Shown in pieces: positions 1 through 64,000 of a DNA stretch of 64,000 bases. Origin of the DNA: Oceanimonas aquatica (GTDB taxonomy: Bacteria; Pseudomonadota; Gammaproteobacteria; Enterobacterales; Aeromonadaceae); assembly GCF_030732065.1 (NCBI RefSeq), contig NZ_JAVBHX010000001.1, positions 1 to 64,000 of the forward strand, written 5' to 3'. Both the position numbers and the translations under genes were made by a program. The notes below the pieces were generated by a model. The model had not been told where the DNA came from. It searched no databases and saw only the letters and a program-made list of their open reading frames with translations. The stretch's first letter is position 1. Every line of letters starts with the position of its first letter.

Positions 1-43
1 TGTACTGCCGCCAGTTGCTGATGTTGTGCCGAGCTTTGCCCAT
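1..43 (-). CDS. IS5-family transposase, N-terminal 14 residues only
   Basis: The minus strand from 43 reads MGKARHNISNWRQY and continues off the window. A basic MGKA[RK]H opening followed by I(S/T)NW is the usual start of IS5/IS903-type DDE transposases that catalyse cut-and-paste movement of their element. The terminal repeat of the element lies about 50 bases upstream, which supports the start. Whether the rest is intact cannot be judged. Confidence 0.65.
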   Translation of the reverse strand, partial: MGKARHNISNWRQY

Positions 44-122
44 CTGCCTGCTCCTGAGTCCGTTCGTTAGGAGATCGGATCACGGCTGAGACAGATAGTT
101 CCCTGATTTAGGAAACAACGCC
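1..122 (-). mobile_element. IS5-family insertion sequence, left-truncated by window edge
   Basis: On the minus strand a terminus beginning GGCGTTGTTTCC at about position 122 is followed by a transposase start codon at 43. The terminal stretch at 93-113 recurs with one mismatch at 19921-19941, as expected for the terminal inverted repeat of an element present more than once. The encoded N-terminus is typical of IS5-family (IS903-group) transposases. Only one end of the element is inside the window, so target duplication and element length cannot be seen. Confidence 0.7.
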
Positions 123-154
123 GGTTCGCTTCGCTCATCACAACCTACTTTACT

Positions 155-172
155 GCCCCAATAAATTGGGGC
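155..172 (-). terminator. Perfect hairpin just after dsdA
   Basis: Arms GCCCCAAT and ATTGGGGC with a two-base loop lie directly after the dsdA stop on the minus strand. No clear T-run follows, so it may only stabilise the 3' end, or belong to the intergenic repeat next to the IS end, rather than act as a true intrinsic terminator. Confidence 0.4.
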
Positions 173-1522
173 CTACGACCCCGCCGCCAGGTATTTGGCC
201 ATTTCTTCCTCGGGCACCATGCCGCCGCCGGTGGCCCACACCAGGTGATGGGCCCGGGCCAGCCGGGCAGGGGTTAACCCCATGCGCTCCCGGTAGCCCT
301 GGTCTTCGTTCTCCACCCGCCAGGGGCCGGGCATGCCGGCCAGGGCCGAGGGCTCGAGGTAAATGCCTTCCTGCCGGGCCAGCAGGCTGAGCAGGTTCAG
401 CATGTCTTCGTCGGGCAGGGTGTAAAAGCCGTCCAGCAGCGGGGCCATTACCCGGCCCACAAAGCCTGACGGCCGGCCCACCGCCAGGCCGTCGGCGGCG
501 GTGAGATTGTCGATGCCCAGATCCTGCACCGAAATGCTGTCGTGCAGGCCGGTATACACCCCCAGCAGCATGCAGGGGGAGTGGGTCGGTTCGGCAAACA
601 CGCAGTGCACCGCATCGCCGAACGCCAGCTTCAGGCCAAAGGCCACACCGCCGGGGCCGCCGCCCACGCCACAGGGCAGGTACACAAACAGCGGGTGCTC
701 CTTGTCCACTTTTATGTCCTGCTTTTCGAGCTGGGCCTTGAGCCGCTGGCCGGCCACGGCATAGCCGAGAAGCAGCTGCACCGAGTTTTCGTCATCCACA
801 AAGTGGCAGCAAGGATCGTTCTGGGCCTTGGCCCGGCCTTCGGCCACTGCCACCGAGTAATCGTTCTGGTATTCCACCACGTTCACGCCGTGGCTGCGCA
901 GCCGGGCTTTTTTCCATTCCCGGGCGTCGGCTGACATGTGCACACTGACCTTGAACCCCAGTTTGGCGCTGATAATGCCAATGGACAGTCCCAGGTTCCC
1001 GGTGGAACCTACGGCCACGGAATACTGACCGAAGAAAGCGCGGAATTCGTCGCTGTCGAGTTTGGCGTAGTCGTCACTCGGGTGCAGCAGGCCGGCCTTG
1101 ATCGCCAGTTTTTCGGCATTCTGCAGAACTTCGTAAATGCCGCCCCGGGCCTTGATGGAGCCGGATACCGGCAGCAGATCGTCCCGCTTCAGCATCAGGG
1201 TGCCGGCAAGGGGCTGCTCCAGGCGCGTATCCATTGCCCGTTGCATGGCGGCAAGGGGCTGAACCGGTGATTCCAGCAGGCCGTTAAGCGCCCTGGTGTT
1301 GGGAAACACGGCGCGAAAGTAGGAGGCGAACCGATTCAGCCGGGCGGCGGCATCGGCCACGTCGTCGGCGTTCAGGTTCACCCCCGTCAGCGCCTGCTCC
1401 AGCGGCTGGCGTTCGGGGTTGAACCAGCTCACCGGGGTCAGGGCCATCAGCGGGTTCAGCAACGGATAGGCGCGGCTGAGTTCGTCAATGGCGCTTTGGG
1501 AATAATGGGGGTGTGTATGCAT
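173..1522 (-). CDS. dsdA: D-serine ammonia-lyase (D-serine dehydratase)
   Basis: PLP-dependent enzyme that converts D-serine to pyruvate and ammonia in the cytosol, allowing its use and detoxifying it. The 449-residue product matches the usual DsdA length. The Schiff-base lysine sits in SGSIKARGG (K124), and a GSTGNLGLS phosphate-binding loop and a glycine-rich GVGGGPGG stretch follow, all hallmarks of the family. I start at the ATG at 1522 (MHTHPHYSQ) rather than 57 bases upstream because an AGGACC ribosome site precedes it and the extra 19 residues have no family counterpart. The upstream gene is an AgcS symporter in the same direction, but a strong terminator separates the two. No DsdC-type regulator is visible. 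Confidence 0.93.
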
Positions 1523-1657
1523 GGGAAAAGGTCCTGAATACAAGCTGTTGCCAGTATAACAGCGTTGGGCAACGAACAAAGGGCGTGGTTGGCATTCTTG
1601 TCAGCGCGGCAGAATGATTCTGGATCAGGAGCGAAAGAGCAGCGTCGTCTGCCCCTG

Positions 1658-1681
1658 GATCTCCGCCTTCGCGGAGATGAC
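1658..1681. repeat. REP-like hairpin, copy 1
   Basis: Arms ATCTCCGC and GCGGAGAT around a CTTC loop, flanked by GATC/GTCAT-type ends. It shares the GTCAT...GATC frame with copies at 13727, 13788, 13860, 27484 and 27537. Confidence 0.6.
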
Positions 1682-1775
1682 GAGTGGTTTTACTTCTGCG
1701 AAGAACCGCCATTCCCAAAAAAGCGGGGCGGGGTCATGCATTTCTGCAGACGCTGTGTTGTCGTCAATATCTTGC

Positions 1776-1805
1776 AACAAAAAGGGCACCGTTGCCGGTG
1801 CCCTT
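1776..1805 (-). terminator. Intrinsic terminator of agcS
   Basis: Nine-base arms AAGGGCACC / GGTGCCCTT around a six-base loop, followed on the minus strand by TTTTTGTTG. It starts about 20 bases after the agcS stop and should end that transcript before dsdA. Confidence 0.88.
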
Positions 1806-1825
1806 GGTACTGGTTACTCGATTAA

Positions 1826-3166
1826 TCAGCTTGCTTTCTGCTTGGCGAAGTATTCCCTGGTCAGGCGGAATACCACCGGGCTCAGCAAGGCCAGAGCGAT
1901 GAGGTTGGGAATGGCCATCATGGCGTTCATGGTGTCTGCCATCAGCCAGATAAACTCCAGCGACTGAGTGGCCCCCAGCGGCAGGGCCAGTACCCAGGCA
2001 ACACGGAAGGGCACAATGGCCTTGACGCCAAACAGGAATTGCACACACTTCTCGCCGTAGAAACTCCAGCCCAGGATGGTGGTAAAGGCGAAGATGGCCA
2101 GCGCTACCGATACAATGTATTCCCCGCCGGGAATGGCCAGCGAGAAGGCCAGGGTGGTAAGCGACGCACCGGCCTCGCCGCTGGTCCAGCTGCCGGTCAC
2201 GATAATAGCCAGACCGGTCACCGAACACACGATAATGGTGTCGATAAAGGTACCCAGCATGGCGATCAGACCCTGGCGCACCGGGTTGTCGGTCTTGGCG
2301 GCGGCGTGAGCAATGGGCGCACTGCCCAGGCCCGCTTCGTTGGAGAACACACCCCGGGCCACACCAAAGCGAATGGCGGCCCACACGGCGGCGCCGGCAA
2401 AACCACCCTGGGCGGCGATGGGCGTAAAGGCGTGCTCGATGATCAGCGCAAAGGCGGCGGGAATCTCGCCAATGTTCATGATCAGCACCACGATACCGGC
2501 GGTGAAGTAGGCCACTGTCATCAGCGGCACCAGCTTGCCCGCCACTTCCGAGATCCATCGAATGCCGCCAATCAGCACCAGGCCTACCAGCACCATCAGC
2601 ACAATGCCGGTCATGGTGTGGGAAATGCCAAAGGACGCATCAAGGGCATCAGCCACCGAGTTGGCCTGCACCGTATTACCAATGCCAAAGCCGGCAATGC
2701 CGCCAAAGATGGCAAAGGCCACACCCAGCCAGGCCCACTTTGAACCCAGACCGTTGCGAATGTAATACATGGGGCCACCCACGTGGTTGCCCAGCTTGTC
2801 GGTCTCCCGGTATTTCACCGCACACACCGCCTCGGCGTATTTGGTGGCCATGCCCACCAGAGCGGTCATCCACATCCAGAACAGCGCACCCGGGCCACCA
2901 AAGAAGATGGCAGTGGCCACACCGGCAATATTACCGGTACCAATGGTGGCCGACAGGGCGGTCATCAGCGCGTTAAAGGGGGAAATTTCACCGACTCCGG
3001 CTTCGGTCTTGCTGAACAACAGTTTAAAACCGGTGCCCAGTTTGCGAATGGGCATCAGCCCCAGACCCAGCTGCAGGTACAGGCCCAGGCCGAGAATGCC
3101 CACCAGCATAGGCACGCCCCAGACAACGCCGTTAATTGAAGTTAATAGTGAGGTAAGTAGTTCCAT
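1826..3166 (-). CDS. Sodium:amino-acid (alanine/glycine) symporter, AgcS family
   Basis: Inner-membrane carrier of the AGCS family (TC 2.A.25), which takes up small amino acids, classically alanine or glycine, with sodium. The 446-residue protein is almost wholly hydrophobic, with ten or more membrane spans. Family landmarks visible are SATIGTGNIAGVATAIFFGG near residue 95, GGPMYYIRNGLG near 130, and the signature FSNEAGLGSAPIAHAA near 275. The start ATG at 3166 has AAGGAG-like sequence upstream. The next gene downstream is dsdA, so D-serine or D-alanine could be a substrate; this is only inference, and a terminator separates the two genes. Confidence 0.93.
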   Translation of the reverse strand: MELLTSLLTSINGVVWGVPMLVGILGLGLYLQLGLGLMPIRKLGTGFKLLFSKTEAGVGEISPFNALMTALSATIGTGNIAGVATAIFFGGPGALFWMWMTALVGMATKYAEAVCAVKYRETDKLGNHVGGPMYYIRNGLGSKWAWLGVAFAIFGGIAGFGIGNTVQANSVADALDASFGISHTMTGIVLMVLVGLVLIGGIRWISEVAGKLVPLMTVAYFTAGIVVLIMNIGEIPAAFALIIEHAFTPIAAQGGFAGAAVWAAIRFGVARGVFSNEAGLGSAPIAHAAAKTDNPVRQGLIAMLGTFIDTIIVCSVTGLAIIVTGSWTSGEAGASLTTLAFSLAIPGGEYIVSVALAIFAFTTILGWSFYGEKCVQFLFGVKAIVPFRVAWVLALPLGATQSLEFIWLMADTMNAMMAIPNLIALALLSPVVFRLTREYFAKQKAS

Positions 3167-3270
3167 CTATGCTGCTCCTTAAGGAAAAAAAGCATCCGGG
3201 TGAAAGCCGTCAGTTGAAGACTAGCCCCATTCAGGTCAATAGCATAATGACTTCATGTTTCAACTGGAAC

Positions 3271-5280
3271 TTAAAAGTAACACTGCATGATTCGGCGCAG
3301 CGCCGCGATCACACTTTTCTGCCCGGCATAGCCCAGCTCTCTGGCCAGCCGGGTGGGATCGGCACCGGGCTCAAGGGCGGTGTGCAGCAGTGTGTGTTGT
3401 GCCTGAGTAAGGGATTGGCGCGGGGAATGGTGTGCAACAAAACGGCGCAGGGCCGGGCGATCCGCATGCAGATCTCTGTGATAAAAGGCAAAGTCATGAG
3501 CGCGCCAGCGATCCTGCTCTTCATCGGGCCGGGGCGGCACCAGGGGTATGTTTGCCGGCGCCCGGCGGCCCTCATCGTATATGTCGGCACTGAACCGCCC
3601 TTGCCACTTTGGCAATGCCGTGTGAGCCTTTGCCGTGACCGGCCACAACATCATGGCCGCCTGCAGCCCGCTGACCCCATCGGCGGCCAGCCCCAGGCGC
3701 ACCAGCTTAAAACCATTGCCATGCCAGAAGGCCAGCAGCTCGGCGCTGGCACCAAAGCTGGTACCGAGAAAGTCGGTGTCGGTCTGCTGTTTGAGCCAGC
3801 TCAGCAACTGCGAGCCAACCCCCGCCTGCTGACAGGCCGGGTGCACCACAATGCGCATAATGCGGGCATAGCCGAACCGGCAGGCCTCGGCTAGGCCGCC
3901 ATGAAAGGCCAGCGACTGGGGCAGCAAATGCCCGCGAGGGCGGCGCTGGCCCCGCCAGATAGGCTCGCTCAGTGCCGCGTCCAGCTCACCTTCCTGTTGC
4001 AGCAGGGCCGCAGCCACCGGCATCTTCTGCCGGAACACCACCGCCAGTGACACTCCTGGCGCATCCAGCAACTGGCGCAGATCGCTGGGCCGGGTCTGGT
4101 AATGGGCCAGGGTCAGCAGACCAAACACTTGTTGCAGCAGTTGATCGTCGGCCAGCAGGCGCGGGCGGGAGACCCATTCAGTATGCAGCTCACCGGCGGC
4201 GGGCGGGGCGGGCGCATCCGCGTTCAGGGCCAGCAGCCGAAACAGCAGGGGTTCAAGCGGATCGGTGTCGCTCCAGCGCGCCGGGGCCTGAATATGCACC
4301 TTGCGAAAGCCGGGATAATGCGCTGCCAGCGCCGGCTGAAACTTGAGGGCAAAGCCCAGGCCGGTGCCTTCGTAGCCGTGCTCGGTGCTGGCAAACAGGC
4401 AAGAATAACGGCGCGCCAGGGTCAGCAACATGGAAACGGGAATGGCGGCGGCCTCGTCCACCAGTACCACATCGGCCTCGGGGTGCTCAGCCAGCAGGGC
4501 GTCGGGGGCCATAAAGTCGAGGGGAAGATCACAGTGTGACAGAACTTGAGCGGCCGCCCCCGGGCTGGGGGCGGTGAGCAGCACCTGTTTGCCGGCACGC
4601 AGCAGCCGGCTGGCCGCCAGCCCCAGCAGGCTGGACTTGCCCCGTCCGCGATCCGCGGTGAGCACCAATGGACGCTGGTGGCGGGCACTGTGCAGCAACA
4701 GCGCCAGGGCATGGCGCTGTTGTGAGTTCAGGCAGCCGTGGCGGTCCCGGTGCAAGCGCCAGGCCGGGCCGGTGATTGCCGGCTGTGGCGGAAAAGCCTG
4801 GCCCTGCTGCCACAGCAGGACGCTTGTATCGCTTTGCAGCAGGGAGACGATCCGCGTAATAAAACGACTGGTCAGCCCTTCTGCCTGCTCGGGCAGGGCC
4901 ACGTAGCGGCGCAGATCCGGATCCGTAAACTGGGGCCAGTCGCTCAGTGGGGGGCACAGCAACAGCAGCATGCCGCCGGCAGCCAGGGCCCCCACGGCGG
5001 CGCCAAGGGCATCGGGGTGCAGGCCGCTGCGGGCATTGAAGACCAGGTTTCGGTATTCTCTGCCCAGGGCGGTGTGGTACTTGCCCATGGGGCAATGAGG
5101 TTGCCCGGCAGAAGCATCGCCCAGCCAGAGGGTGTTTGAAGCGGATTCATCGGCGAGTAACCTCTGGGCCTGGTTGAGCGTCCAGTCGGCCTCACCGCTT
5201 AGCACCAGCAGCCGGCGTTCGCCAAGGTAGAACAGTTGCCGGCGAAAGCCGGGCCAGTCAGTCAAACAGGCGCTCACCAT
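3271..5280 (-). CDS. tmcA: tRNA(Met) cytidine acetyltransferase TmcA
   Basis: Makes N4-acetylcytidine at the wobble position (C34) of elongator tRNA(Met) using acetyl-CoA and ATP, which sharpens AUG decoding. Its 669 residues match E. coli TmcA (671). Domain order is an N-terminal DUF1726-type region, an RNA-helicase-like ATPase with Walker A TADRGRGKSS at about 208-217 and Walker B VVLVDEAAAIP near 275, then a GNAT acetyltransferase core (about 400-510, with RIMRIVVHPACQQAGVG) and a C-terminal tRNA-binding tail. The start overlaps the end of the hlyU-like gene by 23 bases, so the two are translationally close within crr-hlyU-tmcA. Confidence 0.95.
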   Translation of the reverse strand: MVSACLTDWPGFRRQLFYLGERRLLVLSGEADWTLNQAQRLLADESASNTLWLGDASAGQPHCPMGKYHTALGREYRNLVFNARSGLHPDALGAAVGALAAGGMLLLLCPPLSDWPQFTDPDLRRYVALPEQAEGLTSRFITRIVSLLQSDTSVLLWQQGQAFPPQPAITGPAWRLHRDRHGCLNSQQRHALALLLHSARHQRPLVLTADRGRGKSSLLGLAASRLLRAGKQVLLTAPSPGAAAQVLSHCDLPLDFMAPDALLAEHPEADVVLVDEAAAIPVSMLLTLARRYSCLFASTEHGYEGTGLGFALKFQPALAAHYPGFRKVHIQAPARWSDTDPLEPLLFRLLALNADAPAPPAAGELHTEWVSRPRLLADDQLLQQVFGLLTLAHYQTRPSDLRQLLDAPGVSLAVVFRQKMPVAAALLQQEGELDAALSEPIWRGQRRPRGHLLPQSLAFHGGLAEACRFGYARIMRIVVHPACQQAGVGSQLLSWLKQQTDTDFLGTSFGASAELLAFWHGNGFKLVRLGLAADGVSGLQAAMMLWPVTAKAHTALPKWQGRFSADIYDEGRRAPANIPLVPPRPDEEQDRWRAHDFAFYHRDLHADRPALRRFVAHHSPRQSLTQAQHTLLHTALEPGADPTRLARELGYAGQKSVIAALRRIMQCYF

Positions 5281-5536
5281 TTTCGTCGATCAGCCGCCTG
5301 GCCTTGCTCACCATCAGTTCGGCAGCCTGCTCGGCACCGGGCAGCAGGTCGGCCCGGATCAGCCGGTATTCCCGCTGCTCGCCATCCTTCTGCAACACAA
5401 TGCGCCCCTGCAACCGGTACTGGCCGCCTTCGGCCCCCGGCTCGGGAATAATGGTAAAGCCCTGGTATTCCACCGGCTCAAACCGGGGTTGTTCCGGGAC
5501 GGGTGCGGAGACGAGTTTTTTCAGCCAGCCGAACAT
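5258..5536 (-). CDS. HlyU-family small protein
   Basis: A 92-residue protein of the HlyU/PF10115 type. The family feature is the YQGFTIIPEP...GGQYRLQGRI core followed by a RADLLPGAEQAAE helix and a KARRLIDENGERLF tail. HlyU names a haemolysin activator in Vibrio, but members of this small family usually lack a recognisable DNA-binding motif, so a regulatory role here is not shown. It lies five bases after crr and overlaps the tmcA start, consistent with one crr-hlyU-tmcA transcript. Confidence 0.8.
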   Translation of the reverse strand: MFGWLKKLVSAPVPEQPRFEPVEYQGFTIIPEPGAEGGQYRLQGRIVLQKDGEQREYRLIRADLLPGAEQAAELMVSKARRLIDENGERLFD

Positions 5537-5541
5537 GGTAA

Positions 5542-6051
5542 TTACTTTTTAACCCGCAGGATCACGTCGTCGGCGGCGGTAACGGCGCCACTTTGCCGGG
5601 TCAGCTCCTTGACCTCGTCCATATTGGAAATCACGATGGGGGTCAGGGTGGACTTGGCCTTTTGTTCCAGCAGCGCCAGATCGAATTCCAGCACGGTATC
5701 GCCCTTTTTCACCTGCTGACCTTCCTGCGCCACCCGGGTAAAGCCTTCGCCCTTAAGCTCAACGGTGTCGATGCCGAAATGCACAAACAGCTCCAGGCCG
5801 GAATCGGATTCAATGGAAAAGGCGTGGTTGGTTTCAAAAATTTTGCCGATGGTGCCGTCGCAGGGCGCCACCATTTTATTGCCACTGGGCTTGATGGCGA
5901 TGCCGTCACCCACGATCTTCTCGGCAAATACCACGTCCGGCACTTCCTCAAGAGGAACGATTTCACCGGAAAGGGGCGCAAACACCTCAATGGCGTTGGC
6001 TTCGCTGGTATCGTCTGACACCATTTTTTTCAGTTTATCGAACAGACCCAT
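5542..6051 (-). CDS. crr: PTS glucose-type EIIA (EIIA-Glc)
   Basis: Phosphocarrier that accepts phosphate from HPr and passes it to sugar-specific EIIB domains; unphosphorylated it causes inducer exclusion and phosphorylated it stimulates adenylate cyclase in enteric bacteria. The 169-residue product has the active-site histidine context ELFVHFGIDTVEL and the second histidine in NHAFSIES. The start ATG at 6051 (MGLFDKLKK) has an AGGAG site; the longer upstream frame lacks support. In E. coli crr follows ptsH and ptsI, but here it follows cysK directly, after a terminator, and ptsHI are not in this window. Confidence 0.94.
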   Translation of the reverse strand: MGLFDKLKKMVSDDTSEANAIEVFAPLSGEIVPLEEVPDVVFAEKIVGDGIAIKPSGNKMVAPCDGTIGKIFETNHAFSIESDSGLELFVHFGIDTVELKGEGFTRVAQEGQQVKKGDTVLEFDLALLEQKAKSTLTPIVISNMDEVKELTRQSGAVTAADDVILRVKK

Positions 6052-6135
6052 CGTCTCAGCTCCTGAAGGATTCAGTTGATGATGATAGCACGCCCTTAAA
6101 GCAGGTAAACAGCCGTTGAAAGGGGGAATGATCAC

Positions 6136-6170
6136 CATCAAAAAAGGCGCCTTGCGGCGCCTTTTGATGA
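6136..6170 (-). terminator. Intrinsic terminator of cysK
   Basis: GC-rich arms AAAAGGCGCC / GGCGCCTTTT with a TTGC loop, followed by a T-run on the minus strand directly after cysK. It separates cysK from crr, so crr needs its own promoter in the roughly 85 bases left before its start. Confidence 0.92.
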
Positions 6171-6177
6171 CTGCGAA

Positions 6178-7146
6178 TTATTGTTGCAGTTCCTGCTCGG
6201 TAAAGAGGCCCTGGAACAGGGCGGTGCTCAGGTAACGCTCACCGGAGCTGGGCAGGATCACGACGATATTCTTGTCGGCAAACTCGGGCAGTTGGGCGAT
6301 GCGGTTGGCGGCCACCACGGCGGCGCCGGAGCTGATGCCGGCCAGAATGCCTTCGTCCTTCATCAGGCGGCGGGCCATATCGATGGCGTCTTCGCTGCTG
6401 ATTTGCTCAACCCGGTCGATCAGCGACAGCTCCAGGTTGCCGGGAATAAAGCCGGCGCCAATGCCCTGAATCTTGTGCGGGCCGGGCTTGATTTCATCGC
6501 CGGCCAGGGCCTGGGTGATGACCGGGGATTCCACCGGCTCAACGGCCACTGTGGTGATGGCCTTGCCCTGGGTATGCTTGATGTAGCGGGATACACCGGT
6601 CAGGGTGCCGCCTGTGCCCACACCAGCCACGAACACGTCCACTGCACCGTCGGTGTCTTCCCAGATCTCGGGGCCGGTGGTCTTTTCGTGAATTTCCGGG
6701 TTGGCGGGGTTGTTGAACTGCTGCAGCAGTACGTATTTTTCCGGCTCGGATTCTTTCAGCTCCATTGCCTTTTCAATGGCGCCTTTCATGCCCTTGGCGC
6801 CGTCGGTCAGCACCAGGTTGGCCCCCAGGGCCTTGAGCAGCTGGCGGCGCTCCAGGCTCATGGTGTTGGGCATGGTCAGGGTAATGGCGTAACCACGGGA
6901 CGCCGCCACAAAGGCCAGGGCAATACCGGTGTTGCCGCTGGTAGGCTCAATGAGCTCCTTGCCGGCCACCAGCTCGCCACGTTTTTCCGCGTCCCAGATC
7001 ATGTTGGCGCCAATACGGCACTTCACGCTGAAGCTGGGGTTGCGGCTTTCCACCTTGGCAAACACCCGGCCCTGAGAAACCCGGTTCAGCTTGACCAGCG
7101 GAGTGTGGCCAATGGTGAGTGAGTTGTCTTCAAAAATCTTGCTCAT
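6178..7146 (-). CDS. cysK: Cysteine synthase A (O-acetylserine sulfhydrylase)
   Basis: PLP enzyme forming L-cysteine from O-acetylserine and sulfide, the last step of sulfate assimilation. The 322-residue protein shows the PLP lysine at K42 in SVKCRIG, the substrate loop TSGNTGIA, and the phosphate-binding GTGGTLTG. Its start carries an AGGGACA ribosome site. In E. coli the neighbours are cysZ and ptsHI-crr; here cysZ lies about 2.4 kb away beyond two peptidoglycan genes. A strikingly AT-rich block upstream (7215-7290) is a likely CysB control region. Confidence 0.97.
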
Positions 7147-7214
7147 TGTGGCTGTCCCTGAAGTAAATAAACATGAATAGAAAGAATACAGTGTCAGCTT
7201 AATCCTTCCGTCGA

Positions 7215-7290
7215 GAATGAGAAGTGACGATTTGTTATAACAATATGTTATTAAATGATAAAATAATATTCCTTACAGCTCTCTGTAATA
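7215..7290 (-). promoter_or_regulatory. AT-rich control region upstream of cysK, possible CysB site
   Basis: A run of almost pure A/T with several AATA/TTATT elements stands out from the GC-rich surroundings, 70-145 bases upstream of cysK. CysB sites of enteric bacteria are AT-rich and similarly placed. The match to a CysB consensus is loose, so this is inference. The region also lies upstream of the divergent L,D-transpeptidase gene. Confidence 0.35.
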
Positions 7291-7443
7291 TCACCGAATG
7301 AAACCCTGTGACCCTGCTCACTTTTTTGTTTTTCAAGCTGAGCGGTGTTTTTGCAGGAGCCCTTGTCTTACAGTCATAAAAAAGTGGCAGGCTTGCTGGT
7401 TTGCCCCGGTCATGGTGAATAACGGACTTTCGGAACCCTGCTG

Positions 7444-8904
7444 ATGAAAAGAACCCTAGTCTTGAGCTGGCTGTGCGGCCTGTGCCTGCTGAGCTTCGCC
7501 TCCCTTGCATCTACCTGGCAGCAGGCGCCTCAGGCCCGCCTGCAACTGCATCAGCTGGGGCTGGAGCTGGCCCTGGCGGATGTGCATCCGGAGCTGACGG
7601 CGCGCTGGCAGCAGGCGGTGTCGGCGAATACCTCCTCGGAAGCGGCAGACGACCGGCTATGGCTGGGGCTGGCGGCCTTCTGGCGGCAATGGGCCACCCT
7701 GGATTTTGAACAGCGCCAGTACCTGAGCACCGGCAAGCTGGCACTGGAGCCCAGCGAAGAAGAGCTGGCCCGGCTGAGTGCGGCCGCCGCCGGCAATAAC
7801 CGGCTGGCGCTGGTGCGCGAGCTGGTACCCGGCTACGGCGATTACGATGCCCTCAAGGCGCAGCTGGCCCGGCTGCTGGCGCTGGCCGACGAGCCCTGGC
7901 CCGCCATTGCCGGTGCCACCTTGAGGCCGGGAGATAGCGGCGAGGCGGTGGTTAACTTGCGCCGCCGGCTGCAACGGCTGGGGGACTTGCCCACCGAACC
8001 CGATGCCCTTAATGATCCCGCCTTGTTTGACCAGACCCTGGCGGCGGCGGTTGCGAGCTTTCAGTATCGTCATGGCCTGACGGTGGACGGCGTGGTGGGC
8101 CCCCACACCTATGGCTGGCTGGATCTGCCGCCCCGGCGCCGGGCCCAGCTGCTGATGCGCAGCATGTTGCGCACCCTGATTGGCGACAGTCTGCCGTCGT
8201 CCTACCTGCTGGTGAACATTCCGGAATACCGGCTGCGGTTGTATCAGGATCGGGTTCAGGTGCTGGAAAGCGAGGTGATCGTGGGCCGCGACAGCCGGCG
8301 CACCCCCATTATGCACAGCGCTATTACCAACGTGGTGGTGAATCCGCCCTGGAACGTGCCCAACTCCATCATGACCAAGGACATAGTGCCCAAGCTGTAT
8401 CGGGATCCGGATTACATCGCCCGTCAGGGCTTTGAAGTCATCGACCGGGCCGGCCGCATTGTGCCCACCGAAGAGTGGCAATACGTACTTTACATGGAAA
8501 ACCGCTTTCCGTTTCGTCTGCGCCAAAAGCCCGGCAGCCGCAACGCCCTGGGGGCCTGGAAGTTTCATCTGCCCAACAACGAGGCCATTTACCTGCATGA
8601 CACGCCGTCCCGCAACCTGTTTGCCCGCGACAGCCGGGCGCTCAGCTCCGGCTGTGTGCGGGTGGCCAACGCCGAGCAGCTGGCGCTGTGGTTGCTGAAT
8701 GCCAACTGGAGCCCCGAGCGTCTGGCCGAGCTGAAGTCGACCAAACGTACCCGCTGGCTTCCGGTGAGCGAGCCGCTGCCGGTATTTATGGTGTACTGGC
8801 GCGGCTGGCTGGGTGCCGATGGCCTGCCCCGGTTTCGGGACGATATCTACGAGTTCGACAAGGGCCTGGCGGATCCCTTTGTGCCGTTACACCGGCAGAG
8901 CTGA
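7444..8904 (+). CDS. L,D-transpeptidase of the YcbB (LdtD) type
   Basis: Periplasmic peptidoglycan cross-linking enzyme that makes 3-3 bonds between meso-diaminopimelate residues. The 486-residue protein has a signal peptide (MKRTLVLSWLCGLCLLSFA...), a peptidoglycan-binding domain near 155-225 (LRPGDSGEAVVNLRRRLQ and VDGVVGPHTYGWL), and a YkuD catalytic domain with the SSGCVRVAN motif whose cysteine is about residue 404. E. coli LdtD is about 615 residues, so this is a shorter member with less sequence before the binding domain. In E. coli ycbB is also followed by ycbK (mepK), as here, which supports both calls. A terminator-like hairpin separates them. Confidence 0.92.
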   Translation: MKRTLVLSWLCGLCLLSFASLASTWQQAPQARLQLHQLGLELALADVHPELTARWQQAVSANTSSEAADDRLWLGLAAFWRQWATLDFEQRQYLSTGKLALEPSEEELARLSAAAAGNNRLALVRELVPGYGDYDALKAQLARLLALADEPWPAIAGATLRPGDSGEAVVNLRRRLQRLGDLPTEPDALNDPALFDQTLAAAVASFQYRHGLTVDGVVGPHTYGWLDLPPRRRAQLLMRSMLRTLIGDSLPSSYLLVNIPEYRLRLYQDRVQVLESEVIVGRDSRRTPIMHSAITNVVVNPPWNVPNSIMTKDIVPKLYRDPDYIARQGFEVIDRAGRIVPTEEWQYVLYMENRFPFRLRQKPGSRNALGAWKFHLPNNEAIYLHDTPSRNLFARDSRALSSGCVRVANAEQLALWLLNANWSPERLAELKSTKRTRWLPVSEPLPVFMVYWRGWLGADGLPRFRDDIYEFDKGLADPFVPLHRQS

Positions 8905-9003
8905 ATGACATTGGTTAACTTCCAAATGGCTCCTTATAACCAATGGTTGTTGAAGCACGGGCTTATTCCGGGTTAGCTTACGCTCACTTTTATCCATTCC
9001 AAG

Positions 9004-9034
9004 GCCGGATCACGCCATCGTGACCCGGCTTTTC
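9004..9034 (+). terminator. Intrinsic terminator after the L,D-transpeptidase gene
   Basis: Eleven-base arms with one mismatch (GCCGGATCACG / CGTGACCCGGC), loop CCAT, then TTTT. It lies 100 bases after the stop and 29 bases before the next start, so it may partly attenuate readthrough into the endopeptidase gene. Confidence 0.75.
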
Positions 9035-9062
9035 GTTGGCTTGTTATTTTAGTGGGGGTTGT

Positions 9063-9608
9063 ATGCTGAAACGCCATCTGGGTCGTCGTCGTTTTTTGCT
9101 GGGGCTGGGAGGGCTGGGCGCCGCCGCCCTGGTGCCAACACCGGCCGAGGCCAGTTTGTCGGCGCCGGTGCGCAAGCTCAGCCTGCATAATCTGCATACC
9201 GGAGAAAAGGTCAGCGCCCGCTTCTGGGAAGAAGGCCAGTACATCGATGACGGTCTGGCGTCCTTTAACGAGGTGATGCGCGATTTTCGCAGCAACGAGG
9301 TGCACCGCATCGATCCCAAGCTGTTCGATCAGCTGTTCCTGCTGCAGCACCGCCTGGGCAAGCAGGGAGAAATTCAGATCATCTCCGGCTACCGCTCACC
9401 CAAGACCAACGCCATGCTGCGCCGCACCAGCTCGGGCGTGGCCAAAAAAAGCTACCACATGAAGGGGCAGGCCATTGATCTGCGCATGCCCGGCGTGGAG
9501 CTGGCTCATCTGCGCAATGCCGCCCGCAAAATGGCGGTGGGTGGGGTAGGTTACTACCCCAGCTCCAACTTTGTTCACCTGGATACCGGCCCGGTACGCA
9601 GCTGGTAA
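9063..9608 (+). CDS. Murein DD-endopeptidase MepK/YcbK-like (DUF882)
   Basis: Zinc peptidase of the M15/DUF882 group; E. coli MepK cuts meso-DAP cross-links made by L,D-transpeptidases. The 181-residue protein has an RR-containing export signal (LGRRRFLLGLGG) that looks like a Tat signal, and metal-ligand stretches SYHMKGQAIDLRMPG and FVHLDTGPVRSW. I start at the ATG at 9063, because the signal begins there and the upstream TTG has no ribosome site. It follows the YcbB-type gene as in E. coli. Its 3' end overlaps the convergent cysZ by 34 bases. Confidence 0.9.
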   Translation: MLKRHLGRRRFLLGLGGLGAAALVPTPAEASLSAPVRKLSLHNLHTGEKVSARFWEEGQYIDDGLASFNEVMRDFRSNEVHRIDPKLFDQLFLLQHRLGKQGEIQIISGYRSPKTNAMLRRTSSGVAKKSYHMKGQAIDLRMPGVELAHLRNAARKMAVGGVGYYPSSNFVHLDTGPVRSW

Positions 9609-10336
9609 AAGTGGTCTACCCACAGGGCGGTGGCCCCGCACACTGCCACCGGCATCACCAGCAGATTGATAAAGGGCAGGCTTGAGCACAGGGTCACGGT
9701 GGCGCCAAAGCCCCAGGTAAGCCGGCGTTTGCTGCTCAGCTCCCGCTGCATAAGGGTAAAGTCGATCTTGTGATTGTCGAAGGGATAATCACAATACTGA
9801 ATGGCCATCATCCAGGCGCTGAAGGCAAACCACACCAGGGGCGCCAGGGTCTGACCCACCACCGGCACCAGAAACAGCAACAAACAGCCCAGCGCCCGGG
9901 GCAGGTAATAGGCCATTTTGCGCCATTCTCTGGCCAGCATGCGCGGCGTGTCTTTTATCAGGTCCAGCCAGCCGCTGTCGGGCACCGGGGTGCCGGTCAG
10001 CTTCAGCTCCACCCGCTCTGCCAGCAGGCCGTTAAAGGGCGCCGCCAGCATATTGGCAAAGCCGGTAAACACAAACGAAAACCCCACCGCTATGGTGATC
10101 AGTGCCAGCGGCCACAGCAGATAGCCCAGCCAGTGCAGGTAGTCGGGGGTCTGTTCGGCCAGCCAGGCAAACAGCACTTCCAGTTGGGTAAACAGGTAAT
10201 AAAAGGCGCCGCCAAACAGCAGCAGGTTAATAAGCAGGGGCACCAGTACAAAGGGGCGCAGATCCCGCTCGCTGATAAGCGACAATCCCTTCATCAGATA
10301 TTGCGGCCCGCTGGCGCTGTGGTAACTGGCAGACAT
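9575..10336 (-). CDS. cysZ: Sulfate transporter CysZ
   Basis: Inner-membrane sulfate permease that feeds assimilatory sulfate reduction. The 253-residue protein matches E. coli CysZ length and shows long hydrophobic helices (FVLVPLLINLLLFGGAFYY near 33-51, WPLALITIAVGFSFVFTGFA near 77-96) plus paired segments around 150-180 and near the C-terminus. The start at 10336 (MSASYHSASGP) is chosen because the upstream extension is arginine-rich, shadow-like sequence absent from the family. It is divergent from zipA, as in E. coli, and converges with the endopeptidase gene, whose last 34 bases it overlaps. Confidence 0.94.
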   Translation of the reverse strand: MSASYHSASGPQYLMKGLSLISERDLRPFVLVPLLINLLLFGGAFYYLFTQLEVLFAWLAEQTPDYLHWLGYLLWPLALITIAVGFSFVFTGFANMLAAPFNGLLAERVELKLTGTPVPDSGWLDLIKDTPRMLAREWRKMAYYLPRALGCLLLFLVPVVGQTLAPLVWFAFSAWMMAIQYCDYPFDNHKIDFTLMQRELSSKRRLTWGFGATVTLCSSLPFINLLVMPVAVCGATALWVDHFYQLRTGPVSR

Positions 10337-10601
10337 AACGACTCTCTTTTTGAATGAAGGGCACATTCTAAATAAGCCCTTGCCCGACCGCCACCGTCGC
10401 GCGAAACCCCTTGTCGCAGTGCCGTTTCCCGCAAAAGGCGGGCTCAGGCGGCAAAAGCGCATGATTTTGTGTTACCAGTGCTTGCCAGACTCTTGTCAAA
10501 CCCGAATGGTAAACATACCCTTGTCGCAGTATTCGGGATAACCCCTATGGATTGCGCCGGTGCCAGCGGCTCGGCAGGCAAACAAAAACAGAGAAACGAT
10601 A

Positions 10602-11600
10602 ATGCAGGACTTGCGAATTATCTTGATTATTCTGGGCGCCATGGCCATTGCCGCCCTGCTGATCCATGGACTGTGGACCAGCAAGAAGGATCGCCAACCC
10701 GCCATGCGCAACAAGCCCATGGGCAAGGTGGCCTCGGAGCCGGCCACCAGTGACGACTTTGATCAGGACGGCATTGGCCAGGTGCGGGTAGTGAGCGGCC
10801 CTCGAGCCGGTGAGCCCGTGGCCGGTGAACCTGTCCGGCGCGAAGAGCCCCACTTTTCCGCTCTGGACGAAGACGACGAGACGCAAGCTGCTGGCCCCGA
10901 GCTGAAGCCACAGCCCGCCAAGCCGGCGCCGGCCGCCGAAGTGAAGGCAAACGAGCAGGATGACGAGTTCGATCCCCTGTTTGACGAGCCGGTGCGCCCG
11001 GCAGCCCGCGCCACTGTGGCTGAACCCGAACCTGCAGCCGAGCCAGCTCAGCCCGAGCCAAAAGGTCAGCCCGAGCCGGCCAGTGAGCCCGAGATCAAGG
11101 CTGAAGCGCCTGCGGTCGCCGAGCCGGCTCCGCAGCCCGAGCCTGAACCGCAGGCCCCCCTGCGTGAGGTACCCCGCACCTGGCAGGATGTGTACGTAGT
11201 TAACCTGATGGCCCGCCCCAACCAGCAGATTGACGGCGCCGCTCTGATGCGCGCGCTCACCAACAACGGTTTTCACTTTGGCGACATGGACATTTTCCAT
11301 CATCACCAGACACCGGCGGGTCAGGGCAGTGTGTTGTTCAGCCTGATCAATATGGTCAAGCCCGGCACCTTTAACCCCGAGGCCATGAGCGACTTCACCA
11401 CCCCTGGTGTGTCCATCTTTATGCAGCTGCCGCGCCCCGGCATGGCCAAGAACCAGTTCAACCTTATGGTGCAGACCGCCGAGAACCTGGCCGAAGAGCT
11501 GGACGCCCTGCTGTTTGATGTGGAGCGCTCGCCGGTGAGCCCCGATTACCTGGCCCATTGTCGTGAGCAATTGCGCGACTACGACAGCCAGGCCCAGTAA
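10602..11600 (+). CDS. zipA: Cell division protein ZipA
   Basis: Bitopic inner-membrane protein that tethers FtsZ to the membrane at the division site. It has 332 residues against 328 in E. coli. A membrane anchor (LRIILIILGAMAIAALLIHG) lies at residues 4-23, followed by a long acidic, proline/alanine-rich linker to about residue 195 and the C-terminal FtsZ-binding domain (QDVYVVNLMARPNQQI through VQTAENLAEELDALL). The linker holds many PEPEP/AEPAP repeats. The start follows GAGAAACG. A terminator separates it from ligA. Confidence 0.96.
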   Translation: MQDLRIILIILGAMAIAALLIHGLWTSKKDRQPAMRNKPMGKVASEPATSDDFDQDGIGQVRVVSGPRAGEPVAGEPVRREEPHFSALDEDDETQAAGPELKPQPAKPAPAAEVKANEQDDEFDPLFDEPVRPAARATVAEPEPAAEPAQPEPKGQPEPASEPEIKAEAPAVAEPAPQPEPEPQAPLREVPRTWQDVYVVNLMARPNQQIDGAALMRALTNNGFHFGDMDIFHHHQTPAGQGSVLFSLINMVKPGTFNPEAMSDFTTPGVSIFMQLPRPGMAKNQFNLMVQTAENLAEELDALLFDVERSPVSPDYLAHCREQLRDYDSQAQ

Positions 11601-13703
<2,103 letters not shown>

Positions 13704-13726
13704 ATTACCTTCTCCCGCTAAGGAAC

Positions 13727-13754
13727 GTCATTCATCGCGAAGGCGGGGAGCATG
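13727..13754. repeat. REP-like element, degenerate copy 2
   Basis: Begins GTCATTC and contains GCGAAGGCGGGGA, like the other copies, but its left arm no longer pairs well. Confidence 0.4.
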
Positions 13755-13787
13755 TGACAATGTCGGCTCACATTTCACAAGGTTTTT

Positions 13788-13812
13788 GTCACCCCCGCGG
13801 AGGCGGGGGACC
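13788..13812. repeat. REP-like hairpin, copy 3
   Basis: GTCA followed by CCCCCGC / GCGGGGG arms around GGAG. Same frame as the other GTCAT...GATC elements. Confidence 0.6.
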
Positions 13813-13859
13813 ATGCGGGCGAAGCGGCAATCTTCATCCGTCAGCAATACCCGGCTCGC

Positions 13860-13885
13860 GTCATTCCGGCCCCCGAGCCGGAATC
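13860..13885. repeat. REP-like hairpin, copy 4, also terminator-like for ligA
   Basis: A 26-base element with ATTCCGGC / GCCGGAAT arms, identical except for one base to the reverse complement of 27537-27562. It is followed by TTTTT, so it can act as an intrinsic terminator for ligA. Confidence 0.75.
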
Positions 13886-13944
13886 TTTTTGCTGGCCGCT
13901 GTGAACCTGCGTAGCACCAACTCTGGCTCTTATCAAAAACACCC

Positions 13945-13971
13945 TAAAGCTTGGCCAAACGAAGCCGATAG
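13945..13971 (+). promoter_or_regulatory. Sigma-28 (FliA) promoter of flagellin
   Basis: TAAAGCTT, an 11-base spacer, then GCCGATAG. This is one mismatch per box from the enteric FliA consensus TAAAGTTT-N11-GCCGATAA. It lies about 140 bases upstream of the flagellin start. fliA itself is encoded at 47527. Confidence 0.9.
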
Positions 13972-14114
13972 CCCTGATGAAAGGCAGGGTGGCCATGGTG
14001 CATAGCTGCAAAACACAGCGAAAAAAACGCTAAAGAAGCCGAGAACCTCGCCGATAACCTGAATAACAACGCAATACCGGCACGGGCCGGAACAAACCTC
14101 ACGGAGAGTTTATT

Positions 14115-14933
14115 ATGGCGATTACAGTTAATACCAACGTTACTGCAATGGGTGCCCAGCGCAACCTGAACAAGTCTTCCAACGCCCTGGCCACCTCCAT
14201 GGAGCGTCTGTCCACCGGCAGCCGCATTAACTCCGCCAAGGACGACGCCGCCGGCCTGCAAATCTCCAACCGTCTGAACTCTCAGGTGCGTGGTATGGGG
14301 GTTGCGATGAAAAACGCTCAGGATGGTATTTCTCTGGCACAAACCGCTGAAGGTGCGTTGGATGAATCCACTAATATTCTGCAGCGTATGCGTGATCTGT
14401 CGGTTCAGGCCGGTAACGACACTAACAGCACTGCAGACCGCACCGCGATTAAGGCCGAGATTGACGAGTTGTCTGATGAGCTGACCAAGATTACCGAGAG
14501 AACCAAGTTTGGTGGTGGCGCGCTGCTGGATGGTCAATTCACCAGTAAAGTATTTCAGATTGGCGCCAATTCTGGTGAGACCATCACCATAAGCATTGCA
14601 ACCCTGAATGCTGCTGCTTTGAGCGTAAATGCCATTACTGTAGAAAGTAACGGAGCGGTATCAGTCGGGCTGGCAAAAATTGATGCAGCCATTGCATCAG
14701 TTGACACCGAGCGCTCGAAACTGGGTTCCTTCCAGAACCGGATGGACAGTACCATCAATAACCTAGCCAACATTCGTGAAAACACTGCAGCAGGTATGAG
14801 CCGTATCAAGGATGTGGACTTTGCCCAGGAAACCGTTAACCTGACCAAGCAGCAGATTCTGCAGCAGGCCGGTACTTCCATCCTGGCTCAGGCCAAGCAG
14901 ATTCCGCAGGCTGCCCTGTCCCTGCTGGGCTAA
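14115..14933 (+). CDS. Flagellin
   Basis: Filament subunit exported by the flagellar type III system. The 272-residue protein has the conserved N-terminal D0/D1 helices ([36 protein letters not shown]) and C-terminal [14 protein letters not shown]...QAALSLLG. Only about 60 residues separate the D1 halves, so the outer D2/D3 domains are missing and the filament surface is compact. That central stretch (about 140-200) is rich in Ser and Thr, plausible O-glycosylation sites for pseudaminic acid. Ribosome site CACGGAGAG. It is monocistronic, with a strong sigma-28 promoter and a terminator. It is the only flagellin in the window; it could be named flaA or fliC. Confidence 0.97.
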
Positions 14934-14944
14934 GCCGAATGTCT

Positions 14945-14970
14945 ACCGGGGGAGAGTCCCCCGGTTTATT
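14945..14970 (+). terminator. Intrinsic terminator of flagellin
   Basis: Perfect eight-base arms ACCGGGGG / CCCCCGGT, loop AGAGT, then TTATT, 11 bases after the flagellin stop. Confidence 0.88.
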
Positions 14971-15047
14971 CGCCGTTGAGCTTAGTGTCACAGATACCTG
15001 GTCATTAAGCTCAGCGGCGTCTTGGTTTTGGTGATGAGGACTCAACC

Positions 15048-15425
15048 ATGAATACGCTTATCCCTTCTCAACGCATGCCTGCCTCAGTAACAGATGCTGT
15101 ACAGAAACAGCCTCTCGTATCCACTCAGCCTGCCGGCAACGAGGCCACTCAAACTAACCAAGCCGTGCAAGCCGTGGATAAAACACAAAAAAGTGAGCTG
15201 AGCGGCAAGCAACTGGAAGAGATGGCAGAGCAGGTGGAGTCTTTTGTCAGTACTTTTAATCGCGGGCTCCAGTTCAGGGTGGATGAAGACTCGGGCCGGC
15301 ATGTGGTCACAGTGCTCGATAGCGACACTGGCGATGTGGTACGCCAGATACCATCAGAAGAGTTGCTGGATGTGATTACTCGCCTAAATGAAGCCAGTAG
15401 AGGCTTGATTGATACCAAAGCATAG
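15048..15425 (+). CDS. flaG: Flagellar protein FlaG
   Basis: Small cytoplasmic protein of the FlaG family (125 residues), which in Vibrio, Aeromonas and Pseudomonas affects filament length. The family core is LQFRVDEDSGRHVVTVLDSDTGDVVRQIPSEELL at about 74-108, preceded by a polar, low-complexity N-terminus. GAGGA lies ahead of the start. It sits between flagellin and fliD, the usual location. I could not see a clear sigma-54 or sigma-28 promoter in the 114 bases upstream. Confidence 0.94.
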   Translation: MNTLIPSQRMPASVTDAVQKQPLVSTQPAGNEATQTNQAVQAVDKTQKSELSGKQLEEMAEQVESFVSTFNRGLQFRVDEDSGRHVVTVLDSDTGDVVRQIPSEELLDVITRLNEASRGLIDTKA

Positions 15426-15436
15426 GAGATAGCACT

Positions 15437-16822
15437 GTGGCAGATTTGAAGTTACCCGGCGTAGGCTCCGGCTTTCCTATACAGGCTTTTGTTGATGCAA
15501 CCGTAGCTGGCGAACGTGCAGCCAAGGATCAACAGTTGTCGCGCCGTGCCGATTCCATAGATGTGCAACTGTCAGCTTATGGCACCATTAAAAGTGCGAT
15601 GGACGAGTTTAACACCGCACTTAAAAAGCTCACTGAGGATGAAGCCTTTCAGAAGCGTTCGGCGACACTGAATCATGAAGACTTTATTGCCGCCAAGGCA
15701 GATAGCACTGCCGTGGCGGGTAGCTACAGTATACAGGTGATACAGCTTGCTCAGGCACATAAGCTGGGGTCGGCTGCCGTAGAGCCAGATAAATCTCTTG
15801 GCTCTGGTAGTATGACGCTGGGAGTTGGCGGTGAGTCTTTTACCGTTAACATCGATATTAACAAGAGCTCTCTGGCCGATGTGGCTGCTGCCATCAATAA
15901 CGCGGAAGACAACACGGGTGTCAGAGCAACAGTCATTACCGATGATGGTGGCTCGCGACTGGTTTATTTTGCCGATAAAACCGGCGAAGATCATCAGATC
16001 ACCGTTGCAGCCAGCAGTAACGGGGATGGAGAGGCCGGGAACAGCCTGACTGCACTGGGGCAGACCACAGAAATAAATGCAGCTCAGAACGCTAAGGTAA
16101 GCATTGATGGTGCCACTGTTACCAGCCAGTCTAATCAGGTAAAAGATGCCATCGCCGGTGTTACCCTGGATTTGAAAGCCGTGAACAATGCCGCAGGTGA
16201 AAAACCTAATACGACTCTTACTATTGGTTATGACAAGGAAGCCGTAGAGACCAATATTAAAGATTTTGTTGCATCTTATAATAAGGTGATGAGCACGCTA
16301 AATAAATTGACCAGCTATGATGTGGTGAATGAAAAGGCCGGCGCTTTGAACGGAGACAGTACCGCTCGTAGCCTGCAGTCAAACATGAGAGCATTGTTGG
16401 GTGAATCGGTAGCAGGGGCAATTGGTGATCTGAACAGCTTGAATGACCTGGGTGTAAAAACTAAAAGAGATGGTTCAATAGAGCTTGATGATAGTGTGCT
16501 GAATAAACAGCTTACTGATAACTTTGATCAGTTGGGTGCCTTGTTTTCGTCTGATGATGGTGTTGGTAGTAAGCTCAGTAACTTAATAGATGGATATATT
16601 GGGAATGAGGGTGTTATTACTCAAAAAAATGATGCTCTTAATAAACAGATGACCCGAGTAGAGCAAGATGCCGATAAGTTTGAGTTGTACATGAGTGGTT
16701 TTGAGACTCGGGTTTACAAGCAATTTTCTGCGATGGATATGGCTGTAGCCCAAATGAACCAGCAACTTAACTCCGTAATGGCTGCATTTTCCAATATGCC
16801 GACCATGGGAATGAATCAGTGA
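15437..16822 (+). CDS. fliD: Flagellar filament cap protein FliD
   Basis: Capping protein (HAP2) that folds flagellin at the filament tip. The 461-residue product has the N-terminal LPGVGSGFPIQAFVDATV and the C-terminal coiled region (LYMSGFETRVYKQFSAMDMAVAQMNQQL) typical of FliD. It begins at GTG (15437) with TAGGAG seven bases before. Its stop overlaps the start of the next gene by four bases, suggesting coupled translation. Confidence 0.97.
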   Translation: MADLKLPGVGSGFPIQAFVDATVAGERAAKDQQLSRRADSIDVQLSAYGTIKSAMDEFNTALKKLTEDEAFQKRSATLNHEDFIAAKADSTAVAGSYSIQVIQLAQAHKLGSAAVEPDKSLGSGSMTLGVGGESFTVNIDINKSSLADVAAAINNAEDNTGVRATVITDDGGSRLVYFADKTGEDHQITVAASSNGDGEAGNSLTALGQTTEINAAQNAKVSIDGATVTSQSNQVKDAIAGVTLDLKAVNNAAGEKPNTTLTIGYDKEAVETNIKDFVASYNKVMSTLNKLTSYDVVNEKAGALNGDSTARSLQSNMRALLGESVAGAIGDLNSLNDLGVKTKRDGSIELDDSVLNKQLTDNFDQLGALFSSDDGVGSKLSNLIDGYIGNEGVITQKNDALNKQMTRVEQDADKFELYMSGFETRVYKQFSAMDMAVAQMNQQLNSVMAAFSNMPTMGMNQ

Positions 16823-17124
16823 GTGTATTAAAGGCGCTCACTGAACTGGATATTCATCTTTTGCAAAATTTGAAAGATGTGGACTCTATTGATGAAGTGG
16901 ATCTCGAAAAGCAGATTGCTTTAAGAGGGGAGTTGTTGAAAAAAGTCATCAAAGAAGAACCTAGTATTGATCACGTCGAAGCTGAGCAGCTCATAGCGCG
17001 CTCTCGACAACTTAAGACGAATGTTGAGAATTTAAGGCAACAATTGGCTGATAAACTTAAAACGATTAATAAAGGCCGCCGTCTTATCCAAGAGTACCAA
17101 TCTGTAAAAAATAATCAGGAGTAA
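16819..17124 (+). CDS. FliT/FlaI-like flagellar chaperone
   Basis: A 101-residue, highly charged, helical protein between fliD and fliS, where Vibrio has flaI and enterics have fliT. FliT-type proteins bind FliD and prevent early export. Similarity is weak by eye, and the assignment rests mainly on position, length and helical heptad-like content (RSRQLKTNVENLRQQLADKL). It starts at GTG inside the fliD stop. AT content rises clearly from here on. Confidence 0.7.
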   Translation: MSVLKALTELDIHLLQNLKDVDSIDEVDLEKQIALRGELLKKVIKEEPSIDHVEAEQLIARSRQLKTNVENLRQQLADKLKTINKGRRLIQEYQSVKNNQE

Positions 17125-17127
17125 ACC

Positions 17128-17514
17128 ATGCGCGGTTCTATGAAAGCGTATAAATCCGTAGCGATCGATAGCCAAAAATCGGTGGCAAGCCCCTATCAGA
17201 TAGTCAAGTTGCTGCTAGCCGGTTCACTGGAACGTCTTGCCAAATCGCGTGTTGCCATTGAACAAAAAAACTATGAGCAACGTGGTGAGCTGATAAGTTC
17301 AACATTGCTCATATTGGCAGAGCTTCGCATGTCTCTGGATCATGAAGCAGGGGGTGAAATAGCCACTAACTTGGATAAACTATATGAGTTTATAATGGGT
17401 GAGTTGGTTGAGGCTAATAGTGAAAATAATATTGAACAGGTAGAGAATGCAAGCCGTCTTTTACGAGAAATAAAGGTTGCTTGGGATAATATTCCAACAG
17501 AGTTTCAGAGTTAA
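17128..17514 (+). CDS. fliS: Flagellin export chaperone FliS
   Basis: Binds the C-terminus of flagellin and keeps it unfolded for export. The 128 residues show the family pattern: Y/S-rich start, SPYQIVKLLLAGSLERLAKSRVAIE, and LSRLLREIKVAWD-like C-terminal helix (here ASRLLREIKVAWDNI). AGGAG precedes the ATG. The following gene is a glycosyltransferase; in Caulobacter FlmG, flagellin recognition is by a TPR domain, so chaperone and transferase may see the same flagellin pool. Confidence 0.96.
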   Translation: MRGSMKAYKSVAIDSQKSVASPYQIVKLLLAGSLERLAKSRVAIEQKNYEQRGELISSTLLILAELRMSLDHEAGGEIATNLDKLYEFIMGELVEANSENNIEQVENASRLLREIKVAWDNIPTEFQS

Positions 17515-17535
17515 TTAGTTTAAGGAATGGTAGCA

Positions 17536-19614
17536 ATGCAAGCTTTTAAAAATAAAAAAAACATGACAGTTCAACGTCTATTAGATGAAGGGCTGCATTG
17601 TTACCATGAAAGGCGTCTCGAAGAGGCCCTTTTTTATTTTGAGAAACTACTGGATGTTGCTGATAACAATGTTGATCTTTTACATACTATTGTAAAGCTA
17701 CTGCAGGAAATGCAAGATTTCAGTAAAGCAGCTATGTATGGTGAAAAACTTCTTGTTTTATCTCCGGAAAATGAAGACTTTTTGTTGTCCCAGGCTGAAA
17801 ATCACTTTTTTTTGAAAGATTATCAAAGTGCATTACAACTTTATCTAAAGTTGCATCAGCAGTTTCCTTCTAGCCTACATCTGTTGAATCGATTTATTTT
17901 GATTTGTAATGAAGATGTCAAATGTTTGAGTTCGTTACAACTACAGTTGCTTGCTGATAATGACTTGGAGCATGAAACCCTTGTTGATTCAGCACTTTCT
18001 TTATCTGAAGCACTGCTGAATAAAGATGAACTTGACAAAGGTAAAATAATTCTGGAAAGTCTGCTTGCTATAGAGCAGGAGAACTTAGAAGTATTTGGGC
18101 TGTATGGTATTTTTCTGGAAAAATCAAGTAATCGAGAAAAAGCAATATTTTATTTAGATAAAGCGGTTGATAATGGTCATTTTAAATACTTAAGTACATT
18201 GGCAAAATGCCTTGAAATGGTATTTAACATTCCTGCAGTAGTGTTCTACCTTGAAAAACTGGTGGAAAAATTCCCTGATCATGATGTGACTAAAAAGTTG
18301 CTTGGCTATTATTATTATAGAAATGATGATTACGGGAATGCTGATAAAATATTTTCAAATTTTTCCGTTTCTCCTGAGGATGATATTTATCTTTTTAAGT
18401 ATAAAACACTTGCTCGATTTAAAGTGGTCGATGAGCGTAGCGGTGCACAAGATATAAACGTACATATATCATTGATGAATGATCTTTTTTCACTATGGAA
18501 ACACTTACCGCAGGATGAGCAAGTTTCATCTAACTTGGTTTTATTCTACCTGAATTTAGGGGAAATTGAAAAAGCACATGATATTTGTCTTAAGTTGGAT
18601 GAAGTAATTCCAGGTAACTTGACCAATAAATGGAACAAGCATGTTTATTATCGTGCGAAAGGGTTAAAGGATGAGTACTTTGACGCTTATCTTGCCGGGC
18701 GTCATATTCGATACAGAAAATCCTGGAGTGTAATAAAAGATAAAGTATGGAACGGCGAAAGTCTAAAAGGTAAGCGAATTGTCGTATTCAGGGAGCAGGG
18801 GGTTGGTGATGAGTTACTTTTTGCTAGCAATTACGGTTGGCTCGTAGATAAGGCCGAGCACATTGATGTTTTCTGTGCTTCCAGATTAAAAGATATATTT
18901 AGCTGTGCATTTCCTACTATAAACTTCATACCCATTTCAGAAGAAAGTTTTAATTGCAATGATGAAAGTGTATTTCAGCTGATATCTGATGCTGACAAAA
19001 TAATTCTTTCAGGAGATTTACCTTCATTCATATATCGGGAAAGAAGGGAGAGCTTGTATGAACAAGTTTTTCTTGAAGTAGAGGGTTATAAAAAAACTTT
19101 TTGGAATAGTAAGCTGGCTAATTTAACAGGAAGGAATAAGCCCAAAGTAGGTTTAATCTGGCGAAGTGGCTTTGTTAGTAGTTCAAGGAGTAAGCACTTT
19201 CTAGATGTTTATGAAGTGGCTAGTATTATTTCAGGTATGCCGGATGCTGATTTTTTTAGTTGCATGTATGTAGAGTGCGATAATGAGATTAAAGAAATAG
19301 AAAAGCTTTCAGGCAGGAAGATACATGTTATACCTGAACTTGATCAAAAAAATGACTTTGGTAATACAGCTGCAATGCTGAGTAGCTTGAATGTTTTGGT
19401 TGGTGCTTATACTGCTACTCTTTCTCTTGCTGCTGCTGTGGGCACTCCAATAGTGGCTTATGCTTCAGATTACTTTAAAAATGACGGCGTGCTTAAAAAA
19501 AGAGCGCTCTACTATAAAGATGTTGTCCATATTTCTTTGCCGAATAATGATAATTTAACACGGAGAGAAGCTGTAAAAGTTATTATGAATGAGGTAAGGC
19601 TTTCTATTTCTTAA
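17536..19614 (+). CDS. TPR-glycosyltransferase, FlmG-like candidate flagellin modifier
   Basis: A 692-residue two-part protein. Residues 1-380 are tandem TPR-like helical repeats (LLDEGLHCYHERRLEEALFYF, KAAMYGEKLLVLSPENEDF, KAIFYLDKAVDNGHF). The C-terminal 300 residues look like a GT-B glycosyltransferase: GKRIVVFREQGVGDELLFAS near 410, PKVGLIWRSGF near 535, and GAYTATLSLAAAVGTPIVAY near 625. Known family: Caulobacter FlmG has the same order and transfers pseudaminic acid to flagellin. I start at 17536, which has AAGGA at nine bases; the ATG at 17527 touches that site. The gene is markedly AT-rich, suggesting acquisition. It sits beside fliS and 0.5 kb from a full Pse operon. The transferred sugar and target are inference. 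Confidence 0.78.
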   Translation: MQAFKNKKNMTVQRLLDEGLHCYHERRLEEALFYFEKLLDVADNNVDLLHTIVKLLQEMQDFSKAAMYGEKLLVLSPENEDFLLSQAENHFFLKDYQSALQLYLKLHQQFPSSLHLLNRFILICNEDVKCLSSLQLQLLADNDLEHETLVDSALSLSEALLNKDELDKGKIILESLLAIEQENLEVFGLYGIFLEKSSNREKAIFYLDKAVDNGHFKYLSTLAKCLEMVFNIPAVVFYLEKLVEKFPDHDVTKKLLGYYYYRNDDYGNADKIFSNFSVSPEDDIYLFKYKTLARFKVVDERSGAQDINVHISLMNDLFSLWKHLPQDEQVSSNLVLFYLNLGEIEKAHDICLKLDEVIPGNLTNKWNKHVYYRAKGLKDEYFDAYLAGRHIRYRKSWSVIKDKVWNGESLKGKRIVVFREQGVGDELLFASNYGWLVDKAEHIDVFCASRLKDIFSCAFPTINFIPISEESFNCNDESVFQLISDADKIILSGDLPSFIYRERRESLYEQVFLEVEGYKKTFWNSKLANLTGRNKPKVGLIWRSGFVSSSRSKHFLDVYEVASIISGMPDADFFSCMYVECDNEIKEIEKLSGRKIHVIPELDQKNDFGNTAAMLSSLNVLVGAYTATLSLAAAVGTPIVAYASDYFKNDGVLKKRALYYKDVVHISLPNNDNLTRREAVKVIMNEVRLSIS

Positions 19615-19689
19615 AATGAAGTGATTCAGACACGATCTGACAGTTTCCGGCTACCGACTTTTCAACTCGTGACTGTCAGATTTTAATCA

Positions 19690-19875
19690 TCCTGGACACT
19701 TCTCTTGCTAAGCTGATTTTTCATCAATCATTGCTTACATGGGGACAAGACTACAGCACATTTTTTCTTGATGGATTCGTTCATTGTTGTAGTACTCCAA
19801 CTAGATACCCAGACCATCTTGCAGCTAATCAAGTGTGCTGTAAACCTTCTTCCTGAAAGTCACTTGTAGAATTCC
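19690..19875 (-). pseudogene. Decayed IS481/IS3-type transposase, C-terminal remnant
   Basis: Read on the minus strand, one frame gives VTFRKKVYSTLD*LQDG, then LEYYNNERIHQEKMCC, then M*AMIDEKSA*QEK. This follows the C-terminal pattern of IS481-like DDE transposases (TFRKK.Y..L.ELQ..LD..L.YYNNERTHQGKMCCGRTPM), with several in-frame stops. Only the last roughly 60 codons remain. It marks past insertion between the flagellin block and the Pse operon. Confidence 0.75.
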
Positions 19876-19920
19876 TACAATATCGTCTTAAGGAAGTATG
19901 AAGGAGAGTAACATGAAAAA

Positions 19921-19950
19921 AGATAGTTCCTTGATTTAGGATAAACGGCC
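19921..19950 (-). repeat. Solo terminal repeat of the IS5-type element
   Basis: Positions 19921-19941 match 93-113 of the window at 20 of 21 bases, and the outer part still resembles the GGCGTTG end. No transposase start follows, so it is a fragment or a non-autonomous remnant. Confidence 0.65.
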
Positions 19951-20131
19951 CAGTTTTCATTTAAGAGGAATAAGCAAAGTCAGTAGCACTTTTTTATCAG
20001 CAATGCTTTCAGAACTTTTATCAAGTTTGGTAAACCTCAATTATTCAAGGTTAGTGTTAGATTAAGTCAGGAATAATAAACCGCACCTTTGTATAACACA
20101 TCAGTTGCAATTAATTTTCATGTAAAACGTT

Positions 20132-21190
20132 TTATTCATAAAACAAATTCCAATTCGTTGGTTGACCGTAACTAACACTTTCTTTTAATAACTTACCAAT
20201 TAATGAATCAAAATATTTAGGAGCTAAACCATAACCTGGTCTTACACTGCGTATCGCATCTTCAGTTACAATGCTGTCGGCCTTTAGATCTTTAACGAAA
20301 TAAAGCGAGCGGCGGAACTTAATATTACCCTGTTCACTGGACTTACGTCCGTAATCAATCTTTCCAAGCGCTTGCCAAGCTGTTTTGGTATCGTTGCACA
20401 GGGTTGTGAGTTCAGCAGGTTCAAGTGAGAAACTGTCGTCCGGGCTACCACCATTACGATCGAGAGTAAAGTGCTTTTCAATAATGGACGCACCCATAAC
20501 AACGCTGGCGATGGCTGTGGTGTTATCCAAGGTGTGATCTGACAGACCAGTTACCAAACCAAAGCGCTCAATCATGTCCGGGATTGTACGCAGGTTGTAA
20601 TCTTCTGCTGGTGCCGGATAGCCACTAACACAGTGAAGAATAGCCAGCTCCTTGCAACCACCTTCCCGCGCGGCCTCTATGGCTTCCTGAATTTCTTCTG
20701 CATCAGCCATGCCGGTTGAAATGATCATCGGCTTGCCGGTGCTGGCTACATATTTGATAAGAGGCAGATCAACGGCTTCAAAAGAAGCAATTTTGTAGGC
20801 GGGTGCATTCAGCTCTTCCAACAGATCGACTGCGGTGTTATCGAATGGTGAGCTGAAGATGGTAATGCCAAGTTTACGAGCGTGTTCAAAAAGTGGCTTG
20901 TGCCACTCCCAGGGCATATGAGCTTCTTCATATAGATCGTAAAGTGTGCGGCCGTCCCACAAGCCACCTTTGATCTGAAATTCTTCTCTGTTTCTGTTAA
21001 GTGTAATGGTGTCGGCAGTATAGGTTTGTAATTTAACAGCATCTGCACCTGCTTTTTTTGCTTCTTCAATAATACGAAGAGCAGTTTCTAGCTTCCCGTT
21101 ATGGTTGGCAGACAGTTCAGCAATAATATAAGGACTAGTATCAGCAGCAATTTGGCGCCCAGCAATATTAATACTCGGAAGGTTAGCCAT
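20132..21190 (-). CDS. pseI: Pseudaminic acid synthase
   Basis: Condenses 2,4-diacetamido-2,4,6-trideoxy-L-altrose with phosphoenolpyruvate to give pseudaminic acid. NeuB-family TIM barrel (YIIAELSANHNGKLETAL, KLQTYTADT, IISTGMA, LHCVSGYPAP, GLSDHT, IEKHFTLDR) followed by a C-terminal SAF/antifreeze-like domain (RRSLYFVKDLKADSIVTEDA). The 352-residue form starting MANLPSIN is preferred because GAGAGA lies ten bases upstream and pseH ends just before it; the ATG at 21205 would overlap pseH. It is the last gene of pseBCFGHI. Confidence 0.93.
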   Translation of the reverse strand: MANLPSINIAGRQIAADTSPYIIAELSANHNGKLETALRIIEEAKKAGADAVKLQTYTADTITLNRNREEFQIKGGLWDGRTLYDLYEEAHMPWEWHKPLFEHARKLGITIFSSPFDNTAVDLLEELNAPAYKIASFEAVDLPLIKYVASTGKPMIISTGMADAEEIQEAIEAAREGGCKELAILHCVSGYPAPAEDYNLRTIPDMIERFGLVTGLSDHTLDNTTAIASVVMGASIIEKHFTLDRNGGSPDDSFSLEPAELTTLCNDTKTAWQALGKIDYGRKSSEQGNIKFRRSLYFVKDLKADSIVTEDAIRSVRPGYGLAPKYFDSLIGKLLKESVSYGQPTNWNLFYE

Positions 21191-21194
21191 ATGT

Positions 21195-21716
21195 TTATCT
21201 CTCATTATTTGTGTTCCATTCGCTTGAAATCAAACCAAAGCAAATAACATCATGGTACTGTTGCCCATCAAAGTATTGATCACGCAGCCTGCCTTCTTCT
21301 TCAAAGCCTAAGCGCAAATGAAAGCATATGGAGGGTTCGTTATAGCTCAACGCTTGGCCACATACTTTATGTAAGCCAGCAGTAGTAAATGCATAATGTA
21401 ATGATGCTTGCCCGAGCAATTTTCCAGTTCCTTTGGGTGCCCCTGGTGCAGCATAAAAACCCCAGTCTGCCACCCCACCATCAGTAATTTGGTGAATATT
21501 AATAAATCCGAGGGGCTTGGCATCAATTTCAAAAATCAATAGGTGATAAGTGCTATCTTGAGATACTCGCTCAAACCAATGGGAGTGTTCAGCCAACGTA
21601 ATTTCATGCTGTCTGTACATATATCGTCGCACATCTGAATGGTTGCGCCACCCTAATACAAATTCGAGATCACTCTCGAGCATAGGGCGTACTTTTATAT
21701 GTGAATTTTTATTCAT
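21195..21716 (-). CDS. pseH: Pse-pathway GNAT N-acetyltransferase
   Basis: Acetylates the 4-amino group of UDP-4-amino-4,6-dideoxy-N-acetyl-beta-L-altrosamine. It is a 173-residue GNAT protein with RPMLESDLEFVLGWRN at the start, the acetyl-CoA loop GAPKGTGKLLGQ near 90-101, and YNEPSICFHLRLGFEEEG near 125-142. The order within the operon (after pseG, before pseI) agrees. Its start is one base after the pseG stop. Confidence 0.9.
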   Translation of the reverse strand: MNKNSHIKVRPMLESDLEFVLGWRNHSDVRRYMYRQHEITLAEHSHWFERVSQDSTYHLLIFEIDAKPLGFINIHQITDGGVADWGFYAAPGAPKGTGKLLGQASLHYAFTTAGLHKVCGQALSYNEPSICFHLRLGFEEEGRLRDQYFDGQQYHDVICFGLISSEWNTNNER

Positions 21717-21717
21717 A

Positions 21718-22812
21718 TCATGATTCCAGACGCTTTATTACTGTGTCAGCACCATAGCCATCGAGTATATCTGCAGCAGCTTGACTCATTTTTTTAAGCT
21801 GGAGTGGTTGTGCTACTAACGCTGCTAACATATTTGATATACATGAGCTAAGATGATCATTATTAGATAGAACTCGGGCAGCGTTTGCTTTTTCAAGGTT
21901 ATTAGCAATTGTCTGCTGATTATCAGCCAAGACCACCATTACAGTAGGCAAGCCCAAACAACACCGCTCCCAGGATGTGGCTCCAGCAGCGCCTATGGCC
22001 AGATCACTATCGGCCATCAATTGGGCCATGTTACTAACCCCCACCTTGACTTCTGTTGACCATGGCAGTGTTTCGGCTTGTTGGATTACTCTTTCTAACC
22101 AGGGAGCTGTTGCTCCCATCACCACCATAATTCTGCAATCGGCCGGAAGTTCGCTGTCACGCAGTGCTTCAAGCACTTGTCCGGTTACATTGTCTTTATC
22201 CACTCCGCCCATGGTGATCAGCAATTGGCGTAGTGCCGGTTGGCGACGGCGCTGCTGGCTGTAAGGCCGTAGTTCGGCAAACTCCGGGCGCAGCAATGCG
22301 TATTGGGAGCCACATAGCAGCTCGCAATTATCAGGCACCAAGGGGCGATAGTCTGCTGCGCTGCGGCCAAAGGTCTGATCCAGCAATAGGTTGCACTGGT
22401 GTTCACGGTCGGCCAGATCATCAATCACCATAATACGGGCGGCAACCTCGGCTGCCTGCTGCTCCCAACCAATGTCCAGTGCATAGTGATCCGCTACCAG
22501 CCAGTCTACGGGCTGATTGCTGAGAACAGCGCGGGTCTGTTCGGCGTCCTGCTGCCAGGTGACACCCAGCCAAGGGGCGTGATCATTCCAGTTCAGCTCT
22601 GCTGATGCATGCTCTGCTTTATCACCAGCCGGCAGTAAATGCAATGAAAAGCCTTTCGCGGCAATCAGGTCACCTAGGTGCCCTTTGTGTTCACGGCAGA
22701 TAAACAGGCATTCATGGCCTTGACGTTTCAGCTCTTCGGCCAGCGTAAAGCAGCGCATAACATGACCGGTGCCAATTTGAATGGAGGCATCGGCGCGAAA
22801 GGCGATGTTCAT
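21718..22812 (-). CDS. pseG: UDP-2,4-diacetamido-trideoxy-altropyranose hydrolase
   Basis: Removes UDP from the fourth pathway intermediate to free 2,4-diacetamido-2,4,6-trideoxy-L-altrose. The 364-residue GT-B-like protein opens with IAFRADASIQIGTGHVMRC, the family signature with the catalytic histidine in GTGHVMR, and has ITMGGVDKDNVTGQVL near 205 and GAAGATSWERCCLGLP near 280. Its start overlaps the pseF stop by four bases. Confidence 0.93.
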   Translation of the reverse strand: MNIAFRADASIQIGTGHVMRCFTLAEELKRQGHECLFICREHKGHLGDLIAAKGFSLHLLPAGDKAEHASAELNWNDHAPWLGVTWQQDAEQTRAVLSNQPVDWLVADHYALDIGWEQQAAEVAARIMVIDDLADREHQCNLLLDQTFGRSAADYRPLVPDNCELLCGSQYALLRPEFAELRPYSQQRRRQPALRQLLITMGGVDKDNVTGQVLEALRDSELPADCRIMVVMGATAPWLERVIQQAETLPWSTEVKVGVSNMAQLMADSDLAIGAAGATSWERCCLGLPTVMVVLADNQQTIANNLEKANAARVLSNNDHLSSCISNMLAALVAQPLQLKKMSQAAADILDGYGADTVIKRLES

Positions 22813-23513
22813 TCAGCCACCACATTGGCCTGCATGGCTTTGAACAGCCACTCGGCACGGGTCCAGTCTTCCGGGGTATCGATATCCTGCACCCGGTGCC
22901 GGGGCAGCTTTACCGGTACCGAGCCGCCGGCAAAGAGTGGTTTTTCGGCCAGCCAGGCTGCTGCTGTGCCCCAGTAGAACTGGCCCGCATCGTGCCAGGC
23001 TTCTTCCAGATCCTGAGAGCGGGTCATGAAATGTTCGGGGTTAAACATGGCCACACTCCCTTGCCCGGTAATGCGAATGGCCCGCTGAATGGGGAAGGCA
23101 TAGCTGGTAACCGAAAAGGCGTAATCATGCGCTGTGCCATTGAGCAGTTGCCAGCCTTGCTGAAGATCTTCGGCTGACACAAAGGGCGCCGTGGCATAAA
23201 TGCAGCAGGCATAATCAACAGAACCTTCATGTTCTTGAAGCCACTGCACCGCATGGCGTATCACCGGAATGGTGCCAGCGTAGTCGTCGGACAATTCTGT
23301 CGGCCGCATAAAAGGAACTTGTGCTCCCCATTGCCTGGCCGTTTCCGCAATCTCGATATCATCCGTGGAAACGATAATTTTATCGAAACAGCCGCTGGCC
23401 TTTGCCGCCTCAATAGACCAGGCAATCATGGGCTTGCCACAAAACGCTTTGATGTTTTTGCGCGGAATACGCTTGCTGCCGCCCCGGGCAGGGATAATGG
23501 CAACTCGGATCAT
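22809..23513 (-). CDS. pseF: Pseudaminic acid cytidylyltransferase
   Basis: Activates pseudaminic acid to CMP-Pse, the donor for glycosyltransfer. The 234-residue protein has the nucleotidyltransferase opening IPARGGSKRIPRKNIK, then IVSTDDIEIAETA and CCIYATAPFVSAEDL, matching PseF. Four-base overlaps with pseC and pseG show tight coupling. Confidence 0.94.
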   Translation of the reverse strand: MIRVAIIPARGGSKRIPRKNIKAFCGKPMIAWSIEAAKASGCFDKIIVSTDDIEIAETARQWGAQVPFMRPTELSDDYAGTIPVIRHAVQWLQEHEGSVDYACCIYATAPFVSAEDLQQGWQLLNGTAHDYAFSVTSYAFPIQRAIRITGQGSVAMFNPEHFMTRSQDLEEAWHDAGQFYWGTAAAWLAEKPLFAGGSVPVKLPRHRVQDIDTPEDWTRAEWLFKAMQANVVAE

Positions 23514-24667
23514 GCTGTTGCCTTCTCCAGAACTGCGTTCAGCACCTGAATAACTTCATCCTGCTGCTCATCAGTCAGCCCCTGATACATTGGCAGGCTG
23601 ATCGCTTCGCTGTAGTACTGCTCCGCTTGCGGGTAATCGCCCTGCTTAAAGCCCATGTTCTGGTAGTAGGGTTGGGTATGCACCGGAATATAATGCAGGT
23701 TTACGCCAACACCCTGCTCTCTCAGCTGTTCAAACACCTGACGATGAGTTTTACCGTGCAGGCGAACAACATACAGGTGTAACCCGGAGTAACTGTCGGG
23801 CTGCTGCCAGGGAGTGATAACCGGCAGGTTTTGCAGCAATTCATCGTAGCGCCTGGCCAGCTGATGTCGGTGGGCTACAAAGGAATCCAGCCGTTCCATC
23901 TGACTGATGCCCAGTGCCGCCTGCAACTCGGTCATACGGTAGTTGTAACCGAGTTCTATCTGCTGGTAATACCAAGGACCATCTGGCTCATGAGTCATAA
24001 GTTGTGGCTCACGAGTCACGCCATGGTTGCGATACAGCTTCATCTTCTCGGCTAGCTGATCATCGTTAGTTAGCGCCATGCCGCCTTCGGCAGTGGTGAT
24101 GATTTTCACCGGATGGAAGCTGAACACAGTAATGTCGCTGTAGCGACCGTTTCCGATGTACTCGCCCTGATACTTGCCACCAATGGCGTGAGAAGCGTCT
24201 TCAATCACCTTGAAGCCGTATCGCTGTGCTAGTACATGTATGGCCGCCATATCGCAGGGCTGGCCACAAAGATGCACGGCTACCAGCACCTTTGGCAGGC
24301 GGCCTTCGCACTCGGCCACTTCCAGCTTGGTGGCCAATGCCTTGGGGCAAAGGTTATAAGTGCGTGGGTCTATATCGACAAAATCCACTTGGGCGCCACA
24401 ATATAAGCCGCAGTTGGCGGAGGCGACAAACGTGATGGGAGTGGTCCACAGCCAGTCTCCTTTGCCAAGACCCAATGCCAGGCAGGCGATATGCAGTGCA
24501 CTGGTTGCGCTGTTGGTAGAGAGAGCGTGTTTAGCTCCTACCTTGGTGGCAACGGTATGCTCAAACAGTGGTACTTTGGGACCCTGAGTAAGAAAGTCAG
24601 AATTGAGCACCTCAACCACCGCATCAATATCGGCCTGGGTGATTTCCTGTTTACCGTAGGGGATCAT
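23510..24667 (-). CDS. pseC: UDP-4-amino-4,6-dideoxy-N-acetyl-altrosamine transaminase
   Basis: PLP-dependent DegT/DnrJ/EryC1/StrS aminotransferase that aminates the C4 keto sugar made by PseB, with glutamate as donor. The 385-residue protein shows MIPYGKQEITQADIDAV, the PLP region VIEDASHAIGG near 157-167, and the catalytic lysine in FSFHPVKIITTAEGG near 187. Its ATG overlaps the pseB stop codon by one base. Confidence 0.95.
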   Translation of the reverse strand: MIPYGKQEITQADIDAVVEVLNSDFLTQGPKVPLFEHTVATKVGAKHALSTNSATSALHIACLALGLGKGDWLWTTPITFVASANCGLYCGAQVDFVDIDPRTYNLCPKALATKLEVAECEGRLPKVLVAVHLCGQPCDMAAIHVLAQRYGFKVIEDASHAIGGKYQGEYIGNGRYSDITVFSFHPVKIITTAEGGMALTNDDQLAEKMKLYRNHGVTREPQLMTHEPDGPWYYQQIELGYNYRMTELQAALGISQMERLDSFVAHRHQLARRYDELLQNLPVITPWQQPDSYSGLHLYVVRLHGKTHRQVFEQLREQGVGVNLHYIPVHTQPYYQNMGFKQGDYPQAEQYYSEAISLPMYQGLTDEQQDEVIQVLNAVLEKATA

Positions 24668-25665
24668 CAGATGCTGCCTATTTTTCCACGATTTACTTTA
24701 ATCCAGCTTTGCAATTCAGCATCTGTCATCCAGTCGGCATTATTATCGCTGGCGTAAACGAAGCCTTCTGGTACTTTTTTGCCGTTCTTGATGCGTTTTT
24801 CACAGTTGGACCAGCCATGAATGCTGGGCAAAATTTTGAAATGCTCGTCGTATTCATAGGTGTAGTGGGCATCTTCAGCGCTGATCATTTGTTCATGCAG
24901 CTTCTCGCCGGGGCGAATGCCAATCAATTCCTGCTTGGCTTCGGGGGCAACTACGCGGGCCAGATCTGTTACCTTCATGGAAGGGATTTTTTTCACATAA
25001 ATCTCGCCACCCACCATGTCTTCAAAGGCATGCCATACCAGCTCAACACCCTGTTCGAGTGAGATCATAAAGCGGGTCATCCGAGGATCTGTAATGGGCA
25101 ATACGCCCTGATCCTTAAGTGACATGAAGAAAGGAATGACCGAGCCTCGTGAGCCCATGACATTGCCATAGCGAACAACGGAAAAGCGGGTACCGTGCTC
25201 ACCGGAGTAGGAGTTACCAGCTACAAACAGCTTGTCGGATGCCAGTTTGGTGGCGCCATAAAGGTTGATGGGGCTGCTGGCCTTGTCTGTTGAGAGAGCC
25301 ACAACGCCTTTAACTCCCTTGTCGATGCAGGCATCGATCAAATTCATGGCGCCGTTGATATTGGTTTTAACGCACTCGAACGGGTTGTATTCGGCGGTGG
25401 GCACTATTTTGGTGGCGGCGGCATGCACCACATAGTCGACACCATCCAGGGCTCGATAAAGGCGATCCTTGTCGCGTACATCGCCTATAAAGAAGCGGAT
25501 TCGTTCATCGTGCTGGAACTTGGCGGCCATCTCCCACTGCTTCATCTCGTCTCGGGAGAACACGATCAGCTTTTTGGGGTTGTAACGGGCCAGTGTCATG
25601 GGGACGAAGGTGTTACCGAAGGAGCCTGTCCCTCCCGTGATGAGGATGGTTTTGTTGGAGAGCAT
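24667..25665 (-). CDS. pseB: UDP-N-acetylglucosamine 4,6-dehydratase (inverting)
   Basis: First enzyme of pseudaminic acid synthesis: 4,6-dehydration with C5 inversion of UDP-GlcNAc. It is an extended SDR protein of 332 residues with the NAD loop TGGTGSFGNTFV near 10-21 and the RYGNVMGSRGSVIPFF region. The catalytic Y-x3-K is in NLYGATKLASDK. The start at 25665 (MLSNKTILITGG) matches family length, and the longer frame adds sequence not expected in the family. It is the promoter-proximal gene of the operon. Confidence 0.95.
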   Translation of the reverse strand: MLSNKTILITGGTGSFGNTFVPMTLARYNPKKLIVFSRDEMKQWEMAAKFQHDERIRFFIGDVRDKDRLYRALDGVDYVVHAAATKIVPTAEYNPFECVKTNINGAMNLIDACIDKGVKGVVALSTDKASSPINLYGATKLASDKLFVAGNSYSGEHGTRFSVVRYGNVMGSRGSVIPFFMSLKDQGVLPITDPRMTRFMISLEQGVELVWHAFEDMVGGEIYVKKIPSMKVTDLARVVAPEAKQELIGIRPGEKLHEQMISAEDAHYTYEYDEHFKILPSIHGWSNCEKRIKNGKKVPEGFVYASDNNADWMTDAELQSWIKVNRGKIGSI

Positions 25666-26011
25666 GCCGATTCTCTGGTGCAATAGAATGAACCTGATTC
25701 TAAGCAAAATGTATGCCTGTTTACAGGGCATGATGACAAGCGCCATTTTCCCGCCACAGACTGCCTCCAAGTTTGACCTGACTGCCCTGCTCAAGATTGA
25801 AAATTAGTCACCTACTTTTCCAAGTTTGATCCTGATCAATATTGTTCGACTTTTTGCGTCTATCTTTGTCGAGTTGTTTTGACGCTTGTGTCAGAATTAC
25901 GACTCATATGGTTTCATGTGTGTACCGCTTCAATGTTATGCTGGTGTCGAGCTAGGGATAAGCTCTGAAATTAAATTTAATAACCAACTGAATTTAAAGG
26001 ATATTTACCCT
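25666..26011. other. Divergent control region pseB / flrA (346 bp)
   Basis: AT-richer than the genes around it. It must carry the pseB promoter (minus) and the flrA promoter (plus). A perfect FNR-type palindrome lies at 25826-25839. A possible sigma-70 -35 (TTGACG at about 25879) lacks a clear -10 at proper spacing. Confidence 0.55.
25826..25839. promoter_or_regulatory. FNR-type box TTGAT-N4-ATCAA
   Basis: TTGATCCTGATCAA is a perfect match to the FNR/EtrA half-site arrangement. It lies 173 bases upstream of flrA and 161 upstream of pseB, so it could control either gene by oxygen. CRP-like proteins bind related palindromes, so CRP is an alternative. Confidence 0.5.
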
Positions 26012-27460
26012 ATGGGCTTTAATGGCTGTGTCTTGATCATGGATCATAACCAGGAACGGCGGTCAAGACTGGAAGCTATCCTTTCCTTTATGCAGGTGCA
26101 GTGGCGCAGCGGCAGCCGCGCCAATGATCTGGCGTGGTTGCGGGAGCAACCCCATACCATGACGGTACTGTTGGGGGAAACGGACTTTCCGCCCGCCGAG
26201 TTGCTGAAAGAGCATCCCCATCATGTGTTTATTACGCTCAACCCTTGCCGCACCAGGGCGACTAATCTGCTGGGCGCCATTAATGAACTGACCTACGACG
26301 AGCTCACCCGGCTGCTGGGGCAGGCCGAGCAATGGCGGCCAGTGGCGCAAGGACATCAGCATGAGCAGTGCCTGAAGGAATTACTGGTGGGAGAGAGCCC
26401 CGCCATGCAGTCGGTAAAAGGGCTTATTCGTCAGGTGGCCGACAAGCAGGCCAATGTGCTGTTGCTGGGGGAGTCGGGTACCGGCAAGGAAGTGATCGCC
26501 CGGGCCATTCATTCATTGTCGCAACAGGCGAAGGGACCCTTTGTGCCCATTAACTGTGGAGCCATTCCGGCGGAGCTGCTGGAAAGCGAGCTGTTTGGTC
26601 ATGAAAAGGGCGCCTTTACCGGCGCGGTATCGGCCCGTAAGGGGCGCTTCGAGCTGGCCGATGGCGGCACCCTGTTCCTGGATGAAATTGGCGACATGCC
26701 CCTGCCCATGCAGGTAAAGCTGCTGCGGGTGTTGCAGGAACGCAGTTTTGAGCGGGTAGGGGGCACGCGGCCCATCAAGGCCAATGTGCGGGTCATTGCC
26801 GCCACCCACCGGGATCTGGAAGAAATGATCCAGGAGCAGCGCTTTCGGGAAGATCTCTACTACCGGCTCAACGTGTTTCCGATCACGGCGCCGCCCCTGC
26901 GTGAACGAAAAGACGATATTGCCCTGCTGCTGAAAGAGCTGGTGGCGCGCCACCGCAGCGAGCACCGCGTGGATCTGGGCTTTTCGCCGGCGGCCATTCA
27001 GACCCTGCAGGGGTATCGCTGGCCCGGCAATGTACGCGAGTTGTCGAACCTGGTGGAGCGCATGATGATCCTGTGCCCCGATCAGCAAGTGGAGCCGGGC
27101 GATCTGCCGGAAAAATACCGGGGCGATTATGTACCTGCGTCGTTCGATGACATGGACGAGCAGGCAGCTCTGGCGTCCATTTTTTCCGATGAACCCGTCG
27201 AGTTCGATGAAGAAGGGGCTACCTTTTTTGATTTTGAACCGGAAGACGACACCCCGGTCATGAACGGTGAGCTGCACATTCCCGATCTCGCCACCGAGTG
27301 CTTCAACCTCAAGGAAATGCTGGCCAATATCGAGGTCGACATGATCGGCAAGGCGCTGGACGCCCACGACGGCGTGGTGGCCCGGGCCGCCGAGCACCTG
27401 GGCATGCGCCGCACCACCCTGGTGGAGAAGATGAAGAAGTACGGGATTGGGCGGGATTGA
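26012..27460 (+). CDS. flrA: Flagellar master regulator FlrA (FleQ type)
   Basis: Sigma-54 enhancer-binding activator at the top of the polar flagellar cascade. The 482-residue protein has a degenerate receiver (no phospho-acceptor Asp in the usual place), an AAA+ core with Walker [16 protein letters not shown], the sigma-54 contact loop EKGAFTGAV and Walker [12 protein letters not shown], and a C-terminal Fis-type helix-turn-helix ([25 protein letters not shown]). The start at 26012 has AAAGGAT nine bases before; the upstream in-frame TTG region is not family-like. It probably activates flrBC and basal-body operons. FlrA/FleQ often responds to c-di-GMP. Confidence 0.96.
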
Positions 27461-27483
27461 CCGGCTCATTTGCGCGTAAGTCA

Positions 27484-27514
27484 GTCATGCCGGCCTTGAG
27501 CCGGCATCTTTTTC
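27484..27514 (+). terminator. REP-like hairpin copy 5 acting as flrA terminator
   Basis: Arms ATGCCGGC / GCCGGCAT with loop CTTGA, followed by TTTTTC, 24 bases after the flrA stop. It carries the GTCAT...GATC-type frame of the dispersed repeat. Confidence 0.75.
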
Positions 27515-27536
27515 AATGCGACCCTGGGTGCCACAA

Positions 27537-27562
27537 GATTCCGGCTCGGTGGCCGGAATGAC
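27537..27562. repeat. REP-like hairpin, copy 6
   Basis: Reverse complement of the 13860-13885 copy with one difference in 26 bases. Confidence 0.75.
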
Positions 27563-27618
27563 AGCGTGACTTGTTCCCTCCCCTTGGCAAGGGAAGGGGC
27601 AGGGTGTGGTTTTTATTT

Positions 27619-27658
27619 TGCTCATGGCACGTATTTTGAATAATGCGTGCCATGAGCA
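27619..27658 (+). promoter_or_regulatory. Inverted repeat and sigma-54-like promoter over the flrB start
   Basis: Thirteen-base perfect arms, 27619-27631 and 27646-27658 (left TGCTCATGGCACG), flank a 14-base centre; the right arm contains the flrB ATG. Within it TGGCACGTATTTTGAA (27625-27640) fits TGGCACG-N4-TTGCW with one change in the -12 element. The predicted start of transcription (about 27651) would make the flrB message leaderless. Confidence 0.5.
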
Positions 27659-28686
27659 CATTAACGCCCCCCCATACCGACACCGATGCTCCCTGGCTCA
27701 GCCTGCTGGGATCCGAGCGCCTTGAAGAAATTCTTCACACCATGCCCGGTGGTTTGCTGTGGGTGGACGGCCACGGTACGGTCAGCCGCGCCAACGCCGC
27801 CGCCCGCGAATTGCTGGGGGAGCCCTTGCTCAACATGCCCTGGCTTGAGGTGATCACCCGGGCCTTTGCCCCCCGGCCCGACGACGGCCTGCAGGTGTCG
27901 CTCAAAAATGGCCGGCGGGTGCAACTGGCCATTTCCCATCTGGAAGGTCAGCCCGGCCAGCTGGTGCAGCTCACCGATCTGACCCCCACCCGGGCCTGGG
28001 CCGAGCAGCAGGGGCATGCCGAGCGGCTGGCGGCGCTGGGGCGCATGGCGGCCACCCTGGCTCACCAAATACGTACGCCCTTGTCGGCGGCCACCCTGTA
28101 TGGCGCCAACCTGGCCAGCCCCGAGCTGAATGCCTCGCAACGGGCGCGGTTTCAGCAGCGGCTGATGGAAAGGCTCACCGACATTGAACGTCAAATAAGC
28201 GACATTCTGCTGTTTGCCCGCCCGGATCAGGCTGCCCTGGCCGAGCCCCTTTGTGTGGACACCCTGCTAAACAGCGCCGCCGATGCGGCCGCTGCTTTGC
28301 TTTCCGGCAAGGCCCGTCTTGAATGCCGGAGTAAAAGCGCGCTGAGCGTACTGGGGAACGGCAACAGCCTGAAGGGCATTTTGCTGAACCTGGTGGAAAA
28401 TGCCATCGAGGCCGGGGCCGATGCCCTTGTTCTGAGTGCTGAGCGTGAAAGGGGCTGGGTTGTCATTCGCCTTGCCGACAACGGCAAAGGCATGGATGAG
28501 GCCCTGCAAAAGGATATATTCACGCCCTTTTATACCACCCGCAGTCAGGGCACGGGCCTGGGGCTGGCAGCGGTGGCCTCGGTCATGCGGGCCCACCAGG
28601 GCCGGGTGGAGGTGAGCTCTGCGCCGGGGCGAGGCACTTGTTTCAGCCTGTGTCTGCCATTGGCGAAGCATGAGGAATCACAATGA
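27652..28686 (+). CDS. flrB: Flagellar sensor histidine kinase FlrB
   Basis: Cytoplasmic kinase that phosphorylates FlrC. The 344-residue protein has no membrane span, a PAS-like domain (about 22-110, MPGGLLWVDGHGTVSRANAA), a HisKA domain with H138 in LAHQIRTPLSA, and an ATPase domain with N-box NLVENAIEAGA and G-box DNGKGMDEAL and GTGLGLA. Starts at 27652 (MSTLTPP) and 27643 are both possible; neither has a good ribosome site, and an inverted repeat covers both. The stop overlaps the flrC start by four bases. Confidence 0.95.
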   Translation: MSTLTPPHTDTDAPWLSLLGSERLEEILHTMPGGLLWVDGHGTVSRANAAARELLGEPLLNMPWLEVITRAFAPRPDDGLQVSLKNGRRVQLAISHLEGQPGQLVQLTDLTPTRAWAEQQGHAERLAALGRMAATLAHQIRTPLSAATLYGANLASPELNASQRARFQQRLMERLTDIERQISDILLFARPDQAALAEPLCVDTLLNSAADAAAALLSGKARLECRSKSALSVLGNGNSLKGILLNLVENAIEAGADALVLSAERERGWVVIRLADNGKGMDEALQKDIFTPFYTTRSQGTGLGLAAVASVMRAHQGRVEVSSAPGRGTCFSLCLPLAKHEESQ

Positions 28687-30011
28687 ATACCGATATTCTG
28701 ATTGTGGAAGACGACACCGGCCTGCAGCAGGCGCTGCAGGACACCCTGGAGCTGGCCGGCCTTGGCTGCGACTGTGTGGCCAGCGCCGAAGACGCCATTA
28801 TTTACCTGCAGCAAACGCCGGTGCGCATGGTGATCACCGATGTGCAAATGGCGGGTATGAACGGTCTGGAGCTGCTGGGCTGGATAAACGAGCGCCTGCC
28901 CGGCCTGCCGGTGCTGGTGATCACCGCTCACGCCCAGGTGTCGGGGGCAGTGGCCGCCATGCGTGCCGGCGCCGTCGACTATCTGGCCAAGCCCTTTACG
29001 CCCGATGCCCTGCTGGAGCGGGTGCGGCGTTTTGTGCGTCCGGCATTGCACAACAATGAAGAGCCCATTGCGGAAGACGCCGCCAGCCGCCACTTGCTGC
29101 AACTGGCGGCCCGTGTGGCGGCCACCGATGCCAGCGTGATGATCTCCGGCCCCAGCGGCACCGGCAAGGAGGTGCTGGCGCGCTTTATTCACCGCCGTTC
29201 GGCCAGAGCCGACAAGCCCTTTGTGGCCATCAACTGTGCCGCCATTCCCGACAACATGCTCGAAGCCACCCTGTTCGGTTATGAAAAGGGGGCCTTTACC
29301 GGCGCCGTGCAGGCCTGTGCGGGCAAGTTTGAGCAGGCCCATGATGGCACCCTGCTGCTGGATGAAATCACCGAAATGGACGTGAATCTGCAGGCCAAGC
29401 TGCTGCGGGTGCTCCAGGAGCAGGAGGTGGAGCGGCTGGGCGGACGCAAGACCCTGCGGCTGAATGTGCGGGTGCTCGCCACCAGCAACCGGGATCTGCG
29501 CCAGGCGGTGAGCGAAGGAAGGTTTCGGGAAGATCTTTTCTACCGGCTGAATGTGTTTCCGCTGGCGTGGCCGGCCCTGGCCGAGCGCCCCGCCGACATA
29601 GTACCGCTGGCCCGGTTTCTGCTGCATCGTCACGCTCAGGCTCAGGGGCGCCATGGCGTGGCACTCTCAAAGCAGGCCGAAACCCGGCTCACGGGCTGGC
29701 ACTGGCCGGGCAATGTGCGCGAGCTGGATAACGTCATGCAGCGGGCGCTGATCCTGGCATCCGAAGACGAGATCGCCGCCGGCGATATTTTGCTGGATGA
29801 GGGCAGCCCGCTTTCCGTGCCGGTGCCGGCCGGTGCCGCGCAGGAGCTGGGTGAAGAGCTGGAAAGCCAGGAGCACCGCATTATTTTGCAGGCGCTGCAC
29901 AGCAGTGGCGGCAGCCGGCGTGAAGTGGCCGAGCAGCTCGGCATCAGCCCGCGCACCCTGCGCTACAAGCTGGCACGCATGCGCGAAGCCGGCATAGAAG
30001 TACCCGCCTGA
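28683..30011 (+). CDS. flrC: Sigma-54 response regulator FlrC (FleR type)
   Basis: Activates class III sigma-54 flagellar operons when phosphorylated by FlrB. The 442-residue protein has a receiver with D53 in MVITDVQMAG and acidic pocket EDD at 9-11, an AAA+ domain with SGPSGTGKEVLARF and KGAFTGAVQ, and a C-terminal Fis-type helix (RREVAEQLGISPRTLRYKLARM). It is translationally coupled to flrB. fliE follows after a sigma-54 promoter. Confidence 0.97.
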   Translation: MNTDILIVEDDTGLQQALQDTLELAGLGCDCVASAEDAIIYLQQTPVRMVITDVQMAGMNGLELLGWINERLPGLPVLVITAHAQVSGAVAAMRAGAVDYLAKPFTPDALLERVRRFVRPALHNNEEPIAEDAASRHLLQLAARVAATDASVMISGPSGTGKEVLARFIHRRSARADKPFVAINCAAIPDNMLEATLFGYEKGAFTGAVQACAGKFEQAHDGTLLLDEITEMDVNLQAKLLRVLQEQEVERLGGRKTLRLNVRVLATSNRDLRQAVSEGRFREDLFYRLNVFPLAWPALAERPADIVPLARFLLHRHAQAQGRHGVALSKQAETRLTGWHWPGNVRELDNVMQRALILASEDEIAAGDILLDEGSPLSVPVPAGAAQELGEELESQEHRIILQALHSSGGSRREVAEQLGISPRTLRYKLARMREAGIEVPA

Positions 30012-30027
30012 CGCCGAAAAGATGAAC

Positions 30028-30043
30028 TGGCCCGGGCTTTGCA
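30028..30043 (+). promoter_or_regulatory. Sigma-54 promoter of the fliE operon
   Basis: TGGCCCGGGCTTTGCA: GG and GC exactly ten bases apart, close to the TGGCAC-N5-TTGCA consensus. It lies about 50 bases upstream of fliE. Expected activator FlrA or FlrC. Confidence 0.85.
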
Positions 30044-30092
30044 TTAAGATGCGTGGGTTGTTTGAAATTTTACTGATTGAGGAGCCAAATTG

Positions 30093-30407
30093 ATGGAAAT
30101 TAAAGCCGCCGCGCTGCTGGCTGAAATGCAGTCCATGCAGGGTGAGGCCCAGAACCTGGCCCCGGTGCAGGGCACCGGCCCTCGTCAGGATTTTTCCGAA
30201 CTGCTGGGCCAGGCCGTCAACAAGGTCAACGGCCTGCAGCAAACCACCGGCGATTTGCGCACCCGTTTTGAGCTGGGTGATCCTTCCGTGGGCCTGGAGC
30301 AGGTGATGATTTCGGCGCAGAAGTCGAGCATTGCCTTTGATGCCACCGTGCAGGTGCGCAACAAGCTGGTGGACGCCTACAAAACCATCATGAACATGCC
30401 GGTGTAA
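30093..30407 (+). CDS. fliE: Flagellar basal-body protein FliE
   Basis: Joins the MS ring to the rod. The 104-residue protein has the family C-terminal part GLEQVMISAQKSSIAFDATVQVRNKLVDAYKTIMNMPV. ATG at 30093 with GAGGAG ten bases before; the TTG three bases earlier is less likely. First gene of fliEFGHIJ. Confidence 0.96.
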   Translation: MEIKAAALLAEMQSMQGEAQNLAPVQGTGPRQDFSELLGQAVNKVNGLQQTTGDLRTRFELGDPSVGLEQVMISAQKSSIAFDATVQVRNKLVDAYKTIMNMPV

Positions 30408-30418
30408 GGAGCTGACGG

Positions 30419-32125
30419 GTGGCTGACAATCCGCTGGCGGAAACCGACAAGAACACACTGCCTGCCAATAACGACGCCTCCGCCATGGAGGCACAAGAGC
30501 GCAAGAGCACGCCCTTTGCCCTGCTGGGCAACACCGACGTGCTGCGTCAGATCGTCATTGTGCTGGCTCTGGCCATTTGCCTGGCCATGGCGGTGTTTGT
30601 GCTGCTGTGGGGCAAGGAGCCCGAAATGCGGCCGCTGGGGGTGTACAGCAATCAGGAACTGATTGAAACCCTCGATTTTCTCGACGCCCAGAAGATTGAA
30701 TACAGCATCGACGGCAACAGCGTGCTGGTGCGCGCCGATCAATACCCCGACATTCAGCTCAGCCTGCGCCGTTCCGGCCTGACTCAGGCCCCTCCCGAAG
30801 GCGACAGCATTTTGCTGTCCGATCCCGGTTTTGGCATCAGCCAGCGGCTGGAGCGGGAACGCCTTAACCTCAGCCGGGAACGTCAGTTGTCCCGGGTGAT
30901 TGAACAATACAACAGTGTGTCCCGGGCTCAGGTGCTGCTGGCCATTCCCCGGGAAAACGTATTCGTGCGCGACAAGCGCAAGCCCAGCGCCACCGTGGTG
31001 TTGAACCTGCGCCGGGGCAGCAGCCTGCGCCAGGAAGAAGTGGACGCCATCGTCGATACCGTGGCCTCGGCGGTGTCGGATCTCACCCCGGGCCGGGTCA
31101 CGGTTACCGACCAGAACGGCCGCCTGCTCAACTCCGGCTCTCAGGATCCGCTGGCCGCCCGCAACCGGCGCGAGTTTGAGCTGCAGCAAAAGCAGGAAGA
31201 AGAATACCGCCAGAAGATTGACGCCATTCTCAGCCCGGTGCTGGGACTGGGCAATTACACCGCCGAGGTGGACCTGCGCCTCGACTTTCGTCGTCGTCAG
31301 CAAACGGTGAAAACCTACAATCCCGACATGCCGGCAGTGCGCTCGGAAATGGTGATGGAAGACAACAGCTCCGGTCGCGGTGCCATTGGCATTCCCGGCG
31401 CGCTCACCAACCAGCCGCCTCAGGACTCCGACATACCCGAGCAGGCCGGTCAGGCGTCGGAAAAATCCGGCACCGAACGCAGCCGGCGTGAAGCCACCCG
31501 CAACTTTGAACTCGACACCACTATCAGCCATACCGAAAGCGCCGTGGGCGACATTCGCCGGCTGACGGTGTCGGTAGCGGTGGATTACAAAACCGTGACC
31601 CAGGCCGACGGCAGCCTGGACCGTGTTCCGCTGGAAAACGCCGAGCTGGCCCGCATCGAGCGCTTGCTGAAAGGCGGCCTGGGCTTTGACGTGAGCCGGG
31701 GCGATGCCCTCGAGGTGGTGAGCATGTCGTTCAACCGCCCCGATCTCGACGCTGTGGCGGACATTCCCTTTTACGAGCAGGCCTGGTTCTGGCGGCTGGC
31801 CCGCATTCTGGGCGCCGTGCTGGTGCTGGTGGTGCTGTTGCTGGCGCTGGTGCGGCCCATGGTAAAACGCCTGCTTAATATCGATGAAAAGACCGACGAG
31901 CTGGATCTCGACGGCCAGAGCGCCCTGGCGGGCAGCGACGATCTGGAGCTGCTGGCGCAACAGGCGGAGCTGGAAGACGGCATGTTCGGCATCAAGGACG
32001 GTCAGCTCAAGCTGCCCAACCTGAACAAGGATGAAGACCTGCTGTCGGCGGTGCGGGCGCTGGTGGCCAACGAGCCGGATCTGGCGGCACAGGTGATCAA
32101 AGACTGGGTACAGAGCGATGAGTGA
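30419..32125 (+). CDS. fliF: Flagellar MS-ring protein FliF
   Basis: Inner-membrane ring that nucleates the basal body and holds the export gate. It has 568 residues with membrane spans near 42-61 (IVIVLALAICLAMAVFVLLW) and 460-479, and a large periplasmic part with the ring-building motif region (SLRRSGLTQAPPEG, RVLLAIP-like AQVLLAIPREN, SGSQDPLAARN). The C-terminus (SAVRALVANEPDLAAQVIKDW) is the FliG-binding tail. It starts at GTG, and its end overlaps fliG by eight bases. Confidence 0.97.
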   Translation: MADNPLAETDKNTLPANNDASAMEAQERKSTPFALLGNTDVLRQIVIVLALAICLAMAVFVLLWGKEPEMRPLGVYSNQELIETLDFLDAQKIEYSIDGNSVLVRADQYPDIQLSLRRSGLTQAPPEGDSILLSDPGFGISQRLERERLNLSRERQLSRVIEQYNSVSRAQVLLAIPRENVFVRDKRKPSATVVLNLRRGSSLRQEEVDAIVDTVASAVSDLTPGRVTVTDQNGRLLNSGSQDPLAARNRREFELQQKQEEEYRQKIDAILSPVLGLGNYTAEVDLRLDFRRRQQTVKTYNPDMPAVRSEMVMEDNSSGRGAIGIPGALTNQPPQDSDIPEQAGQASEKSGTERSRREATRNFELDTTISHTESAVGDIRRLTVSVAVDYKTVTQADGSLDRVPLENAELARIERLLKGGLGFDVSRGDALEVVSMSFNRPDLDAVADIPFYEQAWFWRLARILGAVLVLVVLLLALVRPMVKRLLNIDEKTDELDLDGQSALAGSDDLELLAQQAELEDGMFGIKDGQLKLPNLNKDEDLLSAVRALVANEPDLAAQVIKDWVQSDE

Positions 32126-33164
32126 TGAGCAGGAGCTGGTAATAACCGATGCGCAGCGGCAGTTGCTGTCCCGCATGAGCGGTGCCGAAAAGGCGGCCCT
32201 GCTGATGCTGAGCCTGCGTGAAGACGATGCCGCCCAGATTTTTCGTCATCTGGACCCCAAGCAGGTGCAGCGTCTGGGCATGAAAATGGCCGCCCTGGGC
32301 GACTTTGGCCCGGATCGGGTCAGCGCTGTGCACCGGCTGTTTATCGAGGATATTCAGCGCTTTACCAAAATCGGTGTGGGCAGTCAGGACTTTGTGCGCA
32401 ACGCCCTGGTGGCGGCCCTGGGGGAAGACAAGGCAGGCCGGCTGGTCAACCAGATTGCCGCCGGCGCCGGCTCTCGCGGCCTCGACTCCCTCAAGTGGAT
32501 GGATGCCCGCCAGGTGGCCGGTATTATTCACAACGAGCACCCGCAAATTCAGACCATAGTGCTGTCCTACCTCGACGCCGATCAGGCGGCGGCCATATTG
32601 CAGCAGTTTCCCGAGCCCATGCGGCTGGATCTCATTATGCGCATTGCCGAGCTGGAAGAAGTACAGCCGGCGGCCCTGCAGGAGCTCAACGACATCATGG
32701 AAAAACAGTTTGTCGGCAAGAGCAACGCCAAGGCGGCCAAGATGGGCGGCCTGAAGACCGCCGCCGACATCATGAACTACCTGGATACCTCGGTGGAAGG
32801 CATGCTGATGGACTCTATTCGCGATCAGGACGAGGAAATGAGCATGAAGATCCAGGATCTGATGTTCGTGTTCGAAAACCTGATCGATGTGGACGACCGG
32901 GGCATTCAGGTGCTGCTGCGCGAGGTCAATGCCGAGCTGCTGCAACGGGCGCTCAAGGGCGCCGACGATCAGCTCAAGGAGAAGTTTTTCGGCAACATGT
33001 CGAAGCGGGCCGCGGAAATGCTGCAGGAAGATCTCGAGGCCATGGGGCCGGTGCGGGTCAGCGATGTGGAAGCGGCCCAGCGCGAGATCCTGGCGGTGGC
33101 CCGGCGCCTGTCCGACAGTGGCGAACTGATGCTCTCCAAGGGGAGCGGGGATGACTTTGTATGA
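32118..33164 (+). CDS. fliG: Flagellar motor switch protein FliG
   Basis: Rotor protein that meets the stator and sets torque and direction. The 348 residues include an N-terminal FliF-binding domain (GAEKAALLMLSLREDDAAQIFRHL is the typical pattern), the middle EHPQ motif in HNEHPQIQT, and a C-terminal charged helix (RGIQVLLREVNAELLQRALKG) that bears torque residues. Overlaps fliF and fliH. Confidence 0.98.
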   Translation: MSDEQELVITDAQRQLLSRMSGAEKAALLMLSLREDDAAQIFRHLDPKQVQRLGMKMAALGDFGPDRVSAVHRLFIEDIQRFTKIGVGSQDFVRNALVAALGEDKAGRLVNQIAAGAGSRGLDSLKWMDARQVAGIIHNEHPQIQTIVLSYLDADQAAAILQQFPEPMRLDLIMRIAELEEVQPAALQELNDIMEKQFVGKSNAKAAKMGGLKTAADIMNYLDTSVEGMLMDSIRDQDEEMSMKIQDLMFVFENLIDVDDRGIQVLLREVNAELLQRALKGADDQLKEKFFGNMSKRAAEMLQEDLEAMGPVRVSDVEAAQREILAVARRLSDSGELMLSKGSGDDFV

Positions 33165-33955
33165 GTGGCTATAACGCCAAGGGCCGCATACCCGCCGGGC
33201 AGGCGGCCTGGCAGTGGCCCGAGCTGGAGCTGGCCCGGGAGCCACGGGAAGAGCGCGCCGCCTTGCATCTGCGCACCGAGCCCGAACCCGAGCCGCAAGC
33301 CTCCGAGCCCGCCGAGGAAGCCGCCCCCGAACCCCTTACCGCCGAAGCCCTGGACGCCATTCGTCAGGCCGCCTTTGAAGAAGGCCATGCCGAGGGCAGG
33401 GAGCAGGGGCTGGCCGAGGGCCGGGAAGAAGGCCGCTTGCAGGGCATGCAGGAAGGCCACGAGGCCGGCTTGCAACAGGGGCTGGAGCAGGGCCTAGCGG
33501 AAGGGCGGGAGCAGGTTCAGCAGCAACTGGAATGCTGGAGCGCGCTCACCGAGCAACTGCAGGCGCCACTGGCGCAAATTGATCACACAGTAGAGCAAAG
33601 CCTGGTCATCCTGGCCATGGAGCTGTCCCGCAACCTGTTGAAGGCCGAGGCCAGCGCCTCGCCCAGGCTGCTGCTGGCCACGGTGCAGGAAGCGCTGCAG
33701 GCGCTGCCCCATCACGACGGGCCGCTTACCTTTTACCTGCACGCCGACGATCTGGCCATGCTGGCCGAGCATTACGATGAAGCCGCCCAGGCCAAACGGG
33801 GCTGGGAATTTGTGGCCGAGCCCGGCCTGGCGCGGGGCGAGCTCAGGCTCACCACCGCCATGTCGAGCCTGGACGTGAGTCTGGCCAGCCGTATCGACAC
33901 CCTGATGGCCAATTTTATCAAGGCCAACTGGAGTCGTTTCCATGACGCTGGCTGA
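33161..33955 (+). CDS. fliH: Flagellar export regulator FliH
   Basis: Binds FliI and docks it to the export gate and C-ring. The 264-residue protein has an acidic, low-complexity N-terminus and the hallmark GxxxG-type repeats at about 69-120 ([31 protein letters not shown]), followed by a C-terminal FliH/YscL domain. Overlaps fliI by 14 bases. Confidence 0.95.
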
Positions 33956-35273
33956 GCGGCTGGCCGGCTACCAGACCGCCGGCCTGACGCCGCCCATGGC
34001 CGCCAGCGGCAAACTCACCCGGGTGGTGGGGCTCACCCTGGAAGCGGTGGGCTGCACCGCCGCCGTGGGCAGCCAGTGCAAGGTACAAACCCAGTTCGGT
34101 GAAATGGACGCGGAAGTGGTCGGCTTTGCCGACGACAAGCTCTATTTAATGCCCAGCGAATCCCTCAAGGGCGTGATCCCCGGCGCCCGGGTCACGCCCG
34201 CCGGCGACGGCACCGGCGTGCCCGTGGGCATGGCGCTGCTGGGCCGGGTGATCGACGGTATCGGCCAGCCCCTCGACGGCCTGGGGCCCATTAACACCGG
34301 CACCACCGCCGATTTTGTCTCCCGTCCCATCAACCCCATGGCCCGCCAGCCCATTGAAGCGCCCATGGACGTGGGCGTGCGCGCCATCAATTCGGTGCTG
34401 ACCGTGGGCCAGGGCCAGCGCATGGGGCTGTTTGCCGGCTCCGGCGTGGGCAAGAGTGTGCTGCTGGGCATGATGACCCGGGGCGCCAAGGCCGACGTGG
34501 TGGTGGTGGGGCTCATCGGCGAGCGGGGCCGGGAAGTAAAGGAGTTTATCGACGTGATCCTCGGCGACGAGGGCCGGGCCCGCTCCGTGGTGGTGGCGGC
34601 CCCCGCCGATGCCTCGCCCTTGATGCGCCTCAAGGGCTGTGAAACGGCGCTGACTCTGGCGGAATATTACCGGGATCAGGGCCTGAATGTGCTGCTGCTG
34701 ATGGACTCGCTCACCCGTTACGCCCAGGCTCAGCGAGAAATCGCCCTGGCGGTGGGCGAGCCGCCGGCGAGCAAGGGCTACCCGCCCTCGGTGTTCGCCA
34801 AATTGCCGGCGCTGGTGGAGCGCGCCGGCAACGGCGCCCAAGGCCAGGGCAGCATTACCGCCTTTTTTACCGTGCTGACCGAGGGCGACGACCTGCAGGA
34901 TCCCATTGCCGACGCCGCCCGGGCCATTCTCGACGGCCATATTGTGCTGTCGCGTCAATTGGCCGACAGCGGTCACTATCCGGCCATCGACATCGAAAAG
35001 TCCATCAGCCGGGTGATGACAGCGGTAACCACGCCCGAGCACCAGCAGCAGGCCCGGGCCATCAAGCAGGCCTATGCCCTTTATCAGCAGAATCACGATT
35101 TGATCAACTTGGGCGCCTACAAGAGCGGCGCCGATCCCAGACTCGACATGGCCATCACCATTCGCCCCCGGCTGGAGCGGTTTCTGACCCAGAGCATGAC
35201 CGACGTGTTTGATCTGGACGCCTGTCTGAAAGAGCTGGAAGTGGTGGCCATGCCGCTGCTGAGGGCCGGCTGA
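33942..35273 (+). CDS. fliI: Flagellar export ATPase FliI
   Basis: F1-beta-like ATPase of the flagellar type III exporter. The 443 residues carry Walker [16 protein letters not shown] at about 164-178, [14 protein letters not shown], and Walker [14 protein letters not shown]. The ATG overlaps the fliH end and the stop overlaps the fliJ start by one base (TGATG). Confidence 0.98.
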
Positions 35274-35710
35274 TGAGCCGGGCCCTGAACCTGCTGCTGG
35301 AGCAGCTGGATGGCGAGGAGCGTAAGGCGGCGGCGGAGCTGAACATTGCGCAATTGCAGGTGCAGCAGATGGAGCAGCAACTGCAGACCCTGAGCCAGTA
35401 CCAGCGTCAGTATGTACAAACCTTTCAGCAACGCGGCCAGAACGGGCTGGATGCTCACCAGTTTGAGCATTTTCGCGGCTTTATCGACAAGCTGGAAGTG
35501 GCACAACAGCAGCAACAGCAAGGCTTGCAGCAAGCCCGGGATCAGCTTACCCAAAGTCGTGAGGCCTGGCTGGCGGTGCGCGCCCGCAAACAGGCCATTG
35601 CCAAGCTGATGGAGCGCGAAAGCGAGCGCAAAAAGCTGGAAGCCGCCCGTCAGGAGCAAAAAATGCTCGACAACCTCGCCATCTACCGGTTTCACCGCAA
35701 GCCGCTTTAG
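35273..35710 (+). CDS. fliJ: Flagellar export protein FliJ
   Basis: Coiled-coil stalk that connects FliI to FlhA and recycles chaperones. The 145 residues are nearly all helical and Q/E/K-rich (QMEQQLQTLSQYQRQYVQ, FIDKLEVAQQQQQQGLQQ), the expected size for FliJ. Last gene of the fliE operon. Confidence 0.95.
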   Translation: MSRALNLLLEQLDGEERKAAAELNIAQLQVQQMEQQLQTLSQYQRQYVQTFQQRGQNGLDAHQFEHFRGFIDKLEVAQQQQQQGLQQARDQLTQSREAWLAVRARKQAIAKLMERESERKKLEAARQEQKMLDNLAIYRFHRKPL

Positions 35711-35751
35711 GTTTTTAATCCGGACTCTTTCCTGCCGGTATTACATAAAGT

Positions 35752-35767
35752 TGGTACATTAATTGCT
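35752..35767 (+). promoter_or_regulatory. Sigma-54 promoter of the fliK operon
   Basis: TTGGTACATTAATTGC has GG (35753-35754) and GC (35765-35766) separated by ten bases, with TTGC intact. It lies in the 115-base gap after fliJ and about 60 bases before fliK. Confidence 0.83.
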
Positions 35768-35825
35768 TTTCTTATGGTCACAGCATTCAGGCCGCACCGG
35801 CCACAGCGACCAACAAGGGATCAGC

Positions 35826-37757
35826 ATGACCACAGTCATTCCCGCCCTGTCCGGCGGCATGGGTTCAGCAAGGTCCGTTTCGCCGCCGGGCGAGGCGGGA
35901 AAACCGTCCGCTTTTTCCGAGCTGCTGGCTCAGGCCGGCAGCGAAGCCGAGGTGGGTAACAGGTTGCCGGCCGATGCCGCCCCTGCGGCCGACACCGGCA
36001 AGGCTCCTGTTCTGGCCGATGAAACGGTCAGCGCGGCCGATGAGGCTGCGGCCGAAACCGATGCTGCCGCCGCAGAAGCCGGTGCCAATAAGTCGTCAAC
36101 CACAGATGCGCCCGGTGTGAGTGCCGAGGCGGAGCAGGGCGCCAATAGCGCGAAAGAGACCGGCGAAGAGCCGCCCGAAGAGGCCGGTCTGCCGGCCGTC
36201 CCTTTGATGGCACCGGGCGGCAAGGTGCTGCCGGAGGCGGCAAACATCAGTACCGAGCAGGCGGACAACGACATGACCGAGCCTCGCCGGAACATGCGTT
36301 CGGCGGGCGAACCCTCGGGCACGCCGCCATCGACCGAGCCAGCGTCAACCAAACCTTCCAGCGCCGCTTTCGAGGGTGGCAGGGCGGTGCCGGTTAGCTC
36401 TGCCAATGATGCTGAAGCCGATGCCGGCCGCCAGCCAGCCGAAACCAAAGCCGCCGCTTCAGCGCAAAACCATGCAGCCGAGTCTGCGTTGGGCAACACC
36501 GTGAACACGCCGCCGTCTTCGGCCGCCGAGGAAGACACGCCGGCAGAGGCTAAACCCGCCCCGTTAAAGCCGGAGTCGGCTCAGGCGGGGCGGTCCGACG
36601 GCATTCCGCTGTCCGGCATGCAGGCCGTACAGGCCAGGCGCACCCAGGCAACGCCGCCGGTGCAGGAAAAAGCACCCGTTATTCAGCCCGGTAACAGCCC
36701 CGAGGCCATGCCGGCCGGCAGCCGACCGGCAGCGGGGGAAGCGATTCCGGCCCATGAGCCGCCGGCGAAGGAAGCCGGTGTACGTCAGCCCGGCATGGGG
36801 CCTGATGCCGCCGAGCGGCAAGCCCCCCGCTCGGCACCGGTGAATTTCGTGGCTGCCGAGCCACCGGCCGCCGAGAGCGATGTGACTCCCGAGCAGGCCG
36901 CTCAGCCCAGGCAGGATGCGGCCGTGACCCGGCAGGATGGCCAGCGTCAGCCCGCCACGCCCGAGTGGCTGGCCCAGATAGAACATGGCCGGCGCTGGCA
37001 GCAGCAGTCCGGTACCACCACCGCCACCGAGCAACCGGCCGAGCTCACGGTCGAGGCCGGCGATACTGAACGGCCGGTGGCGGATAACGCCGGCGAGGCC
37101 AAAGACCAGTCTGCGGATAGTGGCGCACGGGGTGAGCGGCTGGCCGAAGCCATGATGGCGGGGCAGGGCACCGGCCGCGAGGTACCGGTGCAGCAGGCCG
37201 GTGTTTCGGATGGACAGCAGCAGCTTGCCGGGATCTCTGCCGGGCGCGATACGTCCGCTACCATCTCCGAGCGGGCGCCGCTGCCTCAGGGGGAGCGAGT
37301 GCTCAACCTGCACCAGGCCGCCCCCGAGCAAAATGCCCGTCAGCTCAGCCAGCAGGTGCAGGTGATGGTGAACCGGGAATTGCAGGAGGCGGACATTCGT
37401 CTGAACCCGTCGGAGCTGGGCGGCATGCGCATTCAGCTCAAGTTTGATCAAGGCGAGGTCAGCATGCACATTCAGGCTCAGCACGCCCAGGCCCGGGACA
37501 TGCTGGAGCAGGCCATGCCGCGCCTGCGAGACATGCTCAGCCAGCAGGGCATTCAACTGGGCCAGGGGCAGGTGGGTGGCTTTGCCGGCCAGCAGGGCTC
37601 GGCCCAGAACGGTGCCTCGGGGCAGGGTGCAACGGGCCGGGAAAATGGGCATAATCCCTCTCCGTTTGAGCAGGGGCCGGGTGGCGACGAACCGGCCTAC
37701 GGCGGCCAGGCGGCGGGAGCCCTGGCCGGTGATGGCCGCATCGACTTTTTTGCCTGA
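35826..37757 (+). CDS. fliK: Flagellar hook-length control protein FliK
   Basis: Molecular ruler that stops hook growth and switches the exporter to filament substrates. The 643 residues comprise a very long Ala/Pro/Glu-rich disordered N-terminal part (to about 500) and a C-terminal Flg_hook domain (LNPSELGGMRIQLKFDQGE, LEQAMPRLRDMLSQQGIQLG). The ATG at 35826 follows AAGGGA. Longer than the 405-residue Salmonella protein. Confidence 0.93.
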   Translation: MTTVIPALSGGMGSARSVSPPGEAGKPSAFSELLAQAGSEAEVGNRLPADAAPAADTGKAPVLADETVSAADEAAAETDAAAAEAGANKSSTTDAPGVSAEAEQGANSAKETGEEPPEEAGLPAVPLMAPGGKVLPEAANISTEQADNDMTEPRRNMRSAGEPSGTPPSTEPASTKPSSAAFEGGRAVPVSSANDAEADAGRQPAETKAAASAQNHAAESALGNTVNTPPSSAAEEDTPAEAKPAPLKPESAQAGRSDGIPLSGMQAVQARRTQATPPVQEKAPVIQPGNSPEAMPAGSRPAAGEAIPAHEPPAKEAGVRQPGMGPDAAERQAPRSAPVNFVAAEPPAAESDVTPEQAAQPRQDAAVTRQDGQRQPATPEWLAQIEHGRRWQQQSGTTTATEQPAELTVEAGDTERPVADNAGEAKDQSADSGARGERLAEAMMAGQGTGREVPVQQAGVSDGQQQLAGISAGRDTSATISERAPLPQGERVLNLHQAAPEQNARQLSQQVQVMVNRELQEADIRLNPSELGGMRIQLKFDQGEVSMHIQAQHAQARDMLEQAMPRLRDMLSQQGIQLGQGQVGGFAGQQGSAQNGASGQGATGRENGHNPSPFEQGPGGDEPAYGGQAAGALAGDGRIDFFA

Positions 37758-37788
37758 ACGTAACGGGCCGAACCTTTAAGGACACTTC

Positions 37789-38268
37789 ATGGCAGAGAAT
37801 CTCACCATTCCCAAGGTGGCATGGTACAAACGCAAGCTGATCTGGATGTTGTTTCTGGTGCTGCTGGCCGGTGGTGGCGGTGGCGCCGCCTGGTTTCTGA
37901 TGAACCCGGCCGAGCAGGCCGCCAAGGCCAAGCCGGAAGACACCAGCAACCGGGCCATTTACGTCAGTCTGTCTCAGCCCTTTGTGTTCAGCGTGCCCGG
38001 CGGCACTCGGGACCGGCTGGTACAGATTGAGGCCCAGCTGATGGTGCGAGGCGAGTCAAATGAATCGCTCGCCAAACAGCACCTGCCCCTGCTCGAGAGC
38101 ACCCTGCTGGATGTGTTCAGCCGCCAGAGTGCCGACAATTACCTGACCGCCGCCAACAAAAAGGCCCTGCGTCAGGAAGCCCTGAACGAGCTGAACCACG
38201 CCACCGCCGAGGTGCTGGAAAAGCGGCTGTTCGAGAAAGTGTTGTTTACCAGCATAGTGATGCAATAG
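37789..38268 (+). CDS. fliL: Flagellar basal-body associated protein FliL
   Basis: Inner-membrane protein surrounding the stator, needed for torque under load. The 159 residues have one membrane span at about 17-37 (WMLFLVLLAGGGGGAAWFLM) and a periplasmic SPFH-like domain ending LFEKVLFTSIVMQ. AAGGAC ribosome site. Confidence 0.95.
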   Translation: MAENLTIPKVAWYKRKLIWMLFLVLLAGGGGGAAWFLMNPAEQAAKAKPEDTSNRAIYVSLSQPFVFSVPGGTRDRLVQIEAQLMVRGESNESLAKQHLPLLESTLLDVFSRQSADNYLTAANKKALRQEALNELNHATAEVLEKRLFEKVLFTSIVMQ

Positions 38269-38275
38269 GTGAGTT

Positions 38276-39331
38276 GTGAGCGATCTGTTATCCCAGGATG
38301 AAATCGATGCCCTGTTGCACGGGGTGGACGATGTCAAGGAAGAGGAAGTTCAGTCGGAAGGGGGCGTGGCCTCCTTTGACTTCTCTTCTCAGGATCGCAT
38401 CGTCCGGGGTCGCATGCCGACCCTGGAGATGGTGAACGAGCGTTTTGCCCGTCATATGCGCATTAGCCTGTTCAACATGATGCGCCGCACCGCCGAGGTG
38501 TCCATCAACGGCGTGCAGGTCATCAAGTACGGCGAATACGTGCATTCGCTGTTTCTGCCCACCAGTCTCAACATGGTGCGCTTTCGCCCCCTCAAGGGCA
38601 TTGGCCTGGTGACCATGGAAGCCCGGCTGGTGTTTATTCTGGTGGACAACTTCTTTGGCGGTGACGGTCGTCACGCCAAGATTGAAGGCCGGGAATTCAC
38701 GCCCACCGAGCGCCGGGTGATCCAGCTGCTGCTGAAGCTGGTATTTGAGGATTACAAGGAAGCCTGGGCCCCGGTGATGGACGTGGAGTTCGAATACCTG
38801 GACTCGGAAGTGAACCCCACCATGGCCAATATCGTCAGCCCCACCGAGGTGGTGGTGGTGAGCTCCTTTCATATCGACCTCGACGGCGGCGGCGGCGATT
38901 TTCACGTCACCCTGCCCTACGGCATGCTGGAGCCCATTCGCGAACTGCTGGACGCTGGGGTGCAAAGCGACAAGGGCGAGAATGATTTGCGCTGGGGCAA
39001 GGCCCTGCGTGACGAGATCCTCGATGTGGAAGTGGAAATGACCACCCGGCTGCTGGAAAAAGAGGTCAGTCTGGGCGACATCATGGAGTGGAAGGCCGGC
39101 GACATTATTCCCGTCGAAATGCCCGAGCACCTGCTGGTGTCGGTGGAAGAGCTGCCCACCTTCAGAGCCCAGCTGGGGCGTACTCAGGAGAAAATGGCCA
39201 TTCGCATCAGCGAAAAAATCAAGCGGCCGGAAACCGTGAAAACCGAATTGCATGAAGTGACCCGCCGCGGCGTGCGCATTGATGGCGAAGCCGAGCTGGA
39301 AGAACTGGAAAGAACCATTGAGGACGCATAA
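38276..39331 (+). CDS. fliM: Flagellar motor switch protein FliM
   Basis: C-ring protein that receives CheY-P. The N-terminal CheY-binding peptide LSQDEIDALLHG is at residues 5-16, followed by the middle CheC-like domain (RMPTLEMVNERFARHMRISL) and a C-terminal SpoA domain. It has 351 residues and starts at GTG. It overlaps fliN by one base. The peptide resembles a motif repeated in CheA of this window. Confidence 0.98.
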   Translation: MSDLLSQDEIDALLHGVDDVKEEEVQSEGGVASFDFSSQDRIVRGRMPTLEMVNERFARHMRISLFNMMRRTAEVSINGVQVIKYGEYVHSLFLPTSLNMVRFRPLKGIGLVTMEARLVFILVDNFFGGDGRHAKIEGREFTPTERRVIQLLLKLVFEDYKEAWAPVMDVEFEYLDSEVNPTMANIVSPTEVVVVSSFHIDLDGGGGDFHVTLPYGMLEPIRELLDAGVQSDKGENDLRWGKALRDEILDVEVEMTTRLLEKEVSLGDIMEWKAGDIIPVEMPEHLLVSVEELPTFRAQLGRTQEKMAIRISEKIKRPETVKTELHEVTRRGVRIDGEAELEELERTIEDA

Positions 39332-39726
39332 TGAGCGAGCAGAACGATCAAAGCGAGCTGGATGATATCTGGGGCGACGCCATGGCGGAGCAGGAAGGGG
39401 GCGTGAAACCCGCCGAGCTGGACGATTTCAGCGCCGACGGCCAGTCACCCATTACCCAGGAAGAGCGGCGCAAGCTCGACACCATACTGGATATTCCGGT
39501 CACCATTTCCATGGAAGTGGGCAAAAGCCAGATCAGCATTCGCAACCTGCTGCAGCTGAATCAGGGATCCGTGGTGGAGCTGGACCGGCTGGCCGGCGAG
39601 CCGCTGGACGTGATGGTCAACGGCACCCTGATCGCCCACGGCGAAGTGGTGGTGGTGAACGACAAGTTCGGCATTCGCCTGACCGACGTGATCAGCCAGA
39701 CCGAACGGATTAAAAAGCTCAAATGA
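39331..39726 (+). CDS. fliN: Flagellar motor switch protein FliN
   Basis: C-ring protein and docking site for FliH. The 131 residues have an acidic N-terminus with DDIWGDAMAEQ and a C-terminal SpoA domain (ILDIPVTISMEVGKSQISIR, LNQGSVVELDRLAGEPLDV). Overlaps fliO by four bases. Confidence 0.98.
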   Translation: MSEQNDQSELDDIWGDAMAEQEGGVKPAELDDFSADGQSPITQEERRKLDTILDIPVTISMEVGKSQISIRNLLQLNQGSVVELDRLAGEPLDVMVNGTLIAHGEVVVVNDKFGIRLTDVISQTERIKKLK

Positions 39727-40082
39727 GGCGCGCACTGTTATTGATGGCCGCCAGCGCCCCTGCCTACGCCCAGGGCGGGCCGGAAATCCAGTGGGATTCA
39801 TGGGCCATGTCGTCGGCATTGGTGATCGGCCTGTTGCTGGCGTTGGGCTGGGGCCTGCGCCGGCTGAAATTGCCCGCTCTGGGCGGCAACCGGCAATTGC
39901 GGGTGATTACCAGCCTGGCGCTGGGGCACAAGGAAAAACTGGTGGTGGTGCAGGTGGGCGAGGAGCAGTGGCTGCTGGGCATTACCCCTCAGAACATCAA
40001 TCGTCTGGGCAAGCTGGAGCAGCCGCTGGAAGCGCCTCAGGCCGGCAAACTGTTGACGGGCAAGCGTGATGAAGTGCATTAA
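39723..40082 (+). CDS. fliO: Flagellar export assembly factor FliO
   Basis: Small membrane protein that helps assemble the FliP ring. The 119 residues have a short hydrophobic start, a membrane span at about 24-42 and a basic cytoplasmic tail ([29 protein letters not shown]) typical of FliO. It overlaps fliN and fliP. Confidence 0.92.
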
Positions 40083-40812
40083 GGTCTTGCTGCCGCTGTT
40101 GCTGCTGGCCACGCCGGCGCTGGCCCAGCAGGGCATGTCGGCGGTCACGGTCACCACCAACCCGGACGGCAGCCAGGAATACAGCCTCACCCTGCAGGTG
40201 CTGGCGCTGATGACGGCGCTGTCGTTTCTGCCGGCGGTGGTCATCATGATGACCTCGTTCACCCGCATTATCGTGGTGCTGTCCATTCTGCGGCAGGCCT
40301 TGGGCCTGCAGCAAAGTCCGTCCAACCAGGTGCTGATCGGCATCAGTCTGTTTCTGTCATTTTTTATCATGGCGCCGGTGCTCGACAGAGTGAATGCCGA
40401 GGCCCTGCAGCCTTATCTGGCGGAAGACATCGGCTCACGGGAAGCCCTGGCCCGGGCCGAGCTGCCCATTCGGGACTTTATGCTGGCCCAGACCCGGGTC
40501 AAGGATCTGGATACCTTTCTCAATATTGCCGATGTGCAGGTGAATAATGAGGCCGAGGTGCCGCTGCGCGTACTGATCCCGGCCTTTGTGACCAGTGAGC
40601 TGAAAACCGCCTTTCAGATTGGCTTTATGTTGTTTCTGCCTTTTCTGGTGATCGATCTGGTGGTGGCCAGTATTCTGATGGCCATGGGTATGATGATGCT
40701 GTCGCCCATGCTGATCTCGCTGCCGTTCAAGCTGATGTTGTTCGTGCTGGTGGACGGCTGGAACCTGATCATGGGCACGCTCGCCACCAGCTTTGGACTG
40801 GGAGCCCCGTAA
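40069..40812 (+). CDS. fliP: Flagellar export gate protein FliP
   Basis: Core of the FliP5Q4R1 export gate. The 247-residue protein has a cleavable signal peptide ([18 protein letters not shown]) and four spans, with [20 protein letters not shown] and [17 protein letters not shown] as signatures. ATG at 40069 is preferred to the GTG one codon earlier. It overlaps fliO. Confidence 0.97.
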
Positions 40813-41081
40813 TGAGCCCGGAAACCTTTGTCGACATCTTTCGCAGCGCCCTCTGGCTGGTGACCGTACTGGTGTCGGCGGTGATCTTTCCGAGTCTGGC
40901 GGTGGGCCTGATGGTGTCGATCTTTCAGGCGGCCACCTCCATCAACGAACAGACCCTGAGCTTTCTGCCCCGTCTGCTGGTGACGCTGGGTGCCCTGGCC
41001 GTGGGGGCTCACTGGGGCTTTGGCATGCTGATTGATTATTTTCACGAGCTGGTGAGTCAAATCCCTCAGGTGGTGGGTTAG
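40812..41081 (+). CDS. fliQ: Flagellar export gate protein FliQ
   Basis: Two-span gate subunit of 89 residues (VSAVIFPSLAVGLMVSIFQAATSINEQ, LVTLGALAVGAHWG) packed around FliP. Its ATG overlaps the fliP stop by one base. Confidence 0.97.
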   Translation: MSPETFVDIFRSALWLVTVLVSAVIFPSLAVGLMVSIFQAATSINEQTLSFLPRLLVTLGALAVGAHWGFGMLIDYFHELVSQIPQVVG

Positions 41082-41082
41082 G

Positions 41083-41871
41083 GTGAACTACACCACCGCC
41101 GAGCTGATGCAATGGCTGGCGTCCTACCTCTGGCCGCTGTTTCGCATTGCCGGCCTGATGATGACCATGGTGATGTTTGGTGCTCAGCTCACGCCGGTGT
41201 ATACCCGGCTGCTGCTGGCGGTGGCCACGACCCTGGCGGTGGCGCCGGTGCTGCCGGCCATGCCGGCGGTGGAACTGTTCTCGGTGCAGGGCTTTCTGAT
41301 CACCATTCAGCAGGTGCTGATTGGCGCCGTGATTGGCCTTCTGTCCCAGTTTTTGCTGCAAACCTTTGTCACCGCCGGCCAGATCATCGCCATGCAGACC
41401 AGTCTGGGCTTTGCCTCCATGGTGGATCCGCTTAACGGTCAGTCGGCGCCGGTGGTGGGCCAGCTTTATCTGATGCTGGGCACCTTGCTGTTTCTGGCCC
41501 TGAACGGTCATCTGGTGATGATTGAAGCCATTGTGCTCAGCTTTACCTCGGTGCCGGTGGCGGCCAGCGGCTTTACCGTGGGTGACTGGCAGAATCTGGC
41601 CGGCCTGCTGACCCTGCTGTTTCAGGCGGCGGTGGCCATGTCGCTGTCGGCCATCGTGGCCATGCTGCTGATCAACTTCAGTTTTGGCGTCATGACCCGG
41701 GCCGCGCCCCAGCTCAATATCTTCAGCGTAGGCTTTGCCATCAGCATGGTCTGTGGCCTGTTTATCATGTGGCTGACCCTGGGCGGCTTTATGGATCACT
41801 TTGAAAATCAGTGGCTGCGCATGCAACAGGTGATGTGCGACACCCTGAGACTGACCTGCGAAGGAGGCTGA
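41083..41871 (+). CDS. fliR: Flagellar export gate protein FliR
   Basis: Single-copy gate subunit of 262 residues with about six membrane spans. Starts at GTG one base after fliQ. Signatures include GFASMVDPLNGQSAPVVGQL and LALNGHLVMI. Confidence 0.96.
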   Translation: MNYTTAELMQWLASYLWPLFRIAGLMMTMVMFGAQLTPVYTRLLLAVATTLAVAPVLPAMPAVELFSVQGFLITIQQVLIGAVIGLLSQFLLQTFVTAGQIIAMQTSLGFASMVDPLNGQSAPVVGQLYLMLGTLLFLALNGHLVMIEAIVLSFTSVPVAASGFTVGDWQNLAGLLTLLFQAAVAMSLSAIVAMLLINFSFGVMTRAAPQLNIFSVGFAISMVCGLFIMWLTLGGFMDHFENQWLRMQQVMCDTLRLTCEGG

Positions 41872-41872
41872 C

Positions 41873-43006
41873 ATGGCAGAGTCGGACGGTCAGGAAAGAA
41901 CAGAACAGCCCACGGAGCAGCGACTTCGTCAGGCGCGGGAAAAAGGCCAGATCCCCCGTTCCAAGGAGCTGGGCACGGCGGCGGTGCTGCTCAGTGCCTG
42001 CGCCGCCCTGCTGATGCTGGGGAGCTCACTGGGGGCGGCATTATCGAAAGTCTTTGAGCAAAGTTTCCGGCTGGAGCGCGATGCCATTTTTGACCCCGCC
42101 GCCATGATGCCGGCCCTGGCCGAGGCCATCGGCGGCCTGATGTGGCCGCTGCTGGGGCTGTTCGCGGTGGTGCTGGTGGCGGCCCTGGTGGGCAACAGCC
42201 TGCTGGGCGGTTTTAACTTCAGCACTCAGGCGATAATGCCAAAATTCAGTCGCATCAGCCCGATGAACGGCCTCAAGCGCATGTTTGGCGTGCAGGCGCT
42301 GGTGGAGCTGCTGAAGTCCATCGCCAAGGTGGTGTTTATCGCCACCATTGCGGTCTGGCTGTTGTGGGGTCAGTTCGACAATATTCTGCGCCTGAGCGGC
42401 GAAACCCTGAACCTGGCCATGAAGGATGCCCTGGAGCTGCTGTTGTGGATGGGGCTGGGGCTGTGTCTGGCACTGCTGCCCATCGTGGCCATCGACGTTC
42501 CGTTTCAGGTGTGGAATCACACCCGTCAGCTCAAGATGACGCTGCAGGAGATCAAGGACGAATACAAGAACACCGAGGGCAAGCCCGAGGTGAAAAGCCG
42601 TATTCGCCGCCTGCAGCAGGAAATGGCCAACCGGCGCATGATGGCCGAGGTACCCACCGCCGATGTGGTGGTGGTGAACCCGACCCACTTCTCGGTGGCC
42701 CTGCGTTACGACAAGGACAAGCCCGGCGCTGCCCCCATGGTGGTGGCCAAGGGTCTGGACGAAGTCGCCCTTAAAATTCGGGAAGTGGCCCGGGAATACA
42801 AGGTACCGGTGATCTCCTCACCGGCCCTGGCCCGGGCGGTGTATTTCTCCACCAAACTGGACCGGGAAATTCCCGATGGCCTGTTCGTGGCCGTGGCCCA
42901 GATACTGGCCTATGTGTTCCAGCTTAACGCCTGGCGCAAGGGGCAGGGCAACAAGCCGGTGCCGCTCAAGGATGACCTGCCCATTCCCGACGAATATCGG
43001 GTTTAA
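41873..43006 (+). CDS. flhB: Flagellar export switch protein FlhB
   Basis: Membrane protein whose cytoplasmic domain self-cleaves to switch export from hook to filament substrates. The 377 residues carry an N-terminal EQPTEQRLRQAREKGQIPRS, four spans, and the autocleavage site NPTH with N269-P270. Ends the fliK operon. A heptamer tandem repeat starts 37 bases after its stop. Confidence 0.98.
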   Translation: MAESDGQERTEQPTEQRLRQAREKGQIPRSKELGTAAVLLSACAALLMLGSSLGAALSKVFEQSFRLERDAIFDPAAMMPALAEAIGGLMWPLLGLFAVVLVAALVGNSLLGGFNFSTQAIMPKFSRISPMNGLKRMFGVQALVELLKSIAKVVFIATIAVWLLWGQFDNILRLSGETLNLAMKDALELLLWMGLGLCLALLPIVAIDVPFQVWNHTRQLKMTLQEIKDEYKNTEGKPEVKSRIRRLQQEMANRRMMAEVPTADVVVVNPTHFSVALRYDKDKPGAAPMVVAKGLDEVALKIREVAREYKVPVISSPALARAVYFSTKLDREIPDGLFVAVAQILAYVFQLNAWRKGQGNKPVPLKDDLPIPDEYRV

Positions 43007-43042
43007 AAGATATTAAGGGATTAGGGACTTGGGATTAGCATG

Positions 43043-43130
43043 CCCCAATCCCCAATCCCCAATCCCCAATCCCCAATCCCCAATCCCCAATCCCCAATCC
43101 CCAATCCCCAATCCCCAATCCCCAATCCCC
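43043..43130. repeat. Tandem repeat (CCCCAAT)12 plus CCCC
   Basis: Twelve perfect copies of CCCCAAT followed by CCCC, 88 bases in all. Just upstream is a run of GGGATTAGGGA-like sequence that could pair with it. The repeat ends ten bases before the -24 element of the flhA sigma-54 promoter. Perfect short tandem copies are prone to slippage. Confidence 0.95.
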
Positions 43131-43137
43131 GAAATGA

Positions 43138-43155
43138 TTGGCTCATTTATTGCAT
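43138..43155 (+). promoter_or_regulatory. Sigma-54 promoter of flhA
   Basis: TTGGCTCATTTATTGCA: GG (43140-43141), ten bases, GC (43152-43153). About 40 bases before flhA. Confidence 0.85.
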
Positions 43156-43191
43156 TAACCCGCCCATGATTGTTGATGTTCAGCGAGTGTC

Positions 43192-45291
43192 ATGGAGTTA
43201 AGGGCGAGGCTTTCACAGGCAAAACAGTGGTCCCGGTGGGTGAACAAGGGCATGGGTACCCCCTTGCTGGTGCTGGCGGCGCTGGCCATGGTGGTGCTGC
43301 CCATTCCGGCGCTGATGCTGGATGTGCTGTTTTCCTTCAACATCTCCCTGGCGCTGGTGGTACTGCTGGTGGCGGTCTATACGCAGCGCCCGCTCGACTT
43401 TGCCGCTTTTCCTACCGTGCTGCTGGTAGCCACCCTGCTTCGGCTGGCGCTCAATGTGGCGTCCACCCGGGTGGTGTTGCTGGAAGGCCACGAAGGCGGT
43501 AACGCCGCCGGTAACGTGATTGAGGCCTTTGGCTCCGTGGTGATCGGCGGCAACTATGCCGTGGGTCTGATTGTCTTTCTGATTTTGATGATCATCAACT
43601 TTGTGGTGGTCACCAAGGGTGCCGGCCGTATCTCCGAAGTGAGCGCCCGCTTTACCCTGGATGCCATGCCCGGCAAGCAGATGGCCATCGACGCCGATCT
43701 CAACGCGGGGCTGATCAATCAGGAAGAAGCCCGTACCCGCCGGGAAGAGGTCACTCAGGAAGCCGACTTCTACGGCTCCATGGACGGTGCGTCAAAATTC
43801 GTCAAGGGTGATGCCATTGCCGGCATCATGATCCTGTTCATCAACATTATCGGCGGTTTCATTATCGGCATGGCCCAGCATGAGCTGAGCTTTGGCGATG
43901 CCGCCCGTGTCTATACCCTGCTGACCATAGGTGACGGTCTGGTGGCGCAGATCCCGTCACTGCTGCTGTCCATTGCCGCCGCCATTATCGTGACGCGGCA
44001 GAATACTCGGGAAGACATGGGCCAGGCCATGCTGGGTCAGCTTTTTGACAACCCGCGTTCACTGGCCATTGCCGCCGGCATTCTTATCGCCATGGGCCTG
44101 GTGCCGGGCATGCCCCATTTTGCCTTTCTGCTGCTGGGCGGCCTGTCCGCCGCCGGCGCCTGGTGGATGCATAAACGCCAGGGTGAGCGTGAGCAGCAAC
44201 AGCTGGAAAGCGATGCCCAGCCGCCGGCGGTGAGCGGCAACGAAAACCGCGAACTGAGCTGGGACGACGTTATGCAGGTCGACACCATTGGCCTGGAAGT
44301 GGGCTACCGGCTGATCAGCCTGGTGGACGTGTCTCAAGGGGGCGAGTTGCTCAGCCGTATCAAGGGGGTGCGCAAAAAGCTGTCCCAGGAGCTGGGCTTT
44401 CTTATTCCCGCCGTGCACATTCGCGACAACCTGGAGCTGGGCCCCAACGAATACCAGATCACCCTGATGGGAGTCAGCTCGGGGCTGGCGGATATTTATC
44501 CCGAGCGGGAGCTGGCCATCAACCCAGGGCAGGTGTTTGGTCCGGTGCAGGGCATCGACACCCGGGATCCGGCCTTTGGCCTGGAAGCCACCTGGATTGC
44601 CCGGGAGCAGATCGAAAATGCCCAGAGCCTGGGTTACACCGTGGTGGATGCGGCCACCGTAGTGGCTACTCACTTAAGTCAGTTGCTCACCAACAACGCG
44701 TCCCAGCTGCTGGGCCATGAAGAGGTGCAGAACCTGATCGACCAGGTGGGCCGCAGCCAGCCCAAGCTGGTGGAAGGCCTGGTGCCCAATACCCTGAGCC
44801 TGGCGCTGGTGACCAAGGTGCTGCAGAGCCTGCTGAACGAAGGTGTCTCCATTCGGGACATGCGCACCATTTTGCAGACCCTCACCGAATACGCCCCCAA
44901 AAGCCAGGATCCGGAAGTACTCACCGCCGCCTGCCGCATTGCCCTGCGCCGGTTTCTGGTGCAGGAGATCGCCGGCACCGAGCGCGAACTGCCGGTTATT
45001 ACCCTGGCGCCAGAACTGGAACAGATATTGCAGAACTCTTTGCAGGCCGGCGGTGCTCAGGGCAGCGGCATAGAGCCGGGGCTGGCAGAGCGCATGCAGC
45101 AGTCTCTGACCCAGGCCGCCGCCAACCAGGAGCTGGAAGGTCAGCCGGCGATATTGCTGACCTCGGGCATGTTGCGTACCACCCTGGCGCGCTTTGTGAA
45201 ACATACCATTCCCAGTCTGCGGGTGCTGTCTTACCAGGAAGTGCCGGATGATCGCCAAATCCGCATCGTGGCGTCGGTTGGGCAGCAGTAG
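43192..45291 (+). CDS. flhA: Flagellar export gate protein FlhA
   Basis: Largest gate subunit; couples proton flow to export and binds chaperone-substrate complexes. It has 699 residues: eight membrane spans in the first 310, the conserved FHIPEP loop (VVTKGAGRISEVSARFTLDAMPGKQ), and a cytoplasmic domain from about 350. It begins a separate transcript from flhB, behind a sigma-54 promoter. Confidence 0.98.
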   Translation: MELRARLSQAKQWSRWVNKGMGTPLLVLAALAMVVLPIPALMLDVLFSFNISLALVVLLVAVYTQRPLDFAAFPTVLLVATLLRLALNVASTRVVLLEGHEGGNAAGNVIEAFGSVVIGGNYAVGLIVFLILMIINFVVVTKGAGRISEVSARFTLDAMPGKQMAIDADLNAGLINQEEARTRREEVTQEADFYGSMDGASKFVKGDAIAGIMILFINIIGGFIIGMAQHELSFGDAARVYTLLTIGDGLVAQIPSLLLSIAAAIIVTRQNTREDMGQAMLGQLFDNPRSLAIAAGILIAMGLVPGMPHFAFLLLGGLSAAGAWWMHKRQGEREQQQLESDAQPPAVSGNENRELSWDDVMQVDTIGLEVGYRLISLVDVSQGGELLSRIKGVRKKLSQELGFLIPAVHIRDNLELGPNEYQITLMGVSSGLADIYPERELAINPGQVFGPVQGIDTRDPAFGLEATWIAREQIENAQSLGYTVVDAATVVATHLSQLLTNNASQLLGHEEVQNLIDQVGRSQPKLVEGLVPNTLSLALVTKVLQSLLNEGVSIRDMRTILQTLTEYAPKSQDPEVLTAACRIALRRFLVQEIAGTERELPVITLAPELEQILQNSLQAGGAQGSGIEPGLAERMQQSLTQAAANQELEGQPAILLTSGMLRTTLARFVKHTIPSLRVLSYQEVPDDRQIRIVASVGQQ

Positions 45292-45304
45292 CGGGAGAGA
45301 TTGA

Positions 45305-46666
45305 ATGAAGATTAAACGGTTTTTCGCCAAGGACATGAGGGCCGCCCTGGCCGAGGTTAAGGAAGTGCTCGGGGCGGACGCGGTGATCATGTCCAACAAG
45401 AAGGTGTCGGGCGGCATCGAAATCGTGGCCGCCGTGGACGACGACGACAGCGCGCCGGTAGAAGCCTCATCCCGGGCCCTGAGTGACGACAATGTCAGAA
45501 TCTCGTCGCAGGCCCGTCAATTTGTTCCACCGCTGAGCGATCAGCAGCAGGCCGACTCGCTGCAGGCGCTGTTAAGCCGTGGCAAACCCGAGCCTTCGCC
45601 CAAAACCCTGGCCGAGCAGGTGGACTGGGGCCAGCCCGAGGCCCGCCGCGAGCCGGTGCTGAGCCAGCCCGCGCCGCTGTTTGCCGGCGGTGCCAAAAGC
45701 AGCGGTCGCCAGAAGGAAAGCGCCAAGGACAAAGAGCTCAACGCCATGCGTCAGGAAATTGCCAGCATTCGCCGGCTGCTGGAGCATCAGGTGTCGGGGC
45801 TGATGTGGCAGGAAGTGGAGCGCCGCGAGCCGGTGCGGGCCATGGTGATCAAGCAGCTAAACCAGCTCGGTTTCAGCGACGGCTTTGCCGACATGCTGGC
45901 CATGCGGGTGCACGAGCGCGCCGCGCCCCACGAAGCCTGGTCCCAGATTGAAGCGTCACTGAACGAACTGCTGGTCACCGGCGAAGACGAAATCATGCGC
46001 CAGGGTGGCGCCGTGGCCCTGCTCGGTCCTACCGGGGTGGGCAAGACCACCACCATCGCCAAGCTGGCCGCCCGCTTTGCCGCCCGCCACGGTGCCGATC
46101 AGCTGGCGCTGATCACCACGGATCACTATCGTATCGGCGCCCACGAACAGTTGCAGACCTATGGCCGCATCATGGGCGTGGCGGTCAAGCAGGCGCGCAC
46201 CTATCAGGAGCTGGCTCAGGTACTGTATCAGCTGCGCCATCGCCGGCTGGTGTTGATCGACACCGCCGGCATGGGCCAGCGGGACATGCGCCTGAACGAA
46301 CAGCTCGACAACCTGGTGGGGGATCGCCAGATCCGCATTCGCAATTATCTGGTGCTGCCGTCCACCGCCCAGCGCCGCGTGCTGCAGGAGGCGGTGGAGC
46401 ATTTTCGCCGCATTCCCCTGGCCGGCTGCATTCTCACCAAGCTAGACGAGAGCCTGTCGCTGGGGGATGTGCTCGACATCAGCATTCAGAACAGCCTGCC
46501 CATCAGTTATGTCACCGACGGCCAGCGGGTGCCGGAAGATCTGCGTCTGGCCAGGGCCGACGAGCTGGTGCGCCAGGCACTGGGAACGGTGGAGCAGCAG
46601 CGGGAAGATCCCTATTACTGGGAAGCTTCCGATGCCGACCATGAGGATGCGCGTTTTTATGAATAA
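45305..46666 (+). CDS. flhF: Polar flagellum GTPase FlhF
   Basis: SRP-type GTPase that marks the pole for flagellar assembly. The 453 residues have the N-terminal B domain (MKIKRFFAKDMRAALAEVKE), then a linker and the NG domain with G1 GPTGVGKTTTIAKLA near 241-255, G3 DTAGMGQRD, and TKLDE. Eight-base overlap with flhG. Confidence 0.97.
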   Translation: MKIKRFFAKDMRAALAEVKEVLGADAVIMSNKKVSGGIEIVAAVDDDDSAPVEASSRALSDDNVRISSQARQFVPPLSDQQQADSLQALLSRGKPEPSPKTLAEQVDWGQPEARREPVLSQPAPLFAGGAKSSGRQKESAKDKELNAMRQEIASIRRLLEHQVSGLMWQEVERREPVRAMVIKQLNQLGFSDGFADMLAMRVHERAAPHEAWSQIEASLNELLVTGEDEIMRQGGAVALLGPTGVGKTTTIAKLAARFAARHGADQLALITTDHYRIGAHEQLQTYGRIMGVAVKQARTYQELAQVLYQLRHRRLVLIDTAGMGQRDMRLNEQLDNLVGDRQIRIRNYLVLPSTAQRRVLQEAVEHFRRIPLAGCILTKLDESLSLGDVLDISIQNSLPISYVTDGQRVPEDLRLARADELVRQALGTVEQQREDPYYWEASDADHEDARFYE

Positions 46667-47540
46667 TTGGTTTCAGGACCAGGCAAGCGGACTGCGGCTT
46701 ATGCAAAAAATGAACAAAGTGCAGGTGATTGCCGTGACCGGCGGCAAGGGCGGCGTGGGCAAGACCAACATTACCCTTAACATGGCCTCGGCCATGGCGG
46801 CCCAGGGCAAGCGGGTGATGGTGCTGGATGCGGATCTGGGGCTGGCCAACGTGGACGTGCTGCTCGGCATTCGGGTCCGGCACAACCTGTCTCACGTGCT
46901 GCGGGGCGAATGCAGTCTGGACGAGGTAATGGTGGAAGGCCCTCAGGGCATTCGCATCATTCCCGCCACCTCCGGCAATCAGTCGATGACCGAGCTGTCG
47001 CCCCTGGAGCACGTCAGTCTGATCCGCGCCTTCAGCGAAATGCGTACCCCGGTGGACGTGCTGCTGGTGGACACCGCCGCCGGCATCTCCGACATGGTGC
47101 TGAGCTTTTCCCGGGCCTCTCAGGAAGTGCTGGTGGTGGTGTGCGACGAGCCCACTTCGATCACTGACGCTTATGCCCTGATCAAGCTGCTTTCCCGGGA
47201 GCACGGCGTATTTCGCTTCAAGATCGTCGCCAACATGGTGCGTAGTCAGCGCGAGGGCATGGAGCTGTTCGCCAAGCTCACCCGGGTCACCGACAAGTTT
47301 CTCGATGCCTCCCTTGAGCTGGTATCCTGCATTCCCTTTGACGGCAACCTGCGCATGGCGGTGCGCCGCCAGAGCCTGGTGGTGAACCAGTATCCCAAGT
47401 CGCCTTCCGCCATGGCCATTCGCGCTCTGGCGTCCAAGGCCCTGAACTGGCCCACGCCCCACCGGGCGGAAGGGCACCTGCAATTCTTTGTAGAGAGGCT
47501 GCTGGCCAACCCGGTCGCAGAGCAGGATGTTCGGGGGTAA
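46659..47540 (+). CDS. flhG: Flagellar number regulator FlhG (FleN, MinD-like)
   Basis: MinD/ParA ATPase that limits flagellar number and stimulates FlhF. The 293-residue form starting MNNWFQDQASGLRLM at 46659 carries the DQAxxLR FlhF-activating motif at residues 7-13 and deviant Walker A GGKGGVGKTN at 28-37. The longer upstream frame is flhF in another phase. FlhG/FleN also restrains FlrA/FleQ in related species. Overlaps fliA by 14 bases. Confidence 0.97.
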   Translation: MNNWFQDQASGLRLMQKMNKVQVIAVTGGKGGVGKTNITLNMASAMAAQGKRVMVLDADLGLANVDVLLGIRVRHNLSHVLRGECSLDEVMVEGPQGIRIIPATSGNQSMTELSPLEHVSLIRAFSEMRTPVDVLLVDTAAGISDMVLSFSRASQEVLVVVCDEPTSITDAYALIKLLSREHGVFRFKIVANMVRSQREGMELFAKLTRVTDKFLDASLELVSCIPFDGNLRMAVRRQSLVVNQYPKSPSAMAIRALASKALNWPTPHRAEGHLQFFVERLLANPVAEQDVRG

Positions 47541-48249
47541 CAAGGCGCAGGCCTACGCCCGGCACAACGCCCAGGGGCTGGTGGAGCGCCACGCCGCTCT
47601 GGTGCGGCGCATCGCCCAGCATCTGCTGGCGCGCCTGCCAGACAGCGTGCTGCTGGACGATCTGATCCAGTCGGGCATGGTGGGTCTGCTGGAAGCGGCG
47701 AAAAATTTCGATGCCTCCAAGGGCGCCAGCTTCGAGACCTTTGCCGGCATTCGCATTCGCGGCGCCATGCTCGACGAAATTCGCCGGGGCGACTGGGTAC
47801 CGCGCTCGGTGCACCGCAATGGCCGCCAGATTGCCGAGGCCATGCACAGCATTCAGCGCCGGGAAGGGCGCCCGGCTCAGGATCGGGAAATTGCCGATGA
47901 GCTAGGGGTATCGCTCACGCAATATCACGCCATGCTGGCGGACGTGAACCACGGCAAGCTGCTGGAAATGGATGAATTCGAGCAGGGGGTGGAATACCAG
48001 GCGTGCCCGTCGGCACACGCGGGCAGCCCCTTTGAAGGCATGGCCAAGGACCGTTTTCAGCACGCTCTGGCCGAGGGCATTCGCAAGCTGCCGGAGCGGG
48101 AAGCCCTGGTGCTGTCGCTGTATTACGACGAAGAGCTCAACCTGCGGGAAATCGGCCAGATCCTGGAAGTGTCCGAGTCTCGTGTGAGCCAGATCCACAG
48201 TCAGGCCATGTTACGGCTTAAATCTCGCCTTAAAGACTGGCAAATTTGA
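47527..48249 (+). CDS. fliA: Flagellar sigma factor 28 (FliA)
   Basis: RNA polymerase sigma factor for late flagellar and chemotaxis genes. The 240 residues show region 2 (LLDDLIQSGMVGLLEAAKNF, FETFAGIRIRGAMLDEIR), region 3 and a region 4 helix-turn-helix (LNLREIGQILEVSESRVSQIH). It likely recognises the promoters at 13945 and 48292. Confidence 0.98.
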   Translation: MFGGNKAQAYARHNAQGLVERHAALVRRIAQHLLARLPDSVLLDDLIQSGMVGLLEAAKNFDASKGASFETFAGIRIRGAMLDEIRRGDWVPRSVHRNGRQIAEAMHSIQRREGRPAQDREIADELGVSLTQYHAMLADVNHGKLLEMDEFEQGVEYQACPSAHAGSPFEGMAKDRFQHALAEGIRKLPEREALVLSLYYDEELNLREIGQILEVSESRVSQIHSQAMLRLKSRLKDWQI

Positions 48250-48291
48250 TTTGTGACAACAAGTTAAGTGGAATAAACGACATATTCTCGC

Positions 48292-48318
48292 TCAAGAAGC
48301 CGGAATTTCTGCCGACTA
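48292..48318 (+). promoter_or_regulatory. Candidate sigma-28 promoter of the cheY operon
   Basis: TCAAGAAG, 11-base spacer, GCCGACTA. The -10 box fits GCCGATAA well, while the -35 box is weaker. It lies about 65 bases before cheY and just after fliA. Confidence 0.65.
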
Positions 48319-48381
48319 GTTAACAGTGGGCATCTCTTACATGTTCAGCGGCTGTTGGTTCAGCAGAACAGGAGGAATGGG

Positions 48382-48765
48382 TTGGACAAGAACATGAAAA
48401 TCCTCATCGTGGATGATTTTTCCACCATGCGCAGGATTATAAAAAATTTGCTCAGGGATCTGGGCTTTAACAATACGCACGAGGCGGATGATGGTCTGAC
48501 GGCCCTGCCCATGCTCAAGAACGGCGACTTCGACTTTGTGGTGACCGACTGGAACATGCCGGGCATGCAGGGCATCGACCTGCTCAAGGCCATTCGCGCG
48601 GACGACAAGCTCAAGCACCTGCCGGTGCTGATGGTCACCGCCGAAGCCAAGCGCGAGCAGATCATCACCGCCGCCCAGGCGGGGGTAAACGGCTATGTGG
48701 TCAAGCCCTTTACCGCCGGTACCCTCAAGGAAAAACTCGAGAAGGTTTTCGAGCGCATCGGATAA
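48382..48765 (+). CDS. cheY: Chemotaxis response regulator CheY
   Basis: Phosphorylated by CheA; CheY-P binds FliM to change rotation. The receiver of about 127 residues has D56 in VVTDWNMPG, acidic pair DD at 11-12, the Thr in MVTAEAK and Lys in VVKPFTAG. I choose the TTG at 48382 as start ([13 protein letters not shown]) because AGGAGG lies six bases upstream; the ATG at 48394 is 18 bases from it. Vibrio CheY has a similar [12 protein letters not shown] opening. Confidence 0.97.
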
Positions 48766-48774
48766 AGGCCTCAC

Positions 48775-49536
48775 ATGACACAACCACAAGGACTGATCAG
48801 TCTGGAACAGGCTCGCGAGCTGGTGGCCCTGCTGGAGCAGGGAGATCAGGCCGGGGCCGATCGCTTTATGACCGACGTCTGCATGCCCCACGCCGATGCC
48901 CTGCTGGATCAGGTAGGGCAGCTGACCCGTCAGCTGCACGACGCGCTGCAGGAGTTTCGCAACGATCCTCGTCTGCCTCAGCTGGCCGAGACCGACATTC
49001 CCGATGCCCGCGAGCGCCTGAACTACGTCATCGACATGACCGACAAGGCCGCCAACCGCACCATGGATGCGGTGGAAGCCAGCCTGCCCATCGCCGACCG
49101 CCTGAATGATCGCATTCAGCAGGTGATGCCGGGCTGGCGCGGGCTGATGCAACGGCAGCTGGAGCTTAACAAGTTCAAGGAACTTTGCTACCAGCTCGAT
49201 GATTTTCTCAAGGATTCCGAGCAGGATGCCGACCGGCTGCGCCAGTTGCTGACCGAGATCCTGATGGCCCAGGATTACCAGGACCTGACCGGTCAGGTGA
49301 TTCGCCGTGTGATCAAGCTGGTGCAGGAAGTGGAAGCCAAGCTGGTGGACATTCTGTCGGTATTCGGTCGCCTCACCGGCGAGCAGCTGCACACCGGGAA
49401 CCGGTCCGAGCCTCCGGCCGCCAGGGCGGTCGAGGCCACCGAGGCCGAGGGCCCCATCATCAACAAGGAACAGCGTGATGACGTGGTCTCGGATCAGGAT
49501 GAAGTGGACGATCTGCTGTCCAGTCTGGGATTTTAA
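48775..49536 (+). CDS. cheZ: CheY-P phosphatase CheZ
   Basis: Dephosphorylates CheY-P. The 253 residues form a long helical hairpin with the catalytic pair D170 and Q174 in QDLTGQVIRRV, and a C-terminal CheY-binding helix DEVDDLLSSLGF. Lies ten bases after cheY. Confidence 0.97.
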   Translation: MTQPQGLISLEQARELVALLEQGDQAGADRFMTDVCMPHADALLDQVGQLTRQLHDALQEFRNDPRLPQLAETDIPDARERLNYVIDMTDKAANRTMDAVEASLPIADRLNDRIQQVMPGWRGLMQRQLELNKFKELCYQLDDFLKDSEQDADRLRQLLTEILMAQDYQDLTGQVIRRVIKLVQEVEAKLVDILSVFGRLTGEQLHTGNRSEPPAARAVEATEAEGPIINKEQRDDVVSDQDEVDDLLSSLGF

Positions 49537-49545
49537 GGAGCAAGC

Positions 49546-51588
49546 ATGGGCTTTGAGGTAGATGAAGATATTCTGCAGGATTTTCTGGTGGAAGCATCGG
49601 AAATTCTGGAGCAGCTGTCGGAACAACTGGTGACCCTGGAGCGTCAGCCCGACGACAAGGATCTGCTGAACGCCATTTTCCGCGGCTTTCACACCGTCAA
49701 GGGCGGTGCCGGCTTTTTGTCGCTGACCGCCCTGGTGGACACCTGCCACAAGGCCGAGAATGTGTTCGACATTCTGCGCACCGGCCAGCGCCGGGTCACC
49801 TCCGAGCTGATGGACGTGATCCTGCGGGCGCTGGATACGGTGAACGCCATGTTTGCGGAAATTCAGAACCGCCAGGAACCGACCCCCGCCGATCCGGCGC
49901 TGCTGGAAGAGCTGGGCTTTTATTGCCGGCCCGAGCAGGAAGACGAAACACCGCCGGTACAGTCGGCCGAGCCGGTGGCGGAAGCGCCCGCCGTGGATGA
50001 CTCTATCGAGTCTCTCAACGAGCAGGAATACCAGCAAATGCTGGGCGAGCTTGAGGGCGAACAGAGCGCCGGCGACAGCGACGACATTACCGACGACGAA
50101 TTTGAAGCCCTGCTGGATCAGCTGCACGGTGCCGGCCAGCACGGCGGTGTGCCGCAAACGGCGTCCGAATCTGCCCCCAAGTCCGAGGCAAGCCCCGGCG
50201 GCAAGGATGACGATGAGCTGATTGACGACGGCGAATTTGAAGCCCTGCTGGATCAGCTGCACGGTGCCGGCAAGGGCCCCACCGCCACGCCGGCCCCGGG
50301 CGGCGCCGTGCCTACCGGCGCCAAACAGCCTGAAGCCAAGCCCGAGGCGCCCGTTGCGGCGGCCAAACCCGCCGCCAAGGCAGAAGCCGCCAAACCGGCC
50401 GCCCATCAGCCGCCGCCCGCGGATACCACGGTGCGGGTGGACACCCGTACCCTCGACAGCATCATGAACATGGTGGGCGAGCTGGTGCTGGTGCGTAACC
50501 GTCTGCTCAGCCTGCAGTCCGGTCACGAGAACGAGGAGATCACCAAGGCGGTGACCAACCTCGACGCGGTGACCGGCGATCTGCAGGGTGAGGTAATGAA
50601 AACCCGCATGCAGCCCATCAAGAAGGTGTTTGGTCGTTTTCCCCGTGTGGTGCGGGACATCGCCCGCAACATGAAAAAGGAAATCGAACTGGAGATGGTG
50701 GGTGAAGATACCGACCTCGACAAAAACCTGGTGGAAGCCCTGGCCGATCCCCTGGTGCACCTGGTGCGCAATTCCTGTGATCACGGTATTGAATCGCCCG
50801 AAGAGCGGGAAGCCGCCGGCAAGCCGCGCAAGGGCGTGATAAGGCTGACCGCGTCTCAGGAAGGGGATCATATTCTGCTCGGTATCGAGGACGACGGCGC
50901 CGGCATGGATCCGGAAAAGCTCAAGAGCATCGCCATCAAGCGCGGCATTCTCGACGCCGACGGCGCCGCCCGCATGAGTGACAACGAGGCCTACAACCTG
51001 ATTTTTGCCCCCGGCTTTTCCACCAAGGTGGAGATCACCGACGTGTCCGGCCGGGGTGTGGGCATGGATGTGGTCAAGACCGGCATCAGCTCGGTGAACG
51101 GCTCCATCGTGATCGACTCGGAAAAAGGCAAGGGCACCAAGCTGCAGATCAAGGTGCCGCTGACCCTGGCGATCCTGCCCACCCTGATGGTGGTGGTGGG
51201 AGAGCAGACCTTTGCCCTGCCGTTGACCAACGTCAACGAAATTTTCCACCTGGATCTGACCAAGACCAGCATGGTCGACGGCCAGCTCACCGTGGTGGTA
51301 CGCAACAGGGCCATTCCGCTGTTCTACCTGCAGGACTGGCTGCTGCGCGGCGGCAAGCGCGAGCGCAAGGCCCATGGCCATGTGGTGATCGTGATGATCG
51401 GCAACCAGCAGGTGGGTTTTGTGGTGGACGGCCTGATCGGCCAGGAAGAAGTGGTGATCAAACCTCTGGATCAGTTGCTGCATGGCACGCCCGGCATGGC
51501 CGGCGCCACCATTACCAGCGACGGCGGCATCGCCCTGATCCTCGACATTGCCGGCCTGATCAAGGCCTACGCGCGTCGTTACGCCTGA
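49546..51588 (+). CDS. cheA: Chemotaxis histidine kinase CheA
   Basis: Receptor-coupled kinase that phosphorylates CheY and CheB. Its 680 residues include an Hpt domain with H49 in [14 protein letters not shown], a long acidic, Pro/Ala-rich linker (about 130-300), dimerisation P3, an ATPase P4 ([31 protein letters not shown]) and a CheW-like P5. No globular P2 is evident. The linker instead carries two copies of [13 protein letters not shown] (residues about 185-197 and 230-242), encoded by an exact 39-base duplication (50098-50136, 50233-50271). In Vibrio the equivalent linker segment is used for polar localisation through ParP/ParC. Confidence 0.97.
50098..50271 (+). repeat. In-frame 39-bp direct repeat inside cheA
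   Basis: Two identical 39-base copies, starts 135 bases apart and therefore in frame, each coding [13 protein letters not shown]. The exact identity at DNA level suggests a recent duplication or gene conversion within cheA. Confidence 0.9.
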
Positions 51589-51616
51589 CGCCATAACAGG
51601 GAGCACGACAACAATA

Positions 51617-52759
51617 ATGACTATTCGGGTTTTGGTGGTCGACGATTCCAGCTTTTTCCGCCGGCGGGTGAGCGAGATCCTGGCACAGGATCCCCTGCTG
51701 GAGGTGATCGATACCGCCGCCAACGGTCGTGAAGCGGTGGAAAAGGTGAAAACGCTGCGGCCGGACGTGATCACGATGGACATCGAAATGCCGGTGATGG
51801 ACGGCATTTCCGCGGTGCGCGAGATCATGAAGGCCACGCCCACGCCGGTGCTGATGTTTTCCTCCCTCACCCACGAAGGTGCCCGGGCCACCCTGGAAGC
51901 GCTGGAAGCGGGGGCCATGGACTTTCTGCCCAAGCGCTTTGAAGACATTGCCCGCAGCAAGGAAGAAGCCATCGCCCAGCTGCAGCAGCGGGTGCGGGCC
52001 ATTGCCCGGCGCCGCCCGCGGGCGGTAAGCCCGCGTCCGGCGCCGGCATCGTCGTCGCTTTCCGCGCGCTCCGCACCGGCCCGCAGCCCGGCCATGAGCC
52101 GGTTCAGCCGGCACGAGCCGGCGGCGGCACAACCGGCCGTGCAGGCGGCCCCCGAGCGGCGCAGTCTGCCCCGGCGCAGCGGCAAGAGCTATCAGTTGCT
52201 GGCCATCGGCACCTCCACCGGCGGCCCGGTGGCGCTGCAGGCGGTACTTACCCGGCTGCCGGCCAACTTTCCGCATCCGATTGTGCTGGTACAGCATATG
52301 CCGGGGACCTTTACCACCGCCTTTGCCGCCCGGCTCGACGGCTTGTGCCAGATTCGGGTGAAGGAAGCGGAAGACGGCGACGTGCTGCGCCCGGGTCATG
52401 CCTACCTGGCCCCCGGCGGCCGGCAGATGATGTTTGAAGGCCGGCCCGGCGCGGCCCGGCTGCGCATTCTCGACGGCAACGACAAGGTCAACTACAAGCC
52501 CTGTGTCGACATTACCTTTGCCTCTGCCGCCAAGATTTACGGCGGCAAGGTGCTGGCGGTGGTGCTCACCGGCATGGGGGCCGACGGTCGCGACGGCGCC
52601 CGCCTGCTGAAAGAGCAGGGCGCCAGTATCTGGGCGCAGGACGAGGACACCTGTGTGGTCTACGGCATGCCTCAGGCGGTGGCCAAGGCCGGTATTGCCT
52701 CCGAGTCGCTGCCGCTGCCGCTGATCGGCGAGGCCATCGTCAACGAAATGGCGGGCTGA
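51617..52759 (+). CDS. cheB: Chemoreceptor methylesterase CheB
   Basis: Demethylates and deamidates receptors when phosphorylated. The 380 residues have a receiver with D55 in [13 protein letters not shown], an Arg/Pro/Ala-rich linker (about 130-185), and the catalytic domain with Ser in [11 protein letters not shown], His in [11 protein letters not shown], and Asp in [10 protein letters not shown]. No cheR is in this window. Confidence 0.96.
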
Positions 52760-52760
52760 C

Positions 52761-53504
52761 ATGGCACTGACCGGCCTGTTGCTCGCCCTTGCCTGCATTG
52801 CCCTGGCCCAGTGGTGGCACGGCGGTGAGCTGTCGGTACTGCTGGACGGCCCGGCCCTGCTGATCGTGCTGGGCGGCAGCCTGGGCGCGGTCTGGCTGCA
52901 GACGCCCTGGTTTCAGTTTCGCGCCGCCATTCGCGCGCTGGGTGCGCTGTTTACGCAGCGGGTCTGGCCCTTTCAGGAGCAGTGTACCCGCCTGTTGCGC
53001 TGGTCTCACGAGGCGCGTCAGGGCGGGTTCCTGGCGCTGGAGGGGCGGCTGCACAGCGATCAGCTCGACGGCTTTACCCGCCAGGGGCTGCAATGGCTGG
53101 TGGACGGCACCGAGCCGCAGATGATGGAACAGTTGCTCGACAACGAGCTGGCGCGCATCGAGGAGCAGAAAGAGCTGGAAGCCCGGGTGTTTGAAGCCAT
53201 GGGCGGCTACAGCCCCACCATCGGCATTATCGGCGCCGTGCTGGGGCTGATCCAGGCCATGTCGCACCTGGACGATCCGGCCCGGCTGGGCAGCGGCATT
53301 GCCGTCGCCTTTGTCGCTACCCTCTATGGTGTGGGGCTGGCCAACCTGTTGCTGTTGCCCCTGGCCAACCGGCTCAGGGCCATTTACCGGCTGGAGCTGC
53401 GTTACCGCGAGCTCACCGCCATCGGCCTGCTGGCCATCGCCCGGGGCGAAGGCAGCCTGTCGGTCAGCCGGCAGCTGGGGCAGTTTCAGGGAGGCCGGCA
53501 ATGA
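52761..53504 (+). CDS. motC: Flagellar motor stator protein MotC (MotA-like)
   Basis: Proton-channel stator A-subunit of the second stator type known from Pseudomonas. The 247 residues have four hydrophobic segments, the long cytoplasmic loop with charged torque residues, and GGYSPTIGIIGAVLGLIQAM followed by GSGIAVAFVATLYGVGLANL, typical of MotA/PomA. It starts one base after the cheB stop and overlaps motD. Confidence 0.94.
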   Translation: MALTGLLLALACIALAQWWHGGELSVLLDGPALLIVLGGSLGAVWLQTPWFQFRAAIRALGALFTQRVWPFQEQCTRLLRWSHEARQGGFLALEGRLHSDQLDGFTRQGLQWLVDGTEPQMMEQLLDNELARIEEQKELEARVFEAMGGYSPTIGIIGAVLGLIQAMSHLDDPARLGSGIAVAFVATLYGVGLANLLLLPLANRLRAIYRLELRYRELTAIGLLAIARGEGSLSVSRQLGQFQGGRQ

Positions 53505-54343
53505 GGCGGCGTTCGCTGGTGCCCGCGCACCACGACCAGCACACCGAGCGCTGGCTGGTGTCCTACGCCGATTACATGACACTGGCGTTTGCGCTGTTTG
53601 TGATGCTGTACGCGGTGCATGCCTCGCGCAGCGAACTGCGCCAGCCGGTGGTGGAAGGGGTGCAGCAGGCGCTGGGACAACTGGGCATGCACCCCGACAG
53701 GCAAGGCGCCCTGAAGCGTCAGGGCCAGCCGGCGCTGCCGGTAAGCGAGCAGCCGGCGGCGACTTTCTCCGCCAACCGCCTGCATGAATTTCGTCTGGGC
53801 CTCGGTGATCGGCTGGCGCCGCTCACCGAGCGCGGGCTCGCCAGCATAGAGCTGGGGGAGGAAGAGCTGGTGCTGACTCTGGACGGCAGCCTGCTGTTTG
53901 CCGAGGGCAGCGCCCTGCTCGGGGCCAACAGCGAGGCGGTGTTTGCGGCCCTGCTGCCGCTGCTTGCGCAGGATACCCATTTTTTGCGGGTGCGCGGCTT
54001 TGCCGACAATATCGCGGTGAGCAACGAATTGTATGTGTCCAACTGGCAGCTTTCCGCCGAGCGCGCCCGGGTGGTGCTGGAGCGGCTGGCAGAGGGCGGC
54101 GTGGCTCCCCAGCGGCTGGTGCTGGAAGCTTATGGCCAGTACCGGCCCGCTTCGCGGAGCAGGGGAGACGACAGTCGGTCGCTGAACCGGCGGGTGGAGA
54201 TTGCGGTTTCCAGCCGGCGCTGGCAGCCACCCGAGGTGTCGGCGCCGGCCCGCACTCTGCCGCCGGACGAGAACGGCGGCCTTAACGTGTATGAGCTGCC
54301 GGGTGGCGGCATTCGCATTACCAACGACAGGATGAGCCCGTGA
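53501..54343 (+). CDS. motD: Flagellar motor stator protein MotD (MotB-like)
   Basis: Stator B-subunit anchored to peptidoglycan. The 280 residues have one membrane span with the essential Asp at D24 in SYADYMTLAFALFVMLY, and a C-terminal OmpA-like domain (VRGFADNIAVSN, NWQLSAERARVVLERL, SLNRRVEIAV). Overlaps parC by four bases. Confidence 0.94.
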   Translation: MRRRSLVPAHHDQHTERWLVSYADYMTLAFALFVMLYAVHASRSELRQPVVEGVQQALGQLGMHPDRQGALKRQGQPALPVSEQPAATFSANRLHEFRLGLGDRLAPLTERGLASIELGEEELVLTLDGSLLFAEGSALLGANSEAVFAALLPLLAQDTHFLRVRGFADNIAVSNELYVSNWQLSAERARVVLERLAEGGVAPQRLVLEAYGQYRPASRSRGDDSRSLNRRVEIAVSSRRWQPPEVSAPARTLPPDENGGLNVYELPGGGIRITNDRMSP

Positions 54344-55125
54344 TAGTCTGGACAGTAGCAAATCAGAAAGGCGGCGTGGGCAAAACCACCAGCGTGGTGG
54401 CGCTGGCCGGGCTGCTGGCGCAGCGCAACAAGCGGGTACTGCTGATCGACACCGATCCCCACGGCTCGCTCACCGCCTATCTGGATTACAACTCCGATAC
54501 CCTGGCCGGCACCCTGTTTGATCTGTTTCAGACCCCCGGCGCCGGCCGTGCCGAGTTCGACAGCGTGGCGCTGACCACCCGTTTTGACGGCATTACCCTG
54601 CTGCCGGCATCCATTTCCCTGGCTACCCTGGAGCGTACCTCCAGTACCCGGGAAGGCATGGGGCTGGTGCTGAAGCGCTTGCTGGCGGAAGTCAAAGACC
54701 AATTCGATGTGGCCATCATCGACTGCCCGCCGGTGCTGGGGGTGATGATGGTCAATGCCCTTGCCGCCTGTGACCGCATTCTGGTGCCGGTGCAGACGGA
54801 ATTTCTGGCGCTCAAGGGGCTGGAGCGCATGGTCAGTACCTTCAGCCTGATGCACAAGGCCCGCAAGAACGGATTTAATTACACCGTCGTGCCGACCATG
54901 TATGATCAGCGCACCCGGGCCTCGGTACAGAGCCTCGACAGCCTGAAAGACCAATACGGCGACCGGGTGTGGCCAGCGGTGATCCCGGTGGACACCAAGT
55001 TTCGTGACGCCAGTCTGCGCCACGAGCCGCCATCCTATTTTGCCAAGGGCAGCCGGGGCGTGTATGCCTACCAGACCCTGCTGCGCTATTTGTGGCGTCT
55101 CGACGGAGGAGACCAGCCATTATGA
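54340..55125 (+). CDS. parC: ParA-like ATPase ParC for polar chemotaxis arrays
   Basis: Walker-type ATPase that recruits chemotaxis arrays to the old pole in Vibrio and Pseudomonas. The 261 residues have ANQKGGVGKTTSVVALAGLL near 7-26, LLIDTDPHGSLTAYL and IIDCPPVLGVMMVNAL. It starts at GTG inside the motD stop. It sits next to parP, as in other polar flagellates, so a chromosome- or plasmid-partition role is unlikely. The name parC here is not the topoisomerase subunit. Confidence 0.9.
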   Translation: MIVWTVANQKGGVGKTTSVVALAGLLAQRNKRVLLIDTDPHGSLTAYLDYNSDTLAGTLFDLFQTPGAGRAEFDSVALTTRFDGITLLPASISLATLERTSSTREGMGLVLKRLLAEVKDQFDVAIIDCPPVLGVMMVNALAACDRILVPVQTEFLALKGLERMVSTFSLMHKARKNGFNYTVVPTMYDQRTRASVQSLDSLKDQYGDRVWPAVIPVDTKFRDASLRHEPPSYFAKGSRGVYAYQTLLRYLWRLDGGDQPL

Positions 55126-55922
55126 ATCAACGTCAGTTTGCGGCTCTCGACGACTATTTTGATGCCCTGCTGGAAGATCCGGCGCCGCAGCCGGCGGCCG
55201 AGCCCGAACGGCCGGCCGTGGCCTATGCGGATCCCGAGGAAGAGGAGCGCCGCCGGGCACTTGAATCCCTGCTGGCCACCGTGGCCGAGCTGAAGGAAGA
55301 AGAAGCCGCCGCGGTGGAGCCGGAGGTAATGGCAAGGCCGGCGCCGCTTGCCGAGCCGGTGATAAAGGCGACGCCAAAGGTCAGTACCCCCGAGGTGGTG
55401 CCCGAGATCCAGGCTGACACGCAGGTTGAGCCTCAGGTTGAAACACAGGTCAGTGCCGAGCCGGCCTGGCGCAACATGGACACCGAGCCACGCTTTCAGG
55501 CGCTGTTTTTCGAGGTGGCGGGCATGACCTTTGCGGTGCCACTCACCCATCTGGGGGGCATTTATCAGATATCCAAGCTGACCAGCCTGTTCGGCAAGCC
55601 GGCCTGGTTTGCCGGCATCATGACCGAGCGGGAACGGCAGCTCAGTGTGGTGGACACGGCGCGCTGGGCCATGCCCGGCCATACCCAGGACGAGGAATAC
55701 CAGTATGTGGTGACCCTGGGGGAGAGCCACTGGGGGCTGTCGTGCCACCAGCTCAAGGGCACTGCCCAGCTTACCCGGGAGCAGGTGAAATGGCGTACCA
55801 CGCCCGGCTCACGCCCCTGGCTGGCGGGCATGGTAAAAGAAAAAATGTGCGCTCTGCTGCACGTTGATGCATTGATTGCATTGCTGGAGCAGGGCAAAAA
55901 TATCGACGGACAACGGGTCTGA
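55122..55922 (+). CDS. parP: CheW-like polar array protein ParP
   Basis: Links ParC to CheA and integrates into receptor arrays in Vibrio. The 266 residues comprise a long acidic/Pro-rich N-terminal part (to about 125) that opens QFAALDDYFDALLEDP, and a C-terminal CheW-like domain (RFQALFFEVAGMTFAVPLTHL, ISKLTSLFGKPAWFAGIMTE). Start ATG at 55122 follows GGAGGAGA. Four-base overlap with parC. Confidence 0.9.
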   Translation: MNQRQFAALDDYFDALLEDPAPQPAAEPERPAVAYADPEEEERRRALESLLATVAELKEEEAAAVEPEVMARPAPLAEPVIKATPKVSTPEVVPEIQADTQVEPQVETQVSAEPAWRNMDTEPRFQALFFEVAGMTFAVPLTHLGGIYQISKLTSLFGKPAWFAGIMTERERQLSVVDTARWAMPGHTQDEEYQYVVTLGESHWGLSCHQLKGTAQLTREQVKWRTTPGSRPWLAGMVKEKMCALLHVDALIALLEQGKNIDGQRV

Positions 55923-55941
55923 GAGACATAAGGGTGAGTGT

Positions 55942-56430
55942 ATGAGCAATCATCGCAATGTAGCGGAAAATCTGGCTGAAGACGAAGTGTTGCAGTGGGT
56001 GACCTTTCGCCTCGACAACGAAACCTATGGCATCAACGTGATGCAGGTGCAGGAGGTACTGCGCTACAGCGATATTGCCCCGGTACCCGGTGCCCCGGAC
56101 TATGTGCTGGGCATCATCAACCTGCGTGGCAACGTGGTGACCGTGCTCGACACCCGGCTGCGTTTTGGCCTGCATCCCGCCGAGGTCAGTGACAACACCC
56201 GTATCGTCATTATCGAAGCGGAAAAGCAGGTCATCGGCATTCTGGTGGACAGCGTGGCCGAGGTGGTTTACCTCAAGTCGTCGGAAATCGAGAGTGCGCC
56301 CAATGTGGGCACCAGCGAAAGTGCGCGTTTCATTCAGGGCGTGTGCAACCGGGAAAGCGAGCTGCTGATCCTGGTGGATCTCGACAAGCTGTTGTCCGAC
56401 GACGAGTGGGAAGAGCTGAGCCAGCTCTGA
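55942..56430 (+). CDS. cheW: Chemotaxis coupling protein CheW
   Basis: Couples CheA to chemoreceptors. The 162 residues show the classic VTFRLDNETYGINVMQVQEV, YVLGIINLRGNVVTVLDTR and GILVDSVAEVVYL stretches. Start at 55942 after TAAGGGTG. The stop overlaps the next start (TGATG). Confidence 0.96.
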   Translation: MSNHRNVAENLAEDEVLQWVTFRLDNETYGINVMQVQEVLRYSDIAPVPGAPDYVLGIINLRGNVVTVLDTRLRFGLHPAEVSDNTRIVIIEAEKQVIGILVDSVAEVVYLKSSEIESAPNVGTSESARFIQGVCNRESELLILVDLDKLLSDDEWEELSQL

Positions 56431-56834
56431 TGATCGGCGAAACCGCACTGATCCTGGCGGTGCTGGCACTGGTCCTGGCCATGGCCGCCATGGGCATTGC
56501 CTGGATGATGTGGCGCCGCAGCCAGCGCAAGCTGGAGGCCATGAGCACCCTGATGCGCGAACTGGCCCGCAGCCGTGACAGCTACCGCAAACAGCTCGAA
56601 GAGCTGCAGGCAGCCAACATTGGCCTGGGCAAAAAACTCACCGAGCTGGGCCGCCAGCAGGTGAGTCTGCGCGAGCAACAGCAGGAGCTGGCGCTCAAGG
56701 ATCCCCAGAGCAAGCTCTACAGCCGCGCCGCCCGCATGGTACAGCTGGGCGCCGACATCGAGGAGATCATGGCCGAGTGCGAAATGCCCCGGGCCGAAGC
56801 CGAGCTGCTGCTGTCGCTGCACCGGCAACGGTAA
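56430..56834 (+). CDS. DUF2802 membrane-anchored protein
   Basis: A 134-residue protein with an N-terminal membrane span (ILAVLALVLAMAAMGIAWMMW, about 7-27), a coiled-coil segment (SYRKQLEELQAANIGLGKKL) and a helical C-terminus (GADIEEIMAECEMPRAEAELL). Members are commonly found directly after cheW in Pseudomonas and Vibrio chemotaxis operons. Function unknown; the location suggests a link to chemotaxis or motility. Its ATG overlaps the cheW stop. Confidence 0.88.
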   Translation: MIGETALILAVLALVLAMAAMGIAWMMWRRSQRKLEAMSTLMRELARSRDSYRKQLEELQAANIGLGKKLTELGRQQVSLREQQQELALKDPQSKLYSRAARMVQLGADIEEIMAECEMPRAEAELLLSLHRQR

Positions 56835-56839
56835 CCCCT

Positions 56840-56934
56840 GGAGCGCAGGCTGCCAGCCTGCATTAGCGTCCGCTAGGGCGCTTTTTGCAGGGTTGCCGCT
56901 TCGCGCCAAGTTGCGGGCAAGCTGCCCGCGCTCC
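56840..56934. repeat. BIME/MITE-like palindromic element with inverted ends
   Basis: Ends GGAGCGC (56840) and GCGCTCC (56928) are inverted repeats. Inside are two strong hairpins, GCAGGCT-gcc-AGCCTGC (56845-56861) and GCGGGCA-agc-TGCCCGC (56913-56929). Confidence 0.7.
56865..56886 (+). terminator. Terminator of the chemotaxis operon
   Basis: AGCGTC / GGCGCT arms (one G-T pair) followed by TTTTG, about 30 bases after the DUF2802 gene. Confidence 0.6.
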
Positions 56935-57060
56935 ATTACCGATGTTTGTTCCAGCGCAATAAACCCCCGTTAATTCAGCTTCATGGCCCCAAGGGGCAAG
57001 TCTGCGCCGGCGCCTTGTGCTAGACTGGCGGCCATTTTTCAATGGTCCGAATGCTTACCT

Positions 57061-57693
57061 ATGCTTGAAGCCAACGCCCTGACCTGCGTTCGCGAGGAAC
57101 GCACCCTGTTCAGCGAGCTGTCGCTGACCGTCTCGCCCGGTGAGCTGGTGCAGATCGCCGGCCCCAACGGCGCCGGCAAAACCAGTTTGCTGCGGTTGCT
57201 GGCGGGCCTGTCCCGGCCCTATGGCGGCGAAGTGTGCTGGCAGGGAGAAAACATCGAGCACTGCCGCGATGGTTATCACCAGGAACTCTTCTATCTGGGC
57301 CACCAGGCGGGCATCAAGCACGAACTCACCGCCTATGAAAACCTGGCCTTCTTTCGCCGCATGCACCATCAGAACAGTCAGGCCAATCTGTGGGACGTGC
57401 TGGCCCAGGTGGGACTGGCGGGGCTGGAAGAGCAATATGCCGGCCAGCTCTCCGCCGGGCAGAAACGCCGGGTGGCCCTGGCTCGGCTGTGGCTGGGCGG
57501 CCCCAAACTGTGGATCCTCGACGAGCCCTTTACCGCCATCGACAAGCACGGCGTCAAGGTGCTGGAGCGGCTCTTTCTCGAGCACACCGATGCCGGCGGC
57601 ATGGTGCTGATCACCACCCATCAGGATCTCAATCTCTGCGCCGACCGGGCGCGCATTCTTCATCTGGCGCCGCCCCGGGAGGTCACCCCATGA
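57061..57693 (+). CDS. ccmA: Cytochrome c maturation ATPase CcmA
   Basis: ABC ATPase of the CcmABCD complex that releases haem-loaded CcmE. The 210 residues have Walker [16 protein letters not shown] near 34-48, signature [14 protein letters not shown], and Walker [16 protein letters not shown] at 57061; the longer frame has no support. Four-base overlap with ccmB. First gene of the ccm operon. Confidence 0.96.
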
Positions 57694-58358
57694 TGCATAC
57701 CTTTACCGGCGTGGTACGCCGGGAGCTGGTCAGCGCCCTGCGCCGGCGCGCCGACATTCTCAACCCGCTGTGGTTTTTCGTCATCGTCATTACCCTGTTT
57801 CCCCTGGGCGTGGGGCCGGAGCCGGCGCTGCTGGCGCGCATCGCCCCCGGCATCGTCTGGGTGGCGGCGCTGCTGGCCTCTTTGCTGGCGCTGGAGCGGC
57901 TGTTCCGGGACGACTTTATTGACGGCACCCTGGAACAAATGATGCTGATGCCCTGTCCTTTGGGGGTAGTGGTGCTGGCCAAGGTGCTGGCGCACTGGTT
58001 GCTGACCGGCTTGCCACTGCTGCTGCTGTCGCCCCTGGTGGCGGTGCTGCTGAGCATGGACATGAGCGGGTTTGCCGGCATGTTCTGGACCCTGTTGCTG
58101 GGAACGCCCATTCTCAGCCTGCTGGGCGCCATTGGCGTGGCCCTGACCGTGGGCATCGGCAAGGGCGGTGTGCTGCTCAGCCTGCTGACCCTGCCGCTGT
58201 ATATTCCGGTGCTGATCTTCGCCACCTCGGCCATTGAAACCGCCGGCCTGGGGCTGCCCTACAGCGGTCAGCTGGCAATACTGGGCGCCATGCTGGCGGG
58301 CAGTGTGACCCTGGCGCCCTTTGCCATTGCGGCGGCGTTGCGGGTTAGCGTGAACTAG
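57690..58358 (+). CDS. ccmB: Haem exporter subunit CcmB
   Basis: Membrane partner of CcmA. The 222-residue protein has six hydrophobic segments and the family region [20 protein letters not shown] near 70-90. Starts at 57690, overlapping the ccmA stop. The gene is followed by a 107-base gap that may hold a secondary promoter. Confidence 0.96.
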
Positions 58359-58465
58359 ATTCGGCTGGCGCTGTCTGAGTCGGCAAAGGTTTCTAAAGGG
58401 GGCGGATTTGGGGTATCTTAAGCCCGCCCGAACAATGCGTAGTATACAAAAGGTCTTTGAGCAAG

Positions 58466-59212
58466 ATGTGGAAATGGTTACACCCTTACGCCAAATCGGA
58501 AGAAGCCTACCGAATTGCCGGCCTGTGGCTGCCCTGGTTTGCCGTGTTCAGCCTGGTCTCCTTTGCAATAGGACTGGCCTGGGGGCTGGCGTTCGCGCCC
58601 GCCGATTATCAGCAGGGTGACGCCTTTCGCATCATCTACATTCACGTGCCTGCCGCCATTATGTCGATGGGGGCCTATTCCTCCATGGCCATTGCCGCCT
58701 TTATCGGCCTGGTGTGGCAGATAAAAACCGCCGACATGGCGGTGTCGGCCATCGCCCCGGTGGGCGCGGTATTTACCTTTATCGCCCTGTTTACCGGTGC
58801 CGCCTGGGGCAAGCCCATGTGGGGCACCTGGTGGGTGTGGGACGCCCGCCTGACCTCCGAGCTGATTTTGCTGTTCCTCTATCTCGGTGTCATCGCCCTG
58901 TATAACGCCATCTCCGACAAGGTGCTGGCCGGCCGTGCCGCCGGTATTCTGGCGCTGGTGGGGGTGATTAACCTGCCCATCATTCACTACTCGGTGGAGT
59001 GGTGGAACACCCTGCACCAGGGCGCCACCATCACCAAGTTTGACCGGCCGTCCATTTCCAATGACATGCTCTGGCCGCTGCTGATCATGATTTTTGCCTT
59101 TATCTGCTTTCTCGGTGCGGTCACCCTGATGCGGCTGCGCAACGAGCTGATACGGCGCGAGTCCCATCGTCCCTGGGTACTGAAAATGGCGGAGAAACAG
59201 AATGAAGTTTGA
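58466..59212 (+). CDS. ccmC: Haem handling protein CcmC
   Basis: Six-span protein that loads haem onto CcmE. The 248 residues have the haem-binding tryptophan motif WGKPMWGTWWVWDARLTSE and flanking histidines (YIHVPAAIMSMG, INLPIIHYSVEWWNTLHQG). I start at the ATG 58466 (MWKWLHPY), aligned with E. coli MWKTLHQ; the TTG nine bases before is too close to its ribosome site. Eleven-base overlap with ccmD. Confidence 0.96.
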   Translation: MWKWLHPYAKSEEAYRIAGLWLPWFAVFSLVSFAIGLAWGLAFAPADYQQGDAFRIIYIHVPAAIMSMGAYSSMAIAAFIGLVWQIKTADMAVSAIAPVGAVFTFIALFTGAAWGKPMWGTWWVWDARLTSELILLFLYLGVIALYNAISDKVLAGRAAGILALVGVINLPIIHYSVEWWNTLHQGATITKFDRPSISNDMLWPLLIMIFAFICFLGAVTLMRLRNELIRRESHRPWVLKMAEKQNEV

Positions 59213-59408
59213 TAGCTGGTCTGCCTTTCTGGCCATGGGTGGCTACGGCTTTTACGTCTGGCTGTCCTTTGCCGTGACCCTGCTGGCCCTGCTGGGGCTG
59301 GTGGTGGCCACCATAACAACAAAAAAACGCTTGCTGCGCGAGGTCAGCCAAAAACAGGCCCGGGCCGCCCGACGCGAGGCCGCCCGCAAGTTGGAGAACA
59401 CCCTATGA
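59202..59408 (+). CDS. ccmD: Haem exporter subunit CcmD
   Basis: Single-span 68-residue protein ([20 protein letters not shown]) with a basic cytoplasmic tail (RREAARKLE). Needed to release haem-CcmE from CcmABC. Overlaps both neighbours. Confidence 0.93.
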
Positions 59409-59899
59409 ATCCCAGACGTAAAAAGCGAATGACCCTGCTGCTGGCCGTGGTGGCCGGGCTGTCGGTAATGATTGGCCTGGTGCTTTACGCCCTGCAGCAA
59501 AACATCGACCTCTTCTATACCCCCACCGAGCTGGTGCAGGGCAAGGGGGAAGACCATATCAAGCCGGAAGTGGGCCAGCGCCTGCGCATCGGTGGTCTGG
59601 TGGTGCCGGGCTCGGTGGCGCGGGATCAGCAAAGCCTCAAGGTCAGCTTCGGGCTGGTGGATGCCGGCGGTGAGCAGGTCACGGTACGCTTTGACGGCAT
59701 ACTGCCGGATCTGTTCCGGGAAGGACAGGGCATTGTGGCTCAGGGTACCCTGGCGGACGCCCGCACCATAGACGCCTTTGAAGTGCTGGCCAAGCACGAT
59801 GAAGAATACATGCCACCGGAGGTGGCGGAAGCGCTCAAGGGAATGGAGCACTTCAAACCCGAATACACGGAGGCACAGCTGAAGGGTAGCAACCTATGA
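59405..59899 (+). CDS. ccmE: Haem chaperone CcmE
   Basis: Periplasmic haem carrier anchored by one N-terminal span (about 9-29). The 164 residues carry the covalent haem ligand H131 and Y135 in [15 protein letters not shown]-fold region is [15 protein letters not shown]. Overlaps ccmF by four bases. Confidence 0.97.
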
Positions 59900-61851
59900 T
59901 CCCCGAGCTTGGACAATTCACCCTGGTGCTGGCCCTGGCCTGCGCCCTGGTGCTGAGCATTTATCCGCTGACCGGGGCCATTCGTGGCAACACCGCCATG
60001 ATGCTGCTGGCCCGGCCGCTGGCCTATGCCCAGTTCGGCTTTTTGCTGGTGTCGTTTCTGTGTCTGGCCTGGGCCTTTGTGGAGCACGACTTTACCGTGC
60101 TCTATGTGGCGTCCAACTCCAACAGTCTGCTGCCGCTGGCCTACCGCATCTCGGCGGTGTGGGGCGCCCATGAGGGCTCGCTGCTGCTGTGGGTACTGAT
60201 CCTCGCCGGCTGGACCGCCGCCGTGGCTCGCTTCAGCCGGGCGCTGCCGCTGGACGCGGTGGCCCGGGTGCTGAGCGTGATGGGCATGATCGCTATCGGC
60301 TTTTTGCTGTTTGTACTCTTTACCTCCAACCCCTTTGAACGCACACTGCCGTTCTTTCCGGTGGACGGCCGGGACCTGAACCCGCTGCTGCAGGATCCGG
60401 GGCTGATTTTCCACCCGCCCATGCTCTATATGGGCTATGTGGGCTTCTCGGTGGCCTTTGCCTTTGCCATCGCCTCACTGATGACCGGCAAGCTGGATGC
60501 CGCCTGGGCCCGCTGGTCCCGGCCCTGGACCATGGCCGCCTGGATTTTTCTGACCCTCGGCATTGCGCTGGGCTCCTGGTGGGCCTATTACGAGCTGGGC
60601 TGGGGCGGCTGGTGGTTCTGGGATCCGGTAGAAAACGCCTCATTCATGCCCTGGCTGGCGGGCACCGCCCTGATCCACTCCCTGGCGGTGACCGAAAAAC
60701 GCGCCAGCTTCAAGGCCTGGACGGTACTGCTGGCGATAATGGCGTTCTCCCTCAGCCTGCTGGGTACCTTCCTGGTGCGCTCCGGGGTGCTGGTGTCGGT
60801 GCACGCCTTTGCCTCCGATCCCACCCGGGGCCTGTTTGTGCTGATCTTCCTGCTGCTGGTAGTGGGCTCGTCGCTGCTGCTGTATGCCATCAAGGGCGCC
60901 GAGGTGCGCAGCCACGGCAAGCATGAGCTGGCCAGCCGGGAAAGCCTGCTGCTGGGCAACAATATCGTGCTGATGGCCGGTCTGGTGGTGGTGCTAATCG
61001 GAACCCTGCTACCCCTGGTGCACAAGGAACTGGGGCTGGGCAGCATCAGTATCGGTGCGCCCTTCTTTAACAGCCTGTACGCCTGGCTGATCATTCCCTT
61101 TGCCCTGCTGCTGGGCGCCGGCCCGCTGTTCCGCTGGCGCCGTCAGCCCATGAAGGAAGTCAGCGGCAAGCTGTTGCTGGCACTGGTGCTGAGCATTGTG
61201 CTGGGGATTGGCCTGCCGGTGCTGTTCTCGGATCATTTTGAGCCCTGGGCGGCCGTGGGCATTGGCCTGGGTGTGTTTATCGCCATTACCAGCCTGCAGG
61301 AAACCTGGACCCGGGCCACGCATCGTCATTCATTCTTTACCGGCGTGCGCAAGCTCGGCAACAGCCACTGGGCCATGATCCTGGGGCACATTGGCCTGGC
61401 GGTGACCATAGTGGGCGTCAGCTGCACCCAGCTCTACAGCATCGAGCGGGACGTGCGCATGAGCAAGGGCGACACCGTCACCTTTGCCGATTACACCTTC
61501 ACCTTTGACGGCATTCGCGAGGCCGATGGCCCCAACTACGACGGCTTCAAAGGCGTGATCAGCGTGGCCAAAAACGGCCGGCCGCTGACCGAGCTTCGTG
61601 CCGAAAAGCGCATGTATCTGGTGCAGCGCATGTCCATGACCGAGGCCGCCATCGATGCCGGCTTTACCCGGGATCTCTATGCCGCTCTGGGTGAAGAGCT
61701 GGACGACGGCGCCTGGGCGGTGCGGCTGTACTACAAGCCCTTTGTTCGCTGGATCTGGCTGGGTGGCCTGCTGATGGCCATTGGCGGCGCCATTGCCATT
61801 GCCGATAAGCGCTACCGTTTTGGTCGCAAGCAAGCCGTGGAGGCCCAATGA
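59896..61851 (+). CDS. ccmF: Haem lyase subunit CcmF
   Basis: Large membrane protein (651 residues, many spans) that attaches haem to apocytochrome c with CcmH and CcmI. WWD motif region [18 protein letters not shown] near 236-253, and ligating histidines in [11 protein letters not shown] and in [10 protein letters not shown]. Overlaps ccmG by four bases. Confidence 0.97.
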
Positions 61852-62381
61852 ACCGCCGTATTCTGATCCTGTCCATTCCGCTGGTGCTGTTTCTGGCGGC
61901 CAGCGTGTTCCTGTACAAGGGGTTGTTTTCCGACCCCACCAAACTCGAGTCGGTGCTGATCGATCAGCCGATTCCCGAGTTCACCCTGCAGGATTTGCAC
62001 GACCCGGACAAGCAGCACGACAAGGCCATTTTTACCGGCAAGCCCATGCTGCTGAACGTCTGGGCCACCTGGTGCCCCACCTGCTATGCCGAACATGAAT
62101 ACCTGAATGAGCTGAAGGCAAAGGAAGGCGTTTATATCATTGGCATGAACTACAAGGACGAGCGGGAAAAGGCCCTGCGCTGGCTCAGCAACCTGGGTAA
62201 CCCCTATGCCATCGATCTGTACGACCCGCGCGGCATGCTGGGGCTGGATCTGGGCGTGTACGGCGCCCCCGAGACCTTTCTTATCGACAGCAAGGGGGTC
62301 ATTCGCTATCGCCATGTGGGGGATGTGAATGAACAGGTGTGGACCCAGACCCTGAAGCCCATTTTCGAGCAAATGGAGTAA
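61848..62381 (+). CDS. ccmG: Thiol:disulfide oxidoreductase CcmG (DsbE)
   Basis: Keeps apocytochrome c cysteines reduced in the periplasm. The 177 residues have an N-terminal anchor (ILILSIPLVLFLAASVFLY) and a thioredoxin fold with C76-P-T-C79 in ATWCPTCYAEH, plus the cis-proline GAPETFLID. Confidence 0.97.
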   Translation: MNRRILILSIPLVLFLAASVFLYKGLFSDPTKLESVLIDQPIPEFTLQDLHDPDKQHDKAIFTGKPMLLNVWATWCPTCYAEHEYLNELKAKEGVYIIGMNYKDEREKALRWLSNLGNPYAIDLYDPRGMLGLDLGVYGAPETFLIDSKGVIRYRHVGDVNEQVWTQTLKPIFEQME

Positions 62382-62384
62382 GCC

Positions 62385-62846
62385 ATGTTGCGCGTGCTGA
62401 TGCTGGCGGCCCTGCTGTGGCTGCCCCTGGCCCAGGCGGCCATTGACGTATACGAGTTTGACGATCCCAAGCAAGAAGAAGTATTCCGCGAGTTGCTGCG
62501 GGAGCTGCGCTGCCCCAAGTGTCAGAACCAGGACATTGCCGACTCCAATGCGGAGCTTGCCAAGGATCTGCGGGAAAAGACCTACCAGATGCTGCAGGAC
62601 GGCAGCAGCAAGAGTGAGGTGGTCGACTACATGGTGGCCCGCTACGGCAATTTCATTCTCTACAAGCCGCCGGTGATGGCGTCCACCCTGATCCTCTGGG
62701 CCGGCCCGGTACTGGTGCTGATGATCGGCGTCATGGTAGTGCTGGTACGTACGCGAAAAAAGCCGGCAACCTCCGCCGATGAGGCCCTCAGCGACGAGGA
62801 AAAACAACGCCTCGATCGCCTGCTGAACAAGAACAAAGAGAGCTGA
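62385..62846 (+). CDS. ccmH: Cytochrome c maturation protein CcmH
   Basis: Periplasmic thiol protein that presents apocytochrome c to the lyase. The 153 residues have a signal peptide, C43-P-K-C46 in LRCPKCQNQDIADS, and a C-terminal membrane span (ILWAGPVLVLMIGVMVVLV). The 153-residue form corresponds to the short CcmH, with CcmI encoded separately next. Confidence 0.96.
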   Translation: MLRVLMLAALLWLPLAQAAIDVYEFDDPKQEEVFRELLRELRCPKCQNQDIADSNAELAKDLREKTYQMLQDGSSKSEVVDYMVARYGNFILYKPPVMASTLILWAGPVLVLMIGVMVVLVRTRKKPATSADEALSDEEKQRLDRLLNKNKES

Positions 62847-62847
62847 C

Positions 62848-64000
62848 ATGACTGTATTCTGGATCCTCAGTGCCACCCTGGTGGCGCTGCTGGCACTGGT
62901 GATTATTCTGCCGCTGACCCGCGGCCGCGCCGAGTCGAGCCAGAGCCGTAACGAACTGAACACCCGGCTTTATCGCCAGCGTCTGAAAGAGCTGGAGCAG
63001 GACAGCGAACTGGGCCTGCTGGAAGACGATGCCGCCCTGCAGCAGGAGCTGCAGAAAAGCCTGCTCGATGACGTGGTCAGCGACGAGCCTGCCGCCCGCC
63101 GTGGTCGCAGCCCGCTGGTGCTGCTCTCCGCCCTGGCGCTGGTGGTGCTGGTGAGTTACGGCACCTACTGGCAGCTGGGGGCATATCGTCAGGTGGACGA
63201 ATGGCAGCGGGTCTCGGCGGCACTGCCCGAGCTGTCCCGTCATGTGCTGATCCAGCCCGACGACACCGTCACCGATCAGGACGTGCGCGAGCTGATACTG
63301 GCCCTGCGCACCCGCCTGCATCAGGACGGCGACGACTATCGCGGCTGGTTGCTGCTGGGCCGACTGGCGCTGGAGCTGCGCGATGGCGAAACCGCCCGCG
63401 ACGCCCTGGAAAAAGCCATGACCCTGACCGACGAGCCCGACGCGGTGCGGGTGCCCTACGCCGAAGCCCTGGCCATGACCGGCGAAAGCCTGCGTGCCGA
63501 GCGGCTGGTGCGGGACGTGCTCACCCGTCAGCCCGGTAACTTGGAAGCCTGGTCGGTGTTTGCCTTTATGGCGCTGCAGCAGAGCGACTATCAGCTGGCC
63601 ATCGCCCGCTGGCAGCAGATGCTGGAGATCATGCCCACCGACAATCCGCGCTACGCCATGGTGCAGCGCTCCATTGCCTTTGCCGAGCAGCAGCTGTCCG
63701 GCAGCGAGCAGGCACCGGTGACCGGGCCCCGCTATCAGGTGGAGATCAACACCGCAAGCAGTGTGCCCTATCACCCGGGGGCCGTGCTGTTTGTGTTCGC
63801 GGTGGATGCCAACGGTGGTGAAATGCCCCTGGCGGCCCGGCGCATTGAGCAGCCGGCCTTTCCCATGAGCATTACCCTGTCGAACGCCGATGCCATGGTG
63901 CCGGAGAATAACCTGAGCAGCCGTGAGGCGGTGATCATCAAGGCGCGCATAGCGCCGAGCGGCAATGTGACCGATGCCACCGATGCCTGGGAAGGGCGCA
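62848..64000 (+). CDS. ccmI: Cytochrome c maturation protein CcmI, 3' end outside window
   Basis: Apocytochrome c chaperone. The frame is open from the ATG at 62848 to the window end (384 codons). It shows an N-terminal span (VFWILSATLVALLALVIIL), a leucine-zipper-like stretch (NTRLYRQRLKELEQDSELGL), a second span (SPLVLLSALALVVLVSYGTY), and TPR repeats (WLLLGRLALELRDGETARDAL, AWSVFAFMALQQSDYQLAI). The C-terminal domain opens (VEINTASSVPYHPGAVLFVF) before the edge. Starts one base after ccmH. Confidence 0.95.
   Translation, partial: MTVFWILSATLVALLALVIILPLTRGRAESSQSRNELNTRLYRQRLKELEQDSELGLLEDDAALQQELQKSLLDDVVSDEPAARRGRSPLVLLSALALVVLVSYGTYWQLGAYRQVDEWQRVSAALPELSRHVLIQPDDTVTDQDVRELILALRTRLHQDGDDYRGWLLLGRLALELRDGETARDALEKAMTLTDEPDAVRVPYAEALAMTGESLRAERLVRDVLTRQPGNLEAWSVFAFMALQQSDYQLAIARWQQMLEIMPTDNPRYAMVQRSIAFAEQQLSGSEQAPVTGPRYQVEINTASSVPYHPGAVLFVFAVDANGGEMPLAARRIEQPAFPMSITLSNADAMVPENNLSSREAVIIKARIAPSGNVTDATDAWEGR

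Follow-up and report, generated by a model that had tools for sequence, protein, structure and literature searches.

The window, meaning the whole stretch of 64,000 nucleotides of Oceanimonas aquatica DNA that was analysed, contains a polar flagellar locus with the gene order ligA, flagellin, flaG, fliD, FliT-like ORF, fliS, a gene for a protein with tetratricopeptide repeats and a glycosyltransferase domain (TPR-GT), a 517-bp spacer, pseI-H-G-F-C-B on the opposite strand, and fleQ (Table 1). The TPR-GT gene starts 21 bp past the end of fliS (17514) and is convergent with pseI (minus strand, ending at 20132), with 517 bp between them. The fliS-fleQ interval holds the TPR-GT gene, a spacer with no ORF of at least 80 aa, the six Pse genes, and nothing else. 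PseB, C, F, G, H and I all scored above the NCBIfam equivalog cut-offs. The first-pass annotation was right to place the TPR-GT gene after fliS and 0.5 kb from a full Pse operon. The true start of PseB is probably near 25665; the TIGR03589 match begins at residue 44. On the minus strand of the spacer (19615-20131), a remnant resembling the final part of an IS3-type transposase (YYNNERIHQ) was recognised by eye. Promoter and terminator scans gave no more than shuffled sequence.

Table 1. Features of the flagellin to fleQ region of the window (residues of the TPR-GT are numbered from 17527)
Feature	Position	Strand	Basis
Polar flagellin, 272 aa, core-only, proposed acceptor	14115..14933	+	Pfam Flagellin_N, Flagellin_C
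FlaG	15048..15425	+	Pfam
FliD	15437..16822	+	Named from order and conservation (ORF, tblastn pattern across relatives)
Small FliT-like ORF	16819..17124	+	Named by position; no Pfam match
FliS, flagellin export chaperone	17128..17514	+	Pfam; TIGR00208 above cut-off
TPR-glycosyltransferase (TPR-GT), proposed flagellin Pse transferase	17536..19614	+	ORF opens at 17527; Pfam TPRs, AlphaFold2 model, fold comparison
TPR superhelix, ~22 helices, residues about 15-395	17569..18711	+	Pfam TPR matches, AlphaFold2 model
GT-B domain with GT9 (heptosyltransferase) fold, residues 410-695	18754..19611	+	Predicted fold
EQGVGD motif, residues 423-428	18793..18810	+	Alignment
AT-rich spacer between convergent genes, with stop-riddled transposase-like remnant on minus strand	19615..20131	.	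Remnant recognised by eye
PseI, pseudaminic acid synthase	20132..21205	-	TIGR03586, 509 bits (cut-off 340)
PseH, N-acetyltransferase	21195..21716	-	TIGR03585, 116 bits (cut-off 93)
PseG, UDP-sugar hydrolase	21718..22812	-	TIGR03590, 334 bits (cut-off 154)
PseF, CMP-Pse synthetase	22809..23513	-	TIGR03584, 355 bits (cut-off 206)
PseC, aminotransferase	23510..24667	-	TIGR03588, 570 bits (cut-off 424)
PseB, dehydratase	24667..25794	-	TIGR03589, 550 bits (cut-off 408)
FleQ, first backbone gene past the cassette	25886..27460	+	Pfam FleQ, Sigma54_activat

The TPR-GT ORF spans 17527-19614 on the plus strand (695 aa). The start at 17536, also chosen in the first-pass annotation, is preferred over 17527 because AAGGA lies 9 nt before the ATG at 17536 but abuts that at 17527, and because 17536 is the start in all three other rows of the TPR-GT alignment. 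Pfam found TPRs in the protein and nothing else, with no match to the MptE-like domain (PF01973), and no Pfam or NCBIfam model above its cut-off names the whole protein. The GT domain was recognised by its fold in an AlphaFold2 model with a mean pLDDT of 92.9. The GT half alone matched GT9 chains in the VIA-align structural rows, from which a missing family is not taken as excluded; a PDB sequence search returned TPR matches, and no match to the GT half among the 60 of 149 matches listed. These data confirm the proposed joining of a TPR array to a GT-B domain with an EQGxGD loop. The invariance of EQGxGD among relatives is partly by construction, since one seed peptide was EQG[VI]GDE[LI] and rows without EQG.GD (L006) were left out of the alignment. 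Residue 580, beside an almost invariant Tyr, is Met in the three copies of the genus and Gln in more than 90% of relatives.

Relation to FlmG and other transferases

Like FlmG of Caulobacter crescentus (CCNA_01524; PMC7591256), the TPR-GT combines N-terminal TPRs and a C-terminal GT-B domain with a Pse pathway and no Maf. The FlmG sequence compared in this study comes from the FlmG locus of a MAG of uncultured Caulobacter (L092, 610 aa, versus 596 aa in the strain of that paper). With this protein as query, the TPR-GT was the only match in the source genome (E 8.8e-27). The two GT halves are homologous (27% identity over 245 aa, pairwise E 7e-30) and share the GT9 fold in their models; Pfam finds a GT domain in neither protein. 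The comparison with FlmG that the first-pass annotation had proposed thus revealed the same two-part architecture and fold, and the compared Caulobacter locus also encodes a short flagellin (278 aa). The two systems differ in that the TPR arm of the window protein is longer, and its gene follows fliS, whereas the FlmG-locus gene lies beside flbT/flaF. They also fall on separate branches in careful trees. The first of these trees held 45 hand-picked rows, and the second added the remaining 7 genomes of the order, so that all 21 were placed by best match; a well-supported branch separates TPR-GT and FlmG in the best trees (supports 99/95 and 99/94), and a joint clade was not rejected by the AU test (p 0.192 and 0.215). 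An initial FastTree, which left out the duplicate L035, had joined them at 0.90, and the FlmG orthology that it indicated was not upheld by the careful trees. The description "FlmG-like" holds for architecture and GT homology; strict orthology is neither shown nor rejected by these trees.

The catalytic half shares its GT-B fold with the GT9 heptosyltransferases WaaC, WaaF and TibC, and a GD motif near the N-terminus of the relatives' heptosyltransferases appears to correspond to that of the TPR-GT. This correspondence was drawn by inspection, because the hhalign profile match to heptosyltransferases spans just 71 C-terminal columns. The TPR-GT further differs from these enzymes in its TPR arm and in that its GT half, despite the GT9-like fold, gave no match to PF01075 (Pfam Glyco_transf_9) at E 1. 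OGT and SPINDLY, which are TPR plus GT41 proteins, likewise join a TPR superhelix to a GT-B domain and were the best Foldseek matches of the whole model; however, identity was about 9-15% and the rmsd high, and it was GT9 chains that the GT half alone matched. In A. caviae, of the same family Aeromonadaceae, Maf1 is reported to put Pse on flagellin before chaperone binding (PMC3426422, PMC4065374). The reaction proposed here, Pse transfer to flagellin Ser/Thr before export, would be the same, but the TPR-GT is not homologous to Maf and lacks its MptE-like domain. Clostridium flagellin glycosyltransferases (PMC13317340) also bear TPRs and are encoded in a flagellar island, but carry a GT2 catalytic domain instead of a GT9-like GT-B domain. 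Among the matches listed in full-text searches of open PMC papers, screened by titles and abstract starts, none described a FlmG-type enzyme from the flagellar locus of a gammaproteobacterium.

Distribution of the cassette and of Maf

An intact TPR-GT was found in 3 of 23 genus genomes: the source (G000), G020 and G002. G020 was judged from a matching protein to be Zobellella iuensis, a species in Aeromonadaceae, Gammaproteobacteria. The TPR-GT is not a chance ORF, because proteins 55% and 43% identical to it hold the same position behind fliS in the two other genomes. In all three, the TPR-GT and nonulosonic acid (NulO) genes fill one fliS-fleQ slot as an AT-rich cassette; the GC content of the TPR-GT gene is 35.2% versus 59.1% for the window, and is 34.8% in G020 and 38.9% in G002. 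The partner pathway is Pse in the source genome and in G020, where the PseF counterpart matched weakly, and is of Leg/Neu type in G002, where the LegC-family, NeuC, NeuB and NeuD models scored above cut-off and PseI did not. A polar-type fliS was found in 18 of the 23 genomes, and the 15 non-carriers among them were compared. The fleQ match lies 188-3113 bp past the fliS match in 14 of these 15 (513 bp or less in 11), versus 9388 bp in G002, 13620 bp in G020 and about 8.4 kb between the ORFs in the window. The fifteenth non-carrier, G017, has a broken N-terminal piece of the TPR-GT behind fliS (query 12-92 in two overlapping pieces; L196 5451-6947). Past this piece, a transposase-like ORF and further flagellar genes were recognised by eye, and NeuB had no match in the G017 genome.

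Across the backbone, window proteins are 71-98% (CysK to LigA) and 75-97% (FleQ to FliG) identical to those of G002, G006, G004, G013 and G008. The halves of the window flagellin are most like those of G020 (89/95%), a more distant genome whose backbone, compared on the downstream side, has a FleQ 68% and a FliF 82% identical to the window's. FliD and FliS most resemble those of the two other TPR-GT carriers. FlaG breaks this pattern, with 63% identity to G020 and 79% to G002. Such sequence relationships suggest that flagellin, FliD, FliS, TPR-GT and NulO genes may move together. In G020, a FemAB-like protein (TIGR04421, below cut-off; L002 502-1452) adjoins the TPR-GT, and might modify the sugar further.

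The three carriers have core-only flagellins of 272, 273 and 272 aa. Those of the 15 non-carriers measure 313 aa (G010), 388 aa (G014) and 488-860 aa in the rest, and a flagellin of at most 320 aa is associated with carriage (Fisher p 0.005), in genomes that are few and related, the three carriers of one genus not being independent. This link bears on why some flagellins need sugar to assemble. In G010, the non-carrier with the short flagellin, an Abi_2 family gene (L193 6416-7189) is the sole ORF of at least 100 aa in a 3.1-kb fliS-fleQ gap.

The first-pass annotation had noted no Maf protein in the window, and the genome-wide search that it proposed was also empty: neither PF01973 nor PF20157 had a match anywhere in the source genome (3.45 Mb, 24 contigs, listed as 100% complete). 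The PF01973 search works, since 10 of 41 relatives matched; PF20157 matched nowhere and had no positive control, so its absence says little. On these searches, a Maf hidden elsewhere in the source genome was rejected.

In a sample of 295 genomes of the order, 118 had Maf and 116 had PseI above cut-off. A GT-domain match was found at E 0.001 in 64, of which 21 were kept (at least 84 bits), the other 43 scoring 37.5 bits or less; among the weak matches, 8 loci were inspected and 3 scanned, two of which passed Pfam GT9 while the third fell below cut-off. Maf is present in 94 of the 116 PseI genomes, in 90 of them without a TPR-GT and in 4 alongside one; a further 8 have a TPR-GT and no Maf, and 14 have neither (odds ratio 0.078, Fisher p 1.5e-4). 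This table used 116 Maf genomes, and 8 further weak-match genomes outside the PseI set left it unchanged. Counted among the "neither" class is G303 (79% complete, PseI, no Maf match), in which adjacent split GT-domain pieces (G303:C3:1013859-1014240) look like another broken TPR-GT.

The branch of the window's TPR-GT comprises 7 of the 21 genomes (G000, G002, G034, G236, G274, G053, G027) and is present in several gammaproteobacterial genera. All seven have a NulO-synthase match (p 0.03 against 180/295, weak by itself), five with PseI above cut-off, and none of the seven has a Maf match at E 0.001. The chance that all 5 PseI genomes of the branch would have no Maf is 1.6e-4, a value uncorrected for relatedness and for a branch named after the tree was seen. 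Flagellin lies nearby in 5 of the 7; the stretches fetched for G053 and G027 contain Pse genes but none for the flagellum. Among the 20 TPR-GT stretches of the order sample, flagellin was found in 9 (G002, G034, G236, G274, G266, G293, G160, G060, G173) and FleQ-FleS-FleR in 2 more (G218, G238), with no flagellar match in the other 9, some of them short (G053, G027, G118, G097, G247, G258, G062, G145, G032).

Maf is also present in 4 of the 12 PseI genomes with any TPR-GT (G060, G118, G238, G293). The TPR-GTs of these four and of G266 are placed elsewhere in the trees than the window's branch, and those of G118 and G238 sit on long terminal branches. In one genus (G060, G266, G293), a short TPR-GT (457-467 aa; L144, L145, L147) stands near Maf in flagellar clusters, the matched GT and Maf domains being 1.2-1.3 kb apart; one protein may act after the other, or each may use a different sugar. 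Frames of 438-441 aa with a Maf-type match also occur in E. coralii, E. nigricans and Enterovibrio sp. ZSDZ35, 3 of the 20 genomes surveyed by way of named TPR-GT loci (20 of 75 loci, picked as flagellin-linked and including several MAGs). Strict mutual exclusion of TPR-GT and Maf is thus false, both in the distant branch and in these three Enterovibrio genomes.

The 75 wider loci came from the top 80 among at least 442 candidates, found with peptides of flagellum-linked proteins. Of the 80 TPR-GT rows in the initial FastTree (window included), 35 had a match to flagellin, FliD, FliS or FlaG in the fetched flanks, which differ in length, and 18 had a match to a Pse gene; the share with flagellar neighbours is partly by construction, because the search was seeded from flagellum-linked proteins. 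Flagellum-linked rows include Enterovibrio, Grimontia, Salinivibrio and Photobacterium jeanii. No Pse gene was found in the fetched flanks of the 15 Vibrionaceae loci (L036-L049, L064), where the sugar donor may therefore differ. Most Azospirillum loci have no flagellar neighbours.

Proposed role in flagellin glycosylation

From the gene itself, its architecture and predicted fold, its repeated linkage to flagellin and NulO genes and the lack of any Maf found, it is probable that the TPR-GT is a flagellin pseudaminyltransferase, a cytoplasmic O-glycosyltransferase of the FlmG kind that stands in for Maf in this organism. This agrees with the role put forward in the first-pass annotation, on evidence drawn from sequence comparison. 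We infer that the TPR superhelix would hold newly made polar flagellin, although TPRs are generic, and that the neighbouring Pse operon would make CMP-Pse. The GT9-fold domain would then transfer Pse from CMP-Pse to flagellin Ser/Thr in the cytoplasm, presumably before FliS-guided export. Maf is the transferase known from the Pse-decorated polar flagella of Aeromonas, a member of the same family; in the source organism, this task appears to fall to another enzyme.

The TPR-GT could instead add a neutral, hexose- or heptose-like sugar to flagellin as GT9 enzymes do, with Pse destined for LPS or capsule. The ADP-heptose enzyme fold of the GT half and the Vibrionaceae relatives that show no Pse genes in their fetched flanks would fit this reading. 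It is nonetheless unlikely, given the NulO-synthase match in every genome of the window's branch, the NulO genes that adjoin the TPR-GT in the same genus slot with a type differing by species, and the lack of any Maf found that could put Pse on flagellin. Rather less likely is that the TPR-GT acts as an accessory enzyme or chaperone-like factor and that Pse is added to flagellin by some other transferase, not recognised as such. The short TPR-GTs near Maf suggest a second or helper role in their own genomes, but these belong to another branch; no Maf was found in the source genome, and its fliS-fleQ interval offers only the TPR-GT, the spacer and the six Pse genes. It seems very improbable that the enzyme has a non-flagellin target such as a surface polysaccharide and that its place among flagellar genes is a coincidence: TPR-GTs lacking flagellar neighbours do exist (most Azospirillum loci, 9 of 20 in the order sample), but the repeated flagellar linkage in the window's branch, the signs that it was exchanged along with the flagellin gene and the correlation with flagellin length all argue against it.

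Beyond a flagellin pseudaminyltransferase in this organism, a broader model can be offered tentatively, and we hold it to be possible rather than probable. It envisages a modular, exchangeable flagellin-glycan cassette, in which a TPR arm matched to its own flagellin would be joined to a GT9-fold half that can use either CMP-Pse or CMP-Leg. This cassette and the flagellin gene might be swapped together by recombination between fliS and fleQ, replacing a long outer-domain flagellin with a core-only, NulO-coated one, and the cassette may take the place of Maf in some of the Gammaproteobacteria. The comparative picture is the main addition of this study: judged from the genomes compared, one cassette appears to bring together a core-only flagellin, a transferase that occurs without Maf and a NulO pathway that can be exchanged. 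Because species of one genus pair the TPR-GT with different NulO pathways, donor choice is testable by swapping halves. Another contig of the source genome (G000:C20; L162, L187) encodes a further flagellin and a further FliS, which suggests a second flagellar system.
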